Origin: Aeromonas piscicola
Lineage (GTDB): Bacteria > Pseudomonadota > Gammaproteobacteria > Enterobacterales > Aeromonadaceae
Direction: 5' to 3'
Length of the DNA: 64,000 nt
Assembly (NCBI RefSeq): GCF_000820005.1
Contig: NZ_CDBL01000067.1
Span: forward strand, 1 to 64,000
Shown: positions 1-64,000 of the stretch, piece after piece
Position numbering within the stretch: the stretch's first letter is position 1
How the letters are laid out: every line of letters begins with the position of its first letter
The notes under the pieces: generated by a model
Told to the model about the DNA's origin: nothing
The model's input: the letters and a program-made list of their open reading frames with translations, nothing else
The model's database searches: none
Translations under genes and position numbers: made by a program

Positions 1-530
1 CTGACATGTTCCCGTATCCACTTGAGGGAGGGCTTGCGGTAGCGACGACGAGCTCCCCGGTCTGACAGCACCTTGTACCCCAGCGCACGCAGGCGCTGCG
101 CCTGGCTACGGGTGCAAGGGCTATCCGTAGGCTTGAACGGTTCCTTCTTCTTGCCTCGCTCTGACTTCCTCGGTTGTGCAGGCTTGGGCGGCGCTGCCGT
201 GAATGACTGCGACATCCCCTGGTGGTTCTGGTTGGCGATCATCCCCGCGAAGCGGGAGTCGAAGTCGATGATGGCCGCGTCCTCGGTACCGCGAGAGCGC
301 AGGCGCTTGGAGAGGCCAGTGAGCCGCTTGTGCTTGCGCTTGCTCTTGGTCGGCGCCCACTTTGTGCCATCAGGGGCCTTGCCAGCTCTGATACGCTGGC
401 GGTTCACCTTGGCCACCTCTCGGCCTATCTGCTGGGTGATGCGCCGGCGTTTCGCGGGTGGTAGAGAGGCAGCATCTAGGCGCGCCTGCAGGTGGTGCAT
501 CGCACTTTGATTCAGGGTCAGTGTGATCAT
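1..530 (-). CDS. Phage virion morphogenesis / tail completion protein (gpS-like), 3' end cut by window
   Basis: The frame is open from ATG at 530 down to base 1 with no stop, giving 176 visible codons. The product is very basic, beginning MITLTLNQSAMHHLQARL, with an early segment RAGKAPDGTKWAP typical of the Phage_tail_S / virion morphogenesis family (P2 gpS). That family helps complete the tail or join head and tail. The start lies 10 bases after the stop of the hub gene, preceded by AGGG. The lysine/arginine-rich C-terminal half fits the family. Family assignment is from motif recognition only. Confidence 0.75.
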   Translation of the reverse strand, partial: MITLTLNQSAMHHLQARLDAASLPPAKRRRITQQIGREVAKVNRQRIRAGKAPDGTKWAPTKSKRKHKRLTGLSKRLRSRGTEDAAIIDFDSRFAGMIANQNHQGMSQSFTAAPPKPAQPRKSERGKKKEPFKPTDSPCTRSQAQRLRALGYKVLSDRGARRRYRKPSLKWIREHV

Positions 531-540
531 GTGTGTATCC

Positions 541-2154
541 CTATTCGATGATGGGGGAGAGCTGGCTGGCCAGCAGCTTGGCTTGTTGGCCCTGTTGGGT
601 CATGGCTTCGCTGTTACCGGGGGCTGGCCCGCTGCCGTGGGTGTGGCTGGCTGTGGCGGCGGCCAGCTGTTCCACCACGTTCATCAGCTGCAGCAGCAGC
701 CGGAAGATGTTCACGCCCTCGGTCCCCATCCACGAACGGGGCGCCTCCAGGTGTTGCAGCTCGCCGGCAACGGTCCGGCGCAGTTGCCCCACCACCTCTA
801 TCAGATCCCCCGCCGTGGTCTGGCTCAGGTTGCCCAGGCTTCCCAGGGTGAGATCATCCCCGGCCAGCAGCTCGATGGCGCCCAGCGCCTCAATCAGCTT
901 GAACCCGCCCACCTCCTCTATGCTGTGCTGGGCCACCTGCAGCCGATGCTGGCCATGTTCCCCCAGGTAGTCGTCACTCTGGTGGTGCATCTGCAGGGCG
1001 CTGTCATGCAGGCGCCGGTCGGTGTGGCGGGAGAGGTTGCCCACGGTGTCGGTACGGCTGAATACCTCGGCCCGCTGTTGCTGTAGCTGCTCGCCCGGGG
1101 CGATGTCCGGCAGGGGCCAGCCACTGCCGAGCACGGTGCGGATAAAAGGCCGGTCAGCCCGCCCGAATGCGAACCCCAGTTCAACCAGCGTCCCCTCGAT
1201 GGGGAACTGCAGCAGGCCCTGTTCCTGCCCACCGAACTGCACCGGCAGCGGCACCGCCCGATACAGCGGGGCGGCCTTGTCCGGTTGGCCATCCTCGCCC
1301 AGCAGTTGCACGTCCACCGCATAGCGGGGGCGAAAAGGATCATTGAGCTGGCCGGCGCTGGCCAGGTCGCTGATAGCCTCGACCCGACCGAACTTGGGCA
1401 GGTGCATCTTGTCGGCGAGCTCTGGAAATTCCCCCTCTATCTTGCGCCGCTCCAGCGACTTGCTGACTTTGCCCGGGGTGACGGTGGTCAGGGTCATTTC
1501 ATCCCCTTTGAGCCTCACCCGGGTGACCCGCTTGCCGTTGACGGTTGCCCCGGGGCGCATGGCTGGCACCGGGGACAAGGTGATGAGGTTGCCCGCCTGG
1601 CGGGCAGTCCAGGTGGGGTCAATCTCCACCTCCCGGCCATGCCAGCGACAATCGGCGTGGCTGCCTACAAAGATGTCGCCATCGGGTTGCTGGTACCAGA
1701 CAAAGTCGGGTACCTCAAAGGCGCGGCCAGCGTTCTCCAGCAATTGGTAACCGGTGCCGGCGCTGGTGAAGTTGGGGATCGGCCGATCTGCATAGTCAGC
1801 CGCGGCTGGCAGCATGAACACCAGACCGGTCTCGGTGCTGAGCCAGGCCAGCAGGTTGCGCAGGGTGGCATGCTGCATGCTGACGGGGAGGCGACCGGCC
1901 AGCACGCCAGCCAGTTCTCGGCAGAGCAGTTGCACAGAGCCAGCCGAGGCCGGCTGCACATCGAACACGTAACCAGTGAACCAGCGGCGCAGTTCGCCGT
2001 TGTAACCGACATCGATGGTGATCGGCTGGCCTTTTTGCACCTCGGCCTGGGCAGTCAGGGCTGCCCGGCCGCCGGTGTTGAGATCCAGCATGATGTCGTG
2101 CTCGACCAGGTGAGCCGGTTGGTCATTGATGGTCAGGCGGGTGGTCAGCTTCAT
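541..2154 (-). CDS. Baseplate hub/spike protein (gpD-like with OB-fold and spike-like C-terminus)
   Basis: A 537-residue protein. Residues 1 to about 290 read like the P2 gpD / VgrG hub fold (MKLTTRLTINDQPAHLVEHD, then a segment around WYQQPDGDIFVGSHADCRW). Residues about 290-370 (PVQFGGQEQGLLQFPIEGT, PFIRTVLGSGWP) look like a gp5/gp45 OB-fold. The C-terminal part contains ASHTHGSGPAP, like the HxH motif that binds iron at the tip of P2 gpV spikes. It would form the baseplate centre that pierces the host envelope. Its start overlaps the upstream gene by 4 bases (ATGA). P2 splits hub and spike into two genes, so this looks like a fusion. Function is inferred from motif resemblance. Confidence 0.7.
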   Translation of the reverse strand: MKLTTRLTINDQPAHLVEHDIMLDLNTGGRAALTAQAEVQKGQPITIDVGYNGELRRWFTGYVFDVQPASAGSVQLLCRELAGVLAGRLPVSMQHATLRNLLAWLSTETGLVFMLPAAADYADRPIPNFTSAGTGYQLLENAGRAFEVPDFVWYQQPDGDIFVGSHADCRWHGREVEIDPTWTARQAGNLITLSPVPAMRPGATVNGKRVTRVRLKGDEMTLTTVTPGKVSKSLERRKIEGEFPELADKMHLPKFGRVEAISDLASAGQLNDPFRPRYAVDVQLLGEDGQPDKAAPLYRAVPLPVQFGGQEQGLLQFPIEGTLVELGFAFGRADRPFIRTVLGSGWPLPDIAPGEQLQQQRAEVFSRTDTVGNLSRHTDRRLHDSALQMHHQSDDYLGEHGQHRLQVAQHSIEEVGGFKLIEALGAIELLAGDDLTLGSLGNLSQTTAGDLIEVVGQLRRTVAGELQHLEAPRSWMGTEGVNIFRLLLQLMNVVEQLAAATASHTHGSGPAPGNSEAMTQQGQQAKLLASQLSPIIE

Positions 2155-2702
2155 GCCAGGACATCCCCCAGTTTGTCGTCCAGTTTCTTAAAGAAAGCCT
2201 CCCCTTTGGATAGCTTCTCATCGCCGCTTTGCCCCTGGCCGCCCTTGGCTGCCGTGGTGCCGGTGGAGCCTTGGCCTAGGTTGGCGGGGCTACCAGGTAA
2301 ACGGGCTTCGCGCTTCTCCGGTACCGAGTTGAATTCCTTCAAGGTGAACTGCACCTGCCAGGCCAGCAGCCCCTCCTGTTCGCTGGCAGTGATGCGGCCG
2401 GCAAACTTGGCCTGGCGCACCTTCACCGACTTGGCCAAGAGCGACCCGACCCGGTAGACGTGGCGTTTGCCGCCGTTGCCCTTGGCATCGGCCAGCTCAA
2501 ACAACCGGCTCAGCATGCGTTCATCCTTGAACGGGATAAGGCCGTAGATGTCGAGCTCCTTGGCCTTGGCGCCCTGTTCGGCGCTGCTGGTCGAGCTGGT
2601 TTGGCCGCTCTGGTCCTTGTCCTGAAACTGCATCGATGCGGACACCCGCATTGACTTCATGATGATGGGCTCGCCATCAAGGGTCAGCATGGCTTGGCTC
2701 AT
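2151..2702 (-). CDS. Baseplate complex protein (phage, 183 aa)
   Basis: The protein begins MSQAMLTLDGEPIIMKSMRV and ends in a charged Gly/Ser/Lys-rich tail (GQSGDEKLSKGEAFFKKLDD). It resembles baseplate or tail-tip proteins of contractile phages in this group, but I recognise the family only loosely. It overlaps both neighbours by ATGA junctions, so it is translationally coupled between the 293-residue unknown and the hub protein. That position argues for a tail-tip or hub-collar part. Confidence 0.55.
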   Translation of the reverse strand: MSQAMLTLDGEPIIMKSMRVSASMQFQDKDQSGQTSSTSSAEQGAKAKELDIYGLIPFKDERMLSRLFELADAKGNGGKRHVYRVGSLLAKSVKVRQAKFAGRITASEQEGLLAWQVQFTLKEFNSVPEKREARLPGSPANLGQGSTGTTAAKGGQGQSGDEKLSKGEAFFKKLDDKLGDVLA

Positions 2703-3580
2703 GGGGTTAACTCCTGCCAGAAGGTGAGCGGGGACGGGGAGAGCAGCAGGGCGCCGACCGTCATACTGTGGCTGTGATCCGGTGGTGTGCTCTGCCCGAG
2801 CTGGGTGGCAAGGCTGGCCACATCCCCCTGGCCTTGCCAGTGCCAGAGGGTGCCGGAGAGGGTACCCAGCGCGGCTAGGGCCTCGGCGAGGGTAGTCAGG
2901 CGCTCGGTGCGACGTGTCGCCAGCCCCTGCAGCTTGGCGATCGGGGTCTGGCTGTCCCTGGCCAGACTCTCCAGCTGGGCCACCTCTGCCCCCAGCGCCA
3001 GGCGGGCGGGGCGCAGTGGTGCCCAGCTCAGCGGCTCATCGGCGCGCCAGCGCGGCACCTTGGCCGCGGTGGGCTGGCTCATGGGGTTATTGTCGGCAGT
3101 GAGCCGGCGCAGTGTGGCGCACCACTCCGGCAGCGGCAGCAGGGCGCAGAGAATGGCCAGCTGGCGGGCCAGCGCGTCGGCGCTGTTACCAGTGACCAGC
3201 CAGGCAAGGGCATGCAGTTGCCCAGTGGGCAGCAGGGGATCGGCCCCGTCCTGCAGCTTGGCGGCCAGGGTGGCCACCGCATTGGGGGCGGCCAGGCTGA
3301 ACTGCTGGCCCTGCTGTTGGCCGACCCCGTGTTGGTAGGGGGTGACGGTCAGGCAGCGACCGGTGGCCAGCAGGCGGTCGAGCTCGCGGCGCAGCCCTGC
3401 CAGTGCGGCGGCCGCTTCGCTGAGTGGGTGGGGCCGGTACTGCGCCCGTCCGGCCAGACCCTGTAGGCGCGCCATGGCACTGTCCTGGGTGGCCGGGAGC
3501 TGACTCAGCACGCCCTGGGCGCGGGTGTGTAGGCTGCCTGCACTGGCTGGCCAGCGCAGCTGCCCTTGTGTCCAGCTCAT
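2699..3580 (-). CDS. Phage structural protein of unknown function (293 aa)
   Basis: An Ala/Leu-rich, mostly helical 293-residue protein starting MSWTQGQLRWPASAGSLHTR. No family is recognised. There is no signal peptide, membrane segment or catalytic motif. Long helical stretches (SEAAAALAGLRRELDRLLA near residue 60; TERLTTLAEALAALGTLSG near residue 240) suggest coiled-coil packing. It sits between tail-fibre assembly and baseplate genes with ATGA overlaps on both sides, so a tail or baseplate role is likely, but this rests on position alone. Confidence 0.6.
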   Translation of the reverse strand: MSWTQGQLRWPASAGSLHTRAQGVLSQLPATQDSAMARLQGLAGRAQYRPHPLSEAAAALAGLRRELDRLLATGRCLTVTPYQHGVGQQQGQQFSLAAPNAVATLAAKLQDGADPLLPTGQLHALAWLVTGNSADALARQLAILCALLPLPEWCATLRRLTADNNPMSQPTAAKVPRWRADEPLSWAPLRPARLALGAEVAQLESLARDSQTPIAKLQGLATRRTERLTTLAEALAALGTLSGTLWHWQGQGDVASLATQLGQSTPPDHSHSMTVGALLLSPSPLTFWQELTP

Positions 3581-4002
3581 CGCGGCGCCTCCGGCCAGCT
3601 GACCTCGGTCGGCCAGCCATCGCCTTGCGGCAGGCGGTAGAGGGCGACCCGGTAGCGCTGCCAGGCGGTGAGCTGTTCGCGCTCGGCCTCGCTGATGATG
3701 CCAAGCGACTCGGCGTCGAGCAGCGGGGCCATGGCGTTGGCGGCCTGCTTGAGCAGCGCATCGAGGCGGATCTGCTGCTCGGCCTCGGTCGGCGGTGACA
3801 CCGGGATCACCTCGATATCGCCAAACTCACCGAACACGGCCCGGCTGTAGAGCTCGCGGCCGTGCTCCATCGGGTCATCCTTGCGGGCAGTGAACTGGAC
3901 CGGCTCAGGCAGATGGGCAAAGCGCACATCCAGGGTGATGCTGTCGGGATCCGCCGCATAATGGCGAGGGTGCACGGCGCTGAGCACTTCAATATGTTCC
4001 AT
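3577..4002 (-). CDS. Tail fibre assembly protein
   Basis: The start at 4002 is chosen because GAGAGGAG lies 7 bases upstream. The longer frame to 4035 would overlap the tail fibre gene and lacks a good ribosome site. The 141-residue product (MEHIEVLSAVHPRHYAADPD) has the C-terminal pattern of tail fibre assembly chaperones: a DALLKQAANAMAPLLDAE helix, then LTAWQRYRVALYRLP and a final GWPTEVSWPEAPR. It would help the adjacent fibre fold and trimerise. Confidence 0.75.
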   Translation of the reverse strand: MEHIEVLSAVHPRHYAADPDSITLDVRFAHLPEPVQFTARKDDPMEHGRELYSRAVFGEFGDIEVIPVSPPTEAEQQIRLDALLKQAANAMAPLLDAESLGIISEAEREQLTAWQRYRVALYRLPQGDGWPTEVSWPEAPR

Positions 4003-4016
4003 CAGGTTCTCCTCTC

Positions 4017-6104
4017 TCAGGCGACTCGGATCCACAAGGTGGCCCGGTCGTCATAGCGGTCATCGTCGTTGGCGCCCATGATGTCGCCCATACACTGCCA
4101 GGTGCCCGGCAGGCTGTAGCCGGCATAGCCCCATTCAGCGGCCGAGCATGGGCGCAGGTAAGCGCCGGCCGCCCGTTGGCCGTGGCTGGTTTTGCCGCCG
4201 GCCGGGAGCAGGGCGGCAAACACATGGGCGCCGATGGCGTTATAAGACCCAGCCACCACGTCAGCGTTGCCCTGCGCCGCGTTATGGTTGTGGGTGTAGT
4301 GGGGTTGGTTGCCCGGGCTATAGCAGCGGCCAGAGCTATCATTCACCGTTCCCGAAAAGGAGCCGTTCCCTGCAGCATCAATGGCAAAGCGGGTGAAGGT
4401 ATTGCCGCCCACGCCGTTAGAGGTGGCCACCCGGTAAACCCCATCAATGCCCAGGTAAGACATCACCGCCGTTTTCCCTGGAATGTGGTATTCGGTCATG
4501 GGGTTGTTGGGGTCGGTGATGGCAAGGCGGTAACCCACCTCCCAACCGGTGGTTGGCTGGTTAAGCCACTGACGAAATGCAGACGGGCTGGCGCAGTAGC
4601 GCAGATAGCTGTCGTTGCCGTATTCCACTCGAAAAGCCACGGCGCCGACCATACGCTGTTCATCGACCAGGTTGGTGCGCAGGGTGCGGGCTTGCAGGTC
4701 GCCGGACCCGTCGCGCAGGGCATAGGTATCGGCCGTGGCGTCGTAACTGGCGGCCTTGTTGGAGAGCTTGCCCAGGCCCACGTCATCGGCGGTCGGCTTG
4801 TTCAAGGTGTTGTAGTCCCGAGCCCAGGGGGTGAAGGCCCCGGTGTGGTACTGGGCGCGGGTATAGACCCGACTGGTGTTGTAGACGTGGTAACGCTGCT
4901 GCACCCCGGCGCCGCCGGTCACAGTGAGGGAACCGGATTTCGCTTCTGGATAGTTGAGCACCAGGGCCGCATTAGCGTCGGAGTCCTGGCGATACACGCT
5001 GGGGGTGATAATCGTGTTCAGGTCTTCCTTGGCCAGCGGGATCGGGTTGGTCAGCGTGCCTGGGTGGCTGTGGTTGGCGGCGGCCAGATCCGGTTTGTTG
5101 GTCACCTCGGCATAGCTGGGCCAGCGGCTGGCGGTGGCCGGTACCTGGTCAAGCTCCCCCCACTGGTGGCGATGACTGCCGTCTTTGATCTCCACCGCGA
5201 TGGTGACGCCCTGGGCGTCTTCCAGGATGCCCTTGCCGGTGACATCGCCGGTCAGCTCGATGGTGCGCTTGCGGCGCACGTCAGTGACGCTGCCGTCCGC
5301 ATTGACGATGGCCACCATGGCCACATGGTGCTGATAGCCGTTGTTGTCCAGGTAGTCGGTGAGCTCCGGGACACTTAAGCTAAGGGTGAAGTGATTCACC
5401 CAGGCATCGAGCAGGGAGCCCGCCCGGTAGATGTCGAGCCAGAGCCCCACCGGCTTGGCGCCCGGGGTCACCTTCTTGACCTCGTTCAGTTCCGCCCGCA
5501 GGCCGCCCACGTAGGCCACCCCTGGCTGTACCTTGTAGACCCCGGACTCGTTGACCAGCTTGAAGCCGTCACCGTAGAAGGTGGCAGGCCCGAAGAACTG
5601 CAGCGCCTGCAGGCGCAGGTCGTCGTCCATCCCGCGCAGGCGGGCGGCATAGTCGATTTGCCAGGTGCTGGCGTCCACGTGGGTGGCGGTGGCCTCTGCC
5701 GCCCGGTCGTACTCCATCAGCATGGATTTCACCAGGCTGTTACCGGTCTGGCCGGTGGCCTCATTGGTCTTGAGTTTGGTTTCCAGCCCCTTGTGCACAA
5801 TCATCCCCACCACGCCGGTGGCCTTGTTGATGAGGTACATGGCGTTGAAGCTGAAATCGCCGACCGTGGTGTCCATCACGATGGTGTAAGCCACCGCATC
5901 GTTGTTGATGCGCCCACGCTGGTCGACCGCGTGGCGGTGCACAATCTGGCCCGCCGGCGGCAGCCCGCTGTCTGGGTTGATGGCCGCATCGGGATCGAGC
6001 CCCGGCACGTTGGCCAGCACGAACTCATCGAGCACCACCGGCGTCTGGTTGGTCAGGCACTCCTGCCAGTAGCGGGAGAAAGCGTTGGTAATGATCTGGC
6101 TCAT
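4017..6104 (-). CDS. Tail fibre protein (gpH-like)
   Basis: A 695-residue fibre. The N-terminal ~200 residues (MSQIITNAFSRYWQECLTNQ through GVAYVGGLRAEL) match the phage tail-collar fibre domain (DUF3751 type) that attaches the fibre to the baseplate. The middle is low-complexity repeat-like sequence (KIKDG-type turns, PSYAEVTNKPDLAAANHSHPG). The C-terminus has a receptor-binding style segment with HYTHNHNAAQGNADVV and a terminal ATLWIRVA strand. It follows gpI with a 4-base overlap and precedes the assembly chaperone. The C-terminus probably sets host range. Confidence 0.85.
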   Translation of the reverse strand: MSQIITNAFSRYWQECLTNQTPVVLDEFVLANVPGLDPDAAINPDSGLPPAGQIVHRHAVDQRGRINNDAVAYTIVMDTTVGDFSFNAMYLINKATGVVGMIVHKGLETKLKTNEATGQTGNSLVKSMLMEYDRAAEATATHVDASTWQIDYAARLRGMDDDLRLQALQFFGPATFYGDGFKLVNESGVYKVQPGVAYVGGLRAELNEVKKVTPGAKPVGLWLDIYRAGSLLDAWVNHFTLSLSVPELTDYLDNNGYQHHVAMVAIVNADGSVTDVRRKRTIELTGDVTGKGILEDAQGVTIAVEIKDGSHRHQWGELDQVPATASRWPSYAEVTNKPDLAAANHSHPGTLTNPIPLAKEDLNTIITPSVYRQDSDANAALVLNYPEAKSGSLTVTGGAGVQQRYHVYNTSRVYTRAQYHTGAFTPWARDYNTLNKPTADDVGLGKLSNKAASYDATADTYALRDGSGDLQARTLRTNLVDEQRMVGAVAFRVEYGNDSYLRYCASPSAFRQWLNQPTTGWEVGYRLAITDPNNPMTEYHIPGKTAVMSYLGIDGVYRVATSNGVGGNTFTRFAIDAAGNGSFSGTVNDSSGRCYSPGNQPHYTHNHNAAQGNADVVAGSYNAIGAHVFAALLPAGGKTSHGQRAAGAYLRPCSAAEWGYAGYSLPGTWQCMGDIMGANDDDRYDDRATLWIRVA

Positions 6105-6703
6105 GCGTTCCTCTTAAGTGATGCGCCAAACACCTGCTGGCTCATGTCGATACGACCGAACCGCAGGGTGCCGGTGACCGGGTAAACCACCTGAAAGCGA
6201 TAGCGGCGGCAGGTGCGGCCATAGTGTTGAATGAGGGTTTCCATCAGTTTCTGGTTGGCCGCGATGGCGCCATCGGTCACCTCGATGGTGATGACGTCCC
6301 AGGGGGCGCCGGCCTGGCGTTCGTGGATGTCACACCAGCCAATGCCCAGGCGCTCGAAGATGCGCTTAAAGCCGGCCACCTCGCCGGCGTCCCGGGCGTT
6401 CACAAAGGCGAACTTGACCCGTTTGCGAAAGAGCGGCAGCGGCTCGCCGTTGAAACGGGTGATGTCCCGCTCCCAGGCGAGTAGCGCCAGCAGGGATTCC
6501 GAGCAGGTCAGCGGGTCTTGCTGGGCCAGCGGCAGCAACAGCCAGCCTTTGACCCGTTGCCAGAAGGCATTGATCCCCTTGGCCAGAAACCCGGGCTCGG
6601 CGTGGGCCGGGCTGATGGTGTAGCCGTCTTCCCACCAGGGGGCGCTGGCATCGGGCAGCACCGGCGCCTGCAGGTCGTGTTCAAGCGGGGTCGGGTCAGT
6701 CAT
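6101..6703 (-). CDS. Baseplate protein gpI (Tail_P2_I family)
   Basis: A 200-residue protein with the P2 gpI pattern: an early hydrophobic-aromatic helix (AFWQRVKGWLLLPLAQQDPL), the conserved LLALLAWERDITRFNGEPL near residue 75 and KRVKFAFVNARDAGEVAGFKRI. gpI forms part of the baseplate wedge with gpJ. It overlaps gpJ by 8 bases and the tail fibre gene by 4, the same J-I-H order as P2. Confidence 0.85.
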   Translation of the reverse strand: MTDPTPLEHDLQAPVLPDASAPWWEDGYTISPAHAEPGFLAKGINAFWQRVKGWLLLPLAQQDPLTCSESLLALLAWERDITRFNGEPLPLFRKRVKFAFVNARDAGEVAGFKRIFERLGIGWCDIHERQAGAPWDVITIEVTDGAIAANQKLMETLIQHYGRTCRRYRFQVVYPVTGTLRFGRIDMSQQVFGASLKRNA

Positions 6704-7883
6704 GCAGGGTCACCTCCAGCGTGCTCAGGCGCGGGATGGCCAGCCCCGACACGATGTCATCTTGCGCAAACTTGAGGCTCTGCAGTTGCGGGAACTGGCT
6801 GTGCAGCTCGCGGGCCAGCTGGGAGAGCGAGAAGCGTGAGCGCGGCCAGGTGCGGGTAACGCTCGGAAAGTCCGCCGACTGGCGAAATGCCGCCTTGACC
6901 AGGCTTTCGGCGCCTGCCTTGAGCGCGGCTTTCTGCTCGTCGGTGAGGTTGGCTTGTGGCCATAACTCAAGGGTGAGGCTGTGCTGGGTCTCGGGCATGG
7001 CCATCACGAACAGGTCATCGCCGTGGCCATGGTTGCCCTGGCGGCCCACGTAGTCATTGAGCTGGTTGATGAGGCTGGCCGGGGTGGCGCCCACTTCCAG
7101 CAGGATGTAAGCGTTGGCGGTACCCGGGCCGCGTGGCCCCTCATGCTCAAAGAAGATGTGATCGGCACGGATCCCCGCCACGCTGGCCAGCATGGAGCGG
7201 TAAATCGCGTCGATGTGGTAGCGCCCCACCGCCGAAAACTGGTTCTGGATGCGCAGGCCGAGCGCATCGTTGCCCTCGGCATCGGCACCCTGGGTGGTGA
7301 TCCACTCCTTGTCATCGTTGCGGGCCGAGAGGATGCCGGTGACCGGTTCGCTCAGCAGGTTGTAATAGCCCGGGGCCAGATTCCAGGCGCTGCCGGCAAA
7401 CTCGGCCTCGCAGACCACCTTGGCCACCGCCTCGCCGGCGGGGCTGACCACCGCCTGCAAGGGCTTCACCCGGTAGATGGTGCCGTTGATGCGCTCGGTG
7501 GTGACCCAGATATCGGCCGGAATGGTGACCGCCTCGCCGGGGCTCACCTTGACGAAGTGGATCACTCCCCGGGTCTTCTGGGCGGCCTTGCGGGTCAGGT
7601 CCACATCCCAGGCCTTGAGATCGAGATAGGCATCGGTGGCGGTGGCCGCAAAGGTGTTGGGCAGTACATGGCCGGCCAAGAGCGTGCGGATAAGCCAGAG
7701 CGCCGGGGTAATGACCACCCCGCGCACCAGCCGCCAGAAGGGGCTCACATCGCTGTCGTTGGTGATGAGGGAGCCGGCGGCGACCACCTCCTTTTTGAGC
7801 TCGGCCTCCATGGCCTGCTCGGTGGTCGGTACACCGGCCTCGGCCAGCAGGGCCATAAAGTCCACGTTCGGGCGCAGGTTCAC
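6696..7883 (-). CDS. Baseplate assembly protein gpJ
   Basis: A 395-residue protein of the Baseplate_J family. Landmarks are RLVRGVVITPALWLIRTLLAGHVLPNTFAATATDAYLDLKA in the first third, GEAVTIPADIWVTTERINGT, and EFAGSAWNLAPGYYNLLSEPVTGI with AVGRYHIDAIYRSMLASVAGI in the centre. gpJ forms the outer edge of the baseplate and contacts the tail fibres. It lies between the DUF2590-type gene and gpI with short overlaps. Confidence 0.88.
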   Translation of the reverse strand: MNLRPNVDFMALLAEAGVPTTEQAMEAELKKEVVAAGSLITNDSDVSPFWRLVRGVVITPALWLIRTLLAGHVLPNTFAATATDAYLDLKAWDVDLTRKAAQKTRGVIHFVKVSPGEAVTIPADIWVTTERINGTIYRVKPLQAVVSPAGEAVAKVVCEAEFAGSAWNLAPGYYNLLSEPVTGILSARNDDKEWITTQGADAEGNDALGLRIQNQFSAVGRYHIDAIYRSMLASVAGIRADHIFFEHEGPRGPGTANAYILLEVGATPASLINQLNDYVGRQGNHGHGDDLFVMAMPETQHSLTLELWPQANLTDEQKAALKAGAESLVKAAFRQSADFPSVTRTWPRSRFSLSQLARELHSQFPQLQSLKFAQDDIVSGLAIPRLSTLEVTLHD

Positions 7884-8203
7884 AAGGTTACCTCCAAATT
7901 GCCGAATTCATAGGTGCGAGCGGTGACCAGCACCCGGTCGGGGGCCTCTTCACGGATCACGATGGTGCCGGGTACCAGCCGCTCGTCATCTTCTACCAGC
8001 AGTTCAATCTCGGTCATCACATCCGCGCGCAGGGTAGGGCTGCGCTCGCCGATGAGCTTGCGGGCCAGCCCCGACTCCATGATGCGGTGCTTGATGTCCT
8101 GCCCGATGCTGTGGCGGTCCTGGGTGTAGCGCGGCTGGCCGCCGGCATCGAGTTGCCAGGCGCCGTTCACCACCAGGAGATCGATGTACTTGGGTTCGTT
8201 CAT
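7880..8203 (-). CDS. DUF2590-like baseplate protein (probable gpW/gp25 counterpart)
   Basis: The start at 8203 is preferred over 8221 because GGTGGAG lies about 8 bases upstream and the ATGA overlaps the tape-measure stop. The 107-residue product (MNEPKYIDLLVVNGAWQLDA) has the gp25/gpW-like pattern: an N-terminal description of an axis, a central GQDIKHRIMESGLARKLIGE and a C-terminal strand pair ending FGNLEVTL. It lies directly upstream of gpJ, where P2 has gpW. The lysozyme-like wedge role is inferred from position and pattern. Confidence 0.7.
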   Translation of the reverse strand: MNEPKYIDLLVVNGAWQLDAGGQPRYTQDRHSIGQDIKHRIMESGLARKLIGERSPTLRADVMTEIELLVEDDERLVPGTIVIREEAPDRVLVTARTYEFGNLEVTL

Positions 8204-10257
8204 CCGCGTTGCTCCACCCATGCGTTTTTCTCGAGCTCGTCCGGTGTCGGCATGGTTTGGGGGTTGATGTGCACCTCGCCGATATGCAGGGCGCGGGTCG
8301 GCTTCTGGTTGGCCGCACTGGCCGACGCGTTGGCCTGGATCAGCTGCTGGCCCAGGCCACCTGCTGGCACCTTGCTCTGGTCCTGCTGGCGGTAGTCAGC
8401 CAAGGGGCTGTTCACCACACTGGCAGGGGGGGCCATCGCCACGGGGGAGGCGGCCCACTTTGGCAGCACGTCCACGTTCAAGGCGCCGGTGTCGAACTGG
8501 GTACCCAAGAACTGATTCGAGGCATCGAGCGCGGTCTTGATGAGCGCGATCAGCGCCCGCCACGGGGTCAGCAGGGTGTCGAAGGCCGCGCCAAGGATAT
8601 TGCCCATCCGGCGGCCAGCATCGGCCACGTTGTCGATCCCGACGCTGGCCTGGTTGGTTTGCTCAAAGAAGCTGCCGAGCCAGGCGATCCCCTGACCGAG
8701 CAGCCCCACGATGAGGGTGAAGAAATCCACCAGGGGGGCCAGCGCCTGTGAGGCGAGCGGGCCAAAGGTCTCGGCCAGACCGCCAAAGAAGGCGCCCAGC
8801 AGTTCAAAGTCGGTCAGTACCGCGAAGGTGGCGCGCAGTTCGTCCCAGTAGATGATGGCCAGCGCCACGGCGGCGACCAGCGCCAGGATCGCCCCGATGA
8901 TGATCACCGCCGGGTTGAGGCTCATGGCCATGTTGACGGCCAGGATCACCGGGCGCAGGCCCGCGAGGGCCTTCTTGAACAGGGTGAGGGGAGCGGTGAG
9001 GCCGCCAAAGGTCAGCGCCCAGGCCAGGGTGGCCAGCTTGGCGAGGCCGGCCAGCATCAACCAGGCCCCGGTCACGATGCCAAGGCCGGCGATGGCCAGC
9101 ACGGCGTACCCCACCACCTTGGTGAAGTTGGGAAAGATCCGGGTCCAGCGCAGCACCACGGCGCCGCCATCGGCAAAGGCGCCCACCACCTTGTTGATGG
9201 AGGGGAGCACGGCCCCAAAGGCGGCAGCCCGGATCGCGAACCAGGCTGATTTTACCCGTTTCCACTGATCTACCATGGCCTTGGCCATCTGCTCGGCCTT
9301 GCCCATGCCGTGGGTGTTGGCGAGGGCGTTGATACTGGTGGCCAGGCCCTGGGTGTTGCTCATCAAGAGCTTGATCATGGAGACCGCTTCGTCCGAGCCA
9401 AACGCCTTTTTCAGCTCGTCGCTGCCGGCCACGGTGAGGGTTTCACCATAGCGGGCCTTGAGCTTGTCCAGGATATCGAGCACCGGCAGCATGTTGCCGG
9501 CCGAGTCGGTGAACTTGAGACCGAGCGCTTTCTGGGCACTGCCGACACCGGCCAGGAAGGACTTGAACTTGGTACCGGCCTCGCCGCCGCCCATGGTGGC
9601 CTGCAGGTGGCCGAGCACGGCGAACTGCTCATCCATCGAGATCCCGGCGGCGGTGGCGTTGGCGCCAATGCCCTTGAAGGCGTCGGTCATGCCCTGGCCG
9701 GTGGTCTTGAACATCTGCACCGCGAGCGCGGTCTTGCCGGCGACATCCTCCACCCAGTTGGCCTTGCCCATCTTCTTGGCCTGCTGCTCGAAGATGCCAT
9801 ACATGGTGCCCATGTAGTTGGTGATGGTGGCGGTGTCGGCCTTGGTGGCCTTGGCCAGCACGCCGGAGGCGCGGGCAAAGGAGGGCAACTCGTTCCCCTC
9901 CAGCCCGGCGATGGCGGACTGGATATCGTAGGAGGCGCTGACAAACGCGCTGGCCGATTCGCCGTACTTGACGGAGAACATCAAGGCGGTGTCGGAGAGT
10001 TGCTTGAGGGTCTTTTCATGGACATCGAGCGAGGCCACTTCGGCCAGGGCTGCGTCCATTTCCAGGGCCGGCCCCAGCGCGTTCTGGATCGCCATGGTGC
10101 CGGCCAGCATGGCGGCGCCACCGCCAGCAATATTGGCAAAGCCGCTTTGCGCGGTCTCTTTCACCCGGTTCAGCTGGCTGTTGATGCCATCAAGCGGCCG
10201 GGTAACGGCATCTATCAGGGCAATCCTCATGATCAGTTGTTCGGTGACAGAAGCCAT
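8200..10257 (-). CDS. Tail tape measure protein
   Basis: A 685-residue protein with the tape-measure core domain (TIGR01760 type) at residues 60-360: EMDAALAEVASLDVHEKTL, GESASAFVSASYDIQSAIAG, ADTATITNYMGTMYGIFEQ and GISMDEQFAVLGHLQATMGGGEAGT. This is followed by two or three hydrophobic stretches (residues about 380-480, including VVGYAVLAIAGLGIVTGAWLM) and a less conserved C-terminus. It sets tail length and is thought to enter the host envelope at infection. It starts 3 bases after the end of the gpE' frame, as expected if E/E' is its chaperone. Confidence 0.9.
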   Translation of the reverse strand: MASVTEQLIMRIALIDAVTRPLDGINSQLNRVKETAQSGFANIAGGGAAMLAGTMAIQNALGPALEMDAALAEVASLDVHEKTLKQLSDTALMFSVKYGESASAFVSASYDIQSAIAGLEGNELPSFARASGVLAKATKADTATITNYMGTMYGIFEQQAKKMGKANWVEDVAGKTALAVQMFKTTGQGMTDAFKGIGANATAAGISMDEQFAVLGHLQATMGGGEAGTKFKSFLAGVGSAQKALGLKFTDSAGNMLPVLDILDKLKARYGETLTVAGSDELKKAFGSDEAVSMIKLLMSNTQGLATSINALANTHGMGKAEQMAKAMVDQWKRVKSAWFAIRAAAFGAVLPSINKVVGAFADGGAVVLRWTRIFPNFTKVVGYAVLAIAGLGIVTGAWLMLAGLAKLATLAWALTFGGLTAPLTLFKKALAGLRPVILAVNMAMSLNPAVIIIGAILALVAAVALAIIYWDELRATFAVLTDFELLGAFFGGLAETFGPLASQALAPLVDFFTLIVGLLGQGIAWLGSFFEQTNQASVGIDNVADAGRRMGNILGAAFDTLLTPWRALIALIKTALDASNQFLGTQFDTGALNVDVLPKWAASPVAMAPPASVVNSPLADYRQQDQSKVPAGGLGQQLIQANASASAANQKPTRALHIGEVHINPQTMPTPDELEKNAWVEQRG

Positions 10258-10260
10258 GAT

Positions 10261-10449
10261 TTATCCATTGAAGGCGGTGGCGATGCCCTCGGCGACGGCA
10301 TGGGCGAGGCGTTGGGCGTGGTACTTGTCTAACCAGAGGGCGCGAGCCAGGGTGTCGAGCTCGTCATCCTCATGGGGCAGGTAGTGGCGACGTAGCGCCA
10401 GCACCTGCTCCAGTTGGTTGTGCTCGATGGCCTCGGCGCGCGCGGTCAG
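10261..10449 (-). CDS. gpE' extension, read only by -1 frameshift from gpE
   Basis: There is no start codon of its own. The frame is open from the shift site to TAA at 10261-10263, directly before the tape measure start. After the shift it reads LTARAEAIEHNQLEQVLALR and ends AEGIATAFNG (62 residues), rich in tryptophan, histidine and leucine like P2 E'. The fused E-E' product would be about 149 residues. P2 and its relatives make the same kind of extended tail chaperone by -1 slippage; lambda G/GT is the model. Expression here is inferred from the exact slippery heptamer. Confidence 0.8.
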   Translation of the reverse strand: MTARAEAIEHNQLEQVLALRRHYLPHEDDELDTLARALWLDKYHAQRLAHAVAEGIATAFNG

Positions 10450-10709
10450 TTTTTTACTTCGATATCCAGATCAGGGGCGTACTGCTCGTTGACCTTGGCG
10501 GCGATCTGCAGGGCTGCGCCCGGGCGGGCCAGCAGGCCATCCAGCGCCTCTTTGCTGTCGGCGTCGACGATGCGCTTGAGGTACTGGTGGGACGGCGCCA
10601 CCTTGTCGGTCATCGACAGGCCGTTGATGTAGCTGTTGTAGGCCACCATGGTGGGCACAAAGCGGATGTCAGTGCCGGCGATAGTCAGGGTGATGGTTTG
10701 CTTGCTCAT
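10446..10709 (-). CDS. Tail assembly chaperone gpE-like
   Basis: An 87-residue protein (MSKQTITLTIAGTDIRFVPT, ending DIEVKN). The family is the P2 gpE-type tail protein, with an N-terminal small beta domain and a helical LKRIVDADSKEALDGLLARP centre. It is thought to coat the tape measure and recruit tube subunits. Its last codons form the A_AAA_AAC frameshift site. ATG at 10709 overlaps the Rz1-like stop by ATGA, so it is coupled to the lysis cassette upstream. Confidence 0.82.
   Translation of the reverse strand: MSKQTITLTIAGTDIRFVPTMVAYNSYINGLSMTDKVAPSHQYLKRIVDADSKEALDGLLARPGAALQIAAKVNEQYAPDLDIEVKN
10449..10455 (-). other. Programmed -1 ribosomal frameshift site A_AAA_AAC
   Basis: On the minus strand the gpE zero frame reads GTA AAA AAC TGA. 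The heptamer A AAA AAC sits exactly in register (X XXY YYZ) one codon before the stop. A one-base slip back continues as CTG ACC GCG for 62 codons. A_AAA_AAC is one of the most efficient bacterial slippery sequences. P2 itself uses T_TTT_TTG. Confidence 0.85.
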
Positions 10710-11005
10710 GGGGTGGTTTCCTCTTGTTCAATCCACTGGTTCAGGGTGTTGAGTTGGGTTTGGCAGCGGCGCAGCGCCGTCTGCAGGGTGGGGATAAACC
10801 GCACGGCCTCGCCGTAGGTGCTCCCCGTAAAGTCAGGCTCCGGGCAGTGGGGTACCAGCCCCGGTGGCGGCAGCCGTTTCACCACCTTGGTTTGCACCAC
10901 TGTGGTGGGCTGGCTGGAGCAGGCGCAAAGCACCAGCAGGCAGAGGCTCGCGAGCACAGTCCGGGCGGCCCGCCGGCGGCGTGGCCAAGGCTTCTTGCAA
11001 TTCAT
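10706..11005 (-). CDS. Rz1-like outer membrane spanin lipoprotein
   Basis: A 99-residue protein with a basic N-terminus (MNCKKPWPRRRRAARTV), a hydrophobic segment and a lipobox LCAC at about residues 26-29, followed by SSQPTT. The Pro-rich stretch RLPPPGLVP is typical of o-spanins. It starts inside the Rz-like gene in another frame and extends past it, with 173 bases shared. With Rz it would fuse inner and outer membranes in the final lysis step. The length is longer than lambda Rz1 (60), closer to P2 LysC-type partners. Confidence 0.82.
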   Translation of the reverse strand: MNCKKPWPRRRRAARTVLASLCLLVLCACSSQPTTVVQTKVVKRLPPPGLVPHCPEPDFTGSTYGEAVRFIPTLQTALRRCQTQLNTLNQWIEQEETTP

Positions 11006-11267
11006 CGGCGGTCTTCCTGTTCTGGTTGTCGAGCTCAGTCAGTGCGTCGTTCTGGTTGGCGAGCAGCAGACGCAACCCCTTTGCCTGCATCAGCAGTTCC
11101 TGGAAGGCGGTCGCTTGCTGGGTATTGACAGCCTGCAGGATGTTGATGGTGTCGTTGGCTCTGGCCAGTTCCTTGGTGCGCTGCGTGAGCCGTTCGCCTT
11201 GGGTAAACAACAGGGTGCCAAGGACAAACCCGATGATGGTCGGCAGGAATCGGATGAGCGTGCTCAT
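10833..11267 (-). CDS. Rz-like inner membrane spanin
   Basis: The start at 11267 is chosen because its ATGA overlaps the endolysin stop; the longer frame upstream lies inside the endolysin gene. The 144-residue product has an N-terminal membrane anchor (MSTLIRFLPTIIGFVLGTLL) followed by a long coiled coil (RLTQRTKELARANDTINILQ to about residue 90), the i-spanin pattern. From about residue 90 the sequence is the shadow frame of Rz1 (PAGRPDCAREPLPAG), as in many overlapped spanin pairs. Confidence 0.82.
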   Translation of the reverse strand: MSTLIRFLPTIIGFVLGTLLFTQGERLTQRTKELARANDTINILQAVNTQQATAFQELLMQAKGLRLLLANQNDALTELDNQNRKTADELQEALATPPAGRPDCAREPLPAGALRLLQPAHHSGANQGGETAAATGAGTPLPGA

Positions 11268-11725
11268 GCCAGCACCCCGCCGAACTCGGTGAACTTGGCC
11301 AGCAGGTCCGCCAGTTTGTGCTCGCGCTGGCCGTAGCCGGCCCCGGGCAGGCTGGCCCAGATGTTGGCGCACTTGGCGATCGCTTGGCTGATGCGTCCCT
11401 TGAGCACATCGTCCAGCGCCTTGCGCTCGCGGATCAGCTGGATGGCCCAGGTGTCTTGCGACGCGGGGCCAAAGTCCGGCAGGCCGAGCTGGTCGCGGTA
11501 GTGGGCCCAGTGCTTTGACAGATGCTGATAGCGGCCGGCAGCGGTGCTGACCAGCCCAGGGCGGACAATCACAGACACATTCGGGTGGGTGCGGTAATCA
11601 CCGAAGAACCCCGCCGGATTGACCAGCTTGTTGTAACCGTCGTCCCCGAGATCCTTGGTGCCTTCGGCATAGGCGAGCAGGTCGAGAAAGGCGGCCACCT
11701 GTGGGTGGCAGTTACTGCGCGGCAT
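11264..11725 (-). CDS. Endolysin, lambda R-type lytic transglycosylase (GH104)
   Basis: A 153-residue enzyme. The sequence AGRYQHLSKHWAHYRDQLGL, then DFGPASQDTWAIQLIRER, then CANIWASLPGAGYGQREHK is strongly like lambda R. It cleaves peptidoglycan by a transglycosylase reaction without hydrolysis. The catalytic glutamate is likely Glu21 in LLAYAEGTKD. There is no signal peptide, so release depends on the holin just upstream, whose stop it overlaps by 14 bases. Confidence 0.9.
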   Translation of the reverse strand: MPRSNCHPQVAAFLDLLAYAEGTKDLGDDGYNKLVNPAGFFGDYRTHPNVSVIVRPGLVSTAAGRYQHLSKHWAHYRDQLGLPDFGPASQDTWAIQLIRERKALDDVLKGRISQAIAKCANIWASLPGAGYGQREHKLADLLAKFTEFGGVLA

Positions 11726-12047
11726 TGTTGTCCTCCTTCTTGCGAAACATCAGTGCGGCCCGGTCGCGGATGATGTCGACCCCAAGCAGTCCCACCATGC
11801 CACCCAGCAACGGGGTGGCCTCCTGAGGGATCCCGAGCAGATGGGTGCCGGTGGCGGCCGCCAGGGTGATGAGGCCGCACAGCAGGGATTCAATCAGCCG
11901 GCGGCGACCCCGTCCGCCGGCGTAGGTGATGCGCAGAAAGGCGACGGCCAGCGCCAGCAGTGCCCCATAGACGGCGGGCCAGTTGTCCATCAACCAGGCC
12001 AGCAGGGCGGCCCAGAGGGTGGGGTCTTTGTTTGGCATAGGATTCAT
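11712..12047 (-). CDS. Lambda S-type holin
   Basis: Start at 12047 (MNPMPNKDPTLWAALLAWLM). The longer frame to 12167 is only a shadow of the zinc-finger gene. The product of 111 residues has three hydrophobic segments (about 12-29, 35-55 and 62-85) and a charged tail FRKKEDNNAAQ, matching class I lambda S holins, including the FLRITYAGG and IGTD-like LLGVDIIRD landmarks. A second Met at codon 4 mirrors the lambda S dual start. It makes the lethal inner-membrane holes that release the endolysin. Confidence 0.85.
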   Translation of the reverse strand: MNPMPNKDPTLWAALLAWLMDNWPAVYGALLALAVAFLRITYAGGRGRRRLIESLLCGLITLAAATGTHLLGIPQEATPLLGGMVGLLGVDIIRDRAALMFRKKEDNNAAQ

Positions 12048-12061
12048 GTCCGTTGCTCTGA

Positions 12062-12271
12062 TTAGCGACCCAGCCGCTCTAGGCGGGTCTTGCAGGGGAC
12101 GCACAGGCGCACCCCGGGGATGTGGCGGCGGCGTGCTTCCGGGATGGGGTCGTCGCACTCTTCGCACTGGTGCAGGCTTTCCCCCTGGTAACGCCCTTTG
12201 CCCACCTGATTGGCCAGCTGGGCCGCCAGCATGCGGGCGGCGTGATGGTTGGCGCGGTCGATGTCGTCCAA
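12062..12271 (-). CDS. TraR/DksA-family zinc-finger protein
   Basis: A 69-residue protein with a helical N-terminus (MDDIDRANHHAARMLAAQLA) and a C4 zinc finger Cys36-x2-Cys39 ... Cys57-x2-Cys60 followed by a basic tail KTRLERLGR. This is the TraR/DksA fold, which binds the RNA polymerase secondary channel. Phage versions at this place (between tube and holin) are common in P2-like and Vibrio phages. Whether it tunes late transcription here is inference. Confidence 0.85.
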   Translation of the reverse strand: MDDIDRANHHAARMLAAQLANQVGKGRYQGESLHQCEECDDPIPEARRRHIPGVRLCVPCKTRLERLGR

Positions 12272-12281
12272 GGCGTTCCCC

Positions 12282-12737
12282 TTAATCCATCAGGTGGCGG
12301 GTGTCGTCCTTGGAGAGGTACGGCACGCCATCGAGGTGGATGAAATCGGGGGAGGTGACGAAGCCTTTCACCTTGTGCACGGTCTTGCTGCCGCCCTTGG
12401 GATCGATGTCGAGCAGGTCGGCCACGTTCAGCTTGACGCCGAAGGCCTCCACCTTGATCTCCTCGCTGCCGGTGCTGGCGTAGAACAGCACATCGTCCGG
12501 CTCCATCCCGCGCCAGCTGCCGGCCCGTTTGGCGGCGGCGATCAGCTGCTTGAGGTTCTTGGTGTCGAGCTCGAATTCACACTCGGCCGAGACATCCCCA
12601 TCCACAAAGCCATCGGGAATGCCCCGGGTCTGCGCCACCGCGCTGTTGTCGGTGATGGAGAGGCTGGCCTTTTCGACGTGGACCATGGCCCCCATCAGGG
12701 TGGTGTCGAAGTTGATACCGGAAAAGCGTTTGGTCAC
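12282..12737 (-). CDS. Tail tube protein (gpFII counterpart)
   Basis: A 151-residue protein beginning MTKRFSGINFDTTLMGAMVH. It is beta-rich with the segment PDGFVDGDVSAECEFELDTKN and a terminal FIHLDGVPYLSKDDTRHLMD, as in the DUF2597 tail tube family. It lies 3 bases after the sheath gene, the usual sheath-tube pair. Tube subunits stack into the inner channel of the contractile tail. Confidence 0.8.
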   Translation of the reverse strand: MTKRFSGINFDTTLMGAMVHVEKASLSITDNSAVAQTRGIPDGFVDGDVSAECEFELDTKNLKQLIAAAKRAGSWRGMEPDDVLFYASTGSEEIKVEAFGVKLNVADLLDIDPKGGSKTVHKVKGFVTSPDFIHLDGVPYLSKDDTRHLMD

Positions 12738-12740
12738 GGG

Positions 12741-13877
12741 TTAACCCTCCCCGTTGTTGAGGCTCAGATCGAGCATGATGTTGACGATGATCCCCTTGGG
12801 GCAGTCCACGGTGCGCACCACCACAAACACCGAGACCAGGTTCTTGGCGGTCCACTGGATAGAGATGTCGCCATCCTGGGGGGAGGCAATGTCGCCCGGG
12901 AACGGCTGGCCGTTGATGGTGGTCGCCTTGGCCATGGTGCGCAGGTCTTTGCCAAAGTAGGTGATGGCGGCGGCGGTGCTGCCCGGGGTGGAGTTGAAGG
13001 CGCGATCCCCGATACGGGCGATGGCGCGGATACGGGTACGGCGCGCCACCTTGTAAGCAATGCGCAGGTTCTCGATCACCTGGTAGTCACCGCCCTCAAC
13101 GTCCAGGGTGCGGCCATCAGCCCAGTACAACCCGTCATAGTCCGGGTACCACATCGGTACCGAGTAGCGGTTCTGTTCCAGGGTCTGCAGGGTGGCCAGC
13201 GGCAGCGGGATCCCGTCTTTGTCCACCGGCTTGTTGCCAAGGCCGACCAGGGCGCCGGTCTTCACCCGGCAGGGGCTGTCGGCAATGCTCACTGCCCGGT
13301 TGCACAGGCGGCCCGCATAGGCGCCGGCGAGGTTGGGCCAGAGCTGTGGTACCAGGCTGATGGAGTCGGCTTTGATGCCCTCTTGCAGGGCGGTCAGCGT
13401 GGCCTCGTAGTCGCTCCAGGCTTGGGCGGTGCCCTCCTTGCCGACGGCCTTGGCAACAATGCCGGGCACGGCCAGCAGCATGAACTGCCAGCGCCCCCAC
13501 TTGGCGATCAGCTCCTGGTTGAGGGCGTGGGCGGCGTTGATGCCCGCCTGGTCCCACTCCTGACCCAGCACCACGACCCCTTCAAAGGATTGGGTCTGCT
13601 GGGCGCTGCGCACGGCATCCTGCCAGGATTGGTCGGTGGGCAGCACATAGGCGGCGGCGGTCCAGTTCTGGCCGGCGTTATCACGGGCGGCCAGCAGGTT
13701 GGCCTTGAGCTCGCTGTCACCGGTACCCAGCAACTGGTCGAGGTCTGACTGGGCATTGAGGGAGAGCAGCTTACCGGTGTTGCTGGCGGCGCTGCCGATG
13801 AACAGCAGGTGGCGTTCGACCTCGGTCACCGGCCCCTGCATTTGGTTCAAGTTGTTGATCTGCACATAAGGCCACAT
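12741..13877 (-). CDS. Contractile tail sheath protein (gpFI counterpart, DUF2586 type)
   Basis: A 378-residue protein starting MWPYVQINNLNQMQGPVTEV. The patterns SSNTGKLLSL/LDQLLGTGDSELK, the central LPTDQSWQDAVRSAQQT and the C-terminal sheath-like region (RTRIRAIARIGDRAFNSTPGST, then IQWTAKNLVSVFVVVRTVDCPKG) place it with the DUF2586 sheath family of K139/PhiO18P-type phages. Sheath rings contract to drive the tube through the envelope. Confidence 0.83.
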   Translation of the reverse strand: MWPYVQINNLNQMQGPVTEVERHLLFIGSAASNTGKLLSLNAQSDLDQLLGTGDSELKANLLAARDNAGQNWTAAAYVLPTDQSWQDAVRSAQQTQSFEGVVVLGQEWDQAGINAAHALNQELIAKWGRWQFMLLAVPGIVAKAVGKEGTAQAWSDYEATLTALQEGIKADSISLVPQLWPNLAGAYAGRLCNRAVSIADSPCRVKTGALVGLGNKPVDKDGIPLPLATLQTLEQNRYSVPMWYPDYDGLYWADGRTLDVEGGDYQVIENLRIAYKVARRTRIRAIARIGDRAFNSTPGSTAAAITYFGKDLRTMAKATTINGQPFPGDIASPQDGDISIQWTAKNLVSVFVVVRTVDCPKGIIVNIMLDLSLNNGEG

Positions 13878-13902
13878 GGCGCGGGCTCCTTAAGTCTCGG
13901 GG

Positions 13903-14418
13903 TTAGCGGTGCACGGGGTGGGCGCTGCCCGCCACCGACAGGGTGATTTCATCGGCCACCCACACTTCAAAGGGGGCCACGGTCCAGGTCTTATCCAGCC
14001 AGCGGATTGCACCGTCCGGGTCTTCGACGATGCGCAGGGGCTCGGCGAACTTCACCTCCAGATCCAGGTCGGCGCTGTGCTCGTCATTGGGCACCACGTC
14101 ATAGGTGGGATCGGGCAGGGCGAAGCGTTCGCGGAAAGGATCGTTTTCCTGTATCCAGCTGGCGATCACCGCCAGCAGGGTCTCGGTGCGGCATTCCCGA
14201 AACGGCAGGCTTTCCAGGGAAAACACGGCGGTGTATTTGAGCCAGGCCAGATCCATCCCGGTGATCCCCATGTCCTTGGGTTCCAGGCTGATGGTGCCGC
14301 CCTCCATCCAGCTGTCGAGGGAACGGGCGCAGCGGGCCGGCAGCACGCGCTCAAGCTCGCGGTGCAGGGCTGACAGGAAATACCCCTGGGGATGCAGGGC
14401 CTCGTTGGTTTCGCTCAT
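13903..14418 (-). CDS. Phage tail completion protein (gpR-like)
   Basis: A 171-residue protein (MSETNEALHPQGYFLSALHR). The region LSALHRELERVLPARCARSL followed by GTISLEPKDMGITGMDLAWLKYTAVFSLESLP fits the P2 gpR tail completion family. It lies between head completion gpL and the sheath, the same neighbourhood as in related phages. It probably caps or joins the tail. Confidence 0.72.
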   Translation of the reverse strand: MSETNEALHPQGYFLSALHRELERVLPARCARSLDSWMEGGTISLEPKDMGITGMDLAWLKYTAVFSLESLPFRECRTETLLAVIASWIQENDPFRERFALPDPTYDVVPNDEHSADLDLEVKFAEPLRIVEDPDGAIRWLDKTWTVAPFEVWVADEITLSVAGSAHPVHR

Positions 14419-14951
14419 ATCATCGAGACCCCGACCCGGTGCTTGTTCTTGATGCTGCGCACCAGTTGCTGGCTTTCGGCCAGCAGTTGCTCGCGCAGGT
14501 CGGGGGCGCGCTCGGCCAGGTCTTTGCGGGCGTCCCGCTCGGTGACCGTGGCGAACTCAGGGATTAGCATGGCTTTGGCCCGGGCAAAGACGGCGGCCAG
14601 GTAGGTCTCGGTCAGCGCGTTGTTGCCGCCGGCGAGGCGGGGGCCGGGCACCTGACCGGAATCGGTGTAGCCCTGGGCCCGCAAGGTGGCCTGGTGGCGG
14701 GTCAGCTGCAGGTTGATCTCGCTGATGGCCGCCAGCAGGGCCGCACTGATGGCGTCGCTGTCCATGTCAGCGGGCAGGGCGCGCCGGCGCTCGAAGTCGC
14801 CACACACCACGTCAGGCCAAAAGCCGTCATTGGTGATGGTTTGCTCGCTGTAGCGGATGCTTTTGCCTGAAATCATGTGCTGCCCTATCAATTGGGGCGC
14901 CCCTGAGGCCACGGGATTGAGCGCGGTGCGAGCGGTCAGCTGCAGGCTCAT
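14415..14951 (-). CDS. Head completion protein gpL
   Basis: A 178-residue protein. The order FWPDVVCGDFERRRALPADM, ISAALLAAISEINLQL and NALTETYLAAVFARAKAML matches P2 gpL, which closes the DNA-filled head and forms the tail connector. It overlaps gpR by ATGA and follows gpM after 30 bases. Length agrees with P2 gpL (about 170). Confidence 0.85.
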   Translation of the reverse strand: MSLQLTARTALNPVASGAPQLIGQHMISGKSIRYSEQTITNDGFWPDVVCGDFERRRALPADMDSDAISAALLAAISEINLQLTRHQATLRAQGYTDSGQVPGPRLAGGNNALTETYLAAVFARAKAMLIPEFATVTERDARKDLAERAPDLREQLLAESQQLVRSIKNKHRVGVSMI

Positions 14952-14981
14952 CCCCGCCGGGGCGCGGTGGCGTGGGAGTCG

Positions 14982-15707
14982 TTATTCCGGGTTGAGCGCG
15001 CGCAGGCGCATGGCGATCTTGTGGCGCAAGGTGCCGACCCCGATCTTGCTGTGGGTCTTCTCGGCCAGGGCCAGCCAGTGGTCGGCCTGCTCCAGGGTGG
15101 CGTTGTCTGCCAACGCGCTGGGGCGCGGCCCCCCGTCCTTGTCACGCAGCAGCAGGCAACCGGCCAGCTTGTACCATTTGGCGGTGGCCTGTTCGTTGAG
15201 GCGCCAGTCACCCCGCACTTTGTCGAACACCCGGGAGAACCAGGGCTCGACGCCATGGCCCAGCGCCGCTTGTTCCTCGGCCCAGCCCAGCACGGTGTCG
15301 GCGGTGAAGTGGGCCCAGTCGCGCTTGATGTTGCCCGGGGTGCGCTGGTGCTGCTCGATGGCCAGCAGCGCCCAGCTGATGGCGGTTTCCAGATCGCCGA
15401 TATCAAACGCCCACACGATCAGGCGTTGAAACAGCGCGTTCTGGTACACGGTGCCGAGCGCCGCCAGTTCCAGGTACTTGTCCACGTAGGGGCGATATTT
15501 GGGAAACAACTCATCCCGCTTCATCGCCACCTTGTCGCTCATCCTAGCCAGCGCCTTGAGCCGCGCCATGTCCTGTTCCAGGGCAATCAGCTGCAGGTGC
15601 AAGCTGTTGGCCACAAGTCCTGTGGCTTGCCCGGTGGTGGCGGCTTGCGCCGCCCCCAACTGGGCCAGGACCTGCTGCTTGTGACGCATGCCAGGCGAGA
15701 GGGCCAT
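14982..15707 (-). CDS. Terminase small/endonuclease subunit gpM
   Basis: A 241-residue protein starting MALSPGMRHKQQVLAQLGAA. The landmarks LIVWAFDIGDLETAISWALLAIEQ, FTADTVLGWAEEQAALG and KLAGCLLLRDKDGGPR match P2 gpM, the subunit that works with gpP in cos cleavage and packaging. It starts 2 bases after the gpN stop, so translation is probably coupled. Confidence 0.87.
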   Translation of the reverse strand: MALSPGMRHKQQVLAQLGAAQAATTGQATGLVANSLHLQLIALEQDMARLKALARMSDKVAMKRDELFPKYRPYVDKYLELAALGTVYQNALFQRLIVWAFDIGDLETAISWALLAIEQHQRTPGNIKRDWAHFTADTVLGWAEEQAALGHGVEPWFSRVFDKVRGDWRLNEQATAKWYKLAGCLLLRDKDGGPRPSALADNATLEQADHWLALAEKTHSKIGVGTLRHKIAMRLRALNPE

Positions 15708-15709
15708 GG

Positions 15710-16789
15710 TTAGGCCTCCGGTTCGCTGTGCGTGTCAGCACCTGCAGGCGGGGCGGCAGGGCGCGCCCCGACCGCCACGTCGGCCTCTTCATAGCTGCCA
15801 AAGGCTTCATATTCGCCGATGGCATAGCCTTCCTGACGCCAGTACTGGTTTTCAAAGCCCTTGGTGTCGTCGTTGTCGGCGGCCTTGCGCTTGCGGGTGT
15901 TGCGCTGGGTGTAGATGTGTAGGTTGGCCAGGGTGGTGACCCACATCCCGTTCGCCGGGAAATAGGGCGGGATGAAGGCCGGGCGGCCGGCAATGGATTT
16001 GGCCAGCTGCTGGGCGGCGATCTGCTCGGTGGGCTTGGTGGCCTCGCTGTAGAGCTTGGCCTGGGCCGCGGCCACCAGGTCGGTACCGACCAGCACCACC
16101 AGACGGGGATCGGTGCGATAGAGCGGGTTGATGGTGGCGTTGATGAGGTCAGAGGCCATTTCATCCAGGGTCTTGAAGTCGCCGTGGCCGTTCGGGTCGA
16201 AATAGATCTTGTCGCCGGCAGGAGCTTTCACTACCTGGCTGCCCTTGTTCCACTCACGCGCCAGTTGCTGCCAGCCCTTGTTGACGTCTTCACCCAGCGG
16301 GCACTTGACCGGATCGGAGTCATCGGCGATGTGGGTGCCGTTAAAACCCACCCGCAGCATGTCGAGGCCAAAGGTCTGGTTGGTGAAGTCGGACACCAGC
16401 TGCACAAACTGGCCCTCGTGGCCAGCGTTGGCCCAGGTACACAGGGTGCTCCAGTCCAGGCGCACGCAGGAATCGGTCTCGGTCAGGCTGTACTTGTTGC
16501 CGTCGACCCCAATCTTGCGACGAAAACGCCCCTCAACCTTGCGGCCGGTGTGCAGGGCACTGGCGCCGACCTGCACCACCTGACCGGTCAGCTGGTCCAC
16601 GTCCAGGCAGGTGATGAGTTTGAGGAACTCGGTGGATTCAAGGATGGCGCTGCGCAGCACCGTTTCCATGGGGGCGCTGACGGAGAACTGCTTGGTCAGC
16701 GCGTTCTCGGGCACGTTGAAGGCCTTGGCCAGCAACGCGTTGTAGTGGTTCAGGCACTTCTCAGCCTGCGGGGTTTTGGTTTGACTCAC
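15710..16789 (-). CDS. Major capsid protein gpN
   Basis: GTG at 16789 is chosen: AGGAG lies 6 bases upstream and the resulting 359 residues match P2 gpN (357). The longer frame with ATG at 16840 runs into the scaffold gene. Landmarks are LNHYNALLAKAFNVPENALT, VQVGASALHTGRKVEGRF, and RLVVLVGTDLVAAAQAKLY in the C-terminal half with RPAFIPPYFPANGMWVTTL. The N-terminus of P2 gpN is removed by gpO during maturation; the same is expected here. Confidence 0.9.
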   Translation of the reverse strand: MSQTKTPQAEKCLNHYNALLAKAFNVPENALTKQFSVSAPMETVLRSAILESTEFLKLITCLDVDQLTGQVVQVGASALHTGRKVEGRFRRKIGVDGNKYSLTETDSCVRLDWSTLCTWANAGHEGQFVQLVSDFTNQTFGLDMLRVGFNGTHIADDSDPVKCPLGEDVNKGWQQLAREWNKGSQVVKAPAGDKIYFDPNGHGDFKTLDEMASDLINATINPLYRTDPRLVVLVGTDLVAAAQAKLYSEATKPTEQIAAQQLAKSIAGRPAFIPPYFPANGMWVTTLANLHIYTQRNTRKRKAADNDDTKGFENQYWRQEGYAIGEYEAFGSYEEADVAVGARPAAPPAGADTHSEPEA

Positions 16790-16799
16790 TGGGTGCTCC

Positions 16800-17717
16800 T
16801 CAGCAAACGGTCGGGTGGGTGTCGCTGCCGCCCAGGGCATCGGGGCGCTGGTCTGGTGCTTCTACCGAAAATTTTTCGATCTTGGCGTTGAGGCCGGTCA
16901 GCTGTTCGCCCAAGCCCTTGAGAGTCTGCTCGAAGGCCGAGAACTGCTCGGAGGTGACGGCGACTGGGGCGGGATCGGTGACGGTGGCCGGCTCGGTGAC
17001 GGCCGGTTGCTTGTCTGCCGTCAGCGCGTCGACCTTGGCGCCAAAGGTTTCAATCTGGGTGCCCAGCGCGGTGAACATCCCCGCCAGCTTGTTCATCTGT
17101 TCTTCGTTCATGTCGGTACTGTCCTCGGGTTGGGGGCGGATCGGTGACTCAGTGGGGATCGCCGTGGTCGGGGCGCCATGACCGCCCAGGAAGTTGAACA
17201 CCTTGTGCAGGAGTGAGACGCGGTCGGGCTGGCTGTGCTCGTCGGCCGGCAGCGAGAAGCCGGACAAGTCCAGCGGCTGGCTGATCCCCACGGTCGGCGA
17301 CGGGTGCTTGGCGGAAAACTTGAGCATGGTGGTGCCGGTGCTGGCGGGGATGTCGGTGACCCCTACGGCAAACAGGTAGGTTTTGCCCTGACCGGTGAAG
17401 TTATCCAGCGGCTCGATGGAGCAGAATTTGTACTGGCCGCGCTGGTTCTGATAGATGAGGTCGCGGGTCGGGCAGAGGATGGCGAACAGGGTATGTTTGC
17501 CGTCTACCTTGTCAGCCTTGAGGGCCTGCACGTAGCCCAGGTTCTCGCCCCATTTCTCATGGTCAGGCCAGAGCTGTGCACAGTAGAAGGTGGGATCGTA
17601 GGTGTCGGCCATGTCGGTGATCCACTTGGCCGAAATCTCACGGCCATCCACGGACTGGCCCTCAGTGGCAATCGCCACCCAGCCGGTGCGCAGTGATGAG
17701 TCTGTCGGTGTTGGCAC
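16800..17717 (-). CDS. Capsid scaffold and maturation protease gpO
   Basis: GTG at 17717 is chosen because AGGAGG precedes it by 5 bases; the 305-residue product then starts PTPTDSSLRTGWVAIATEGQ, as in P2 gpO. The serine protease domain covers about residues 1-150. A likely triad is Asp24 (SVDGREI), His53 (WPDHEKW) and Ser100 (FCSIEP), the same order as in P2. The C-terminal part is helical (SEQFSAFEQTLKGLGEQLT) and acts as scaffold. It heads the leftward late operon. Confidence 0.9.
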   Translation of the reverse strand: MPTPTDSSLRTGWVAIATEGQSVDGREISAKWITDMADTYDPTFYCAQLWPDHEKWGENLGYVQALKADKVDGKHTLFAILCPTRDLIYQNQRGQYKFCSIEPLDNFTGQGKTYLFAVGVTDIPASTGTTMLKFSAKHPSPTVGISQPLDLSGFSLPADEHSQPDRVSLLHKVFNFLGGHGAPTTAIPTESPIRPQPEDSTDMNEEQMNKLAGMFTALGTQIETFGAKVDALTADKQPAVTEPATVTDPAPVAVTSEQFSAFEQTLKGLGEQLTGLNAKIEKFSVEAPDQRPDALGGSDTHPTVC

Positions 17718-17894
17718 GGCGGCCTCCTGGTGTCGAATTGGCGTCAGGTTATCGGGGCCAGCGCAGGGGAGCACTCAGAGGCGTTCGGGCGATTTCGGAT
17801 AGCGGGGGTTATCCGAATTCATCCGAATGAAGGCGGCGGGAGGGGCGGGATCGGCTCAGTATCATGAGCCCCAGCTTTATGACTGGGGAGCCTC
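17718..17894. promoter_or_regulatory. Divergent late promoter region (PO/PP-like) with symmetric dyad
   Basis: Between gpO (leftward) and gpP (rightward) lies a perfect inverted repeat TTCGGATA (17794-17801) / TATCCGAA (17810-17817). A further copy of ATCCGAAT is at 17821-17828. Candidate -10 hexamers lie at similar distance on both sides: GATAAC on the minus strand (17748-17753) and TATCAT on the plus strand (17860-17865). No good -35 is seen, as expected for activator-dependent promoters. In P2 the PO and PP promoters in this position need Ogr. Binding by the local Ogr is inference. Confidence 0.55.
17869..17888 (+). promoter_or_regulatory. Hairpin over the terminase ribosome-binding site
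   Basis: CCCCAG (17869-17874) pairs with CTGGGG (17883-17888) across an 8-base loop. The GGGGAG Shine-Dalgarno of the terminase gene is inside the 3' arm, 6 bases before ATG. This could limit terminase translation. Confidence 0.4.
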
Positions 17895-20024
17895 ATGGCC
17901 TATACAGAAGAGGTACGACAAACCGCCAAGCGGCTTTATCTGCGCCATTGGAGTGCACGGGAGATCAAGGAGGAACTCGGCCTTGGCAGCGTGCGGGTGG
18001 TGTACCTGTGGGCCGAGAAGTACGGCTGGACGGAGCTATTGAGCGACGAGGCGCTGGAAGATGCGATCACCCGTCGTTACCAGGTGCTGGCCGCCAAGCC
18101 AAAGAAGAACCACGCCGACCTGGCCGAAATGGACCGGCTTATCAGCCACCACGTCGCCCTCAAGGCGGAGGCCGTCAAGCTGGCCGAGCGCGAGCAGGCC
18201 CTCAAGGCTCGCCGGCAGGCCACCCCGTCAGATGAGGCTGGCGAGGTGGGCGAGGGTGACGGACGCCGCCAGCGTGGGGAGAACAAGCCGAAGAAGGGCG
18301 GCAAGAAGACCAAGAACTGGGTCAATGACCTGGGCCCCGAAGACTTCGAGGGGTGGCTGGCCTCCCTGTTCCCGCACCAGCTGTATGTGCGGGAGGTCAA
18401 GAACGACCCGGCCATCCCGCGTACCCGCAACATCCTCAAGTCCCGCCAGATCGGCATGACCTACTATTTCGCCGGCGAAGCGCTGGAAGATGCCATCTTG
18501 ACCGGTGGCAATCAGGTGTTCCTGTCCGCCACCCGGGCCCAGGCCGAGATCTTCCGCTCCTACATCATCAACATCGCCCGCAAGTTCTTAGGCGTGGAGC
18601 TCAGCGGCAACCCCATTGTGCTCTCCAACGGCGCGCAGCTGGTGTTCTGTTCAACCAGCGCCAACAGTGCCCAGGGCTACACCGGCAACTTCTACGCCGA
18701 CGAATACTTCTGGATCAAGAACTTCAAGGCGGTCACCGACGTGGCCACCGGCATGGGCTCGCAATCCCACTGGCGCAAGACCTTTTTCTCTACCCCGTCC
18801 AGCAAGGCCCATGGCGGTTACAAGCTGTGGACCGGGGATGACTGGAAGGGCAAGGATCCGGCGCGCCAGGCCATCGAGTTTCCGACCGAGGCAGAGCTGC
18901 GCGACGGCGGCCGGGTCTGCCCGGATCGGGTATGGCGTTACATCCTCACTCTGGAGGAGGCGGTGTCGACCGGCTTCAACCTCATCGACATCGAGGCGCT
19001 GCGCGAAGAGACCGCCATCGAGGTATTCGATCACCTCTACATGTGCGCCTTTGTGGACGATGAAGCCTCGGTGTTCAAGTTCCAGCACATGGAGCGGGCC
19101 CAGACCAGTGTCAGCAACTGGAGCGACTACACCCCGGGGCATCCCGAGCCGTTCGGCAAGCGCGAGGTGTGGCTGGGCTATGACCCGAGCCGGACCCGCG
19201 ATAACGCCACCCTGGTGGTGGTCGCCCCGCCGCTGTTCCCGGGCGAAAAGTTCCGGGTGCTGGAGAAGCATTTCTGGCGCGGGATGAACTTTCGCTACCA
19301 GGCGGATGAGATAGAGAAGATCGCCAAGAAGTTCCGGGTCACCTATTTGGGGATCGACGTCTCCGGGGTGGGCAGCGGGGTGTATGACCTGCTGCAGCCC
19401 GTGTTCAAGTCAACCATCACCCCTATTAACTACAACGTGGAGAGCAAGGCCCGGCTGGTACTCAAGATGGTGGATGTGGTCGAGTCAGATCGCATCGAGT
19501 GGGATCAGGAAGACATCGAGATCCCGCTGGCCTTCATGAGTATCAAGCGCAGCACCACCGGCGGCGGCCAGCTGACGTTCAGGGCCTCGCGCAGCAGCGA
19601 GACCGGGCACGCCGACGTGTTCTTTGCCATTGCCCACGCGGTGGACAACGAACCGCTCGACACATCGCGCCGCCGCAAATCCACCTGGGCCATCAGCAAA
19701 CGAGGAAAACATGAGCCGCAAACAGCGCTTTCATCAGCGGGCCGAGCGGCCCACCCCCAATACAACTGGCAGCCGGCCCTCGGTCAGTTTTTCCATGGCC
19801 GAGCCCATCGACCCCACGGCCTGGATGACCGATTACACGGACGTGTTCTACAGCCCCTGGGGCGAGTACTACCTGCCGCCTATCGACCGGCAGGGGCTGG
19901 CCAAGGTCGCCCGCGCCAATGCACACCATGGCGCCATCTTGATGGCGCGGCGCAACATGGTATCGGGCCGCTTTATCAGCAGCGAAGGGGTGCCCCGGGA
20001 GGTGATCACCGCCTTTGTGCATAA
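17895..20024 (+). CDS. Terminase large ATPase subunit gpP
   Basis: The core (residues 1 to about 600) is P2 gpP: an N-terminal HTH-like segment (AREIKEELGLGSVRVVYLWA), the P-loop region ILKSRQIGMTYYFAGEAL at 180-197, a Walker B NFYADEYFW at 265-273 and nuclease-type aspartates in VWLGYDPSRTRDNATL and VTYLGIDVSGVGSG. It drives DNA packaging. The frame does not stop near residue 605, where the portal gene starts, but runs on 104 more codons inside portal in another frame (709 residues in all, against about 590 for P2 gpP). That tail looks like a portal shadow (low-complexity GRAHRPHGLDDRLHGRV). Confidence 0.88.
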   Translation: MAYTEEVRQTAKRLYLRHWSAREIKEELGLGSVRVVYLWAEKYGWTELLSDEALEDAITRRYQVLAAKPKKNHADLAEMDRLISHHVALKAEAVKLAEREQALKARRQATPSDEAGEVGEGDGRRQRGENKPKKGGKKTKNWVNDLGPEDFEGWLASLFPHQLYVREVKNDPAIPRTRNILKSRQIGMTYYFAGEALEDAILTGGNQVFLSATRAQAEIFRSYIINIARKFLGVELSGNPIVLSNGAQLVFCSTSANSAQGYTGNFYADEYFWIKNFKAVTDVATGMGSQSHWRKTFFSTPSSKAHGGYKLWTGDDWKGKDPARQAIEFPTEAELRDGGRVCPDRVWRYILTLEEAVSTGFNLIDIEALREETAIEVFDHLYMCAFVDDEASVFKFQHMERAQTSVSNWSDYTPGHPEPFGKREVWLGYDPSRTRDNATLVVVAPPLFPGEKFRVLEKHFWRGMNFRYQADEIEKIAKKFRVTYLGIDVSGVGSGVYDLLQPVFKSTITPINYNVESKARLVLKMVDVVESDRIEWDQEDIEIPLAFMSIKRSTTGGGQLTFRASRSSETGHADVFFAIAHAVDNEPLDTSRRRKSTWAISKRGKHEPQTALSSAGRAAHPQYNWQPALGQFFHGRAHRPHGLDDRLHGRVLQPLGRVLPAAYRPAGAGQGRPRQCTPWRHLDGAAQHGIGPLYQQRRGAPGGDHRLCA

Positions 20025-20757
20025 CCTGCTGCAGTTCGGGGACGCGGCGCTGCTGAAATTGCGCAACGGGTTTGGCCAGGTGGTGGGGCTCTACCCTCTG
20101 TCTAGCCTTTACCTGCGCCGCTGCCAGGATGGCAATTTCCTGATGCTGCAGCGGGACGGCAGTTACAAACGCTATCTGGCAGAGGACATCATCTGGCTGG
20201 CCCAGTACGACCCGGTGCAGCAGGTGTATGGCCAGCCCGATTACCTGGGAGGCCTGCAGTCGGCCCTGCTCAACCAGGACGCCACCATGTTCCGGCGCAA
20301 ATACTTCCTCAACGGGGCGCACATGGGGTTCATCTTCTATGCCACGGATCCGAACATGGACGATGACCAGGAAACGGAAATGAAGGAGATGATCGCAAGC
20401 TCCAAGGGGGTCGGAAACTTTCGCTCGATGTTCGTCAACATCCCGGGCGGCAAGCCCGATGGCATCAAGCTGATCCCGGTGGGGGACATCGCGACCAAAG
20501 ACGAGTTTGCGGCCATCAAGGCAATCACCGCCCAGGATGTGCTGACAGCGCACCGGTTCCCGGCTGCCCTTGCCGGCATCATCCCGTCCAATGGTGGTGC
20601 GGGTCTCGGCAACCCTGAGCAGTACGACCGGACCTATGCCCGCAACGAAACGCTCCCGATGTGCGAGCTTATCCAGGATGCGATCAATGGCGCCAATTTG
20701 CCGCGCCGGCTGCAGGTGGATTTCAATCGGTCGCTAGAGGTCGGTGTTACTGTATAG
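19711..20757 (+). CDS. Portal protein gpQ
   Basis: ATG at 19711 is preceded by CGAGGAAAAC and gives 348 residues, close to P2 gpQ (344). Landmarks are FYSPWGEYYLPPIDRQGLAK, ARANAHHGAILMARRNMVSG, the central AEDIIWLAQYDPVQQVYGQP and YLGGLQSALLNQDATMFRRK. Twelve subunits form the DNA entry channel at one capsid vertex. The gene overlaps the open terminase frame by 314 bases. Confidence 0.9.
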   Translation: MSRKQRFHQRAERPTPNTTGSRPSVSFSMAEPIDPTAWMTDYTDVFYSPWGEYYLPPIDRQGLAKVARANAHHGAILMARRNMVSGRFISSEGVPREVITAFVHNLLQFGDAALLKLRNGFGQVVGLYPLSSLYLRRCQDGNFLMLQRDGSYKRYLAEDIIWLAQYDPVQQVYGQPDYLGGLQSALLNQDATMFRRKYFLNGAHMGFIFYATDPNMDDDQETEMKEMIASSKGVGNFRSMFVNIPGGKPDGIKLIPVGDIATKDEFAAIKAITAQDVLTAHRFPAALAGIIPSNGGAGLGNPEQYDRTYARNETLPMCELIQDAINGANLPRRLQVDFNRSLEVGVTV

Positions 20758-20772
20758 AGATCCAGCTTAGGG

Positions 20773-20778
20773 TATAAT
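20773..20778 (+). promoter_or_regulatory. Candidate promoter -10 (TATAAT) for ogr
   Basis: A consensus TATAAT lies 37 bases before the ogr start. The -35 is weak: TTACTG at 20748-20753 with a long 19-base spacer. This would allow middle-time expression of the activator separate from the late operon. Confidence 0.45.
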
Positions 20779-20814
20779 CGAGCGGTTTTTTATCGACGGT
20801 ATCTGGGGGGATTT

Positions 20815-21069
20815 ATGCGGGTATTTTGCCGGGAATGTGGGGAGCTGGGGCGTATTACCAAGACGCACCGCCTGAGCCGTGATACCGCCGATCTGTACTG
20901 CCAGTGCACGGATGCGGAATGCGGACACAGCTGGGTGTCGCAGGTGTCATACAGTCATCCACTGAGCCCATCGGGGCGCACGACCAGCCAACTGGCCTTG
21001 AGCCTTATCAACTCGCTTAGCCAAGAGGGGCGACAGGCTCTGCAGCGGGAACTCAACCTGGGACAATGA
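20815..21069 (+). CDS. ogr: Late transcription activator, Ogr/Delta zinc finger
   Basis: An 84-residue protein with the Ogr signature Cys5-x2-Cys8-x22-Cys31-x4-Cys36 (MRVFCRECGE ... CTDAECGHSW), the same spacing as P2 Ogr. Ogr proteins bind upstream of late promoters and contact the RNA polymerase alpha subunit. It has its own TATAAT box and a GGGGGG ribosome site 5 bases from the ATG. The likely target is the dyad in the gpO-gpP gap. The C-terminal half (SLINSLSQEGRQALQRELNL) is helical. Confidence 0.9.
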   Translation: MRVFCRECGELGRITKTHRLSRDTADLYCQCTDAECGHSWVSQVSYSHPLSPSGRTTSQLALSLINSLSQEGRQALQRELNLGQ

Positions 21070-21094
21070 GAAAGGGGCGCACTCTAGCGTTTCC

Positions 21095-21376
21095 TTATGG
21101 CTTGAGCTTTCCTGTAAGTTGGGTTTGCATCTCTTCTAGAGACCATTGTCGATGACCGTCATACCAACAAATGTAACCGTTGGTTAGGTGGTCCATCGCC
21201 AGTGCTGCAGCGTTCTCTTTCATGACAAATACCACCTGTTCAAGGCCCCACTCGTCAATTGCCAAACCTTTGACGATCGGAATCACGTCTCCATCCTCCT
21301 GAGCCTTACTCATACTGCGACTAGCATCTCCTTTCACATAGTAAATTCCCTGCTTAACCTCTTCTTGTGCAGCCAT
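21095..21376 (-). CDS. Hypothetical protein (93 aa), prophage accessory region
   Basis: Start at 21376 (MAAQEEVKQGIYYVKGDASR) is chosen because AGAGAGGAAC precedes it at about 8 bases; the frame is open further to 21442 but without a ribosome site. The protein is acidic with no signal or membrane segment and ends WYDGHRQWSLEEMQTQLTGK. No family is recognised. It lies between ogr and the SmbP-like gene, downstream of a strong terminator, so it probably has its own promoter. Confidence 0.6.
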   Translation of the reverse strand: MAAQEEVKQGIYYVKGDASRSMSKAQEDGDVIPIVKGLAIDEWGLEQVVFVMKENAAALAMDHLTNGYICWYDGHRQWSLEEMQTQLTGKLKP

Positions 21377-21441
21377 GATACTTGTTCCTCTCTCTAAACT
21401 GTTCCCGCTGTTAGGTAGTAAAATCGTCGTTAGATTGATCA

Positions 21442-21475
21442 AAAAAGCCGAAACCCTGTTAGGGTCTCGGCTTTT
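21442..21475. terminator. Bidirectional rho-independent terminator
   Basis: AAAAAGCCGA then AACCCTGTTAGGGT then CTCGGCTTTTT forms a GC-rich stem with A/T tracts on both flanks. It closes the leftward SmbP-like gene, whose stop is 17 bases away. Confidence 0.85.
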
Positions 21476-21491
21476 TCAGAAGGTGTATACA

Positions 21492-21746
21492 TTACTTAAG
21501 CTTAGTAGAGTCGAGAGTTTTCTGATGGGCCGCTTCAGAAGCTTTCTTCGCTTCAATCGCTGCTTTTTGAGCCTCTTCTGTTTTACCAGCCTTATGCAGC
21601 TCGATAGCCTTTTGATGATGTTTAGCAGCAGTTTGGTGCATTTTTGCTGCATCTTCGTGAACTTTCACAGCGTCCGTGGCAGTTGCAGCCATGGCGAAAG
21701 AGGACGCTCCCAGCATCAGGGCTAATACAAACGAAGCTTTTTTCAT
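21492..21746 (-). CDS. Small metal-binding periplasmic protein, SmbP-like
   Basis: An 84-residue precursor with a clear signal peptide (MKKASFVLALMLGASSFAMA, cleavage near residue 20) and a mature helical part rich in His, Lys and Ala (HEDAAKMHQTAAKHHQKAIE). The heptad-like spacing of His resembles SmbP and related periplasmic helical-bundle proteins that bind copper or other metals. RBS AAAGGA lies 7 bases before ATG. Codon use is AT-richer than the phage structural genes, suggesting an acquired accessory gene. Confidence 0.7.
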   Translation of the reverse strand: MKKASFVLALMLGASSFAMAATATDAVKVHEDAAKMHQTAAKHHQKAIELHKAGKTEEAQKAAIEAKKASEAAHQKTLDSTKLK

Positions 21747-22002
21747 AGTAAATTCCTTTTATTGAGTAAGGCCACATTAGGTGGCTTAAGATCGAATAGA
21801 CTATGTCTTGAATTCAAATGGAACACTTTGTGGTTGAAATTTTGAATCACGTCACATTTTTAAGTTGATTGGCTTGGCTCTTAATTTTTTCAAGTAGAGA
21901 AAATGTATAAGTGATTATCGTTCTAATGTGCAAGAGAAATATATTTAATTAAGATGTATGTTGTTTTCAGCTGAATATAGATTGATTAATGATATTTTTT
22001 CG
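21747..22002. other. AT-rich intergenic region between accessory genes
   Basis: No ORF is supported. It holds the leader of the SmbP-like gene, including an imperfect stem GCCAC (21771-21775) / GTGGC (21781-21785), and the downstream end of the PAP2 gene. Base composition is clearly AT-rich compared with both flanks. Confidence 0.6.
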
Positions 22003-22605
22003 TTAGTGATTCACTATGCCAGCATTAATCAGCTTTGCGAAGGTGATTTTATACATGTGTTCGGCTAATGCCACAACGGTATCACCTTTCCACTTCCAAA
22101 GTGGATGAACCAAACAATAAGATATACTTGTTGTTATAAGTGAACCAACCATATCAAGCGGAAAATGTAGTCCTAGAAAAATGCGGGCCCAGGCTACTGC
22201 ACAGCCAGCGACTAATGCTCCACAGGCAGCTGTACGCATTCCTCCAAACATTAATGTCAATCCGACTCCGACAAAAACAGTCATATGATCACTAGGGAAT
22301 GAAGAATCAGGAGTATGGCTTAGCCAAGTATGACCAAGCTCTATCATGAATGGACGAGGATGATACCAGAACATGCTTATCATCTGATTTAAACCAAGTG
22401 CAATCATAGTGACAGCACATGCTTTTAGTATTTTGCTTCGATAGGTCACATCCCCCCATAACCAATATGAGACAAATAATAATGGGATAAAATAAATCAG
22501 TACTTCAGCTATCATGGTAGCTGCATATAATAGCCAAAGAGGCGTTTTATCAGATGCATTTAAGAGTAAAAAAAATGCACGGTTTAACACTTCGACATTT
22601 TCCAT
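22003..22605 (-). CDS. PAP2-family phosphatase, undecaprenyl-diphosphatase-like
   Basis: A 200-residue membrane protein with about five or six hydrophobic segments. The three phosphatase motifs are visible: YHPRPF (residues about 80-85), SFPSDHMTV (about 102-110) and ARIFLGLHFPLDMVGS (about 140-155), with the catalytic histidines in the second and third. BcrC/YbjG-type enzymes recycle undecaprenyl pyrophosphate at the membrane and can give bacitracin resistance. It is 14 bases downstream of the retropepsin-like gene, so the two are probably one AT-rich operon carried by the prophage. Confidence 0.85.
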   Translation of the reverse strand: MENVEVLNRAFFLLLNASDKTPLWLLYAATMIAEVLIYFIPLLFVSYWLWGDVTYRSKILKACAVTMIALGLNQMISMFWYHPRPFMIELGHTWLSHTPDSSFPSDHMTVFVGVGLTLMFGGMRTAACGALVAGCAVAWARIFLGLHFPLDMVGSLITTSISYCLVHPLWKWKGDTVVALAEHMYKITFAKLINAGIVNH

Positions 22606-22619
22606 TTCATGAGGCTCTT

Positions 22620-23132
22620 TTATTTTTTGGTTTTAGTGCATGAACCGCTTTTTAGGTATTTACTTGACGAGTCAACTAGCGCTCCCATGTGCTGCAGAGT
22701 ATTTCTGCCAATTAACGCTGGGTATATCTTGTTACTACGATTAGCTAATGTGAACTCCTCGTTTTCTAGAATTACACCTCCCATGCAGATATCCAAACTA
22801 ACTACAGAACGATGGTCTTCTCCACCTGCACCACTAATTTTTACTTTACGTGAAACTGGTAAGTTATATGGTATTGAAGTCGTTTCTCCAGTGTCTTTAT
22901 TTTTTATTTCGACATTGAATTTAACCCATTTTTTATGGTTTTTTATATACAGATCGATGTTGTTAGCATCAATCGATGATGACTCAGCTCCTGTATCTAG
23001 CTTCATATCGAGAGCGGTATTGCTTGGTAGGATTGAGCCATGTTCAACCCATCCGTAGGTAACCTGATGCATCTCAGTTGCTGATAATGAAGATGCAATT
23101 AGTAGCGGAATCATAAGCTTAAGTGTGAACAT
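22620..23132 (-). CDS. Secreted retropepsin-like protease (PF05618 type)
   Basis: A 170-residue precursor with a signal peptide (MFTLKLMIPLLIASSLSA) and the active-site motif MKLDTGAESSSID near residue 43, as in the retropepsin-like family often labelled ATP-dependent zinc protease. A second landmark is IPALIGRNTLQHMGALVDSS, the Ile-Gly-Arg-Asn strand typical of the family. It should act in the periplasm. It sits with a PAP2 phosphatase in an AT-rich block. Substrate unknown. Confidence 0.75.
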   Translation of the reverse strand: MFTLKLMIPLLIASSLSATEMHQVTYGWVEHGSILPSNTALDMKLDTGAESSSIDANNIDLYIKNHKKWVKFNVEIKNKDTGETTSIPYNLPVSRKVKISGAGGEDHRSVVSLDICMGGVILENEEFTLANRSNKIYPALIGRNTLQHMGALVDSSSKYLKSGSCTKTKK

Positions 23133-23255
23133 AGGTTGTGCCCTCTCATTTTAATACATATATATAATGGGATTATTAATAGAGAATTAAGACTGTAAAA
23201 ATATAAAAGTAACATGTGGTGCTTCAATTGGGTATGTTTGCTCTGATTTTGCTCC

Positions 23256-25853
23256 TTACTTGAGGCGTGTAACTTCATCCTGAGATCCGAAAAATTCATC
23301 GTTGCTTAAGGCCACCTGGCTGCGCTCGACTGGTGGCAGAGGCCACGTCCGCAGATCGACGGTATCGCGCAGCCGGTCAAGCTGGGCGTAAGCTGCTTCG
23401 GTATCCCCATCCCCTAGGGCCTCCAGCAACGCCAAGGCATCATCGGCGCCGGCGGCCGTCATGCTGGCCAGCCAAGCTGCTGGATCCCCGGACTCGGCCA
23501 GCAAGCCCCGCACATCCTTGAGCTCCGCCTGGCGTTTTGCCTCCCGGCATCTGGATCCGGCTTCAATTTGATACGGTGATGGCTCGTTTGGTGATTCGAA
23601 CGGATGCCGTTCGGTCACTTTCAACTCACCATCTCGGATGCAAACTGACCGATCCCCTGCTCTGACAATCAAGCCGCGCTGGACCATGGCCGCTTCTTCA
23701 TCACTTAGCCCCAAATGGAATAGATTTATACCTCCCAATGGATCCTCTTTAGATCCTCCGAGATCGCCGCGTACAGTTGTTGCCAGAGCTCCAAGGGGGA
23801 AACCCCCTTCGCTTCGCTCGGTACCCACTAACTCGCTGCGCTCGCCCACAGACCAAAACCCGCTGCCCTGGGCCTCGGTGGTACTCTGTGAACCACATTT
23901 ACGCAGCACCCATTCCCCCACACGGGTCTGCTGGATGAGGCCGTCAGCAGCCCGCACGCCCACAAGCTTGGTTTGCGGTTCGCCGTACTGATTGGGTTCG
24001 GCAAAAGCGGTGCGGTGGATACTCAAGGGGCGTTCATCGCGCCGGCAGCAGGGGCCGCCCATGGCTTGGGTGAAGTTCTTCCAGTCCACCGCGTCTGCAT
24101 AGCGCCGGCACTCTTCCATGATGGGGCTGGCCAGCGGGGCCACGACGATTCCCTTGGCCTCTTGCAGGCGGCCAGGTAGCCGGCGCAGCTCCCGCCAGAT
24201 ACCGACCGGCGGGCCTTTCAAGGGTTGGAACTGGCGCAGGCCCCAGAGCGAGGCCCAGGCCCGTACTCGGCGGGCGCCTTCGGTAGCCGCGGTCTCGGCT
24301 TCCAGATCGCCTTCGTCGCCGACCCGGTACCCGTCGATATTCTTGGCGATGTATTTGACGATGTAGCCGACGGCGCCGCCCTTCTCCTTGTCCATTACCT
24401 TCCAGTCAAAGCGGGGCGTGATGTCGCTATAGGGCTTTTTGCTGTCAGGGTGGCGTTTGCGTTCCAGGTCGCCTTTGTCATGGCTCAGAGCGTAGCGCTG
24501 CAGGATGCCGATCAGCCGGTGCTGGTGCTCGGGTTTGACCCAGATCAGCAGGTGCCAGTGGGGCGTGCCGTCGTGGTGGGGTTCGACCACCCGAAAGCCG
24601 AAATAGTCGATAGGGTCGGCCACTAGGAACTCCCCCCGCTTGGCCAGGTTGCGATCGAGGGCAGAACGGCAGCGCTTCCACAGCTCGCTGATGTAGTGTT
24701 GCGAGTCGCGAGGGGATGAGCCGTCGTGCTTGGGGTTCTCTTCTGTGCTGTTTGGTCCGCCGGTTTGGGAGGCTCGTACCGTTTTCCAGGGATGGAATCG
24801 GCTAGGCGCTGTCCAGGTGAAGAACAGGCCCACATAACCCAGTTCGTCAGCCACATCAGAGAAGCCACGCGCCCGGACAATCAGCTCATGGCGGCGGTTC
24901 TCCGGGTTGGCGATGGAGGCTTTTACCGCATCTTCCAGGCTGATGGTGATGTCGTCCTGGGCGTTATAGGCTTCCATGTCCTTGAGCCAGGCCGCCGCCA
25001 TCCGCTGGCGTTCGATAAAGGCCTGTAGGCCCTGACTGGACACGTAGGCAGATACCCCTTTGCGCACCTTGCCGAGCAGGATGGCGCAATGTTCGTTGTA
25101 TTGATCCCAGATTTTGCGCATGCGCCTGGCCCACCACTTGGGGTCGAGCCAGCGGATAAGGTGGTGGGCGATGAAGTCGTCGCGGCTTTCGGCTGTTCTG
25201 AACCTGGGCAGGCGGGGCAGCATGCCCCAAGCGGCCAGCGGTTGGCGGCACGCCTTCCACAAACGGATCGCCGGCACCTGCTCAGCGCCGAAGTCGGTAA
25301 TGGCATTAAACAGCCGGGTGACCCGTTCGGCGTAGTTGACGGCCAGGCGCTCGCGGCTCTCTTTGGTGCGCAGCGCTTCGAGCGGTTCGGGGATCACGTT
25401 TTGCACCTGGCGCAGGGTGGTGATGCGGCTTGATAGCCAGCGGTTGGCCTCCTTGCAGATGGCCACTCCCTTGAGCACATCCGGGGCGCGACGGGTGCAG
25501 TAACCCACGAACAACTCGGCGATCAGATCACCGGGCAACTGCACCCCTGGCCCGCCGTTCTCACGCGGGATCGGCCGCTCCAGCAGGTCAAGCGCCCAGT
25601 CCAAGGCATAGGCGCCAGGGATGCCGACAAAATAGCTCTTGATGGCCTCGACCCGGGTATTGATATCGCCGCCGGCGAGCTCCCTGCGCCGAGCGGCAGG
25701 GAGGCGGGATGCGTCGAGTGGGCAGAGCCAGACACGACGACAAGCCATGATGCGGCGCGCCATGGCTTTGGTGGATGCTGCCAATTTCCAGGCAGCAGGC
25801 TGCCTGGGGGAGATGGGTTTGGCGTCGAACAGCTCGGCGTGGTAGTCCCGCAT
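23256..25853 (-). CDS. Replication initiation endonuclease gpA (HUH, rolling circle)
   Basis: An 865-residue protein of the P2 gene A family. The HUH motif is HWH at 432-434 (DGTPHWHLLIWVKP), and the paired catalytic tyrosines are Tyr497 and Tyr501 (GGAVGYIVKYIAKN), the YxxxY arrangement of P2 gpA. It nicks one strand at ori and stays bound covalently to the 5' end to start rolling-circle replication. It is longer than P2 gpA (about 760), mainly through a Gly/Ser/Glu-rich linker around residues 650-700. It overlaps the upstream 94-residue gene by one base and ends the early operon. Confidence 0.92.
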   Translation of the reverse strand: MRDYHAELFDAKPISPRQPAAWKLAASTKAMARRIMACRRVWLCPLDASRLPAARRRELAGGDINTRVEAIKSYFVGIPGAYALDWALDLLERPIPRENGGPGVQLPGDLIAELFVGYCTRRAPDVLKGVAICKEANRWLSSRITTLRQVQNVIPEPLEALRTKESRERLAVNYAERVTRLFNAITDFGAEQVPAIRLWKACRQPLAAWGMLPRLPRFRTAESRDDFIAHHLIRWLDPKWWARRMRKIWDQYNEHCAILLGKVRKGVSAYVSSQGLQAFIERQRMAAAWLKDMEAYNAQDDITISLEDAVKASIANPENRRHELIVRARGFSDVADELGYVGLFFTWTAPSRFHPWKTVRASQTGGPNSTEENPKHDGSSPRDSQHYISELWKRCRSALDRNLAKRGEFLVADPIDYFGFRVVEPHHDGTPHWHLLIWVKPEHQHRLIGILQRYALSHDKGDLERKRHPDSKKPYSDITPRFDWKVMDKEKGGAVGYIVKYIAKNIDGYRVGDEGDLEAETAATEGARRVRAWASLWGLRQFQPLKGPPVGIWRELRRLPGRLQEAKGIVVAPLASPIMEECRRYADAVDWKNFTQAMGGPCCRRDERPLSIHRTAFAEPNQYGEPQTKLVGVRAADGLIQQTRVGEWVLRKCGSQSTTEAQGSGFWSVGERSELVGTERSEGGFPLGALATTVRGDLGGSKEDPLGGINLFHLGLSDEEAAMVQRGLIVRAGDRSVCIRDGELKVTERHPFESPNEPSPYQIEAGSRCREAKRQAELKDVRGLLAESGDPAAWLASMTAAGADDALALLEALGDGDTEAAYAQLDRLRDTVDLRTWPLPPVERSQVALSNDEFFGSQDEVTRLK
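23793..23809. repeat. Perfect inverted repeat inside gene A (possible ori element)
   Basis: AAGGGGG-AAA-CCCCCTT forms a 7-base stem in the low-complexity linker region of gene A. In P2 and 186 the replication origin lies within gene A. Whether this is the ori is a guess from location and symmetry. Confidence 0.3.
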
Positions 25854-26137
25854 TAGAAGGGCAGGGGCTCGTCACCGCATAGGTGGGCAAGATACCGCTC
25901 CTGGTGGGCGACGGTGTCTAACGCTTCGATACGGGCGCGGCGCTCCTCTCTGCATTCGAACAGCAGGCGGCACAGGGCGTATTTGGGCTCTGGCAGGCGG
26001 GCCTCTCGTAAGGTGAGGAGCTGGCGTTGGTACTGACGAAGGGTTGCCAGTTTTACCTTGGCGATGGCGGACAGCGTGGCAATGTCGGCCTCTACTTCCG
26101 CTTGCAGAGCTGAAAAGTCCGGGGTGTTCTCGGTCAT
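25853..26137 (-). CDS. Small early phage protein of unknown function (94 aa)
   Basis: Start at 26137 (MTENTPDFSALQAEVEADIA) with GAGGTG 6 bases upstream, overlapping the upstream gene by ATGA. It is a helical, charged protein with a coiled-coil-like centre (AKVKLATLRQYQRQLLTLRE) and a Cys-containing segment YALCRLLFECREERRARIE. No family is recognised. It is directly upstream of gene A and may assist replication, which is inference from position. Confidence 0.65.
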   Translation of the reverse strand: MTENTPDFSALQAEVEADIATLSAIAKVKLATLRQYQRQLLTLREARLPEPKYALCRLLFECREERRARIEALDTVAHQERYLAHLCGDEPLPF

Positions 26138-26583
26138 CGGATCACCTCGCCCAGTCCATGCTGGGGGGCGCACTCTTTCCACCAGTCGCCGATTTCGGTA
26201 GCAAGTGGAGTTTCCCCCTGGCCGAGTGCCAGCCAGTAGATGGAGCGGATCGCCCCAAGGGCGAGCACCTCAGCCGCGTCAGTGCCATAGGTGGCGTTAG
26301 AGGCGCCTATGTAGTCGGCTCGGTAGCTCTGCCAGTGGAGCCACAGCCCGCTTTTCGGTTGGGCCGGCTCACCGGTTTCTGTGTATTCATCATCGCTGCT
26401 GTCATCATCCAGCAGCGCGTCTGGGCTGCTTGTGGCCACAAGCTGGATCTGAATGTGCTGCGGGCCAGACCATATGCTGCCCAGGCACACCCGATTGTCA
26501 TCAGCCCGGGCGGCGAACATGTCGGCCAGCACCCCCTCGATGAGCTTGGGGGCCTGGCTGGCTATCTTGATTGCGTCACTCAT
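26134..26583 (-). CDS. Early phage protein of unknown function (149 aa)
   Basis: A 149-residue acidic protein (MSDAIKIASQAPKLIEGVLA) with an Asp/Glu/Ser-rich stretch DALLDDDSSDDEYTETGEP near residue 57 and an aromatic second half (GLWLHWQSYRADYIG; IRSIYWLALGQGETPL). No family is recognised. It is embedded in the early operon with an ATGA overlap to the next gene. The acidic stretch recalls DNA-mimic or protein-binding tails, but nothing more specific can be said. Confidence 0.65.
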   Translation of the reverse strand: MSDAIKIASQAPKLIEGVLADMFAARADDNRVCLGSIWSGPQHIQIQLVATSSPDALLDDDSSDDEYTETGEPAQPKSGLWLHWQSYRADYIGASNATYGTDAAEVLALGAIRSIYWLALGQGETPLATEIGDWWKECAPQHGLGEVIR

Positions 26584-26593
26584 AGCTACTTCC

Positions 26594-26815
26594 TCAACGC
26601 TTTCTTACGGTCAGTTTGTTGTACCGTTCGTGGGTCATCAGCTGATAACCGCTGGCCCCACAGGGCCGAAACAGGCGGTATCGGTAGCCCACTGCAATGA
26701 CATCCCCACACCCGGATTGCAGCCGGCGAGGGCGTTGACAGGCCAGCACTACTGCCGCTTTTGCCTGTATCTGGGCCGGTATCCGGCCAATGCTCTTGAA
26801 TCCTTCCATGTGCAT
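26594..26815 (-). CDS. Small early phage protein (73 aa), unrecognised
   Basis: The start at 26815 has TGGAG 5 bases upstream. The product is basic (MHMEGFKSIGRIPAQIQAKA, ending HERYNKLTVRKR) with a Cys pair (CQRPRRLQSGC) in the middle. Colinear with the early operon and 10 bases from the next gene, it is probably real, but no homologue is recalled. Confidence 0.5.
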   Translation of the reverse strand: MHMEGFKSIGRIPAQIQAKAAVVLACQRPRRLQSGCGDVIAVGYRYRLFRPCGASGYQLMTHERYNKLTVRKR

Positions 26816-26822
26816 TGCTCCA

Positions 26823-26842
26823 GGGGCTGCCGAAGCAGCCCC
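26823..26842 (-). promoter_or_regulatory. Intercistronic hairpin with UUCG loop
   Basis: On the minus strand GGGGCTGC-TTCG-GCAGCCCC forms an 8-bp stem capped by the very stable UUCG tetraloop. It lies between the HTH gene stop and the ribosome site of the 73-residue gene. There is no T-run, so it is more likely an RNA stability or processing element than a terminator. Confidence 0.55.
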
Positions 26843-26850
26843 TTGTGGGA

Positions 26851-27138
26851 TTAGTTGGGATGGGCAGGGCGGACTTGCTCGGGGATGATCAGAGAGCCTT
26901 TCATCAGCCAGACGGCGTAATCAGACAGGCCAGGGGTATTGATGATGCGCAGCAGCAGGCCGCCGCCAATCTCGCGATAGCCCAGCTCGTAGTTCTTGAG
27001 GGTGGTGGGTGGGATATCCAGCTGCGCTGCGAATTTGGGACGACTCATCCCCAGAAATTCGCGCAGTTGGCGCAGGCGTTGGCGGGTACTGGCATTGAGG
27101 TCCGTCATAGACGGCATTTCAGTGGTGTGCATGGTCAT
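26851..27138 (-). CDS. HTH regulator, Cro-like, in the early operon
   Basis: A 95-residue protein. The helix-turn-helix is MSRPKFAAQLDIPPTTLKNY at about residues 31-50, followed by ELGYREIGGGLLLRIINTP and YAVWLMKG. The same layout occurs in the repressor gene at 28807 (MNRKQFAELTGVPYSTLTGY ... KEIGF ... HSWFMFD), so the two are paralogues facing each other across the switch. It probably acts as an early regulator of phage genes. Start: M1 at 27138, or the internal Met4 or Met9. Confidence 0.75.
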   Translation of the reverse strand: MTMHTTEMPSMTDLNASTRQRLRQLREFLGMSRPKFAAQLDIPPTTLKNYELGYREIGGGLLLRIINTPGLSDYAVWLMKGSLIIPEQVRPAHPN

Positions 27139-27140
27139 GG

Positions 27141-27326
27141 TTAGGCTCCTTGATGGGCATTAAGGCGATTGATGTGACCAAACAGAGAAGCCCAAACCAG
27201 GGCGTTAGCGCGCTGGCTCAGGATCGTCAGGTCGTTTTCCGAGTAGCGGGCGGCATATGGCCCTGTGATACGGCGGCGCTGGATCTCGCGGTTGCGCAGC
27301 GCGCGGGGGATTGCTAGAGTTGTCAT
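27141..27326 (-). CDS. Small basic early phage protein (61 aa)
   Basis: Start at 27326 (MTTLAIPRALRNREIQRRRI) with AGGAA 8 bases upstream. The longer frame to 27593 lies in the shadow of the upstream gene. It is basic at the N-terminus, then RYSENDLTILSQRANALVWA and a final GHINRLNAHQGA. No family is recognised. It ends 2 bases before the HTH gene, so it belongs to the early operon. Confidence 0.6.
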   Translation of the reverse strand: MTTLAIPRALRNREIQRRRITGPYAARYSENDLTILSQRANALVWASLFGHINRLNAHQGA

Positions 27327-27364
27327 GTCAAGATTCCTGGGGATGATTGACTGAGAGAGCCCCG

Positions 27365-27790
27365 TTAGGTGCGGCAAACACCAGTGACCGGGGCTTTTTC
27401 TTGTCCGCAATTTGCGGTTTGTGGGTTGTTGACCAGTGTCATCAACAAGCTCTTGCTCTTCGCCAGCCGGTCGGCTGGTCCTGTTACCTCTGGTTTTTCT
27501 TCTGGTGGTGCTATCAAACCGGTGCGCCATTCCTCGAGGCTGACTGCACCATGAAACAGGTGTTGGTACCCAAGGCGACGCATGGCCAGACAAAGGGCCT
27601 CGCGGTCGCGCTCCCCAAGTGGGAATTCAGGCCTTGCCATCGAGATCGGTAATTCGGCTTCATTGCAGATGGCCTTGCGTTGTGGCTGATTGAGTTCGCC
27701 CCAATATCTGGCAACCCTGCAATTGGCGTTGTAAAGCGCTTCCCGCATTTCTGCCAGCGCCTTCTCGGCTGCACTTGCTCGTAAATTCAT
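27365..27790 (-). CDS. Early phage protein of unknown function (141 aa)
   Basis: Start at 27790 (MNLRASAAEKALAEMREALY) is fixed by a strong AGGAGGAG 8 bases upstream. The product is helical and charged, with a Trp-containing RVARYWGELNQPQRKAICNE, an arm AMRRLGYQHLFHGAVSLEEW and a proline-rich LIAPPEEKPEVTGPADRL. No family recognised. It follows CII at 13 bases. Confidence 0.65.
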   Translation of the reverse strand: MNLRASAAEKALAEMREALYNANCRVARYWGELNQPQRKAICNEAELPISMARPEFPLGERDREALCLAMRRLGYQHLFHGAVSLEEWRTGLIAPPEEKPEVTGPADRLAKSKSLLMTLVNNPQTANCGQEKAPVTGVCRT

Positions 27791-27803
27791 CTTTTTCTCC
27801 TCC

Positions 27804-28286
27804 TCACATCGCCAGTGCCGCAAGGGGCGACACCACCTGAAATCGCTGTTCGACGTCATTGATCAGCAGCGCCACTGAGCCCATCGCGGCGGCGGCAATG
27901 CTCATGAAAGAACGGTGCTCGTTGCTGGTGATGCGGCCGCGTTCCGTGAGCTCCAGGGTGCGCTGGCCGATACTCGCTATTTGCGAGTTGAGCTGGATCA
28001 CCTGGTGGGTCAGGGATGGCGCCCGCTCTGCATCGGGGATGGCGACAGCAGTCAGGCCACACTCAAACAGCAGGGCATCGAGCAGCGATTCGTCTTTGGT
28101 CACCTGGTAGAGAGCGATCAAGTCGTCACCCGACAGCTTGTGTTTCTGCTGCTGATTGAACTTGTTGCGCAGCACATGGGCTGACATACCCATGCTGGCG
28201 GCCAACTTTTCTACGTTGCGATCCTTCACGAAACCAGCGCAGGCACTGCGGTAGTGGGGGTGTAGGTTTCTGGTGGTATTCGACAC
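27804..28286 (-). CDS. Phage regulatory protein CII (Phage_CP76 family)
   Basis: GTG at 28286 is chosen because GGAGGG lies about 9 bases upstream; the longer frame crosses the gap to the Cox-like gene. The 160-residue product has the CII/CP76 pattern: NVEKLAASMGMSAHVLRNKF (a HTH), NQQQKHKLSGDDLIALYQVT, then LLDALLFECGLTAVAIPD. The C-terminal half is helical (TLELTERGRITSNEHRSFMS). In K139/HP1-type phages CII-like proteins steer the lysogeny decision and early transcription. Confidence 0.82.
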   Translation of the reverse strand: MSNTTRNLHPHYRSACAGFVKDRNVEKLAASMGMSAHVLRNKFNQQQKHKLSGDDLIALYQVTKDESLLDALLFECGLTAVAIPDAERAPSLTHQVIQLNSQIASIGQRTLELTERGRITSNEHRSFMSIAAAAMGSVALLINDVEQRFQVVSPLAALAM

Positions 28287-28360
28287 TCTGATTTCCCTCC
28301 AAAGGTCGTTATGGTTTTGTGGAAACCAAGCCACAAGAGAGAGGCATAAATGCATGTCAT

Positions 28361-28687
28361 TCAGACGCTGAGGCCAAGCCATGCGAGCCAGCCATCCCGG
28401 ATTTCCTTGGGCCGGCTTTCGAATGCCAATTTCAGTCCCGCATTCCAGGCCGGCAGGTATACGTAGTAGTCACCTTTGGCATTAGGGTTTCCTGGAACTT
28501 TCATTTCTACGCCGGGTAACTTGCCCACTTTGATCATCTCCACCACTGCTTTGCGGGTTTTTCCGATGGCATGGGCAAACGCATCGGCGGTTACTGCATC
28601 GGTATGAACCAATGAAGGAGTGAGGCCCACAGCAAACTTGGCGGGCACTTCGGTCTGACTGTTCGGGGTTTTGGTTGCATCACTCAT
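28361..28687 (-). CDS. Cox-like excisionase/repressor of the lysogenic promoter
   Basis: A 108-residue protein, first gene of the leftward early operon. The segment VTADAFAHAIGKTRKAVVEM followed by IKVGKLPGVEMKVPGNPNAK forms a winged-helix style DNA-binding fold like the Cox proteins of HP1/P2-type phages. Cox represses the repressor promoter and directs excision with the integrase. RBS GAGAGGG lies about 8 bases upstream of ATG at 28687. Confidence 0.75.
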   Translation of the reverse strand: MSDATKTPNSQTEVPAKFAVGLTPSLVHTDAVTADAFAHAIGKTRKAVVEMIKVGKLPGVEMKVPGNPNAKGDYYVYLPAWNAGLKLAFESRPKEIRDGWLAWLGLSV

Positions 28688-28806
28688 ATCTGATACCCTC
28701 TCTGGTTACCCCCTGTTGGCTGTAGAGAGCTTTCAGGGGCTTTTACTATGAAATTCCAAATGAGATTTCATATTCCGTTCGGGATATTATGTTTCGAGGA
28801 GAAGTT
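28688..28806. promoter_or_regulatory. Divergent early/lysogenic switch region with two operator-like palindromes
   Basis: The gap between the leftward cox-like gene and the rightward repressor contains ATGAAAT (28748-28754) / ATTTCAT (28765-28771), and an imperfect palindrome ATATtCCG-TT-CGGgATAT (28770-28787). A further pair CCCCTG (28710-28715) / CAGGGG (28734-28739) may be an RNA hairpin in the cox leader. -10 and -35 boxes cannot be placed with confidence. Confidence 0.55.
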
Positions 28807-29106
28807 GTGTCAATAGATACATCAGAGAAACTGAAGCTGATCAGAGAGTCAGAGAGGATGAACAGAAAGCAGTTCGCTGAGCTGACAGGCGTTCCGTACA
28901 GCACACTTACGGGCTACGAGACGTTAGGAAAGGAGATCGGTTTTACCGCTATCCAGAAGATATTTAGCCAACCTAGGTTCAGGAAGTACCACAGTTGGTT
29001 CATGTTTGATGAAGTTTCACCCGAAGCCGGCCAGATCGCGCCGGTTCTCGCACACGTTGGGCAAGACAGCAGCACGTTATCGCCCTCAGACCAGAAGACT
29101 GGCTAA
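28807..29106 (+). CDS. Prophage repressor (CI-type HTH)
   Basis: GTG at 28807 is preferred because GAGGAG lies 5 bases upstream; an ATG at 28789 is in frame. The 99-residue protein has an HTH MNRKQFAELTGVPYSTLTGY at about residues 18-37 (counted from the GTG) and a C-terminal part HSWFMFDEVSPEAGQIAPVL. It has no LexA/S24-like cleavage domain, like the small P2/HP1 repressors, so it is not expected to be inactivated by RecA cleavage. It is the paralogue of the HTH gene at 26851. Confidence 0.8.
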   Translation: MSIDTSEKLKLIRESERMNRKQFAELTGVPYSTLTGYETLGKEIGFTAIQKIFSQPRFRKYHSWFMFDEVSPEAGQIAPVLAHVGQDSSTLSPSDQKTG

Positions 29107-29190
29107 CCCTACATAGGCAGTTCCTTGTCTATATAGAGGCGTGCGGCCTGAGCCAGCACGTATCAACAAGCAGTATCGGAGAGCTTCGCT

Positions 29191-30171
29191 ATGTCGATTA
29201 AGAAGCTCGATGATGGTCAATATCAAGTGGACGTTAGACCGACGGGTCGCAAGGGAAAGCGGATCCGGCGGAGGTTTTCTAAGAAACACGAGGCAGTTGC
29301 CTTCGAGCGGCATGTGTTGGCGACGCAGCATGATAAGCCCTGGCAGAGCAAGCCCACAGATGCCCGCACGTTGGCCGAGCTCATCGAAATTTGGTGGGCG
29401 CACAAAGGGCAGTATCAAAAGTGGGGGGCCCACGCACGCCGTACCTTATTACGGGCAGATCGATACTTGGGTGAAGTGCGGGTCAACCAGCTTAATGCTC
29501 ACGCTTTGACTTTGCTGCGTTCGCGTATGTTAGCCGCAGGCATAACCCCCAATAGCGTTAACCGCCTGGTGGTGGAACTGAGCGGTATGTTCAATTTCCT
29601 CATCGAGGGAGGGTTCTATCGTGGTGAGAACCCTGTTCGAGAAGTGAAGGCTTTGAAGGTTGCGCCGCGGGAGATGAGTTATCTTTCCCCATCTGAAGTT
29701 CAGCAATTGTTGGCTGGGCTAAGTGGGGATGATAGAGGCGTTGCCGTGTTATGCCTGAGTACCGGCGCTCGGTGGAGTGAGGCTTCTACCGTTCGGGCCG
29801 AGCATGTAGTCAACCGACGGGTGACGTTCGTGGCTACCAAGAACGGTAAAAATCGAACGGTTCCCATCAGTGCAGAGGTTGAGGCTGAATGGGTGGCAAA
29901 CAAGCGTGGGGTGTTGTTCCCCAAGGCGAACTACCTACGGGTGCGGGAGATGTTGAAGGTAGTGAAGCCCGATTTACCCAAAGGGCAAGCAGTGCATGCA
30001 CTACGCCATACCTTCGCTACACACTTTATGGCGAATGGGGGGAACATTTTGGTGCTGCAACGAATCTTGGGTCATGCCTCTATCCAGCAGACGATGACCT
30101 ATGCTCATTTCGCGCCTGATTTTTTACAGGATGCTGTGCAGTTCAACCCGCTCAGGGGTGGTGCTGGTTAG
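29191..30171 (+). CDS. int: Prophage tyrosine integrase
   Basis: A 326-residue tyrosine recombinase. The catalytic set is Arg194 (STGARWSEAS), a Lys in TKNGKNR (217 or 220), His269-x2-Arg272 (HALRHTFATHF), His295 (LGHASIQQT) and the nucleophile Tyr304 (MTYAHFAP). The N-terminal arm-binding domain is short and basic (KKLDDGQYQVDVRPTGRKGK), as in HP1/P2 integrases. RBS GGAGAGC lies 7 bases before ATG. It lies at the right end of the prophage, next to the expected att site. Confidence 0.93.
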   Translation: MSIKKLDDGQYQVDVRPTGRKGKRIRRRFSKKHEAVAFERHVLATQHDKPWQSKPTDARTLAELIEIWWAHKGQYQKWGAHARRTLLRADRYLGEVRVNQLNAHALTLLRSRMLAAGITPNSVNRLVVELSGMFNFLIEGGFYRGENPVREVKALKVAPREMSYLSPSEVQQLLAGLSGDDRGVAVLCLSTGARWSEASTVRAEHVVNRRVTFVATKNGKNRTVPISAEVEAEWVANKRGVLFPKANYLRVREMLKVVKPDLPKGQAVHALRHTFATHFMANGGNILVLQRILGHASIQQTMTYAHFAPDFLQDAVQFNPLRGGAG

Positions 30172-30201
30172 GTGTGGAGTGTCCACATCATTGACCACAC
30201 C
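30171..30201. repeat. Nested inverted repeats just after integrase
   Basis: GGTGTGG (30171-30177) pairs with CCACACC (30195-30201), and inside it TGTGGA-GTG-TCCACA forms a second stem (30173-30187). Such repeats next to int can be recombinase or Cox binding sites or the integrase terminator stem. Right att position is not identified. Confidence 0.4.
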
Positions 30202-30436
30202 TTAGCGTTTATGGGTGGGAATGAAAGCTCATCAGAGCCCCTAGCCAAGCTGAGGACCTTACGCTGTAAGTCAGGTATAACAAGGCTTGGCGCCGTATGC
30301 CCTTAGTTTTAACGGGTTGGTGACTCTGATGGCGAAATGAATAAAAAGGCGCTTTGGGCGCCTTTTTTGTTGCGCTGAGTGCCAGAGTAAGATATCGCCA
30401 CCCAACAGGCGCTTTTCTGCTAGAATATGCCCCCTG
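30202..30436. other. Prophage-chromosome transition, no gene
   Basis: No ORF, tRNA or tmRNA sequence is recognised. A rho-independent terminator lies in it (30347-30370). The attachment core should be here or in the adjoining repeat but needs the left junction for comparison. Confidence 0.5.
30347..30370 (+). terminator. Rho-independent terminator
   Basis: AAGGCGC-TTTG-GGCGCCTTTTTT: a GC stem followed by six T. It separates the prophage side from paeA. Confidence 0.75.
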
Positions 30437-30502
30437 TGTGAGTCTCGGATGGACTCACGGTCTGGTCTCCCAGGCCCAGTTTGCCGTCTTGTGCTAAGAC
30501 GG
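30418..30502 (+). promoter_or_regulatory. paeA promoter (extended -10) and structured leader
   Basis: TGC-TAGAAT (30418-30426) is an extended -10, giving a start near 30433. The leader then forms two stems: GTGAGTC (30438-30444) / GACTCAC (30452-30458) and CCGTCTT (30484-30490) / AAGACGG (30496-30502), ending 19 bases before the ATG. The layout suggests translation or stability control, but I do not recognise a known riboswitch. Confidence 0.45.
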
Positions 30503-30521
30503 GTGTAGCAATAGGTTAATC

Positions 30522-31841
30522 ATGAGTTTTGCCGATAGTTTATTTTTTCTGATGTTGCTGGTTGCCGGCAGCGTGTTCTTCTCTCTTTCCGAGATATCCC
30601 TTGCCGCCTCCCGCAAGATCAAGTTGCAGGTGATGGCCGATGAGGGAAACCGCCATGCCGCCAAGGTGCTGGCGCTGCAGGCCCAGCCGGGTAATTTCTT
30701 TACCGTGGTGCAAATTGGCCTCAATACCGTCGCCATCCTGGGTGGTATCCTGGGTGAGTCTGCCCTGAATCCTGCCATCAAGGGGTTCATCTCCGGCTTC
30801 TATCAAGGTCCCTGGCTCAGCCAGATAAGTTCCGCCGCCTCCTTCGTGTTCGTCACCGGCATGTTCATCCTGATCGCCGACCTGATGCCCAAGCGCCTGG
30901 CCATGACCATGCCGGAGCGGATCGCCGTGGTGGTGGTTCGCCCCATGCTGCTGTGCGTGACCCTGCTGATGCCGCTGGTGTGGTTCTTCAATGGCATGGC
31001 GAATGCGTTGTTCCGGCTGCTGCGGGTTTCCATGATACGCAACGACGAGATCACCTCTGACGACATCTATGCGGTGATGGATGCAGGCGCCGAGGCCGGC
31101 GTCATCCAGCGTGAAGAGCATCAGCTCATCGAGAACGTGTTCGAGTTGCAGTCCCTCGGCGTGACCTCCGCCATGACGGCCCGCGAGAGCCTTATTTACT
31201 TCACCCTGCAAGAGGGTGAGGAGAGCATCAAGGCCAAGATTGCCGAACACCCGCACAACAAGTTTCTGGTGTGCGATCACAACCTCGACAGCATCAAGGG
31301 CTTCGTCGATGCGAAAGAGCTGCTGATCCGCGTCATCAGCGGCCAGAGCATAGACCTCAACAGCGGCTCCCTGGTGCAAAACGTCATCATCATTCCCGAC
31401 ACCCTCAACCTCTACGAGGCGATGGAGTACTTCAAGAACCACAGGGGCGACTTCGCCGTGGTGATGAACGAATACGCGCTGGTTGTGGGGATCGTCACCA
31501 TGAACGACCTGATGAGTACCGTCATGGGCGAATGGGCCACCCACGTGGTGGAAGAGCAGATAGTGCAGCGGGACGAAAACTCCTGGCTGGTGGACGGGGT
31601 AACCCCCATCTCCGACGTGATGCGGGCCTTCGACATAGAGGCGTTTCCGGATAGCCAGAACTACGAGACCATAGCCGGTTTCATCATGTTCATGCTGCGC
31701 AAGATCCCCAAGCGCACCGACTCGGTGAAATACGCGGGTTACAAGTTCGAAGTGGTCGACATCGACAGCTACAAGATCGACCAACTGCTGGTCACCCGGG
31801 TCGAACCCGTGGTGGCCGAGAAGCCTGCTCAGGAATCGTAA
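30522..31841 (+). CDS. paeA: Polyamine exporter PaeA / YtfL (CNNM-CBS family)
   Basis: A 439-residue membrane protein closely like E. coli YtfL. It has an N-terminal DUF21/CNNM domain with about four membrane segments (residues 1-190; ISLAASRKIKLQVMADEGNR, TVVQIGLNTVAILGGI), two CBS domains (about 205-330; MNEYALVVGIVTMNDLM) and a C-terminal CorC/HlyC domain (NYETIAGFIMFMLRKIPKRT). YtfL/PaeA exports cadaverine and putrescine and protects stationary cells from polyamine stress. Upstream lies an extended -10 and a structured leader. Confidence 0.88.
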   Translation: MSFADSLFFLMLLVAGSVFFSLSEISLAASRKIKLQVMADEGNRHAAKVLALQAQPGNFFTVVQIGLNTVAILGGILGESALNPAIKGFISGFYQGPWLSQISSAASFVFVTGMFILIADLMPKRLAMTMPERIAVVVVRPMLLCVTLLMPLVWFFNGMANALFRLLRVSMIRNDEITSDDIYAVMDAGAEAGVIQREEHQLIENVFELQSLGVTSAMTARESLIYFTLQEGEESIKAKIAEHPHNKFLVCDHNLDSIKGFVDAKELLIRVISGQSIDLNSGSLVQNVIIIPDTLNLYEAMEYFKNHRGDFAVVMNEYALVVGIVTMNDLMSTVMGEWATHVVEEQIVQRDENSWLVDGVTPISDVMRAFDIEAFPDSQNYETIAGFIMFMLRKIPKRTDSVKYAGYKFEVVDIDSYKIDQLLVTRVEPVVAEKPAQES

Positions 31842-31865
31842 AGGAGCTATCAAGGAGTCATGAAG

Positions 31866-32399
31866 ATGCAGTCTCATTCCCGTGCGCTGGCCTGTGTGGC
31901 GCTTGCCCTCGCGCTGGGCGCTTGCAGCCAGAGCGCTCCCCGCAAGGCCACTGCCGTTGCCAAGCCTGCCGCTCCCAAGGCGGTGGTAGTGTCGCAGCCG
32001 GATCCCGATGCCGTGGTGCAAAGTGCCGTGGCAGAGCCGAGCCCGGTATTCGATGAAGAGTATCACGGCCCGGATCAGGGGTCCCTCGAGTCGGTGACCG
32101 CCCTGTTTGCCCGTGGTTACATCGAGTCGGCCATGCGCGAGACCATGCTGGCGGCGGTGCATAACGACTATCCGCTGCTTGGTATGCGGGATGTGCGGTT
32201 GACTGATCCTGTCTCCAAGTTCCTCACCTCCGCCCATGCTGCCACCACGGCCCACGACTATCTCTATGCCGGGGTGCAGCGTCGACTGGGTCGTCCTCTG
32301 AGCCCGGCCCAGTGGGAGCAGATCTGGCGTGGTCTGCCCCAGCAGGGTCGGGTTTCCGACTGGACCAAACAGATAAAACGGGTGCTGGCAGGGCGTTAA
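31866..32399 (+). CDS. Putative lipoprotein (177 aa)
   Basis: ATG at 31866 is preferred over 31860 because AAGGAG is 8 bases from it. A signal peptide with lipobox LALGACSQ is clear (lipid on the Cys near residue 20), followed by an Ala/Pro/Val-rich linker (KPAAPKAVVVSQPDPDAVV) and a helical C-terminal domain (VTALFARGYIESAMRETMLA). It starts 24 bases after paeA and shares its terminator, so the two are likely co-transcribed. Function unknown. Confidence 0.75.
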   Translation: MQSHSRALACVALALALGACSQSAPRKATAVAKPAAPKAVVVSQPDPDAVVQSAVAEPSPVFDEEYHGPDQGSLESVTALFARGYIESAMRETMLAAVHNDYPLLGMRDVRLTDPVSKFLTSAHAATTAHDYLYAGVQRRLGRPLSPAQWEQIWRGLPQQGRVSDWTKQIKRVLAGR

Positions 32400-32422
32400 G
32401 CCACCAGTTCATCCTGTTGCAA

Positions 32423-32446
32423 TGAGGCCACCCTTGGGTGGCCTCA
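32423..32446 (+). terminator. Rho-independent terminator after the lipoprotein gene
   Basis: TGAGGCCACCC-TT-GGGTGGCCTCA is a perfect palindrome followed by CGCTTTT. It closes the paeA-lipoprotein unit. Confidence 0.85.
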
Positions 32447-32451
32447 CGCTT

Positions 32452-32514
32452 TTCTGCCTTCTGCCTTCTGCCTTCTGCCTTCTGCCTTCTGCCTTCTGCC
32501 TTCTGCCTTCTGCC
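32452..32514 (+). repeat. Nine perfect tandem copies of TTCTGCC (7-bp VNTR)
   Basis: 63 bases of unbroken heptamer directly after the terminator. It is noncoding on the plus strand. Copy number is likely to vary by slipped-strand replication. Confidence 0.95.
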
Positions 32515-32748
32515 GCCTTCGCTGCTTTCCCATCTCTGCTGTCTGCTGATGTTCGGTGATACCGATTGCCGTCGGCTCTGCTTTGTTTTATCTTGTTTTG
32601 GACGTCTAAACATCTATATGTTTTTATGGCCGATTTTAAGAGGAACGCCTCACCACGATGAGGCCTGGCGAGGCACAGCCGCAGAGCAACACTGAAAGCT
32701 GCAAATCGATACAACAGACAAGCACAGAACAACAAAGAGACAAGATAG
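32515..32748 (+). other. Leader of the methyltransferase gene
   Basis: No ORF is supported. The last 60 bases are A-rich (ACAACAAAGAGACAAGATAG) and contain the AGACAAGATAG approach to the ATG at 32749. No clear promoter could be assigned. Confidence 0.5.
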
Positions 32749-33651
32749 ATGGAAACACAGGCATTGTGGGTACTGGACGGTGGCATGGGGCGTGAGCTGG
32801 CACGGCGGGGGGCGCCATTTCGCCAGCCCGAGTGGTCGGCACTGGCGTTGATGGAGGCGCCACAGACGGTGCGTGAGGTGCATCAGGCCTATGTGGCGAG
32901 CGGTGCCCGGGTCATCACCACCAACAGCTATGCGCTGGTGCCATTTCATATCGGCGCCGAGCGTTTTGCCGCCGAGGGGGAAGCGCTGGCGGCGCGGGCT
33001 GGCCAGTTGGCACGTGAGGTGGCTGATGTGCAGGGCGGTGCCGTACAGGTGGCAGGATCCTTGCCGCCACTGTTTGGCTCCTACCGCGCCGACCTGTTCG
33101 AGGCGGACAGAGTGGGCGAGCTGGCCATACCGCTCATTCGGGCGCTGACGCCCTATGTGGACATCTGGCTGGCCGAAACCATGAGCCTGATTGCCGAGCC
33201 GCTGGCCCTCAAAGCGCTGTTGCCACAGGATGGCAAGCCGTTCTGGGTCTCCTTCACCTTAGAGGACGAGGCGCCGGGCAGCGAGCCGACCCTGCGCTCC
33301 GGCGAGCGGGTGGCGGATGCCGTCACAGCGCTGGTCGCGGTCGGGGTGGATGCCATCCTGTTCAACTGCTGTCAGCCCGAGGTGATTGAGGCCGCGCTGA
33401 CGGTGGCCAGCGCCAGCTTGCAGGCGCTGGGTCGAGGGGATATTCGCCTTGGCGCCTATGCCAACGCCTTTCCGCCCCAGCCAAAAGAGGCGACTGCCAA
33501 CGACGGGCTGGACGAGATCCGAGCCGATCTTGGGCCGCTGGATTACCTCGGCTGGGCCGAGCGCTGGCGCGGGGTGGGGGCCTCTCTCATCGGCGGTTGC
33601 TGCGGCATAGGCCCCGAGCATATTCAGGCACTGGCCAGCCGGCTGCGCTAA
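32749..33651 (+). CDS. mmuM: Homocysteine S-methyltransferase (MmuM-like)
   Basis: A 300-residue enzyme. The N-terminal VLDGGMGRELARRGAPF, the central ITTNSYALVPFHIG and the zinc ligands Cys in LFNCCQPE (near residue 207) and GGCCGIGPEH (near 283) are those of the S-methylmethionine / S-adenosylmethionine : homocysteine methyltransferases. It makes methionine from homocysteine. It is followed after 9 bases by an APC permease, which may supply the methyl donor or another amino acid. The gene name rests on family resemblance. Confidence 0.85.
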   Translation: METQALWVLDGGMGRELARRGAPFRQPEWSALALMEAPQTVREVHQAYVASGARVITTNSYALVPFHIGAERFAAEGEALAARAGQLAREVADVQGGAVQVAGSLPPLFGSYRADLFEADRVGELAIPLIRALTPYVDIWLAETMSLIAEPLALKALLPQDGKPFWVSFTLEDEAPGSEPTLRSGERVADAVTALVAVGVDAILFNCCQPEVIEAALTVASASLQALGRGDIRLGAYANAFPPQPKEATANDGLDEIRADLGPLDYLGWAERWRGVGASLIGGCCGIGPEHIQALASRLR

Positions 33652-33660
33652 GGAGAGCAT

Positions 33661-35061
33661 ATGAAAGAGAGCAAAATAGGCCTCTGGTCCCTCACCGCCC
33701 TGGTATTCAGCTCCATGGTGGGGGCGGGCATCTTCAGCCTGCCCCAGAACATGGCCGAGGTGGCCGGCGCCCGCGCCGTGCTGATCGGCTGGGGCGTGAC
33801 CGGGGTGGGCATTTTGGCGCTCGCCGCGAGCTTCCTCTACCTGTCGCGGCTGAAGCCCGATCTCGATGGCGGCATTTACAGCTATGCCCGCGCAGGCTTT
33901 GGCGATCTGGTGGGTTTCTTCTCCGCCTGGGGTTACTGGTTGTGCGCCACCATAGGCGTGGTGGGTTATCTGGTGATCGCCTTCGCGGCGCTGGGCAGCT
34001 TCGTCGATACGCCAACCGAAATCTGGTTTGGTGAGGGCAACACCCTGGCCGCCTTTATCGGCGAGTCCTGCATCCTCTGGGCCGTGCATCTGCTGGTGGC
34101 CCGCGGCGTGCAGCAGGCGGCCCTGTTCAATCTGGTGGCGACCCTGGCCAAGAGCCTGCCGCTGCTGCTGTTCATCCTGTTCGCCTGCTATTACTTCGAC
34201 CCTGTGACCTTCGCGGCGGATCAGGGGGGCAGCACGCTTGCAGTGCCGGTCTCCGAGCAGGTGCGCAACACCATGCTGATCACCCTCTGGGTCTTTACCG
34301 GCATCGAAGGGGCGGCTGTGCTGTCGGCCCGTGCGAGAAACAAGCGGGACGTGGGCACGGCCACAGTGCTGGGGGTGGTGCTGGCGCTGCTGCTCTATGT
34401 GCTCATCTCGGTACTGGCGCTGGGGATTTTGAGTCGCCCTGAGCTCGCGGCCCTGCCCAATCCCTCCATGGCGGGCTTGATGGCCCAGATGACAGGCTCC
34501 TGGGGCAAGTTGCTGATAAGCATCGGCCTTATCGTCTCTGTGCTCGCTTCTTACGTGAGCTGGACCCTGTTCTCGGCCGAGGTGCCCTTCAGTGCGGCCC
34601 GCCACGGCGCCTTTCCGGCTATCTTCCGGCGCCAGAACCGCAACGGCACTCCCATAGCGTCGCTGTGGCTCACCAGCCTGACGGTGCAGGGCTGCCTGCT
34701 GCTGGTGTGGCTGCTTGGCAAGGGGTATACCAGTCTGCTGCTCATCTCCACCTCCATGATCCTGGTGCCCTATCTGCTGATCGGCCTGTTCCTGCTCAAG
34801 CTTTCCTTGAGTGGTGAGGGCAATGGCCTGATGCGGACTGTGGCGCTGGTGTCGAGCGGTTACGGCCTCTGGCTGCTCTATGCCGCTGGGGTGGAATACC
34901 TGCTGCTCTCCTTGCTGCTGTACGGGCCGGGCCTGCTGCTGTTTCTCTACAGCCGTCGACAGCTTGGTGACCATCAGCGGCTCAGCGGTCGCGAGCGACT
35001 GCTGGCCGGGATAACGCTGGTGAGCCTCATTCCCGCACTCTGGTCATTTGCCCATGTCTGA
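33661..35061 (+). CDS. APC-family amino acid antiporter (basic amino acid/polyamine type)
   Basis: A 466-residue protein with about twelve membrane segments. The first segment LTALVFSSMVGAGIFSLPQN holds the APC substrate motif GAGIF, and WVFTGIEGAAVLSARARN is the conserved segment of the arginine/ornithine antiporter (ArcD-like) branch. It lies in one unit with the homocysteine methyltransferase, which might suggest S-methylmethionine uptake, but its sequence branch fits a basic amino acid antiporter better. Substrate is uncertain. Confidence 0.8.
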   Translation: MKESKIGLWSLTALVFSSMVGAGIFSLPQNMAEVAGARAVLIGWGVTGVGILALAASFLYLSRLKPDLDGGIYSYARAGFGDLVGFFSAWGYWLCATIGVVGYLVIAFAALGSFVDTPTEIWFGEGNTLAAFIGESCILWAVHLLVARGVQQAALFNLVATLAKSLPLLLFILFACYYFDPVTFAADQGGSTLAVPVSEQVRNTMLITLWVFTGIEGAAVLSARARNKRDVGTATVLGVVLALLLYVLISVLALGILSRPELAALPNPSMAGLMAQMTGSWGKLLISIGLIVSVLASYVSWTLFSAEVPFSAARHGAFPAIFRRQNRNGTPIASLWLTSLTVQGCLLLVWLLGKGYTSLLLISTSMILVPYLLIGLFLLKLSLSGEGNGLMRTVALVSSGYGLWLLYAAGVEYLLLSLLLYGPGLLLFLYSRRQLGDHQRLSGRERLLAGITLVSLIPALWSFAHV

Positions 35062-35086
35062 CCTGGGTCTGTGACTGGCAATGAAC

Positions 35087-35115
35087 GAGAGCGCCCTGGT
35101 GGCGCTCTCATTTTT
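35087..35115. terminator. Terminator between convergent genes
   Basis: GAGAGCGCC-CTGGT-GGCGCTCTC followed by ATTTTT. It ends the permease gene and lies just beyond the stop of the oppositely oriented desaturase-family gene. Confidence 0.85.
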
Positions 35116-35136
35116 GCTCTGCCTCAAGGTTCTGAT

Positions 35137-36054
35137 TCAGACGCTGCCGGGGCCAGCCGGCTTGCCAAACAGCACGCTCAGTTTCTGCTGCCAGGGGAGG
35201 CCACGGGCCTCGCACAGCATGTCACGCCATTCGTGGAAGGTGAGGGTGAGCGGATTGAAGCTGCGAACCGGTTTGGTGATGCCAAAGCGACACGGCTCGG
35301 CGGGATCCTCTTCCACAAAGGTGCCAAACAGCCGATCCCAGATGATCAGCACGCCGGCGAAGTTGCGGTCTATGTATTTGGCGTTGCTGGCGTGGTGCAC
35401 CCTGTGGTGGGAGGGGGTATTGAAGACCCACTCAAGCCAGCCCAGCTTGCCCACCACCTGGGTGTGAACAAAGAACTGGAAACCCAGGCTGAGCAGCACG
35501 GTCGCCACCACGGCCTGGGGCGGGAAGCCGATGAGGATCATGGGGATCCAGAACAGCCACATGCCGGAGACGGGGTACATCAGACTCTGGCGAAAGGCGG
35601 TGGAGAGGTTGAGTCGCTCCGAGCTGTGATGCACCACGTGGGAGGCCCACAGCCAGCGCACATGGTGACTGGCAAAGTGGAACAGCCAGTAACAGCAATC
35701 CTGCAGCAGGAACAGCAGCAAGATGCTCCAGAGATTGAGTTCTATGTCAAACAGCCGCCAGCCCCACAGGGCGTCATACAGGTAGGCGATGGCGATGGCC
35801 GTCAGTGCGTCACCCCCCTGATGCATCAGGGCCAGGGTGGCGTTGGCGAACAGGTCTCGCCACTGGTAGGTGGCGGTGGGAAAGGCCGCCCCGTGCTTGC
35901 GCAGGTAGAGCATCTCCCAGCCGATAAAGGCCAGAAAGATCGGGGAGAGATAAAGCAGTAGCAGTTGCACATCCATGTCGGGCATCCGGTTTGACCAGTT
36001 GGATTCCAGCATACCGAATGGATTTAAAATTTCATTAACATATTGCACCGCCAT
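35137..36054 (-). CDS. Sterol desaturase / fatty acid hydroxylase family protein
   Basis: A membrane di-iron oxygenase of up to 305 residues. The histidine clusters HFASHH, HVVHHS (near residue 150-165) and HRVHHASN (near 230) coordinate the di-iron centre. Four membrane segments surround them. The family hydroxylates or desaturates lipids; bacterial members of this type act on fatty acyl or ether lipids. The exact start (36054, or Met15, Met24 or Met27) is not decided by a clear ribosome site. Confidence 0.83.
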   Translation of the reverse strand: MAVQYVNEILNPFGMLESNWSNRMPDMDVQLLLLYLSPIFLAFIGWEMLYLRKHGAAFPTATYQWRDLFANATLALMHQGGDALTAIAIAYLYDALWGWRLFDIELNLWSILLLFLLQDCCYWLFHFASHHVRWLWASHVVHHSSERLNLSTAFRQSLMYPVSGMWLFWIPMILIGFPPQAVVATVLLSLGFQFFVHTQVVGKLGWLEWVFNTPSHHRVHHASNAKYIDRNFAGVLIIWDRLFGTFVEEDPAEPCRFGITKPVRSFNPLTLTFHEWRDMLCEARGLPWQQKLSVLFGKPAGPGSV

Positions 36055-36210
36055 CTGGTGACTGACTTATGGAAAGCATTATGGTAAATATTTGTTTTAA
36101 TGTGGTAAATAAGATGGCTACGAGATTTGGTAGGGACTAAGTACCTGGCCCTGTGTTGCTGCAGGATCCAGCCCTATTAAGATGGCAGGCCAAGTCCGTG
36201 CAGGAAAACA

Positions 36211-36231
36211 GAGGGAGCCATGGGCTCCCTC
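36211..36231 (-). terminator. Terminator of the amino acid ABC operon
   Basis: On the minus strand GAGGGAGCC-CAT-GGCTCCCTC followed by TGTTTTCC. It lies 25 bases past the ATPase stop. Confidence 0.75.
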
Positions 36232-36255
36232 TTCTGCTTTCTACGGCTGTCAGCG

Positions 36256-36999
36256 TCAGAGCACCTGACTTAAGAACTGGCGCAGGCGCGGGGAGGGGGG
36301 ATTGTCAAAGAAATCGGTCGGCTTCTCATCCACCAGCAGCTCACCGTTTTCCATGAACAGCACCCGATCCGCCACCTCGCGGGCGAAACCCATCTCGTGA
36401 GTCACCACCACCATGGTCATGCCCTCGCGAGCCAACCCCTTCATGACATCCAGCACCTCGCCCACCATCTCGGGGTCCAGCGCACTGGTGGGCTCATCGA
36501 ACAGCATGATACGCGGTTGCATGGCGAGTGCCCGGGCGATGGCCACCCGTTGTTGCTGGCCGCCGGAGAGCTGGGACGGATAGCTCTCGGCCTTGTTCGA
36601 CAATCCCACTTTCAGCAGCAGGGCCTTGGCCCTGTCCCGCGCATCGTTGCGCGACAGCCCGCGCACCTTCTGCGGGGCCAGACAGATGTTGTCCAGCACG
36701 TTCAGGTGGGGGAAGAGGTTGAAGGACTGGAACACCATGCCCACCTCTTCCCGCAGTTTGTTGACGTCACCCGGTTCGGTCAGAGAGATGCCATCGACCA
36801 CTATGTTGCCGTCGTTGATGGTTTCCAGCTGGTTGAGGGTGCGCAGGAAGGTGGATTTACCCGAGCCGCTCGGGCCCACTATCACCACCACTTCCCCTTC
36901 GGCCACCTGGGTGCTGACGTTTTTCAGGGCGTGCACCTCGGTGCCATAGAATTTCTCGACACCTGTTGCCTTGATGATGGGATCAGTTGCTGCGCGCAT
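36256..36999 (-). CDS. Polar amino acid ABC transporter ATPase (GlnQ/AapP-like)
   Basis: A 247-residue ATPase with Walker [10 protein letters not shown], signature LSGGQQQR, Walker [13 protein letters not shown] and the switch His in VVVTHEMG. These put it in the polar amino acid importer class. ATG at 36999 has an ideal GGAGGTG site 5 bases upstream. Its first eleven residues [11 protein letters not shown] are also encoded in a duplicated copy 106 bases upstream. Confidence 0.9.
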
Positions 37000-37028
37000 G
37001 TTTCACCTCCAGACGACGTACCGGGAAG
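36969..37028. repeat. 60-bp imperfect direct repeat, copy 1 (ATPase start)
   Basis: This segment and 37075-37134 match at 54 of 60 positions, offset 106 bases. It spans a permease-C-terminus-like stretch, the ribosome site and the first codons of the ATPase. Confidence 0.95.
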
Positions 37029-37105
37029 GCGCGGGGCGTGCCGGTGATGGCAGCACTTCTCGACTCCTGCTGAGCCTTGATAATCGGATCAGTTGCTGCG
37101 CGCAT
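36983..37105 (-). CDS. 40-codon bridging ORF created by junction duplication
   Basis: ATG at 37105 follows GAGGTGAAAT. The product starts [11 protein letters not shown], identical to the ATPase N-terminus, and ends [14 protein letters not shown], nearly the permease C-terminus ([14 protein letters not shown]). It overlaps the permease stop upstream and the ATPase start downstream, so it could relay translational coupling between the two. No independent function is expected. Confidence 0.45.
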
Positions 37106-37134
37106 ATTTCACCTCGAGACGACGTACCAGGAAA
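37075..37134. repeat. 60-bp imperfect direct repeat, copy 2 (permease end)
   Basis: Partner of 36969-37028. It contains the true permease stop and a copy of the ATPase ribosome site and start codon. Confidence 0.95.
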
Positions 37135-38069
37135 GAGAGAGTGCCGGTCAGCACCAGATAGAGCAGGGCCACGGTGAACCATACCTCGAACGGGCTGAAG
37201 GTGGAGCTGACCACCTCGCGCCCCGCCTTGGTGAGATCCGTGATGGAGATGACAGACACCAGGGAGGAGTCCTTGATGAGGTTGATGAACTGGCCCGCCA
37301 GCGGCGGCAGTACCCGCTTGAAGGCTTGTGGCAGGATGACGTAACGCATGGTCTGGGCCGAAGTGAGCCCCAGGCTGCGACCGGCTTCCATCTGCCCCTT
37401 GTGAATGGAGCTGATGCCGGCGCGCACGATTTCGGCCACATAGGCACCGGTAAAGACGGCCAGCGCCGCGACCCCGGCGGTGAACCTGTCCAGGTTCAGC
37501 ACAGTGCCGATGAAGAAATAGACGATGAAGATCTGCACCAGCAGCGGCGTGCCGCGAATGAGCTCCACATAGGTGACCGCCAGATTGCGCAGGGCCGGGT
37601 TGGGGGATAAGCGGGCCAGGCCGGCCAGGGTGCCGAGCAGGATGGCGAACACGCCCGCCACCAGGGAGAGCTTGACCGTGACCCAGACACCCCAGGCGAT
37701 GGGGCCTGCGGTCCAGGTGAGTTCGGTATCCAGGGTATCGCCCCGGAAGATGGTGTCCCCTTCGGCGACCTTCACCCCTGTGCTGGCGATGGCCTGGCGC
37801 TGATTGGGGTCGAGATCGTTTTGCAGGAACAGCTTGCCCTGCTCGGCGCTGGTGGTGCCGGCGATCACTGTGCCGTCAAATTCGGCCAGGTTGTTCTGCT
37901 CCGCCTGATAGACGATGTATTGGGGGATCCGCTCCCAGCGCCAGGTGTAATCCACGGACTGAACCGCTTTATAGATGCCGAAGACGGCAGCCAGCAGCAT
38001 CAGCAGGAAGACGCCGTGCCAGAGCAATTTATTGGGTTGTTTTTCCATCTGTCTTGTTGGGTTGTGCAC
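37089..38069 (-). CDS. Polar amino acid ABC transporter permease
   Basis: A 326-residue inner-membrane protein. The N-terminal segment (LLWHGVFLLMLLAAVFGIYK) and a periplasmic loop to about residue 120 come before the permease domain. The EAA-type loop is at SIHKGQMEAGRSLGLTSAQT, with VELIRGTPLLVQIFIVYFF upstream, the HisM/GlnP signature. The extended N-terminus suggests the single-permease type of transporter. GTG at 38069 has GAGG 9 bases upstream; ATG at 38048 is the alternative. Neighbours: binding protein upstream, ATPase downstream. Confidence 0.87.
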   Translation of the reverse strand: MHNPTRQMEKQPNKLLWHGVFLLMLLAAVFGIYKAVQSVDYTWRWERIPQYIVYQAEQNNLAEFDGTVIAGTTSAEQGKLFLQNDLDPNQRQAIASTGVKVAEGDTIFRGDTLDTELTWTAGPIAWGVWVTVKLSLVAGVFAILLGTLAGLARLSPNPALRNLAVTYVELIRGTPLLVQIFIVYFFIGTVLNLDRFTAGVAALAVFTGAYVAEIVRAGISSIHKGQMEAGRSLGLTSAQTMRYVILPQAFKRVLPPLAGQFINLIKDSSLVSVISITDLTKAGREVVSSTFSPFEVWFTVALLYLVLTGTLSFLVRRLEVKYARSN

Positions 38070-38142
38070 TGTCGCAACCTCGTTGTAGTTATTTATTGTG
38101 TGGGGATCTGCGTGAAGGGGCGGCAGGCCGCCCCTTGCGAGG

Positions 38143-38931
38143 TTACTTGAGCTGATTCAGCCAGGCGTTGGATTCGAACCACTTCTTGTAGAGGCGGTCG
38201 TAGCTGCCATCACCCTTGATCTGGCGCAGGTAGTTGTTGAACCAGTTGAGGGTGTCCTGGTCGCCCTTGCGGATGGCCCAGGCCAGGGGTTCGAAGGTGA
38301 ACGGCTTGTCCAGATGCACCACGGCGCCTGTGTTCTGGGAGGCGAAAATGGCGTTGTAGGGGAGGTCGTAGACGAAGGCATCGACCTTGCCATTGATCAC
38401 TTCCAGCTTGGCGTCGTCCTGGGTTTCAAACTGCAGCAGTGTGGCTTTGGGGATCAGCCGCTTGACCGCCTGCTCGCCCGTGGTGCCGAGCTTGACCGCG
38501 ATCTTGTACTTGGGATCGTTGAGATCGCTGAAGGACTTGATCTCGCCAACCTTCTCCTTGCGCAGCACTATAGTCTGGCCCACGACTATGTAAGGATCGG
38601 CGAAGTTGACGCGCAGGTTGCGCTGGGGGGTGACTGTCATGCCGCCCATGATGACATCGAACTTGTCGGTCAGCAGCGCCGGAATGATGCCATCCCAGGC
38701 GGTGTTGACGAACTCGACCTTCACGCCCATCTCCTTGGCGACCATCTTGGCGAGATCCACATCGAAACCGATGTACTGGCCCTGCTTGTTGGTCATTTCG
38801 AAGGGTTGATAGCCGGCGTCGAAGCCGACCCGCAGCACACCGCGCTCCAGCACGGCGTCCAGGGTTGAACTGGGCGCGGCACTGGCCAGCCCGCAAAACA
38901 GCAAGGTAGATAGAATGAGTTTTTTGATCAT
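38143..38931 (-). CDS. Periplasmic amino acid-binding protein of the ABC transporter
   Basis: ATG at 38931 gives a signal peptide MIKKLILSTLLFCGLASA; the frame to 39009 adds an unlikely N-terminal tail. The mature protein is a family 3 solute-binding protein: LDAVLERGVLRVGFDAGYQP, then GFDVDLAKMVAKEMGVKVEF and a C-terminal LAWAIRKGDQDTLNWFNNYL. It delivers polar amino acids to the permease encoded 73 bases downstream. Confidence 0.88.
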   Translation of the reverse strand: MIKKLILSTLLFCGLASAAPSSTLDAVLERGVLRVGFDAGYQPFEMTNKQGQYIGFDVDLAKMVAKEMGVKVEFVNTAWDGIIPALLTDKFDVIMGGMTVTPQRNLRVNFADPYIVVGQTIVLRKEKVGEIKSFSDLNDPKYKIAVKLGTTGEQAVKRLIPKATLLQFETQDDAKLEVINGKVDAFVYDLPYNAIFASQNTGAVVHLDKPFTFEPLAWAIRKGDQDTLNWFNNYLRQIKGDGSYDRLYKKWFESNAWLNQLK

Positions 38932-39430
38932 AAGTGACGTCTCTGTCGATGTTGTGTTCAGCCTTGAACCTGCTCCCGTGCGACTCCGTGGCACAAGAGA
39001 CTGCTGCATCCGGCAACAGGCAAGACAGGATTATTGTCTTGGTTGAGGCAAAAGCCCCATATGAGATTCCATTTCCTGTGTGCTGAGTGAAAAATGTACC
39101 AAATTCCGATTGTGCCAGATGACTCAATAGGTTAGTGGCGCTTTTTCCCCGTGACTGCACTCATAAAATCACACGAAAACAACATATCTATCTAATGGAG
39201 CGGGTTCAAGTCCAAAATGCCCGCGGGACACTTTGTTACACCGGACCCTTTCATCAGCAGTGTCAAACGTTACTCACCTTCCGGTGGGTTGCAGGAGAGG
39301 GATTCTTATGGGGCATTTTCAGCGTAATTTTATGCAACAAGTGAACTTTTATTGAGGATTTAGTCAGACACCACTGGGTCTTGTTTTGCGCTTCAAATAT
39401 ACTCAGTTACCTTCGTTTAGTGGCACGGGT
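38932..39430. other. Divergent promoter region between the ABC operon and the diguanylate cyclase
   Basis: No ORF of its own is supported. It contains CAAGACA (39021-39027) / TGTCTTG (39035-39041), a 7-bp inverted repeat about 90 bases upstream of the binding-protein gene and a possible operator. The sequence near 39300 is AT-rich with runs such as TTATTGAGG before the cyclase. Confidence 0.5.
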
Positions 39431-40564
39431 ATGGACGCCTCAATACTGCTCAAGCTGGATGTATTCACCCTCATGATCATGGCCCTGGGTGGCTACAGTC
39501 TCGGTTTTATCACCCTCTCCATCATATGGTCGACCCACAGGGAGATCCCCGGACTCGGACTCTGGTGGTGGTCGAGCCTGTGCGCCCTGGCGGCCCAGAG
39601 TCTCTTCACCCTGCAGGCCTTCATGCCCAATCTGGCGGGGATCTGGCTGGCCAACCTGCTGATCACCGTCTGCCTCGCCCTGATGCCGCTGGCGTTGCAG
39701 CGCTTTTTCGGCAAGCCCCTCAGCTGGCGCGCCACCGCCCTGTTCATGCTGATCTATGTGCTGATCCTGAGCTGGAGCATCTTGTTCAACGAACAGATGG
39801 CGCCCCGGGTATTGCTGGCCTGCCTGAGCTACATGGTGTTGGGGGCCGTGATAGTGCTGCTCATCTGGCGGTATGGCTATCCTGCCTACCTGCCCGCCGT
39901 GCTGGTGTTCACCGTGGTCAATATTCTGCTATATGGCTTGAACCTGATGCGGATGGGGTTTCTGCTGCAGGGGGATGCCCGGGTGCTGATGGATCAGAGC
40001 GGTGTCAACGTGCTGCCCTTTCTCTCCATGCTGATGGGCAGTTACCTTTCCACCTTCGGGGTGCTGCTGCTCTGTACCCAGTACCGGGCGCTGGCGCTGC
40101 GTCAGCAGGCCAGTCATGATTCCCTGACCGGTCTGCTGAACCGGCGCGGTTTCATGGAGCGGATGGCTGCGCGGCGGGCGAGCGAATTTGGTGCCCTGGC
40201 GGTGCTGGATCTGGATGATTTCAAGCAGATCAACGATCGCCACGGCCACGAGGCGGGGGACCGGGTGCTGACGGCCGTCGGTGCCTATCTCGGCGCTCAG
40301 TCTGAACTGGTGGCCAGCCGTTTTGGTGGGGAAGAGTTCATCTTGCTGCTGCCCAGGGAGGATGAACAAGCCCAGCAGGCGCGCTGCGAGCAGATATTGC
40401 AGGATCTGGCTGCGCTGGAGCTGGACGGCATCGGCATCACGGTCAGCATGGGGCTGGCGCGCTGCCAGCACGACTGGCATTTCGACAGCCTGTTCAGCCA
40501 GGCCGATGGCGCCCTCTATCAGGCCAAGCGGGAGGGCAAAAACCGGATCTGCCGACTGGCCTGA
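39431..40564 (+). CDS. Membrane diguanylate cyclase (GGDEF)
   Basis: ATG at 39431 (MDASILLKLDVFTLMIMALG) is taken as start; an in-frame TTG at 39386 would add 15 residues. The N-terminal half has about six membrane segments to residue 210. The GGDEF domain then starts HDSLTGLLNRRGFMERM, with LDLDDFKQINDRHGHEAGD and the active-site motif SRFGGEEF. GGEEF is a competent variant. It makes cyclic di-GMP in response to an unknown membrane signal. There is no clear RxxD inhibitory site seen just before GGEEF. Confidence 0.87.
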   Translation: MDASILLKLDVFTLMIMALGGYSLGFITLSIIWSTHREIPGLGLWWWSSLCALAAQSLFTLQAFMPNLAGIWLANLLITVCLALMPLALQRFFGKPLSWRATALFMLIYVLILSWSILFNEQMAPRVLLACLSYMVLGAVIVLLIWRYGYPAYLPAVLVFTVVNILLYGLNLMRMGFLLQGDARVLMDQSGVNVLPFLSMLMGSYLSTFGVLLLCTQYRALALRQQASHDSLTGLLNRRGFMERMAARRASEFGALAVLDLDDFKQINDRHGHEAGDRVLTAVGAYLGAQSELVASRFGGEEFILLLPREDEQAQQARCEQILQDLAALELDGIGITVSMGLARCQHDWHFDSLFSQADGALYQAKREGKNRICRLA

Positions 40565-40568
40565 TGCC

Positions 40569-41912
40569 TCAAGGCACTAACTCCGCTTCCGGCGCCTGGA
40601 TGCGCGGCGCCTGGGCCTTGAGGAAGGGGAGCAGCAACAGGGCCGAGACCCCGGCCGCCACCGAGATCACCACGAAGAAGCCGTTCCAGTGCCAGATCTC
40701 CATCACTTTGGCCAGCGGATAACCCGACAGCGCCGCCCCCATGTAGGCGAACAGGCCGACGAAGCCGGTGGCGGCCCCCGCCGAATTTTTGTGGGAGCAC
40801 TCCGCCGCCGCCATGCCGATCAGCATCTGGGGGCCGAACACGAAGAAGCCGATGGTGAAGAAGCAGGCCGCCTGCATCACATAGCTGAAGAAGGGCATCA
40901 GCCAGAGCGACCCCACCGCCAGCAGTATCCCCACCGCGAAGATGAGGTTCATCGGCCCGCGGTTGCCGTTGAACAGCTTGTCCGATCCCCAGCCCGCCAC
41001 CAGGGCGCCGATAAAGCCCCCCACCTCAAACATCGAAATGGCCGAGTTGGCGCTCATCAGGTTGAAGCCGCGCTGCTCCGTCATGTAGAGATTGCCCCAG
41101 TCGTTGATGGCGGTGCGTACCACGTAGACCAGCACGTAGCAACAGGCCAGCAGCCAGATGTAGGGGTTGCCGAGCACGTATTTGCGCAGGATCTGGCGAG
41201 GAGAGAGGCCCGCATCCTGAGTCTGCTGGGCGATCTCTAGCGCATCCTGGCGCCACTCGCCGACCGTGGGCAGCCCCATGGCACTCGGGGTGTCCCGCAG
41301 CCGCCAGCAGAGGAACAAGCCGGTCAGAATGGCGATGACGCCGGGCACTATCATGCCGTAGCGCCAGCCGTGTTGCAGGGCTATGGTGCTGACGATGAGC
41401 GGGATCAGGGCCCCGCCCACGTTGTGGGCCGTGTTCCAGGCCGACCACCAGAAGCCGCGCTCGGTGCGCGAATACCAGCTGGTGAGCAGCTTGGAGCAGG
41501 GTGGCCAGCCCCAGCCCTGGAAGAAGGCGTTGGCGACCCAGAGTGCCGCGAACAGCCAGAGGGATGACGAGAGGCCGAACAGTATGTTGATGACGCCGGT
41601 GGCCATCAGCCCCAGCCCCATGAAGTAGCGCGGGTTGGCGCGGTCGCTGATGATGCCGGAGAAGAACTTGGAGCAGCCGTAGGTGATGTAGAACAGGGTC
41701 CACAGCATGCCGATGTCGGACTTGTCCAGCATGCCGTCCGCCAGCATGTCCGGCATGGCGAAGTTGAAGCTCTTGCGGGTGAAGTAGAAGACCGCATAGC
41801 CCAGGTACATGGTCAGCAGAATATGCAGCCGCCAGTGACGATAGCTGGCATCGATCTCGGCCTGATCGCGGATGAGCGGCTGGGGCGGCGCGCTTCTCAT
41901 AAAGCTCAGCAT
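40569..41912 (-). CDS. uhpC: UhpC, hexose phosphate sensor of the MFS family
   Basis: A 447-residue twelve-segment transporter homologue, very like E. coli UhpC (LGYAVFYFTRKSFNFAMPDM, INDWGNLYMTEQ, FFVFGPQMLIGMAAAECSHK). UhpC binds external glucose-6-phosphate and signals to UhpB rather than transporting as its main role. It follows uhpB by 24 bases. The usual target gene uhpT is not next to it. Confidence 0.88.
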   Translation of the reverse strand: MLSFMRSAPPQPLIRDQAEIDASYRHWRLHILLTMYLGYAVFYFTRKSFNFAMPDMLADGMLDKSDIGMLWTLFYITYGCSKFFSGIISDRANPRYFMGLGLMATGVINILFGLSSSLWLFAALWVANAFFQGWGWPPCSKLLTSWYSRTERGFWWSAWNTAHNVGGALIPLIVSTIALQHGWRYGMIVPGVIAILTGLFLCWRLRDTPSAMGLPTVGEWRQDALEIAQQTQDAGLSPRQILRKYVLGNPYIWLLACCYVLVYVVRTAINDWGNLYMTEQRGFNLMSANSAISMFEVGGFIGALVAGWGSDKLFNGNRGPMNLIFAVGILLAVGSLWLMPFFSYVMQAACFFTIGFFVFGPQMLIGMAAAECSHKNSAGAATGFVGLFAYMGAALSGYPLAKVMEIWHWNGFFVVISVAAGVSALLLLPFLKAQAPRIQAPEAELVP

Positions 41913-41936
41913 GCAGGGCCTCGCTGGATAAGGGGG

Positions 41937-43457
41937 TCAGCCATGACGCTCCTCCCGTTTGCGATTGGGCAGGGCCACGGTCAGCTGGGTGCCGTGGATG
42001 CAGGAGAGTTGCAGGCTGCCGCCGAGGGCCTGCACCCGCTCTCGTATGCCGAGCAGGCCATATCCCTGGGGCGAGCTGTGCTCCGGCAGGCCGCAGCCGT
42101 CATCCTCCAGCAACAGCAGCAAGCGCTCGGCCTGGCGATGGGCGCGAATGGTGACCGAGCTGGCGTTGGCGTGTTTGACCACGTTGTTGAGCCCCTCCTG
42201 ACAGACCCTAAACAGGGTGACCCGCTGGGCGTCGGAGAGCCCCTCGTCCGCCAGCTGCCACTCGAGCCGGGTGACGATACCGCGGCGCTCCAGCTCAAGT
42301 TCCCGCAGCAGGCCGCGTACCGCCTGCTCCAGGCTCATGTCGTCGAGCTGACGGGGGCGCAGGCGACCGAGCAGGCCGCGTACCGCATCGTAGATGCCGA
42401 GCGACAGGGTTTCGATGAGGGCGCTGCTCTGGCCGACCCCGGCGTTGTCCGGCGCGAGACGCCGCACTATGCCGGCCTGGGTGCGGATGGCTGTGATGGT
42501 CTGGCCTATGTCGTCGTGCAGCTCGCGAGCTACCTCCTTGCGAATGCTCTCTTCTGTCTCCAGCAGCCGCTCTGTGAGCTGGCGGTTGTGGGCGAGCTGG
42601 CGGGTCAGCGCCTGATTGAGTTCGCGCTGGCGCTGAATGCCCGCCCCCAGCAGCAGGCCGGTCAGGCTCTGGGCCAGCAGGGAGAGCAGCAGATCCAGCG
42701 GGTGTTCGTGCCAGGCCTGGCCCGCCATCAGGGCGACCGTGTTCATCAGGGTGGCGAGCAGAGCCCCCTGCCAGCCGTAGCGCCAGGCCATGGCCATGAT
42801 GGGAATGGCGAGGCAAAACGGGGTGAAGCGCACCAGCGAGTCAGGCAGGCCGAGCTGCAGCCAGAGGCTCAGCACGAACAGCAGCAGATACCAGACCAGA
42901 TGACGAAAGCGCCAGTCTACCGGTTGATCCACCAGTGCCGGCCCGAGCGGCACCCAGGTGGCGCGGGTAAGGTAGTGCCAGATCAGCATGCAGGTGGAGG
43001 TGAGGGTCAGGCCGCCGGTCAGGGTGAGCAGCAGGGCGGTGAGGCCGTCTTCCCCGGCCAGATGCCAGAGCAGGGATTGCAGCAGCGCCGCCACGGTGAC
43101 GGTGGCGAGCAGCACCAGCAGCTGTTGCCAGTCGTTGCGCACCTGCTGGCGGCGGGCGATGAGCAGCGGCAGCAGGGTGAGCAGGCTGCCCGCCTGGATC
43201 AGCTGCCACAGCGGCAGCCCTACCTCCTGATTGAGCCAGTAGAGCAGCAGGGATTCACACAGCAGCAGCGGCGGCCAGTAGGCGATCGGGCTTTGCAGCA
43301 ACAGGCCCAGGCGCAGGCCAAACGGGAACAGCAGCGCCGCCAGTATGGGGGATCCCGCCAGATGCAGGCTGATGCTCCACAGGCAAAACCAGCCGGCGGC
43401 AAAGATGAAGCAGGCCGCCAGCGAGATGGCGACATAGCTGGCAAGGCGGGGGATCAC
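41937..43457 (-). CDS. uhpB: UhpB, membrane sensor histidine kinase
   Basis: GTG at 43457 is chosen: it overlaps the uhpA stop as GTGA, and the 506-residue product then aligns with E. coli UhpB from the first membrane segment ([20 protein letters not shown]). Eight or so membrane segments fill residues 1-280. The phospho-acceptor is His314 in [19 protein letters not shown], followed by the N and G boxes ([24 protein letters not shown]). It phosphorylates UhpA when UhpC senses hexose phosphate. The longer frame upstream is a shadow of uhpA. Confidence 0.9.
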
Positions 43458-44044
43458 CAGCTGTCCAGCATGCGGTGGGCCAGCTCCACGTTGTTGCTGA
43501 CTTTCAGTTTGTCCATCAGGTTGGCGCGGTGCACGTGCACCGTCTTGGGGGAGAGGCCGAGCTGTTCGGCGATGGCTTTGACTTCGAGCCCCCGCGCCAG
43601 CAGCTGCGCCACTTCCCGCTCCCGGTTGGTGAGGGGATCCTGGTTGTTGCAGGCCAGCTTGTGGGCTATGTCCGGGGTCAGATAACAACCACCGTGGGCG
43701 GCGGTGCGCACCGCCGCGATCAGCTCGTCAGGGCTGCAACGTTTGGAGAGGAAGCCCTTGGCACCTGCTTGCAAGGCCTGTTCGATCAACGCCGGACTGT
43801 CGTGCACCGACAGCATCACCACGGCGAGGCCGGAGGGGAGGCACTTGAGCAGGTCCAGCCCGGATTGATCCGGCATTGAGATGTCGCACACGCACAGCTG
43901 CACGCCGCTGCCTGGCAACCCGGCGAGGGCGTCGGCGGCCGAGCCGAATTCGGCCACGACCTTGAGGTCTGGCTCGAGATTGAGCAATTGGGCAAAACCG
44001 GAGCGGACGATCTGGTGATCGTCGATGAGGGCAATCTTTATCAT
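43454..44044 (-). CDS. uhpA: UhpA, LuxR-type response regulator
   Basis: A 196-residue regulator. The receiver domain has Asp8/Asp9 and the phospho-acceptor Asp54 (CVCDISMPD), with a Lys in GFLSKRCS near residue 100. The C-terminal LuxR HTH is [20 protein letters not shown] with [20 protein letters not shown]. In E. coli it activates uhpT. It is the first gene of uhpABC. Confidence 0.9.
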
Positions 44045-44259
44045 GATGTCAGCCTGAAATCTGCGGCCAGGGTGCTGGCGCGGCCAACAAGATACCTGCC
44101 ACCTCGCTCGGGCTCAAGAGGAAGGGCGCATTGTGGTCAGTATGGTGGGCGCTTCTGCCCCAAAGTTTGATCGGGATCAGGAAGGGGGCGGCTTGGGTCG
44201 GGGCAGGGAGAACACGCGCCGTCCCCCGTGGTGCTCGGGTCGGCGCGTGCCCGTGGCGG

Positions 44260-44655
44260 CTAGCGGTGCAGCTCGCCCGCCCGTTCCGGCTGATAGACCA
44301 CTTCCAGGATCTCGACCTGGATGGTGCGACCGGCGGGTCCCGGCCAGGCGATGCTGTCGCCCACCTTCAGCCCCAGCAGGGCGCTGCCGACCGGTGCCAG
44401 CACGGAGATTTTGGACTCATCCCCCTGCACATCCTTCGGATAGACCAGGGTCAGGCAGAAGTCGTTGCCGCTGCTCTGCATCTTGAAGCGCACTGTGCTG
44501 TTCATGGTCACCACGTCCGGTGGCATGTCGGCCGGCTCGCGCATCTCGGCGCGGTCCAGCTCCTCCTGCAATGCCAGGTGCTGCGGGTGGTTGCCGAGCA
44601 GTTGTTCGATGCGATCGAGATCCAGGCTGGAAATCACGAGATTAGGTCTTTGCAT
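44260..44655 (-). CDS. rnk: Rnk, nucleoside diphosphate kinase regulator
   Basis: A 131-residue protein of the GreA/GreB C-terminal family without the coiled coil. Landmarks are MQRPNLVISSLDLDRIEQLL, FCLTLVYPKDVQGDESKIS, and the FKBP-like end SALLGLKVGDSIAWPGPAG. Rnk binds RNA polymerase and was found as a regulator of nucleoside diphosphate kinase. Monocistronic, with 215 bases to uhpA. Confidence 0.88.
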   Translation of the reverse strand: MQRPNLVISSLDLDRIEQLLGNHPQHLALQEELDRAEMREPADMPPDVVTMNSTVRFKMQSSGNDFCLTLVYPKDVQGDESKISVLAPVGSALLGLKVGDSIAWPGPAGRTIQVEILEVVYQPERAGELHR

Positions 44656-44884
44656 AAGATATTCCTTATCAATGGGTCATATGACCAGGATGGCGGGCAA
44701 GCTGGTCGCAAAAGGGGGTCGATACGAAAAAACAGATCGGGAACGCATGCCCCCGAACGACTCGCTGTCAGGGGCGAGGGCGGGGGCTCAACGGGGTGTG
44801 AGCTGGCTTGGAAAAATCATGAACGCTTTCATGGGGATACCATAACCATTCTGGACTGTTTTGGCAATTATCCTGATAGGCTTG

Positions 44885-45619
44885 TCAGGGGGCCTGATAA
44901 TCGTACTGCTTGATGATGCGCGCCAGGCTGCCATCGTCGCGCATGGCCATAATGGTCTTGCGCCAGCGCAGCGCGTCGGCAGGGGGAAAGTGGGGGCTGG
45001 CGGCAAGGTAGAGGGCCGTCTGTTGCAGGGTGTCGCCGCGCACCAGATCCGTCAGCGGCAAGCCGGTCTGCTGCTGATTGTAACGGGCGCTGTTCCAGGC
45101 CACGGCCCAGCCCTGAATGCGATCCAGCGCCAGCTTGCTGGCATTGCTGACCTCCTCGGCTACCACATCCTGTTTCACCTGGCCAAGCGGCTGGATCAGG
45201 CTCTGGCCATAGGATCCGCGCATCACCCCTATGGTCAGGCCGGGCAGCGCCTTGACCGAAAGTGGCTCGGGGTGGTGTTGGCGATGGCTGACCAGCACGA
45301 AGGCTTCGTCCAGCAGGGGTGCGATCCAGAGAAACAGGGGCTCGCGCTGGGGGCTTTTGACCGGTGGTACCAGCAATACGTTCTGGCGATGACGGGTCTG
45401 GCTGAGGGCGCGGGCCAGCGGCATCAGCTCTATGGTCAGCGGCTCCTTGAGGCGGCGGGCGGCTTCCTCCAGCACTTCTATTGCCATGCCGCTCGGGGCG
45501 CCCTGATAGGAGCGGATGACATAAGGGGGGATCTCGGCCGCGATGACCACAACGGCATGGGCCTGAATGGCCGGAAAGAGAAAGCTGCAGCACAGCAGCA
45601 TGAGAACGGGAATGCGCAT
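44885..45619 (-). CDS. Periplasmic solute-binding family 3 protein
   Basis: ATG at 45619 (MRIPVLMLLCCSFLFPAIQA) starts a signal peptide. The mature domain (VVVIAAEIPPYVIRSYQGAP, EVLEEAARRLKEPLTIELMP, then LPGLTIGVMRGSYGQSLIQP) is a small SBP-fold of the kind often without partner transporter genes. None is nearby, so it may feed a transporter encoded elsewhere or act in signalling. Ligand unknown. Confidence 0.78.
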   Translation of the reverse strand: MRIPVLMLLCCSFLFPAIQAHAVVVIAAEIPPYVIRSYQGAPSGMAIEVLEEAARRLKEPLTIELMPLARALSQTRHRQNVLLVPPVKSPQREPLFLWIAPLLDEAFVLVSHRQHHPEPLSVKALPGLTIGVMRGSYGQSLIQPLGQVKQDVVAEEVSNASKLALDRIQGWAVAWNSARYNQQQTGLPLTDLVRGDTLQQTALYLAASPHFPPADALRWRKTIMAMRDDGSLARIIKQYDYQAP

Positions 45620-45699
45620 AGGAGACCGGATCAGGGATGAGTACACAGAGTGTAACATCCCGTTACCGCAAGTCAGCTCACCCCATTCAGGGTGGCGCG

Positions 45700-46383
45700 T
45701 CAGTCGAAGAAATCCCTCAGATCCAGCGTCTGGTAGCCTTCCAGCTGCTGCCAGGGCAGCTGTTTTGGCAAGGGCTTGAGGGTCACCTCCATCCGGTAGC
45801 TGCGATAGCCGTCCAGGCTTGCCGACTCCACCACCAGCGGCAATTGCCAGCGGCTCGACCAGAGGATGCGGGTGCGCTGCTTGCCCTCGCGCCCTTCATA
45901 CCAGCGCGCCTGCTCGGGGGCGGCTTCATCAAGGGGCGTCATCCCTTGCAGCAGGGCCGGGTTGACGAGGTAGCGGATCCGCTCCCAATCCGGTTTGAAT
46001 GCCACCTGGCCATACTCTTCCTCCGGCACCTCCACCAGCTGGTTGTGCCAGCTGTCGGCGTAGCGCAGTTGCAGCTCCCCCTGTGCGTCGCGGGTTACCC
46101 AGCGCGCCGCCATCTGATGGGTGAAGTGCTTGTGGCCCGGGTTGGCATCATGGGTGGCGTGATAGGCGCGTGCCAGCGGCAGCGGGATGAGCCGCTGGCT
46201 CCACACCTGGTTGCCGACTCGTATCCACTTCTCCTGCCAGCTGTTTTCCTTGGCGATGCCATCGCTGCTGGTGACCCTGTCGTGATAGCTGATCCGGGCG
46301 GCCAGATCGGGGGTCTCCTCGGCATGAGCCTGAAAGGAGAGGGCGCTGCCAAGCAGCCATAACGGAAGTAACAGTCGCATCAT
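45700..46383 (-). CDS. Secreted protein of unknown function (227 aa)
   Basis: A signal peptide (MMRLLLPLWLLGSALSFQAHA) and a mature part with many Trp and His (HDANPGHKHFTHQMAARWVT, HNQLVEVPEEEYGQVAFKPD). No domain is recognised. It lies 55 bases downstream of the alkaline phosphatase genes on the same strand and may be part of their operon, which would fit a periplasmic role under phosphate control. That is inference. Confidence 0.65.
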   Translation of the reverse strand: MMRLLLPLWLLGSALSFQAHAEETPDLAARISYHDRVTSSDGIAKENSWQEKWIRVGNQVWSQRLIPLPLARAYHATHDANPGHKHFTHQMAARWVTRDAQGELQLRYADSWHNQLVEVPEEEYGQVAFKPDWERIRYLVNPALLQGMTPLDEAAPEQARWYEGREGKQRTRILWSSRWQLPLVVESASLDGYRSYRMEVTLKPLPKQLPWQQLEGYQTLDLRDFFD

Positions 46384-46438
46384 GCTTGATCGCTCGAAAG
46401 AGCAGGGGCCCGGGTTCAGGAACCCGGTCCCCTGCAGC

Positions 46439-47842
46439 TTACAGGCCGAGCGCCTCCCGCAGTTTGCCGAACACTCGGGTATTGTCGAGCGTGCCCTTGA
46501 AGCGGCTGCTGCCGGCGCCGTCCGCGAACAGCATCACATCGCCGCCGCCGTGGGTCTCGGAGCCCAGCTTGACGCCCGTCTCCTGCAGGTAGTCGTCCGC
46601 CATCACCTCATCGCTGGTGAGGGGGGGACGCACCGCCGGGCGGTTGGGGCCGTTGCCAAACACCAGCGTCGTGAAGGGCTTGCCATCCACGTCGTTCTGG
46701 GTCGAGCCGTCGGCGTTCTTGACCAGATCCAGCACCTTGTTGCCCTTGGCGGAGTAGCCGTTGATGGTCATGGTGTGGTCGTGGTCGGCGGTGACCACAA
46801 TCAGGGTATCTTTCAAGTCCACCTTGCCGAGCGCCGTCTTGACCGCTTCATCCAGCGCCACCGCATCGGTGAGGGAACGCTTGGCATTGGTGCCGTGCAG
46901 GGCGTGGTCTATGCGCCCCCCTTCCACCATCAGGAAGTAGCCTTGGCTGTTCTGGCTTAGCAGATCGATCGCCTTGGCAGTCATCTCCGACAGGGACGGC
47001 TGGGTATTGGCCGCCCCCTTGGCGACGCGGTCTAGTTCGTAGTCGAGGTGGGACTTGGCGCTGAACAGGCCGAGCAGTTTGCCACTGCTGACCTTGGCCA
47101 GATCGCTCTGGGTGGTGACATAGCTGTACCCCTGGGCGGTCAGCTCGGCGGTGAGATCCCGCCCATCGGCGCGGCCGCCCTTGTTGCTGGCGCTGTAGGG
47201 GGTCCAGTGGTTGGCTCCTCCCCCCATCAGCACGTCCACCCCGTCCCCGAGCGCGGCGTTGAAGCCGGCACCGCCCGGCACCGCCTGCTCGGCGATGGCA
47301 TAGGCGGCATCCCGGTGGCAGATATGGGCGTAGGTCGCAGCCGGGGTGGCGTGGGTCAGCTCAGTGGTGGTGACGGCGCCGACCGACTTGCCCGCCGCCT
47401 TGGCCAGCTCCAGTATGCTGGGCACAGGCGTGCCGTTGTCGCTGCTGCAGTTGTTGATGCCCTTGTTGCCGTTGGCATCCTTGCCCGGAGCGACCGCCTT
47501 GGTGTCGCTGCTCATGGCGATCACCTCGTTGTTCATCTTGACGCCCGTGGTGTAGGCCGCCATGGAGGGGGCCGAATCCGTGGTCTGGGCATCATTGGAG
47601 AAGGTCTTGATACGGGCGCTGCGTGGCAGCTTCATCATCTCCAGGTTGCCCTCTTCACCCACCTTGAACAGGCGGGTGGCGGTGAGCACCGTGGGGCCCA
47701 TGCCGTCACCGATAAACAGGATGACGTTTTTGGCATCGCTGGCCTGGGCCTGGGCAAAGGAGCCGAGGGCGGTGAGCAAGGCGGTGCAGACGAGGGTTCT
47801 GTGCAGGTTGTTTTTCATGGTTCTTTTCATGGCTCCTTTCAT
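46439..47842 (-). CDS. Alkaline phosphatase (second of a tandem pair)
   Basis: A 467-residue enzyme with signal peptide (MKNNLHRTLVCTALLTALGS...). The catalytic Ser lies in DSAPSMAAYTTGV, metal ligands in VILFIGDGMG and VTADHDHTM, and GGGRIDHAL-like VEGGRIDHALHGTN fits PhoA-type enzymes. It hydrolyses phosphate esters in the periplasm. ATG at 47842 follows AAGGAG by 7 bases and lies 11 bases after the first phosphatase, so both are in one transcript. Confidence 0.88.
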   Translation of the reverse strand: MKGAMKRTMKNNLHRTLVCTALLTALGSFAQAQASDAKNVILFIGDGMGPTVLTATRLFKVGEEGNLEMMKLPRSARIKTFSNDAQTTDSAPSMAAYTTGVKMNNEVIAMSSDTKAVAPGKDANGNKGINNCSSDNGTPVPSILELAKAAGKSVGAVTTTELTHATPAATYAHICHRDAAYAIAEQAVPGGAGFNAALGDGVDVLMGGGANHWTPYSASNKGGRADGRDLTAELTAQGYSYVTTQSDLAKVSSGKLLGLFSAKSHLDYELDRVAKGAANTQPSLSEMTAKAIDLLSQNSQGYFLMVEGGRIDHALHGTNAKRSLTDAVALDEAVKTALGKVDLKDTLIVVTADHDHTMTINGYSAKGNKVLDLVKNADGSTQNDVDGKPFTTLVFGNGPNRPAVRPPLTSDEVMADDYLQETGVKLGSETHGGGDVMLFADGAGSSRFKGTLDNTRVFGKLREALGL

Positions 47843-47853
47843 GGGAATGCTCC

Positions 47854-49245
47854 TTACAGCCCGGCTGCAGCCTTGACCTTGCCAAAGACGGCGGTGTTGT
47901 CGAGTGAGCCGTGGAAGCTGTCCGCTCCCTGGCCGATGGCGCCGAGGAAGACATCGGTGCCGCCGTGGGTCTCGTTGCCGATCTCGCCCACCTTGACCAC
48001 CACCTCCTGGTGATAGTCGTTGGCGGAGACGGTGGCGTCATCCAGCGCGGCGACGTTGCTGCGCGGGCCATCCACCCGGTTGTAGCCGTTGCCAAAGCCG
48101 ATGATGGTGTAGGGCATGCCATCGCTATCCTTGCTCGGTTCGCCTGTCTCGTAGTTCCTCACCAGCCCGAGCACGCCCGGGTTGTCGGCCGTGGTCTTGC
48201 CGGTGCGCTTGGCATAGCCGTTGAGCACCAGCGTGTGGTCATGGTCGGCGGTGACCACGATCAGGGTGTTTTTCAGCTCGGGGTCGGTCTTCTTTACCTC
48301 GTCGATGGCGGCTTTGATGGCGTTGTCGAAGGCGAGGGTATCCTGCAGCGCACGCTTGGCGTTGGTGTCGTGCAGGGCGTGATCGATGCGTCCCCCTTCC
48401 ACCATCAGGAAGTAGCCCTTCTCTTTATCCTTGAGCTGCTTGATGGCAGCCAGGGTCATCTGGGTAAGGGAGGGCTCGCTGGCCGGTCTGTCCAGGTCAT
48501 ATTTCATGTGGCTCGCCCCAAACAGCCCCAGCAGCGGCTTGCCCGCCTCGGCCTTGTTCAGCTCGTCTAGGTTGCTGGCGAACTGGTAGCCCTTGGCCTG
48601 CATCTCGCTGATGAGGTTGCGGCCATCCTCCCGCTTGCCCTTGTCGGCTTTTGGCAGGAAGAAGCCGCTGCCACCGCCGAGCACCACATCCAGCCCCTCT
48701 TTCAGAGCGCCGTTATAACCGGTGCCGCCTGGCACCAGCTGGGCGGCGATGTCATTTTCCAGATCCCGGTTGCAGATGTGGGCATAGGTGGCGGCCGGGG
48801 TGGCGTGGGTGACCCGGGTGCTGGTGACCACACCAGTGCCGCGGCCATCAGCCTTGGCCAGCTCCAGCAGTGTGGTGACCGGCTTGCCGGCACTCTTTCT
48901 GCAGTCGCTCTCATAGGTGGCATCGCCGTCCATGCTGATGACACCGTTGTTGCTCTTGACCCCGGTCATGTAGGCCGCCATGGAAGGCGCGGAATCTGTG
49001 ACCTGGGAGTCGTGGGAGAAGGTCTTGATGAAGGCCGTCTCCGGCAGGTTGTCTATGGTGAGACTGCCCTCTTCCCCGACGGCATAGATGCGGGCCGCGG
49101 TCAGGGTGTTGAGGCCCATGCCGTCACCGAGGAAGAAGATGACGTTTTTGGCGCCTGGCGCCGGGCTGTCGCTGTCGTTGTTGGAGTTGCAGCCGGCGGC
49201 CAGGGCGGCGCCGATCATCAATGCAAGTCCTGCCATTTTTCTCAT
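47854..49245 (-). CDS. Alkaline phosphatase lipoprotein (first of a tandem pair)
   Basis: A 463-residue enzyme with lipobox LAAGCNSN (MRKMAGLALMIGAALAAGC), so it is likely anchored in a membrane, unlike its tandem partner. Catalytic Ser is in DSAPSMAAYMTGV, metal motifs in VIFFLGDGMG and VTADHDHTL, and VEGGRIDHALHDTN is conserved. The two tandem copies share domain order and many motifs and are paralogues. A Pho-box-like pair of repeats lies 46-75 bases upstream. Confidence 0.88.
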   Translation of the reverse strand: MRKMAGLALMIGAALAAGCNSNNDSDSPAPGAKNVIFFLGDGMGLNTLTAARIYAVGEEGSLTIDNLPETAFIKTFSHDSQVTDSAPSMAAYMTGVKSNNGVISMDGDATYESDCRKSAGKPVTTLLELAKADGRGTGVVTSTRVTHATPAATYAHICNRDLENDIAAQLVPGGTGYNGALKEGLDVVLGGGSGFFLPKADKGKREDGRNLISEMQAKGYQFASNLDELNKAEAGKPLLGLFGASHMKYDLDRPASEPSLTQMTLAAIKQLKDKEKGYFLMVEGGRIDHALHDTNAKRALQDTLAFDNAIKAAIDEVKKTDPELKNTLIVVTADHDHTLVLNGYAKRTGKTTADNPGVLGLVRNYETGEPSKDSDGMPYTIIGFGNGYNRVDGPRSNVAALDDATVSANDYHQEVVVKVGEIGNETHGGTDVFLGAIGQGADSFHGSLDNTAVFGKVKAAAGL

Positions 49246-49291
49246 TGGGGTTCGCTCCTTGTAAAACCTGAGCGAAGCCTAGAGGGATCAG

Positions 49292-49319
49292 ATGACACTT
49301 TTAGTGGTTGTCGATGACA
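49292..49319 (-). promoter_or_regulatory. Candidate Pho box for the alkaline phosphatase operon
   Basis: On the minus strand two TGTCAT half-sites are spaced exactly 22 bases (two 11-base PhoB steps) with an A-rich middle. This lies 46-75 bases before the first phosphatase start. Activity is inferred. Confidence 0.45.
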
Positions 49320-49577
49320 ATCCGGTGAAGGCTGGGCTTGAATGTTATGTTGTATCAATCAGTTATCTGCAAAGACCAATCGAATGAACCCCGGGTTTGC
49401 GCTGGCGGCAAGGGGGGGACGATCCTTGGTGGTTTGCGCTCATGGGGCTAGAATAGCCTGTCAAATCCGGGCATCAGCAGGTAAAATACGCCCCCTTGCG
49501 ACGCCTGACGTCCGCCATTGCCCGCCGCTCGTTCCATAGCAAGCCAGCGCCCGCAGCCCCTACAGAGAGTAACGGAT
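49320..49577. other. Intergenic region before the RbgA-type GTPase
   Basis: No ORF is supported outside the upstream frame of the GTPase. The sequence around 49340-49380 is AT-rich and may hold the divergent promoters. Confidence 0.45.
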
Positions 49578-50528
49578 ATGTCCATCAACTGGTTCCCCGG
49601 CCACATGCACAAGGCCCGCAAAGAGATTGCCGAGGTCATGCCCCAGGTCGATGTCATCATAGAGATGCTCGATGCCCGCATCCCCTTCTCCAGCGAAAAC
49701 CCGCTGGTGCCCGAGTTGCGCGGTGATACCCCTGTTATCAAGGTGCTGAACAAGGCCGATCTCGCCGACCCCGAGATCACGGCGCTGTGGGTGGCCCACA
49801 TGGAAAAGGAGAAGGGGATCAAGGCGCTGCCGCTGACCCAGCAGGAGCCGGAGAAGATCAAGCAACTGCTGACCCTGTGCCACGAGATGCTGCCGGAGCG
49901 CAACTTTGACCTGCGCGGAGTGCGCGCCATGATCATGGGCATTCCCAACGTGGGCAAATCCACCCTGATCAATACCCTGGCCGGGCGCATCATCGCCAAG
50001 ACTGGCAACGAGGCGGGGGTAACCAAGTCCCAGCAGCGGATCAAGCTCGACAACAACGTCATCCTGACCGATACCCCGGGTTTCTTGTGGCCCAAGCTCA
50101 ACCCGCCCTCCTGCGGCTATCGGCTGGCGATCACCGCTGCCATCAAGGACACGGTATTCGACTACGCCGACATCGCCATGTTTGCCGCCGATTACTTCAT
50201 CAAGGCCTATCCGGAGCGTGTCAAGGCGCGCTACCAGATAACTGATCTGCCGGAAACCGAGATTGAGTTGCTGGAGCTGATCGCCCGCCAGCGCGCCTTC
50301 ATGCGCAAAGGTGGCCTGGCCGATCTGCACAAGGCGTCCGAGATCCTGGTGAACGAGTTTCGCGCAGGCTTCTTGGGTCGCATCTCGCTGGAAACCCCCG
50401 AGATGGTGAGCGCCGAGATAGTGGCGGCCGAAGAGGATGCGGCGCAGAAGGCCAAGGAGAAGGCCGAACGTGAAGATGAGCGTCAGGCTCGCGCCCGCCG
50501 CAAGTACGCCCGCAAGCGTCAAAAGTAG
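49578..50528 (+). CDS. rbgA: YlqF/RbgA-type circularly permuted GTPase
   Basis: ATG at 49578 (MSINWFPGHMHKARKEIAEV) is chosen; the frame from 49518 has no ribosome site. The motif order is permuted: G4 LNKADLAD (near residue 60) precedes G1 GIPNVGKST (near 128) and G3 DTPGFLWP (near 178). A helical C-terminal tail (EKAEREDERQARARRKYARK) is basic and RNA-binding in type. The family acts in large ribosomal subunit maturation. Confidence 0.9.
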   Translation: MSINWFPGHMHKARKEIAEVMPQVDVIIEMLDARIPFSSENPLVPELRGDTPVIKVLNKADLADPEITALWVAHMEKEKGIKALPLTQQEPEKIKQLLTLCHEMLPERNFDLRGVRAMIMGIPNVGKSTLINTLAGRIIAKTGNEAGVTKSQQRIKLDNNVILTDTPGFLWPKLNPPSCGYRLAITAAIKDTVFDYADIAMFAADYFIKAYPERVKARYQITDLPETEIELLELIARQRAFMRKGGLADLHKASEILVNEFRAGFLGRISLETPEMVSAEIVAAEEDAAQKAKEKAEREDERQARARRKYARKRQK

Positions 50529-50624
50529 GCATCAGTCGTCACTGCGCTGTCGACTGGCGAAGCGTTACCGGACGGCGTCAAACCATCCGGATGGGCCAAG
50601 AGAAGATCAAAACGAGATAAACAG

Positions 50625-50654
50625 GCAAGAGGTGACCCCGGGGTCGCCTCTTGC
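50625..50654 (+). terminator. Terminator of the GTPase gene
   Basis: GCAAGAGG-t-GACCCCG / GGGTC-g-CCTCTTGC forms a long stem, followed by TTTATGG. Confidence 0.8.
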
Positions 50655-50718
50655 TTTATGGGGTCAGGAAAATGGCTTCAGCCAAGACGATTGCGCGCTG
50701 CCTCAAACGGTGGATATG

Positions 50719-50745
50719 AAGAAGGGGAGCCAGGCTCCCCTTCTT
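50719..50745 (-). terminator. Stem at the end of the DUF2057 gene
   Basis: AAGAAGGGGAGCC and GGCTCCCCTTCTT pair around one central base. On the minus strand it is close to the gene stop (25 bases) but lacks a long T-run. Confidence 0.55.
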
Positions 50746-50770
50746 GCACAAGATGGCATTCAATACGCCA

Positions 50771-51430
50771 TTACTGCTGCTGAATAACCCAGATCTGGAA
50801 GGCTTTGCGGGTTTCTGCATCGGCCTTGTTGTACCAGCTCTGCAGCTGGGTCAGGGCTTCCGGATTGCTCTGTGCTTTGCTCGGTGCAACTTGTACCGGT
50901 GCGCTGGCGGCGGCCATGACGGCAGCGCTGGAGACGGCGACCGTGGCCGGCTGGTTGAAGGCCTTGCCCATGCCCAGCAACTCTTGCTGATAGTCACGGG
51001 TCAGCTGGAAGCCTTCTACTTTCGGCAGCACGAACTGCTCGCTGGCCACGACTTGACCGCTGCTCTTGTCTTTCAGGACCACTTTTTGATCCTTGACGAA
51101 CTGTTTGGCTTCGGTTTCGTTGCGCGGTTTTTTGTAGTCCAGCACCAGTTTTTGGTTGTCGGCGACGGTGAAGTTGATCACCAGCGGCTCTGCGGTCACC
51201 AGCTTGATGTCGCTGCGGCTGGAGTAGTTGCCTTCGAAGGCGACGACCAGCTGATGATCACCCGCCTTGATGGGGAAGGTGTTGGTCTTGTCGAGCAGCT
51301 TGGGATTGATGGACTGACCATCGATCAGCTGGACGATATAAGGGTTGGTGACTTCCAATTGGGCATCGGCCAGGGCACTACCTGCCCACAACAGACCAGC
51401 CAGGGCCGGCACCAGAACAGTCAGTTTCAT
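50771..51430 (-). CDS. DUF2057 family secreted protein (YccT-like)
   Basis: ATG at 51430 has AGGAGAT 6 bases upstream and opens a signal peptide (MKLTVLVPALAGLLWAGSALA). The mature part matches DUF2057: an N-terminal strand YIVQLIDGQSINPKLLDKTN and AGDHQLVVAFEGNYSSRSD, then VLDYKKPRNETEAKQFVKDQ. A Val/Ala-rich linker and an aromatic C-terminus (LQSWYNKADAETRKAFQIWV) follow. YccT is a periplasmic protein of unclear function, linked to curli regulation in enteric bacteria. Confidence 0.83.
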   Translation of the reverse strand: MKLTVLVPALAGLLWAGSALADAQLEVTNPYIVQLIDGQSINPKLLDKTNTFPIKAGDHQLVVAFEGNYSSRSDIKLVTAEPLVINFTVADNQKLVLDYKKPRNETEAKQFVKDQKVVLKDKSSGQVVASEQFVLPKVEGFQLTRDYQQELLGMGKAFNQPATVAVSSAAVMAAASAPVQVAPSKAQSNPEALTQLQSWYNKADAETRKAFQIWVIQQQ

Positions 51431-51604
51431 TTCATCTCCTTGAACAGTCAGGCGAGTGCCCACTGAAAAACAGGGGCTCATTTTTACAGGTTTGCCCAAG
51501 GGCAGCAATAGGCGTTTATGACGCCATGGATTGGCCCGGCTGCCCATCTTTCTATCAAAAGGGGTATGTGCCAGTCGGCCCTGCTCCCGCCGGGTGTCAG
51601 AACC

Positions 51605-53677
51605 CTATTCAATCCGGCGGCTGAACGGCGGCAAGGCATCGAGCAGTCCCTTGCCGTAGCGCTTGGTCAGCAGACGCCGGTCGAGTATGGTGACCCGGCC
51701 CCTGTCTGCTTCCTTGCGAATGAGGCGACCGCAGGCCTGAATGAGCTTGCGGGAAGCTTCCGGCACCGTCAGCTGCAGGAATGGATTGCCGCCCCGTTTC
51801 TCGACCCACTCGGCGGTGGCCTCTTCCACCGGCGAGTTGGGCACCGCGAAGGGCAGCTTGGTGATCACCAGATTGGTGAGGTAGTGGCCGGGCAGGTCCA
51901 GCCCCTCCGAGAAGCTGCCGGTGCCAAACAGTATGCTGGCCTGGCCACCGTCGCACTTTTGCTTGTGCAGGGTGAGCAGGGCATTGCGGGAGGCTTCTCC
52001 CTGCACCAGCAAGGAGAGCCCCTTGGCTCGTAGCCCCACCGCCACCTCGTTCATCTGCCGGTAGGAGGAGAAGAGCACCAGGCTCGCCTCCTTGCCAGCC
52101 AGCAGGCGGGGCAGGGCACTGATGAGCTCCTGGGTGAAGGCGGGGGAGCTGGGCTCATGCTCCATCTTGGGTAGATAGAGCTCGGCTTTCTGATAGTCAA
52201 ACGGGGAGCGCAGACGCAGATAACGGGTGCCGTCGTGCTCTTTCAGCCCGACTTGGTGACGAAAATAGCTGAACGAAGAGAGGGCTGTGAGGGTGGCTGA
52301 TACCAGCACGGCACCCAGACACCTGGACCAGAGCCACTCTTCCAGCAGATAACCCACCTCGATGGGAGAGGCGTGCAACCAGATGTCGCCGTCGTCGCTC
52401 TTGGCCATCCAGCGTGCGAGCGGTGTCTTGCCCTCGGGCACATGGCGTCCCAGCATCTCCCACAAGGCGCAGAAACTCTCCAGCCGCTGCAGGTGAAAAC
52501 CGGTTTCCGCCAACAGTGGCTCGGCCTCCTTGCGACGGATCTCGCCATCTTTCAGCGCTTCACCGATGGCTCCCTGCATTCGATCCAGTGCCCGCAACGC
52601 TTTCTTGCTCGCCTCTTTCAGGTTTTCCGCCAGCATGGGCAGGGGGTCTGGCAGCACGCCTTCGGCGAATCGATAGTGTGCCTCGTCATTGAACAGCCGA
52701 TCGTTGGCGCTGAGCCACTGCTCCAGCGCCTTCAGATCCGGTTGCAGAGAGGCCAGCGCATCCTGCAGCTTCAACTGCGGGTCGAGCAAGCTGTCCTTGT
52801 TCAGTGTCCTGGCCAGCTTGCCGGCACTCTGTACCAGCTTCTCTAGCCAGCGACGGGAGCCCTTGACGCTGGCCGAGGCGGCGCCGTGATCCCGGGCTAT
52901 GGTGGGCAGGTGATGAGCCTCGTCCAGCACATAGAGACACTCATCGGGGGGCGGTAATATGATGCCTCCACCCATGGTGAGATCAGAGAGCAACAGGGCA
53001 TGGTTCACCACCAGCACATCGGCGGCATCCATGTCGTTGCGGGCGCGGTGGAAGGGGCAGTGCTGATGATGGCTCAGCGCCTTGTTGCAGGTGTGGCGGT
53101 CGGCAGCGATGCGATCCCAGCACAGATCCGGGATGGGTTTGGGCCAGTTGTCCCGGTCGCCATCCCATTTCCCGTCCGTATAGGCCTGCCAAAGCGCCTG
53201 ATAGCGCTCCTTGTCAGAATCTGACGGCTTGTGTTTGCTTAAGCTACCGAAATCGAGCTCGAAGTTGGCCATCTCGGTGCCGCTTGCCGCTTGTTCAAGC
53301 AGATGTTCGCAGCAGTAACGCTGACGCCCCTTGACCAGCATGAAACGAAACGGCAGCTCACTGTGGCGGTGATAAAAGGGCAGGTCCTTGTGGATCAGTT
53401 GCTCCTGCAACGCGACGGTAGCGGTGGAGATCACCAGCTTCTTCTGGGTCAGGCGAGCCACCGGGATGGCACCCTGGGCATAGGAGAGAGATTTGCCGAT
53501 GCCGGTGCCGGCCTCCGCCACCAGGATGCGACGCTGCTTGTCATATTCCCCTGTCAGAGTCTTGGCTATCTCCGCCACCAGAAAATTCTGCTCCTTGCGC
53601 GGCACAAAACCGGGTAAACCATCGGCGATTTGACGATAGGTATTGCGAATGGCGGCTTTGAGGCGGGTAGACAGCAT
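51605..53677 (-). CDS. dinG: ATP-dependent DNA helicase DinG
   Basis: ATG at 53677 (MLSTRLKAAIRNTYRQIADG) gives 690 residues, close to E. coli DinG (716). Walker A is EAGTGIGKS, the DEAH box VLDEAHHL, and four iron-sulphur cysteines lie in YCCEHL, LCWDR, TCNKA and CPFH between them. The C-terminal helicase half holds ASILFGTGSFSEGLDLPG and ACGRLIRKEADRG. DinG unwinds 5'-3' and helps resolve R-loops and G-quadruplexes. In E. coli it is LexA-controlled; no clear SOS box is seen here. Confidence 0.9.
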   Translation of the reverse strand: MLSTRLKAAIRNTYRQIADGLPGFVPRKEQNFLVAEIAKTLTGEYDKQRRILVAEAGTGIGKSLSYAQGAIPVARLTQKKLVISTATVALQEQLIHKDLPFYHRHSELPFRFMLVKGRQRYCCEHLLEQAASGTEMANFELDFGSLSKHKPSDSDKERYQALWQAYTDGKWDGDRDNWPKPIPDLCWDRIAADRHTCNKALSHHQHCPFHRARNDMDAADVLVVNHALLLSDLTMGGGIILPPPDECLYVLDEAHHLPTIARDHGAASASVKGSRRWLEKLVQSAGKLARTLNKDSLLDPQLKLQDALASLQPDLKALEQWLSANDRLFNDEAHYRFAEGVLPDPLPMLAENLKEASKKALRALDRMQGAIGEALKDGEIRRKEAEPLLAETGFHLQRLESFCALWEMLGRHVPEGKTPLARWMAKSDDGDIWLHASPIEVGYLLEEWLWSRCLGAVLVSATLTALSSFSYFRHQVGLKEHDGTRYLRLRSPFDYQKAELYLPKMEHEPSSPAFTQELISALPRLLAGKEASLVLFSSYRQMNEVAVGLRAKGLSLLVQGEASRNALLTLHKQKCDGGQASILFGTGSFSEGLDLPGHYLTNLVITKLPFAVPNSPVEEATAEWVEKRGGNPFLQLTVPEASRKLIQACGRLIRKEADRGRVTILDRRLLTKRYGKGLLDALPPFSRRIE

Positions 53678-54059
53678 GAAAGAAAAGACCGTTGCGGGGG
53701 GGCGAAGAAAGACAGGATACCCGTAACTGCCAACCCGGGTCGAGGTATGGTGCAACGCACAGATCAGACCTCTTCTTCTATTTATAGGGCGAACCCTCGC
53801 TACTGTGCGATAAATCACCAATATTGCGCGATAAGGCCAGCCATTATCGCTGTAAACGTTTTCCCAAGAGGGGCAAACAATGTGGGATTCAGGTCACAAA
53901 TTTTCCGCTATGACTATGCTTTTCGTAAAAAGTTCCAAGTTTTTTCATTGCGGATTGGAAAACCCGGTGCTAGTCTCGGCCCCATAGTGATGCAAAGAAC
54001 ATCGCTAACACAGGGAATAACAACAACTTAGTGTTTAATTACAGTAGGCATTGGAAACT
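53678..54059. other. Divergent region between dinG and the porin
   Basis: No ORF is supported. It holds the porin promoter, an AT-rich middle part around 53800-53900 and a leader of about 75 bases with ACAACAACTTAG. OmpR or small-RNA sites could be present but are not identified. Confidence 0.5.
53949..53977 (+). promoter_or_regulatory. Candidate porin promoter
   Basis: TTGCGG (53949-53954), 17-base spacer and TAGTCT (53972-53977). It would give a leader of about 75 bases. Placement is by consensus only. Confidence 0.4.
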
Positions 54060-55115
54060 ATGAAAAAGACAATTCTGGCTATTGCTATCCCGGCTCTGTT
54101 TGCATCCGCCGCTAACGCTGCAGTGATCTATGACAAAGACGGTACCACTTTTGACGTATACGGCCGTGTACAGGCTAACTACTACGGTGACACCAACGAA
54201 GCTGACTCTACCGCTGCTTCTGGTTACAAAGATGTTGATGGTGAGCTGAAAGGTTCTTCCCGTCTGGGTTGGTCCGGCAAGATTGCTCTGAACAACACCT
54301 GGTCCGGTATCGCCAAGACCGAGTGGCAAGTTTCTGCTGAAAACTCCGCCAACAAGTTTGACTCCCGTCACATCTACGTTGGTTTCGATGGCACCCAGTA
54401 CGGCAAGGTTATCTTCGGTCAGACCGATACCGCCTTCTACGACGTACTGGAGCCGACCGATATCTTCAACGAGTGGGGCAGCGAAGGTAACTTCTATGAC
54501 GGTCGTCAAGAAGGCCAGGTCATCTACTCCAACGCCATCGGCGGTTTCAAGGGCAAAGTGTCCTATCAAACCAACGATGACCAAGCTGTGAAAGTGGCAG
54601 ACGTTGCTGGTGGCATCAAGACTACTGTTTTCCCGGACGTGAAGCGTAAGTATGCTTATGCTGCTGCTGTCGGTTATGACTTCGACTTCGGCCTGGGCTT
54701 CAACGGTGGTTATGCTTACTCCGACCTGGAAGGCAAAACCACAGACGCTAGCGGCAAGAAATCCGAGTGGGCGCTGGGCGCACACTACGCCATCAACGGC
54801 TTCAACTTCGCCGGTGTTTACACCCAGGCTGAAGTGAAGAACGACACCACTGGCTACAAAGATGAAGGCCGTGGTTACGAACTGGCTGCTACCTACAACG
54901 TTGATGCCTGGACCTTCCTGGCCGGCTACAACTTCAAAGAAGGTAAAGAGAATGCCAACCTGAGCGGTTCTTCCTACGAAGACCTGATGGATGCCACTCT
55001 GCTGGGCGTACAGTACTCCTTCACTTCCAAGCTGAAAGCCTACACCGAATACAAAATCAACGGTGTTAGCGGCAAGGATGACGACTTCACTGTTGCCCTG
55101 CAATACAACTTCTAA
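54060..55115 (+). CDS. General diffusion porin (OmpF/OmpC type)
   Basis: The product is a 351-residue precursor from ATG at 54060, with signal peptide (MKKTILAIAIPALFASAANA). The mature part has the classical sequence of 16-stranded gammaproteobacterial porins: TTFDVYGRVQANYYGD, LGWSGKIALNNTWSGIAKTE, YVGFDGTQYGKVIFGQTDTA, the L3 loop region EPTDIFNEWGS and the C-terminal Phe (VALQYNF). Codon use is strongly biased (highly expressed gene). It resembles the main porin of Aeromonas. Confidence 0.92.
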   Translation: MKKTILAIAIPALFASAANAAVIYDKDGTTFDVYGRVQANYYGDTNEADSTAASGYKDVDGELKGSSRLGWSGKIALNNTWSGIAKTEWQVSAENSANKFDSRHIYVGFDGTQYGKVIFGQTDTAFYDVLEPTDIFNEWGSEGNFYDGRQEGQVIYSNAIGGFKGKVSYQTNDDQAVKVADVAGGIKTTVFPDVKRKYAYAAAVGYDFDFGLGFNGGYAYSDLEGKTTDASGKKSEWALGAHYAINGFNFAGVYTQAEVKNDTTGYKDEGRGYELAATYNVDAWTFLAGYNFKEGKENANLSGSSYEDLMDATLLGVQYSFTSKLKAYTEYKINGVSGKDDDFTVALQYNF

Positions 55116-55143
55116 TCCAGTCTTAGCACTGATTTAGTTGATA

Positions 55144-55169
55144 AACGGCCAAGCTTGCTTGGCCGTTTT
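55144..55169 (+). terminator. Porin gene terminator
   Basis: AACGGCCAAGC-TT-GCTTGGCCGTT followed by TTGTTTT. Strong rho-independent signal. Confidence 0.9.
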
Positions 55170-55347
55170 GTTTTATCTGCTGCCTGTCATTTCATTGCCC
55201 GCTTTCGCCCGCGTTAATCACTTCCCTTTGACCTCTTTGGCCTGCGCCAGCTCACGTTGTCTCTTTTTTATCCTTGGCTCTTCGTCAGTGAATCGCTAGA
55301 TTATTCAACTCGTTGAAGGATGTTCGACAAACAGGGAAGGATGACGC

Positions 55348-56289
55348 TTGATTGACTTCAGTCACCCGCAATGGCGGGAACTGGCCCGCCAGCTACTGGA
55401 TCACTCCCCCCTGGTGATCCGGGCTCGCCAGTATCTGCCGCTGGTGGGTCTGCTCAAGGACAACCAGTTGCTGCTCGCCCTTGGCAATCACAGCTATGAG
55501 CTGACCCCGGCCGGCCGGCGCTATCTGACCCGCGAGCTGATGCTGGCCGAGATAGCAACGGCCCCGCCGGCGCCGGAAGAGTGGCTGCAGGCCCATGGCT
55601 GGCAGCTTGGTGAGCGGGTCAACGAGCGGGTACTGGCGGCGCTCTATCGCAAACCGGAGGCAACCTTCAGCCCCAACGAGCAGATCGATTTCGAGGACAA
55701 GGGCATTCGACTCTGCACCGATCAGCTGCTGCGCTTGCGTGCGCCACAACCCTTCAGCCTGTTTTTCAGCGGTGGCACCCTGCTCGATGCGGCCCCCTGG
55801 TTGCAGGCGCTGGGGGAGCTGGCCTTGCCTGAGCGTACCCTGGCCGGGCTTGGCAAGATCCTGTGGGGAGAGGGGAATATCGAGCGGGTGATCACCACCG
55901 ACAGCGTCGGTGCCTTTGCCGAGCTGGCGCTCTGTGCCGGCTCCCTGCTGGTATGGGCGCCCACGACGGCGCAAGTCGCCTTGCAACAGGTCGTGGCCGC
56001 CCTGCCGCCCAATGTACAGTGGAGCCACCTCACCTCACTCGATCCCGCCGGTGTGGATCGGACACTGGCGCTGGCCCAGCGGCTGGGCCGTCCGGCCAGC
56101 TGGTGGCTGCCAACCGCCTTCTCCCCCATAGTGTCGGCCTATGCCCAGCCGTTGGGTGATGGCCGCCCCTGGGAACCGAGCCGGATCCCCAAGTCATTGT
56201 TAGCAGTTTGTAGCGGTTTGGTTGAGTCCAATGGTGGCTTGTCCGCCGAGGTGTGCGCGCTGGCGCCAGAGTGGCATGCGGTCGGTTGA
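55348..56289 (+). CDS. Unrecognised protein with possible degenerate TOPRIM/JetD-like region (TTG start)
   Basis: A 313-residue protein starting at TTG (AAGGA 8 bases upstream); the nearby ATG at 55341 is in another frame and hits a stop. Residues 1-120 look like a winged-helix pair (FSHPQWRELARQLLDHSPLV). The C-terminal third has TTDSVGAFAELALCAGSLLVW and SHLTSLDPAGVDRTLALAQR, which recall the vENxxxF and GDxDxxG motifs of Wadjet JetD/DUF2220 TOPRIM domains, but key acidic residues are altered. It is alone, with no SMC-like neighbours. Function unknown. Confidence 0.6.
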   Translation: MIDFSHPQWRELARQLLDHSPLVIRARQYLPLVGLLKDNQLLLALGNHSYELTPAGRRYLTRELMLAEIATAPPAPEEWLQAHGWQLGERVNERVLAALYRKPEATFSPNEQIDFEDKGIRLCTDQLLRLRAPQPFSLFFSGGTLLDAAPWLQALGELALPERTLAGLGKILWGEGNIERVITTDSVGAFAELALCAGSLLVWAPTTAQVALQQVVAALPPNVQWSHLTSLDPAGVDRTLALAQRLGRPASWWLPTAFSPIVSAYAQPLGDGRPWEPSRIPKSLLAVCSGLVESNGGLSAEVCALAPEWHAVG

Positions 56290-56448
56290 TATTGCCGCAG
56301 ATGTCGTTGAGAAAGCGGTTTTCCCCCATTGAGCACGATGATATAAAGAGTTGACGAAGCGCTCGCCAAATGGGCGCGTTCGTGTGTCACAGACGGTTTG
56401 CCGACACGCTTTGCCACCCAACGAACTCAACGGAATACAGGGAATACC

Positions 56449-57639
56449 ATGTTTGAAAAGGTTGTTGCCGCCCCAGCGGATCCGATCCTGGGCCTGACCG
56501 AAGCCTTCCGCGCTGACTCTCGCAGCCACAAGATCAATCTGGGGGTCGGGATCTACAAGGATGAGACCGGTGCCACCCCTATCCTTCACTGCGTCAAGAA
56601 AGCCGAGCAGAAGCTGCTCACCGACGAGAAGACCAAGAACTATCTCGGTATTGAAGGCAATATCGAATACGGCCGCATAGTGCAGCAACTGCTGTTCGGG
56701 CAGGACTCCGCCTTGATCACCAGCGGCCGTGCCAAGACAGCCCAGGCGCCGGGCGGTACCGGTGCCCTGCGCATCGCCGCCGAGTTCGTGGTGCGCAACG
56801 GGCTGGCCAAGACCATCTGGATCTCCGATCCCACCTGGGCCAACCACGTCAGCGTGTTCCAGGCCGCGGGCCTGACCGTCAAGTGGTACAAGTACTACGA
56901 CGCCGCCACCAAGGGGCTCGACTTTGCCGCCATGCAGGCGTCGCTCAGTGACGTACAGGCTGGTGAGCTGGTGCTGCTGCACGGCTGCTGCCACAACCCG
57001 ACCGGTATCGACCCCAGCGCTGAGCAGTGGCGCGCCCTGGCCAAACAGAGTGCCGCCACTGGCTGGCTGCCGCTGTTTGACTTTGCCTATCAGGGTTTTG
57101 CCCGTGGTATCGAAGAGGATGCCGAGGGCCTTCGCATCTTCGCCGAGTGCCACGACGAGCTGCTGGTGGCGAGCTCTTTCTCCAAAAACTTCGGCCTCTA
57201 CAACGAGCGGGTCGGTGCTTTTACCTTGGTGAGCGCTACCAAGGCAATCGCCGACGTGGCCTTCACCCAGGTCAAGACCGTCATCCGTGCCAACTACTCC
57301 AACCCGCCGTCACACGGCGCTGCCGTGGTGACCACCATCGTCAGTGACCCGGCCCTCTATGCCGAGTGGGTTGAAGAAGTGGCGGCCATGCGGGTGCGCA
57401 TTCGCGAGATGCGCGAGCTGCTGGTGGAGAAGCTGGCTGCCCTCGGTGTGAGCCAGGATTTCAGCTTCATCCGCGAGCAGAACGGCATGTTCTCCTTCTC
57501 CGGTCTCTCCAAGGATCAGGTGGAGCGCCTCAAGAGCGAGTTTGCCATCTACATCGTCGGTTCAGGCCGGATCAGCGTGGCCGGGATCACCCGTACCAAC
57601 ATAGATCCCCTGTGTGACGCCATCGCCAAGGTATTGTGA
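56449..57639 (+). CDS. aspC: Aspartate/aromatic aminotransferase (AspC/TyrB)
   Basis: ATG at 56449 ([20 protein letters not shown]) gives 397 residues, colinear with E. coli AspC (396). The PLP lysine is Lys246 in [15 protein letters not shown], with [13 protein letters not shown] and [10 protein letters not shown] as further landmarks. It transfers amino groups between aspartate or aromatic amino acids and 2-oxoglutarate. AspC and TyrB are hard to tell apart by eye; AspC is slightly preferred. Confidence 0.88.
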
Positions 57640-57691
57640 TGCTCCAGCCGTGATGGCTGAGTGTTTGCGTAGGTGATGTTGCCAGAGCAGT

Positions 57692-57726
57692 AAAAAGCCC
57701 GCCGGGGAGACCCGGCGGGCTTTTTT
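57692..57726. terminator. Bidirectional terminator between aspC and yjgR
   Basis: AAAAAGCCCGCCGGG-GAGA-CCCGGCGGGCTTTTTT: a long GC stem with A and T tracts on both sides. Confidence 0.92.
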
Positions 57727-57748
57727 GTATCCCTGTATTACGGCTGCG

Positions 57749-59248
57749 TCAACGGCGTCGCTTGTTGCCGCCCAGCAGGGAGCCGAGTACGCCGCGTACC
57801 AGCTGGCGCCCCACCTCGTTGCCAATGGTACGAGCCACGCTCTTGGCGGCGGTCTGCACTATCCCATCGTGCTGGCCACCGCGCGGGCCTGTACGGCCAA
57901 ACAAGATGCCATTGAGAGTATCGAGCAGACCACCTTCGGCGTAGGTCTTGGCTTCGCCAGCCGGTGTGGCGGCAGCCTTGCCATCATTGAGTCGCTCGAA
58001 GGCCGATTCGCGATCCTCGCGGGTCTCGTATCTGCCGTAGAGCAGGGATCCCCGGATCAGTGCCAGCCGCTCGGCCTCGCTCAAGGGCCCGATACGGCTG
58101 GCGGGTGGTGCTATGAAGGCGCGCTCCACCACGTTCGGGCGTCCCTTCTCATCGAGCAGTGACACCAGGGCCTCGCCCACCCCGAGCTCGGTAATGACGC
58201 CGGCCGCATCGAAGGCCGGGTTGGCGCGCAATGTATTGGCGGCGATCCGTACCGCCTTCTGATCGCTCGGGGTGAAGGCGCGCAGCGCGTGTTGTACCCG
58301 GTTGCCGAGCTGCCCCAGCACGCTGTCGGGAATATCGGCCGGGCTCTGGGTCACGAAATAGACACCGACCCCTTTCGAGCGGATGAGGCGCACCACCAGT
58401 TCAATTTTTTCCAGCAGCGCCCTGGGTGCATCGTTGAACAACAGATGGGCCTCGTCGAAGAAGAACACCAGCACAGGCTTGTCCGGGTCGCCTACCTCGG
58501 GCAGTTGCTCGAACAGCTCCGACAACAGCCAGAGCAGGAAGCAGGCATAGAGCCGGCTGGACTGGGTCAGTTTGCTCGCCGCCAGCACATTGATGTGGCC
58601 GTGACCGGCTTCGTCAGTCTGCAACAGATCCTGGATATCCAGCATGGGCTCGCCGAAGAAGTGATCGCCCCCCGCGCTCTCCAGGGTGAGCAGGTTGCGC
58701 AGGATGGCGCCGATAGAGGCGGTCGACACATTGCCATAGCGGGTGGTCAGGGATTTGGCGTTCTCCCCGGCAAATTGCACCATGGCGCGCAGATCTTTCA
58801 GATCGAGCAGCAGGCCCTCCTCGTCCGCCACCCTGAACACCAGCTCCAGCACCCCGCTCTGGGTATCGTTGAGGCCGAGCAATCGGGCCAGCAGCAAGGG
58901 ACCCATATCGGAGACAGTTGCTCGCACCGGGTGCCCATGCTCGGCGAACAGATCCCAGAAGAGGGTCGGGCTGGCGGTAAAGGTGGGGGCTGGTATGGCG
59001 AGCTGGGCCAGACGGGCGTCCAGCTTGCTGGATGGGGTGCCGGCGGCACCCAGTCCACTCAAATCCCCCTTCACATCCGCCAGAAAGACCGGCACCCCGA
59101 GGCGGGAGAAGCCCTCTGCCAGCACCTGCAGGGTGACGGTTTTGCCCGTGCCGGTGGCGCCCGTAATGAGGCCGTGGCGATTGGCCATGGCGGGCAGCAG
59201 GGAGAGGGGTTGGCCATTGGCATAGGCCAGCGTCAGCGGTTCTGTCAT
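57749..59248 (-). CDS. yjgR: DUF853 / HerA-like ATPase (YjgR)
   Basis: ATG at 59248 has AAGGAGCGC 7 bases upstream and gives 499 residues. Walker A is [10 protein letters not shown] (about residues 28-37), Walker [15 protein letters not shown], with arginine-finger style [20 protein letters not shown]. These are the marks of the DUF853 (YjgR) group of HerA/FtsK-like ATPases. C-terminal segment is Gly/Ala-rich and ends LLGGNKRRR. The role in vivo is not established. Confidence 0.87.
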
Positions 59249-59377
59249 GGTGCGCTCCTTGTCCTGGCAGGTGGCATGCAGCAGATATCTACAAGGAGTG
59301 TGGCGGCAGAGCCAAATGATGGCAAGAGAGGGGGAAATCACCTTGCCAGAACAAGGGCTGTTCTGACAAGGTGCCGA

Positions 59378-59872
59378 TCAGCGTGCGCGTGCCAGCTTGG
59401 CCAGTTGCAACAGCAGCAGGGTGAGGGCGGCGCCGCTGGCGGCGGTCAGCACCGCCAGCAAGAGGCTGCCGAGCAGGAAGGGCGGCACCAGGGTGGCTGC
59501 CTCGTGTTCCAGCCAGTGCAGGGACCAGGTGAGATGAAACGGCTCCGGCGTCTTGTGCAGCACCAGACAGCCGGTTCGGTAGGCATAGAGATACATGAAG
59601 GGGAGCGTCACCGGGTTGTTGAACCAGACCGCCAGCAGGGCCAGCGGCAGGTTGAGGCTAAACGCCAGCGCCAGAGCGACGGCGATCAGCGAATGCATGG
59701 GGACCGGGATCCAGCAGGCAAAGAGGCCGGCTGCCACGGCGCCACTCAGGGCTCGCGTCCCTCCCTGCCAGAGTGCGGGTGCCAGCAGGCGTTCACCAAA
59801 CAGGGCAAACCACTTCTGTTGGCGCAAGGTGTCTGGATCTATCTTGAAACGGGTAAACCAGCGGCTCAGCAT
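59378..59872 (-). CDS. DUF2062 membrane protein, second of tandem pair
   Basis: ATG at 59872 (MLSRWFTRFKIDPDTLRQQK) lies inside the end of the upstream DUF2062 gene (7-base overlap); the longer frame to 60283 is a shadow. The 164-residue product has the conserved core VAAGLFACWIPVPMHSLIAV, NPVTLPFMYLYAYRTG and three or four membrane segments. It is a paralogue of the upstream gene. Function unknown. Confidence 0.8.
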   Translation of the reverse strand: MLSRWFTRFKIDPDTLRQQKWFALFGERLLAPALWQGGTRALSGAVAAGLFACWIPVPMHSLIAVALALAFSLNLPLALLAVWFNNPVTLPFMYLYAYRTGCLVLHKTPEPFHLTWSLHWLEHEAATLVPPFLLGSLLLAVLTAASGAALTLLLLQLAKLARAR

Positions 59873-60384
59873 GCCCGGGCCTCCTTGCGCTTTTGCCATT
59901 GGCGTACCGTGCTGATACGCCAGAAGGTGCGGATCAGGGCATAGCCGATCAGCGAGCTCAGCAGGGCGAGCACCAGGGAGCCCAGCAGCAGGGGAGGGGC
60001 CACCGTCTCGAATACCGACACCAGCCAGGCCCAGCTGAACTCGATGTCGATGTGCTGGGAAGGTTGCCCCAGCAGCTGGCAGCCGGTCAGGTAGGCGCCG
60101 TAAAACAGGGGCGGCATGGTAAAGGGGTTGGAGAGCCAGACCAGGGCGACCGAGAGGGGCAGATTGACCCGACAGGCGATGGCGCCACCGGCCGCCAGCA
60201 GCATCTGGCATGGGAGGGGGATCCAGGCCATGAAGAGGCCGACCGCGAATGCGCCGGCGGCGGATCGCCGGTTGAGATGCCACAAATTGGCATCGAGCAA
60301 CAGCTTGCCAAACAGCCGCAAGTGCTTGTGTTCCTTGAGTCTCTCTTGATCAGGCATCCAGCGTTTTATGAGTCGTTTGGGCAT
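59866..60384 (-). CDS. DUF2062 membrane protein, first of tandem pair
   Basis: A 172-residue protein (MPKRLIKRWMPDQERLKEHK). The DUF2062 core AVGLFMAWIPLPCQMLLAAG, NPFTMPPLFYGAYLTGCQLL is clear, with three or four membrane segments. It diverges from comEC, whose ATG lies 27 bases away. The tandem arrangement with another DUF2062 gene suggests a heteromeric pair. Function unknown. Confidence 0.8.
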   Translation of the reverse strand: MPKRLIKRWMPDQERLKEHKHLRLFGKLLLDANLWHLNRRSAAGAFAVGLFMAWIPLPCQMLLAAGGAIACRVNLPLSVALVWLSNPFTMPPLFYGAYLTGCQLLGQPSQHIDIEFSWAWLVSVFETVAPPLLLGSLVLALLSSLIGYALIRTFWRISTVRQWQKRKEARAC

Positions 60385-60411
60385 ATTGAAACCTTGCTAA
60401 ATACTTGCACC

Positions 60412-62679
60412 ATGGATCTGCGCTTGTTGTCGTTTGCCCTGGGGGCAAGCTCCTCGCTACTCTGGCCATGGTTACCTTCATGGGAATGGGGGGGCCTGAT
60501 GCTGCTGATCGCGCTCCCCCTCGCCTGTTATCGCTGCTGGCGTCTGCTGTTTCTGTTGCTCGGCATCCTCTGGATGCAGGCCAGTCTGCAGTACCGGCTC
60601 GCCTGGCTGGATAAGCTGGAGGCGCAGGCGAGCCACATCATAACCGCACGCTTGCAAAGTGCAGAGCCTGAGGGCGATAAATTTGTCCGGCTGCTGCTGC
60701 GGGTGGCGTCCCTCGATGGCCAGGCGCTGATCCCGGAGCCGCTGGTGCGGATCAATGCCTACCAGACCCTGCCAGCTCTGCCGGCGGGCAGCCAGGTGAC
60801 GCTGGTGGTCTCTCTCAAACCGGCCCATGGGCTGGCCAACGAGGCGGGCATGGATGGACGGCGCCTGTTATTGGGCAAGGGCATCACAGCCACCGGCAAT
60901 CTGCGCCGCATCATGAATACGCAGGCCGCCGTGCCGGGCTGGCGGGATCGCTGGCTGGCTGAGGCCGCCGCCAGCTGGCAGGGGCTGACCCATGCTCCCC
61001 TGTTGTCGGCACTCACCTTTGGCGAACAGAGCGGCATCACGGATGAGCAGTGGACGCTGTTTCGCGGCAGCGGACTGACCCATATCATCGCCATCTCGGG
61101 TCAGCACATAGCGCTGGTGGCCGTGCTGGGCTGGTGGCTCGGGCGGCTGTTCGGGCTGCGCGGGGCCATACTGGTCGCCCTGTTGTTTGCCGCCGTCTAC
61201 AGCTGGTTGGCAGGTTTTGCGGTGGCCACGGAGCGGGCGCTCATCATGGTGCTGGTGTGGAGCCTGCTGCGCTGGCGCCGGCGCGAGTGGCCCAGTTATC
61301 GCATCTGGCTGTGGGCCTTTGTGGTACTGGTGTTGTGGGATCCCTTCGCCCTCTACTCAGCCGGTTTCTGGCTCTCATTTCTGGCGGTGGCCCTGCTGCT
61401 GGCGGCGGGTTATCTGGAGGCCAAACCCGGTCTGATGCGGCTGCAGGGCTTGCTGCTGCTCGGCTTGCTGCCGCTGCAACTGGCGTTGTTCGAGGGGATA
61501 GCGCCACTGGCGCTGCTGCTCAATCTGCTGGCGTTGCCGCTGTTTTGCATCGGGATCATTCCGCTGGCGCTGATCGGCGTCCTGCTTGCGCCGCTCTGGG
61601 GGTGGCTGGCCCACGGCTTGTTCTGGCTGGCGGATCTGGGGTTGCAATGGGTGTTGTGGGGGCTGGCGCAGCTGGCCAGCCAGTGGCAGCTCTGGTGGCC
61701 CGTGCCGGGCTGGGTGGTGCCGGTAAGCGCCGTGCTGACCCTGCTCTGGTGCGCCTGGCTTGTGCCGGGGGCTCGCCCGCTATTTATTCCCGCGGTTGCG
61801 GCCCTCGCACTTGCCGCCTGGCCCACGCCAACCCGCTGGCAAATGCGGGTGCTGGATGTGGGACAGGGCTTGTCTGTGCTTATCACCCGAGGGGAGCGTG
61901 GCATCCTCTACGACACAGGGGATCGTTATCCCGGCGGCTACAACATGGCGGACGCCGTCATCCTGCCACTGCTCAACCGGCTCGATGTGCAGGTGCTGGA
62001 TTATCTCGTCATCAGCCACAAGGACAGGGATCATGCTGGCAACCGCCGGGCCATATTGCGGGCGCTGCCGGTGCGTCATGAGCTCTCCTCGTTCGAGTTT
62101 GGCAAGCTTACCACCCTGTGCCGGCGTGGCCAGCGCTGGCGCTGGCAGGGGCTCGACTTTGCCGTGCTCTGGCCCGAGCAGCCAGGGCGCGGCCACAACA
62201 ACGACGGCTGCGTGCTGCAGATTAGCGACGGCAACCGGCGCATCCTGCTCAGTGCGGACATAGAGCAGGAGACGGAACGCCGCCTGCTGGCGTTGGATCG
62301 GGGCGAGCTGGCCAGCACCCTGCTGGTGAGCCCTCATCATGGCAGTCGCACCTCGTCCACCCCGGCTTTCGTCGCGGCCGTGAATGCCCGTTATGTAGTG
62401 CACAGCGCGGGATTTATTAATCAGTGGGGCTTTCCTCGTCCCGAGGTGGTGGCCCGGTATCGGCAGGCCAGTCAGTGGGTCACCGGGCTGGATGGCGCCA
62501 TCCTGATTGAACCCCAGGCTGACGGGTTCGGCATCCGTGCCGAGCGCGACCATGGCCCCTGGTATCGCCGGGGCGGCGCCTGGTGGCGTCCCGCGGGCTG
62601 GCCCAGCTTACCTTCTGCCATTTCCCGCCAGGATCCGCTGTGGCGAGGGGCCGCCGGCCCGGAGCCGGCCAGGAAATAA
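60412..62679 (+). CDS. comEC: ComEC/Rec2-type DNA uptake channel
   Basis: ATG at 60412 (MDLRLLSFALGASSSLLWPW) gives 755 residues; the frame is open further upstream only as the shadow of the DUF2062 genes. Order: N-terminal membrane segments and an OB-like DUF4131 region (to about 170), the competence core with GLTHIIAISGQHIALVAVLG, then a C-terminal metallo-beta-lactamase-like domain (VLDVGQGLSVLITRGERGIL, ISHKDRDHAGNRR, VSPHHGSRTSSTP). It would carry one DNA strand into the cytoplasm in natural transformation. Next to msbA, as in E. coli ycaI-msbA. Confidence 0.9.
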   Translation: MDLRLLSFALGASSSLLWPWLPSWEWGGLMLLIALPLACYRCWRLLFLLLGILWMQASLQYRLAWLDKLEAQASHIITARLQSAEPEGDKFVRLLLRVASLDGQALIPEPLVRINAYQTLPALPAGSQVTLVVSLKPAHGLANEAGMDGRRLLLGKGITATGNLRRIMNTQAAVPGWRDRWLAEAAASWQGLTHAPLLSALTFGEQSGITDEQWTLFRGSGLTHIIAISGQHIALVAVLGWWLGRLFGLRGAILVALLFAAVYSWLAGFAVATERALIMVLVWSLLRWRRREWPSYRIWLWAFVVLVLWDPFALYSAGFWLSFLAVALLLAAGYLEAKPGLMRLQGLLLLGLLPLQLALFEGIAPLALLLNLLALPLFCIGIIPLALIGVLLAPLWGWLAHGLFWLADLGLQWVLWGLAQLASQWQLWWPVPGWVVPVSAVLTLLWCAWLVPGARPLFIPAVAALALAAWPTPTRWQMRVLDVGQGLSVLITRGERGILYDTGDRYPGGYNMADAVILPLLNRLDVQVLDYLVISHKDRDHAGNRRAILRALPVRHELSSFEFGKLTTLCRRGQRWRWQGLDFAVLWPEQPGRGHNNDGCVLQISDGNRRILLSADIEQETERRLLALDRGELASTLLVSPHHGSRTSSTPAFVAAVNARYVVHSAGFINQWGFPRPEVVARYRQASQWVTGLDGAILIEPQADGFGIRAERDHGPWYRRGGAWWRPAGWPSLPSAISRQDPLWRGAAGPEPARK

Positions 62680-62711
62680 TCCATCATCTCCTTCTGTCGA
62701 GTGCCGGGTTT

Positions 62712-62789
62712 TGGCTATCAAGATGGTGCTGCCTAGTGGATGCGCAGGCGTTGGCCAGGGTATTAATTCGTCATTTCCGGTGCGGACTC
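62712..62789 (+). repeat. 78-bp direct repeat, copy 1 (upstream of msbA)
   Basis: Imperfect copy of 62790-62859 sharing TGGCTATCAAGATGG, GGATGCGCA and CGTCATTTCC at the same spacing. Its -35/-10 positions are degraded (CTAGTG, CAGGGT). Confidence 0.85.
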
Positions 62790-62859
62790 TGGCTATCAAG
62801 ATGGCGGCGCTTGGTGGATGCGCAAGCTTTGGCTAGAATACCCCGTCATTTCCCTTATT
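62790..62859 (+). repeat. 78-bp direct repeat, copy 2 (contains the msbA promoter)
   Basis: Partner of 62712-62789. This copy carries a usable sigma-70 promoter. Confidence 0.85.
62811..62839 (+). promoter_or_regulatory. Candidate msbA promoter
   Basis: TTGGTG (62811-62816), 17-base spacer, TAGAAT (62834-62839). The start would be near 62846, about 25 bases before the msbA ATG. Confidence 0.5.
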
Positions 62860-62870
62860 AACGGCTATTC

Positions 62871-64000
62871 ATGCAACAAGAAACCTCACAAGACAGCTGG
62901 CCCGTCTTCAAGCGTCTGCTCGGTTATGTCCGGGATCGCAAGCTGGGTCTGGTCGGCGGCATCATAGGGATGCTGGGCTATGCCGCCGTGGATACCACCT
63001 TCGTCTACTCCATCAAGCCACTGATCGATCAGGGCCTCAATGGTAATGACAGCGGCGTGCTGAAATGGATGCCTTTCTTCGTACTCGGCATCGTTGCCCT
63101 GCGTGGCTGCGCCACCTTCCTCTCCAACTATTGCATGGCCTGGGTCGGCAACCATGTGGTGATGCGGCTGCAACAGCAGGTGTTCAGCCACCTGATGGCC
63201 ATGCCCATGAGCTTCTTCGACCGCCAGAACACCGGCAACCTGCTGGCCAAGGTGACCTATGACGCAGGTCAGGTCTCCTCTGCCGCCAGCTCCACTCTGG
63301 TCTCGCTGGTACGGGAAGGGGCGACCGTGGTCGGTCTGCTCGGCCTGATGTTCTGGCACTCCTGGCAGTTGTCGGTGATCTTCCTGGTGGTGGGCCCTGT
63401 GGTGGGCATACTGATTGGCCTCATCAGCCGTCGTTTTCGCAAGATCAGCCGCCACATCCAGCAGGCGGTGGGCGACATCACCACCTCGACCGAGCAGATG
63501 CTCAAGGGTCATAAAGAGGTGCTGATGTTCGGTGGCCAGCAGGTCGAAGAGAAACGCTTCTTCCGCGTCAGCAACCACATGCGTCAGCAGACCATGAAGA
63601 TGGTCGCCGCCGATGCCATCGGCAGCCCCATAGTGCAGATGGTGGCCTCGGTCGCGCTGGCCGTGTTCCTCTACGTGGCGACCATAGACTCGGTCAAAGC
63701 GACCCTGACCGCCGGTACCTTCACCGTCATGGTCACCTCTATGATGATGCTGCTCAAGCCGCTCAAAAGCCTGACCGACGTGAATAACCAGTTCCAGCGC
63801 GGCATCACCGCCTGTCAGAGCCTGTTCGGTCTGCTCGATTCCACCCCGGAAGAGGACGCAGGTACCCGCACTCTGGATCGTGCCCGTGGCGAGATCGAGT
63901 TTCGCAACGTCACCTTCACCTACCCGACCAAGGACACCCCTGCGCTGCACAACGTCAGCTTCAAGGTGGAAGCGGGCAAATCCGTGGCCCTGGTGGGGCG
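62871..64000 (+). CDS. msbA: Lipid A flippase MsbA, 3' end beyond window
   Basis: The visible 376 codons hold the membrane domain with six segments (MQQETSQDSWPVFKRLLGYV at the start; FVLGIVALRGCATFLSNYCM) and the beginning of the nucleotide-binding domain, cut in the Walker A region (KSVALVGR). MsbA moves core lipid A across the inner membrane and is essential in most Gram-negative bacteria. The order comEC-msbA is conserved; lpxK is expected next, outside the window. Confidence 0.93.
   Translation, partial: MQQETSQDSWPVFKRLLGYVRDRKLGLVGGIIGMLGYAAVDTTFVYSIKPLIDQGLNGNDSGVLKWMPFFVLGIVALRGCATFLSNYCMAWVGNHVVMRLQQQVFSHLMAMPMSFFDRQNTGNLLAKVTYDAGQVSSAASSTLVSLVREGATVVGLLGLMFWHSWQLSVIFLVVGPVVGILIGLISRRFRKISRHIQQAVGDITTSTEQMLKGHKEVLMFGGQQVEEKRFFRVSNHMRQQTMKMVAADAIGSPIVQMVASVALAVFLYVATIDSVKATLTAGTFTVMVTSMMMLLKPLKSLTDVNNQFQRGITACQSLFGLLDSTPEEDAGTRTLDRARGEIEFRNVTFTYPTKDTPALHNVSFKVEAGKSVALVG

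Follow-up and report, generated by a model that had tools for sequence, protein, structure and literature searches.

The window, by which we mean the whole 64-kb stretch of Aeromonas piscicola DNA that was analysed, carries on its minus strand a block of phage tail genes in which a short chaperone ORF, gpE, sits directly upstream of the tape-measure gene. Upstream of gpE lie genes for the sheath, an HP1-type tube, a zinc-finger protein, a holin and an Rz1-like spanin, and the nearest phage records to the region are the Aeromonas phages phiO18P, P05B and A051. The features relevant here are the following (positions with a plus sign are counted after the heptamer):

8200..10257, minus strand: tape measure protein gene T, starting right after E' (PhageMin_Tail PF10145, E 1.3e-26; phrog_28)
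10261..10449, minus strand: putative -1 extension E', 62 codons (10449..10264) plus TAA (DUF6890; phrog_7050)
10395..10439, minus strand: candidate downstream stem, arms 10439..10434 / 10400..10395 (+10..+15 / +49..+54)
10446..10448, minus strand: zero-frame stop TGA abutting the heptamer, in a TGAC context
10446..10709, minus strand: gpE, zero-frame tail assembly chaperone, 87 aa (Phage_TAC_10; phrog_1214)
10449..10455, minus strand: slippery heptamer A_AAA_AAC, in phase with the zero frame of gpE
10706..11005, minus strand: Rz1-like o-spanin (LysC; PF23793, E 3.2e-17), its stop overlapping the gpE start (ATGA)
12282..12737, minus strand: tail tube, HP1 Orf24 family (PF10772, E 2.4e-63)
12741..13877, minus strand: tail sheath (PF10758, DUF2586, E 4.5e-131), 87.3% identical to the phiO18P sheath

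The 3' end of gpE reads ATC GAA GTA AAA AAC TGA on the minus strand, and the -1 frame, read from C10449 (CTG ACC GCG...), contains 62 sense codons before a TAA at 10263..10261, leaving three bases between this stop and the tape-measure ATG at 10257. A previous sequence-only reading of the region had placed the heptamer exactly in the zero frame at the last codons of gpE and had described a 62-codon open -1 frame that ends just before the tape-measure start; both statements are borne out. By itself, AAAAAAC is no rarity in the window, given that 7 copies were found against 2.78 expected. Likewise, the 5.18-Mb genome has 5 copies of NTAAAAAACTRA, which is not enriched as such, the backward-read control giving 7; three of the five copies are the gpE gene of the window and its two paralogues (93% and 79% DNA identity). 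The further copies in the same genome (G000:C71 and G000:C73) keep the heptamer, the abutting TGA and the 62-codon extension. As a separate observation on gene content, phiO18P has, between its holin and lysozyme genes, a gene for a putative N6-methyltransferase (L004, 2658-3734); in the window, the holin and lysozyme ORFs overlap, which leaves no space for such a gene.

The gpE protein matches Phage_TAC_10 (PF10963; E 5.2e-35, 119.9 bits against a curated cut-off of 25.7), and E' matches DUF6890 (PF21830; E 7.2e-23, 80.5 bits against a cut-off of 23.6) as well as phrog_7050, which, like DUF6890, is listed as of unknown function. AlphaFold models gpE as a two-strand, four-helix domain (mean pLDDT 92.4) and E' as a three-helix domain that is folded from residue 2 (mean pLDDT 95.8). 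Sequence searches of the PDB produced only spurious-looking repeat-protein matches for gpE and no match below E 0.15 for E', and a PDB fold search with the E' model found none at E ≤ 0.001. Judging from the profile matches, the pair is Phage_TAC_10 plus DUF6890, of the HP1 type, and does not belong to the P2 gpE/E' families.

Conservation of the heptamer and the -1 frame

In a first comparison, the heptamer and the abutting stop were present in 90 of 91 loci. A subsequent profile survey covered 322 loci, including P2 loci, duplicates and the genome's own copies; gpE was detected in 320, of which 314 carry both domains, and six loci were set aside (four with gpE running off the contig and two without the extension near a contig end). 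In all 314 loci with both domains, duplicates included, E' lies in the -1 frame relative to gpE, although for the 126 loci whose -1 extensions were used to build the E' profile, this holds by construction. An in-frame A_AAA_AAN is kept in 247 of the 248 distinct 300-nt junctions: A_AAA_AAC with an abutting stop in 125, A_AAA_AAA with an abutting stop in 43, A_AAA_AAG with the stop displaced by 7 codons in 72 and by 12 codons in one (the AAG junctions coming almost all from one query, as the best 80 of 363 relatives), A_AAA_AAA with a displaced stop in 5, and A_AAA_AAC with the stop 4 codons on in one. The only junction lacking the heptamer, from a viral contig (L186), reads GTA AAA ATC TAA and still shows the match to the -1 extension; it is either a natural mutant or a sequencing error. 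Among the 247 heptamer junctions, two reach the contig end before codon 55 and two contain an early -1 TGA (after 38 codons in L028 and after 35 in L157) with the heptamer and abutting stop intact, and these could be either decaying prophages or errors. Loss of the heptamer or of the open -1 frame in close relatives, which the sequence-only reading had named as grounds for rejecting the frameshift, is thus limited to these 3 of 248 junctions (L186, L028 and L157).

Pfam's own profiles gave an independent and concordant picture. Across 197 genomes of the order, PF10963 and PF21830 are found in exactly the same 19, the genome analysed here included, and all 25 DUF6890 matches lie in the -1 frame, 53-62 bases after the TAC_10 match; among 369 genomes of the class, both families occur in the same 2. 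One of the 26 TAC_10 matches in the order survey (G103:C65:20917-21159) has no DUF6890 partner.

The codon whose wobble base is the first A of the heptamer is GTA in 221, CTA in 16 and ATA in 10 of the 247 heptamer junctions. The encoded amino acid varies (Val, Leu or Ile), and the wobble A is present in 248 of 248 junctions, including L186 (GTA, without the heptamer). This is the fair count, a figure of 247 of 247 being partly circular because those junctions were selected for a heptamer containing this very base; the sequences are also related, and hence the counts do not represent independent draws. Elsewhere in these genes, 11.6% of Val codons are GTA, 3.3% of Leu codons are CTA and 1.3% of Ile codons are ATA, and the codon with the first A changed at least five times on the tree of 117 fusion proteins. 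Of the changes in extension codons 2-15, 69% fall on third positions of the -1 frame, and for codons 16-55 this share is 62%, compared to 57% for gpE in the zero frame (1902 pairs at 80-97% identity, related and hence non-independent). By this measure, protein-type selection acts on the -1 frame from the slip site onward.

Database versions of the extension

No joined product is annotated in the 21 distinct phages that we inspected (23 records; a search with gpE matched 76); the extension is a separate small ORF in 9 of these phages and unannotated in 12. When the 149-aa fusion was compared with 5.8 billion proteins, the 31 matches were 86-90 aa long and covered at most 58% of the query, and a search with the extension retrieved 22 separate proteins, several of them named 'DUF6890 family protein'. 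Eight of the 22 are 62 aa long and begin with MT(A/G)R, the slip-site codon being taken as the start; the others are 44-60 or 73 aa long. The expectation that annotation by ORF length would miss the extension is accordingly too simple, the extension being present in protein databases as separate entries. In Vibrio phage yong1 (L320, 701-1149), the name 'tail assembly chaperone' is given to the small ORF in the place of DUF6890, with the chaperone ORF itself entered as DUF2730, so that the product names look shifted around the frameshift.

These 22 proteins, known from protein sequences alone, and the separate ORFs in 9 of the 21 phages are what one would expect if DUF6890 were translated on its own, as a small protein initiated internally, either at the slip-site CTG or at the GTG at 10404, which is preceded by GGAG and serves as the start in some database versions. 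Such initiation appears highly improbable to us, given that the internal start codon is not conserved: the position of GTG 10404 is occupied by ATG, GTG or TTG in only 65 of 243 junctions, and extension codons 0-16 contain at least one of these triplets in 133 and none in 110. Moreover, codons 2-15, which lie upstream of this GTG, already show protein-type selection in the -1 frame, and internal initiation leaves the conservation of the heptamer unexplained. Because of the -1 relation and the conservation of the heptamer across relatives, DUF6890 is best read, from comparative sequence evidence, as a C-terminal domain expressed by frameshifting rather than as a free protein.

The abutting stop and possible RNA signals at the slip site

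The zero-frame stop touches the heptamer in 168 of the 248 junctions (125 AAC and 43 AAA). Among the 84 abutting rows of the tree, the stop is TAA in 47, TAG in 19 and TGA in 18, with at least 15 changes, and the last base of the heptamer switched between C and A 6 times; adjacency itself changed only 3 times across all 117 rows. AAC-adjacent junctions have CTA (81) or CTG (41) as the first codon of the -1 frame, and AAA-adjacent ones have ATA (42). CTA and ATA are rare codons elsewhere in the same genes, and their use at this position is the pattern expected if selection keeps a stop precisely there, which might either tune the ratio of the products or merely fix the C-terminus of gpE. An apparent rule that AAG goes with a displaced stop (73 of 73) was discarded: the combination has one origin and provides a single independent pair on the tree, which puts the correlation beyond statistics. 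Nor is the link between the last base of the heptamer and adjacency strict, with displaced stops in 5 of 48 AAA and 1 of 126 AAC junctions. Slip sites abutted by a stop are also found in RSV and BYDV (PMC4373837). According to the same source, a stop at the abutting position lowered shifting at the HIV-1 site in a bacterial test, where raised RF2 eliminated it, and in early work on RSV changing the abutting codon was without effect.

Relative to protein-preserving synonymous recodings, the excess folding stability at +4..+64 is strongest in the 42 AAA-adjacent junctions (mean Z -2.66; p ≤ 0.05 in 71%), modest in the 122 AAC-adjacent ones (mean Z -1.05; 24%) and hardly present in the 72 of the AAG clade (mean Z -0.39; 10%), against Z values at +100..+160 of 0.15, 0.37 and -0.12, respectively. 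At p ≤ 0.05, a helix whose 5' arm starts at +5..+12 is seen in 13 of 17 AAA-adjacent, 10 of 28 AAC-adjacent and both AAA-displaced representatives, and in 0 of 13 AAG and 0 of 1 AAC-displaced representatives. Of the same 17 AAA-adjacent, 28 AAC-adjacent and 13 AAG representatives, 3, 5 and 1, respectively, reach this level with arms starting at +13..+20, and 2, 4 and 0 with arms starting at +21..+28. It is clear from these folding predictions that many AAC and AAA lineages carry a predicted stem starting about 8 nt downstream of the heptamer. The stem and the abutting stop are separable since both AAA-displaced representatives carry the stem. In an enteric-type set of 11 sequences (A7), of which 7 were chosen for the best helix in or near the register and 4 are relatives added regardless of fit, a helix at +9..+16/+32..+39 shows compensatory changes in 5 of 8 pairs, a score reached in 0 of 500 shuffles; the helix of a second set (A8, 9 sequences) shows no covariation above shuffles. 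For the window itself, folding is stronger than in recodings over +4..+84 (Z -1.61, p 0.045) and not over +4..+64 (Z +0.15); its candidate stem has a predicted energy of -6.6 kcal/mol (p 0.083 against synonymous recodings), and the conserved candidate stems in its clade vary mostly on one side, without convincing covariation. The AAG group looks structured at +10..+70 relative to dinucleotide shuffles (mean Z -1.84), a signal that may come from coding because it is absent relative to synonymous recodings. The same clade (L091, L125, L127 and others) also shows structure at +60..+120 beyond that of synonymous recodings (mean Z -1.71; p ≤ 0.05 in 56% of 72 junctions), too distant for a usual frameshift stimulator. 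An upstream Shine-Dalgarno stimulator was considered and rejected: at -20..-6, the anti-SD duplex energy is not lower than in synonymous recodings, the level of p ≤ 0.05 being reached by none of 33 AAC-adjacent, one of 17 AAA-adjacent and none of 14 AAG representatives. Rfam gave no match within 10100-10800.

The shift could conceivably occur during transcription instead, with RNA polymerase slipping on the run of 6-7 A and inserting one A, to yield a mixed mRNA and a product with the junction EVKK-LTAR. A-runs have been implicated in transcriptional realignment (PMC3711429), and EVKK-LTAR is the very junction that the sequence-only reading had predicted. We nevertheless consider this route scarcely probable, given that the runs comprise only 6 or 7 A, transcriptional cases on A-runs being given as n > 7 in the same source, and that the synonym-controlled downstream stem in several lineages fits a ribosomal stimulator. 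The predicted junction itself calls for correction: tandem slippage after decoding of AAC gives mainly EVKN-LTAR, and EVKK-LTAR would require either that the ribosome slips before it decodes AAC or that one A is inserted during transcription. Least plausible of all, to the point of being negligible, is that the -1 frame is a fossil or a chance open frame and gpE the sole product, which would accommodate the broken heptamer of L186, the early -1 stops of L028 and L157 and the unpartnered TAC_10 match but not the invariable -1 relation of the profile pairs, the confinement of both domains to the same 19 genomes, the third-position excess or the near-universal heptamer.

Proposed mechanism and comparison with known systems

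Taken together, the -1 frame in 314 of 314 loci, the heptamer in 247 of 248 junctions, coding selection on the -1 frame and adjacency to the tape-measure gene support the proposal made from the sequence alone, and we are highly confident that the gpE/E' locus gives rise to two products through programmed -1 frameshifting on A_AAA_AAC. Most ribosomes would decode GTA AAA AAC and stop at the TGA directly behind it, releasing the 87-aa gpE. A minority would slip back one base on the heptamer, both tRNAs re-pairing on AAA AAA, bypass the TGA and read 62 more codons, to produce a 149-aa fusion with DUF6890 at its C-terminus. We infer slippage at some rate such that the two products would be made in a set ratio, in which the abutting stop and the downstream stem would presumably play a role. 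By analogy with lambda gpG/gpGT and with P2, gpE alone would be the form that coats the tape-measure protein, and the fusion would use its extension to recruit tube subunits. A_AAA_AAC is among the consensus shift heptamers in a genome-wide survey, which also gives a measured 6-7% for an HK97-like chaperone cluster (PMC3711429), and is given as the g-t shift site of HCTV-2, which infects a halophilic archaeon (PMC5009743).

The literature outside most subscription journals yielded no report of frameshifting for DUF6890, HP1/K139 or PF10963/IPR024406, and the available portions of PMC10612066, PMC8537503 and PMC11292799 make no mention of an HP1-type chaperone frameshift. Christie et al. 2002, cited in PMC3931495 for the conservation of the arrangement among P2-related phages, may cover HP1-type phages. 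Judged by the in silico tests, the frameshift is real and spans the family. The system is of a known kind, and what seems to be new, on sequence grounds, is a family in which the extension is filed as a free protein of unknown function and the slip site, unlike that of P2, is mostly abutted by a stop. The arrangement recurs in a large phage family, where databases enter the extension as a protein of its own. The present analysis suggests a likely function and route of expression for DUF6890/PF21830 and phrog_7050, and it amends the gene models of classical phages such as HP1, HP2, K139 and phiO18P.

Much more tentatively, the HP1-type site might represent a distinct class, in which an intrinsically weak heptamer (A_AAA_AAC or A_AAA_AAA) lies flush with the stop, in many lineages ahead of a stem that begins some 8 nt further downstream, and direct competition between release factor and slippage sets the ratio of the short to the long form; one branch would then have escaped to the strong A_AAA_AAG, with neither an abutting stop nor a synonym-controlled stem in this position. 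If such competition operates, output in vivo would respond to the supply of RF1 or RF2. The natural series of sites (AAC or AAA with an abutting stop, often with a stem, and AAG without) is well suited for testing the influence of the stop on -1 slippage in bacteria.

Among known systems, the -1 sites of RSV and BYDV belong to eukaryotic RNA viruses and are comparable to that of the window only in architecture. The sequence-only reading had stated that P2 does the same, which is true of the arrangement and the principle but not of the protein families (PF10109/PF06528 in P2 versus PF10963/PF21830 here). As in the window, gpE and gpE+E' of P2 consist of a short chaperone and a -1 extension ending beside the tape-measure gene T; in contrast, the P2 heptamer is T_TTT_TTG, its stop lies 6 codons beyond the heptamer instead of abutting it, as is common in the HP1-type set, and the P2 RefSeq record annotates the join whereas none of the HP1-type phage records inspected does. 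Given the different Pfam families and the lack of any BLASTP alignment between P2 gpE and the gpE of the window, the designation gpE/E' is right as an analogy and wrong as a family name. The heptamer of lambda is G_GGA_AAG, unlike the A_AAA_AAC of the window. The lambda gpG/gpGT pair resembles the proposed one in that a low-level -1 shift gives the long form of a tail chaperone (PMC5009743). Direct homologues of the window locus include orf26 of HP1 and HP2, orf30 of K139, orf31 of F108 and orf36+37 of phiO18P; in these phages, annotated without a frameshift and with the extension either unannotated or entered as a separate ORF, A_AAA_AAC, the abutting stop and a -1 extension of the DUF6890 type are all present.
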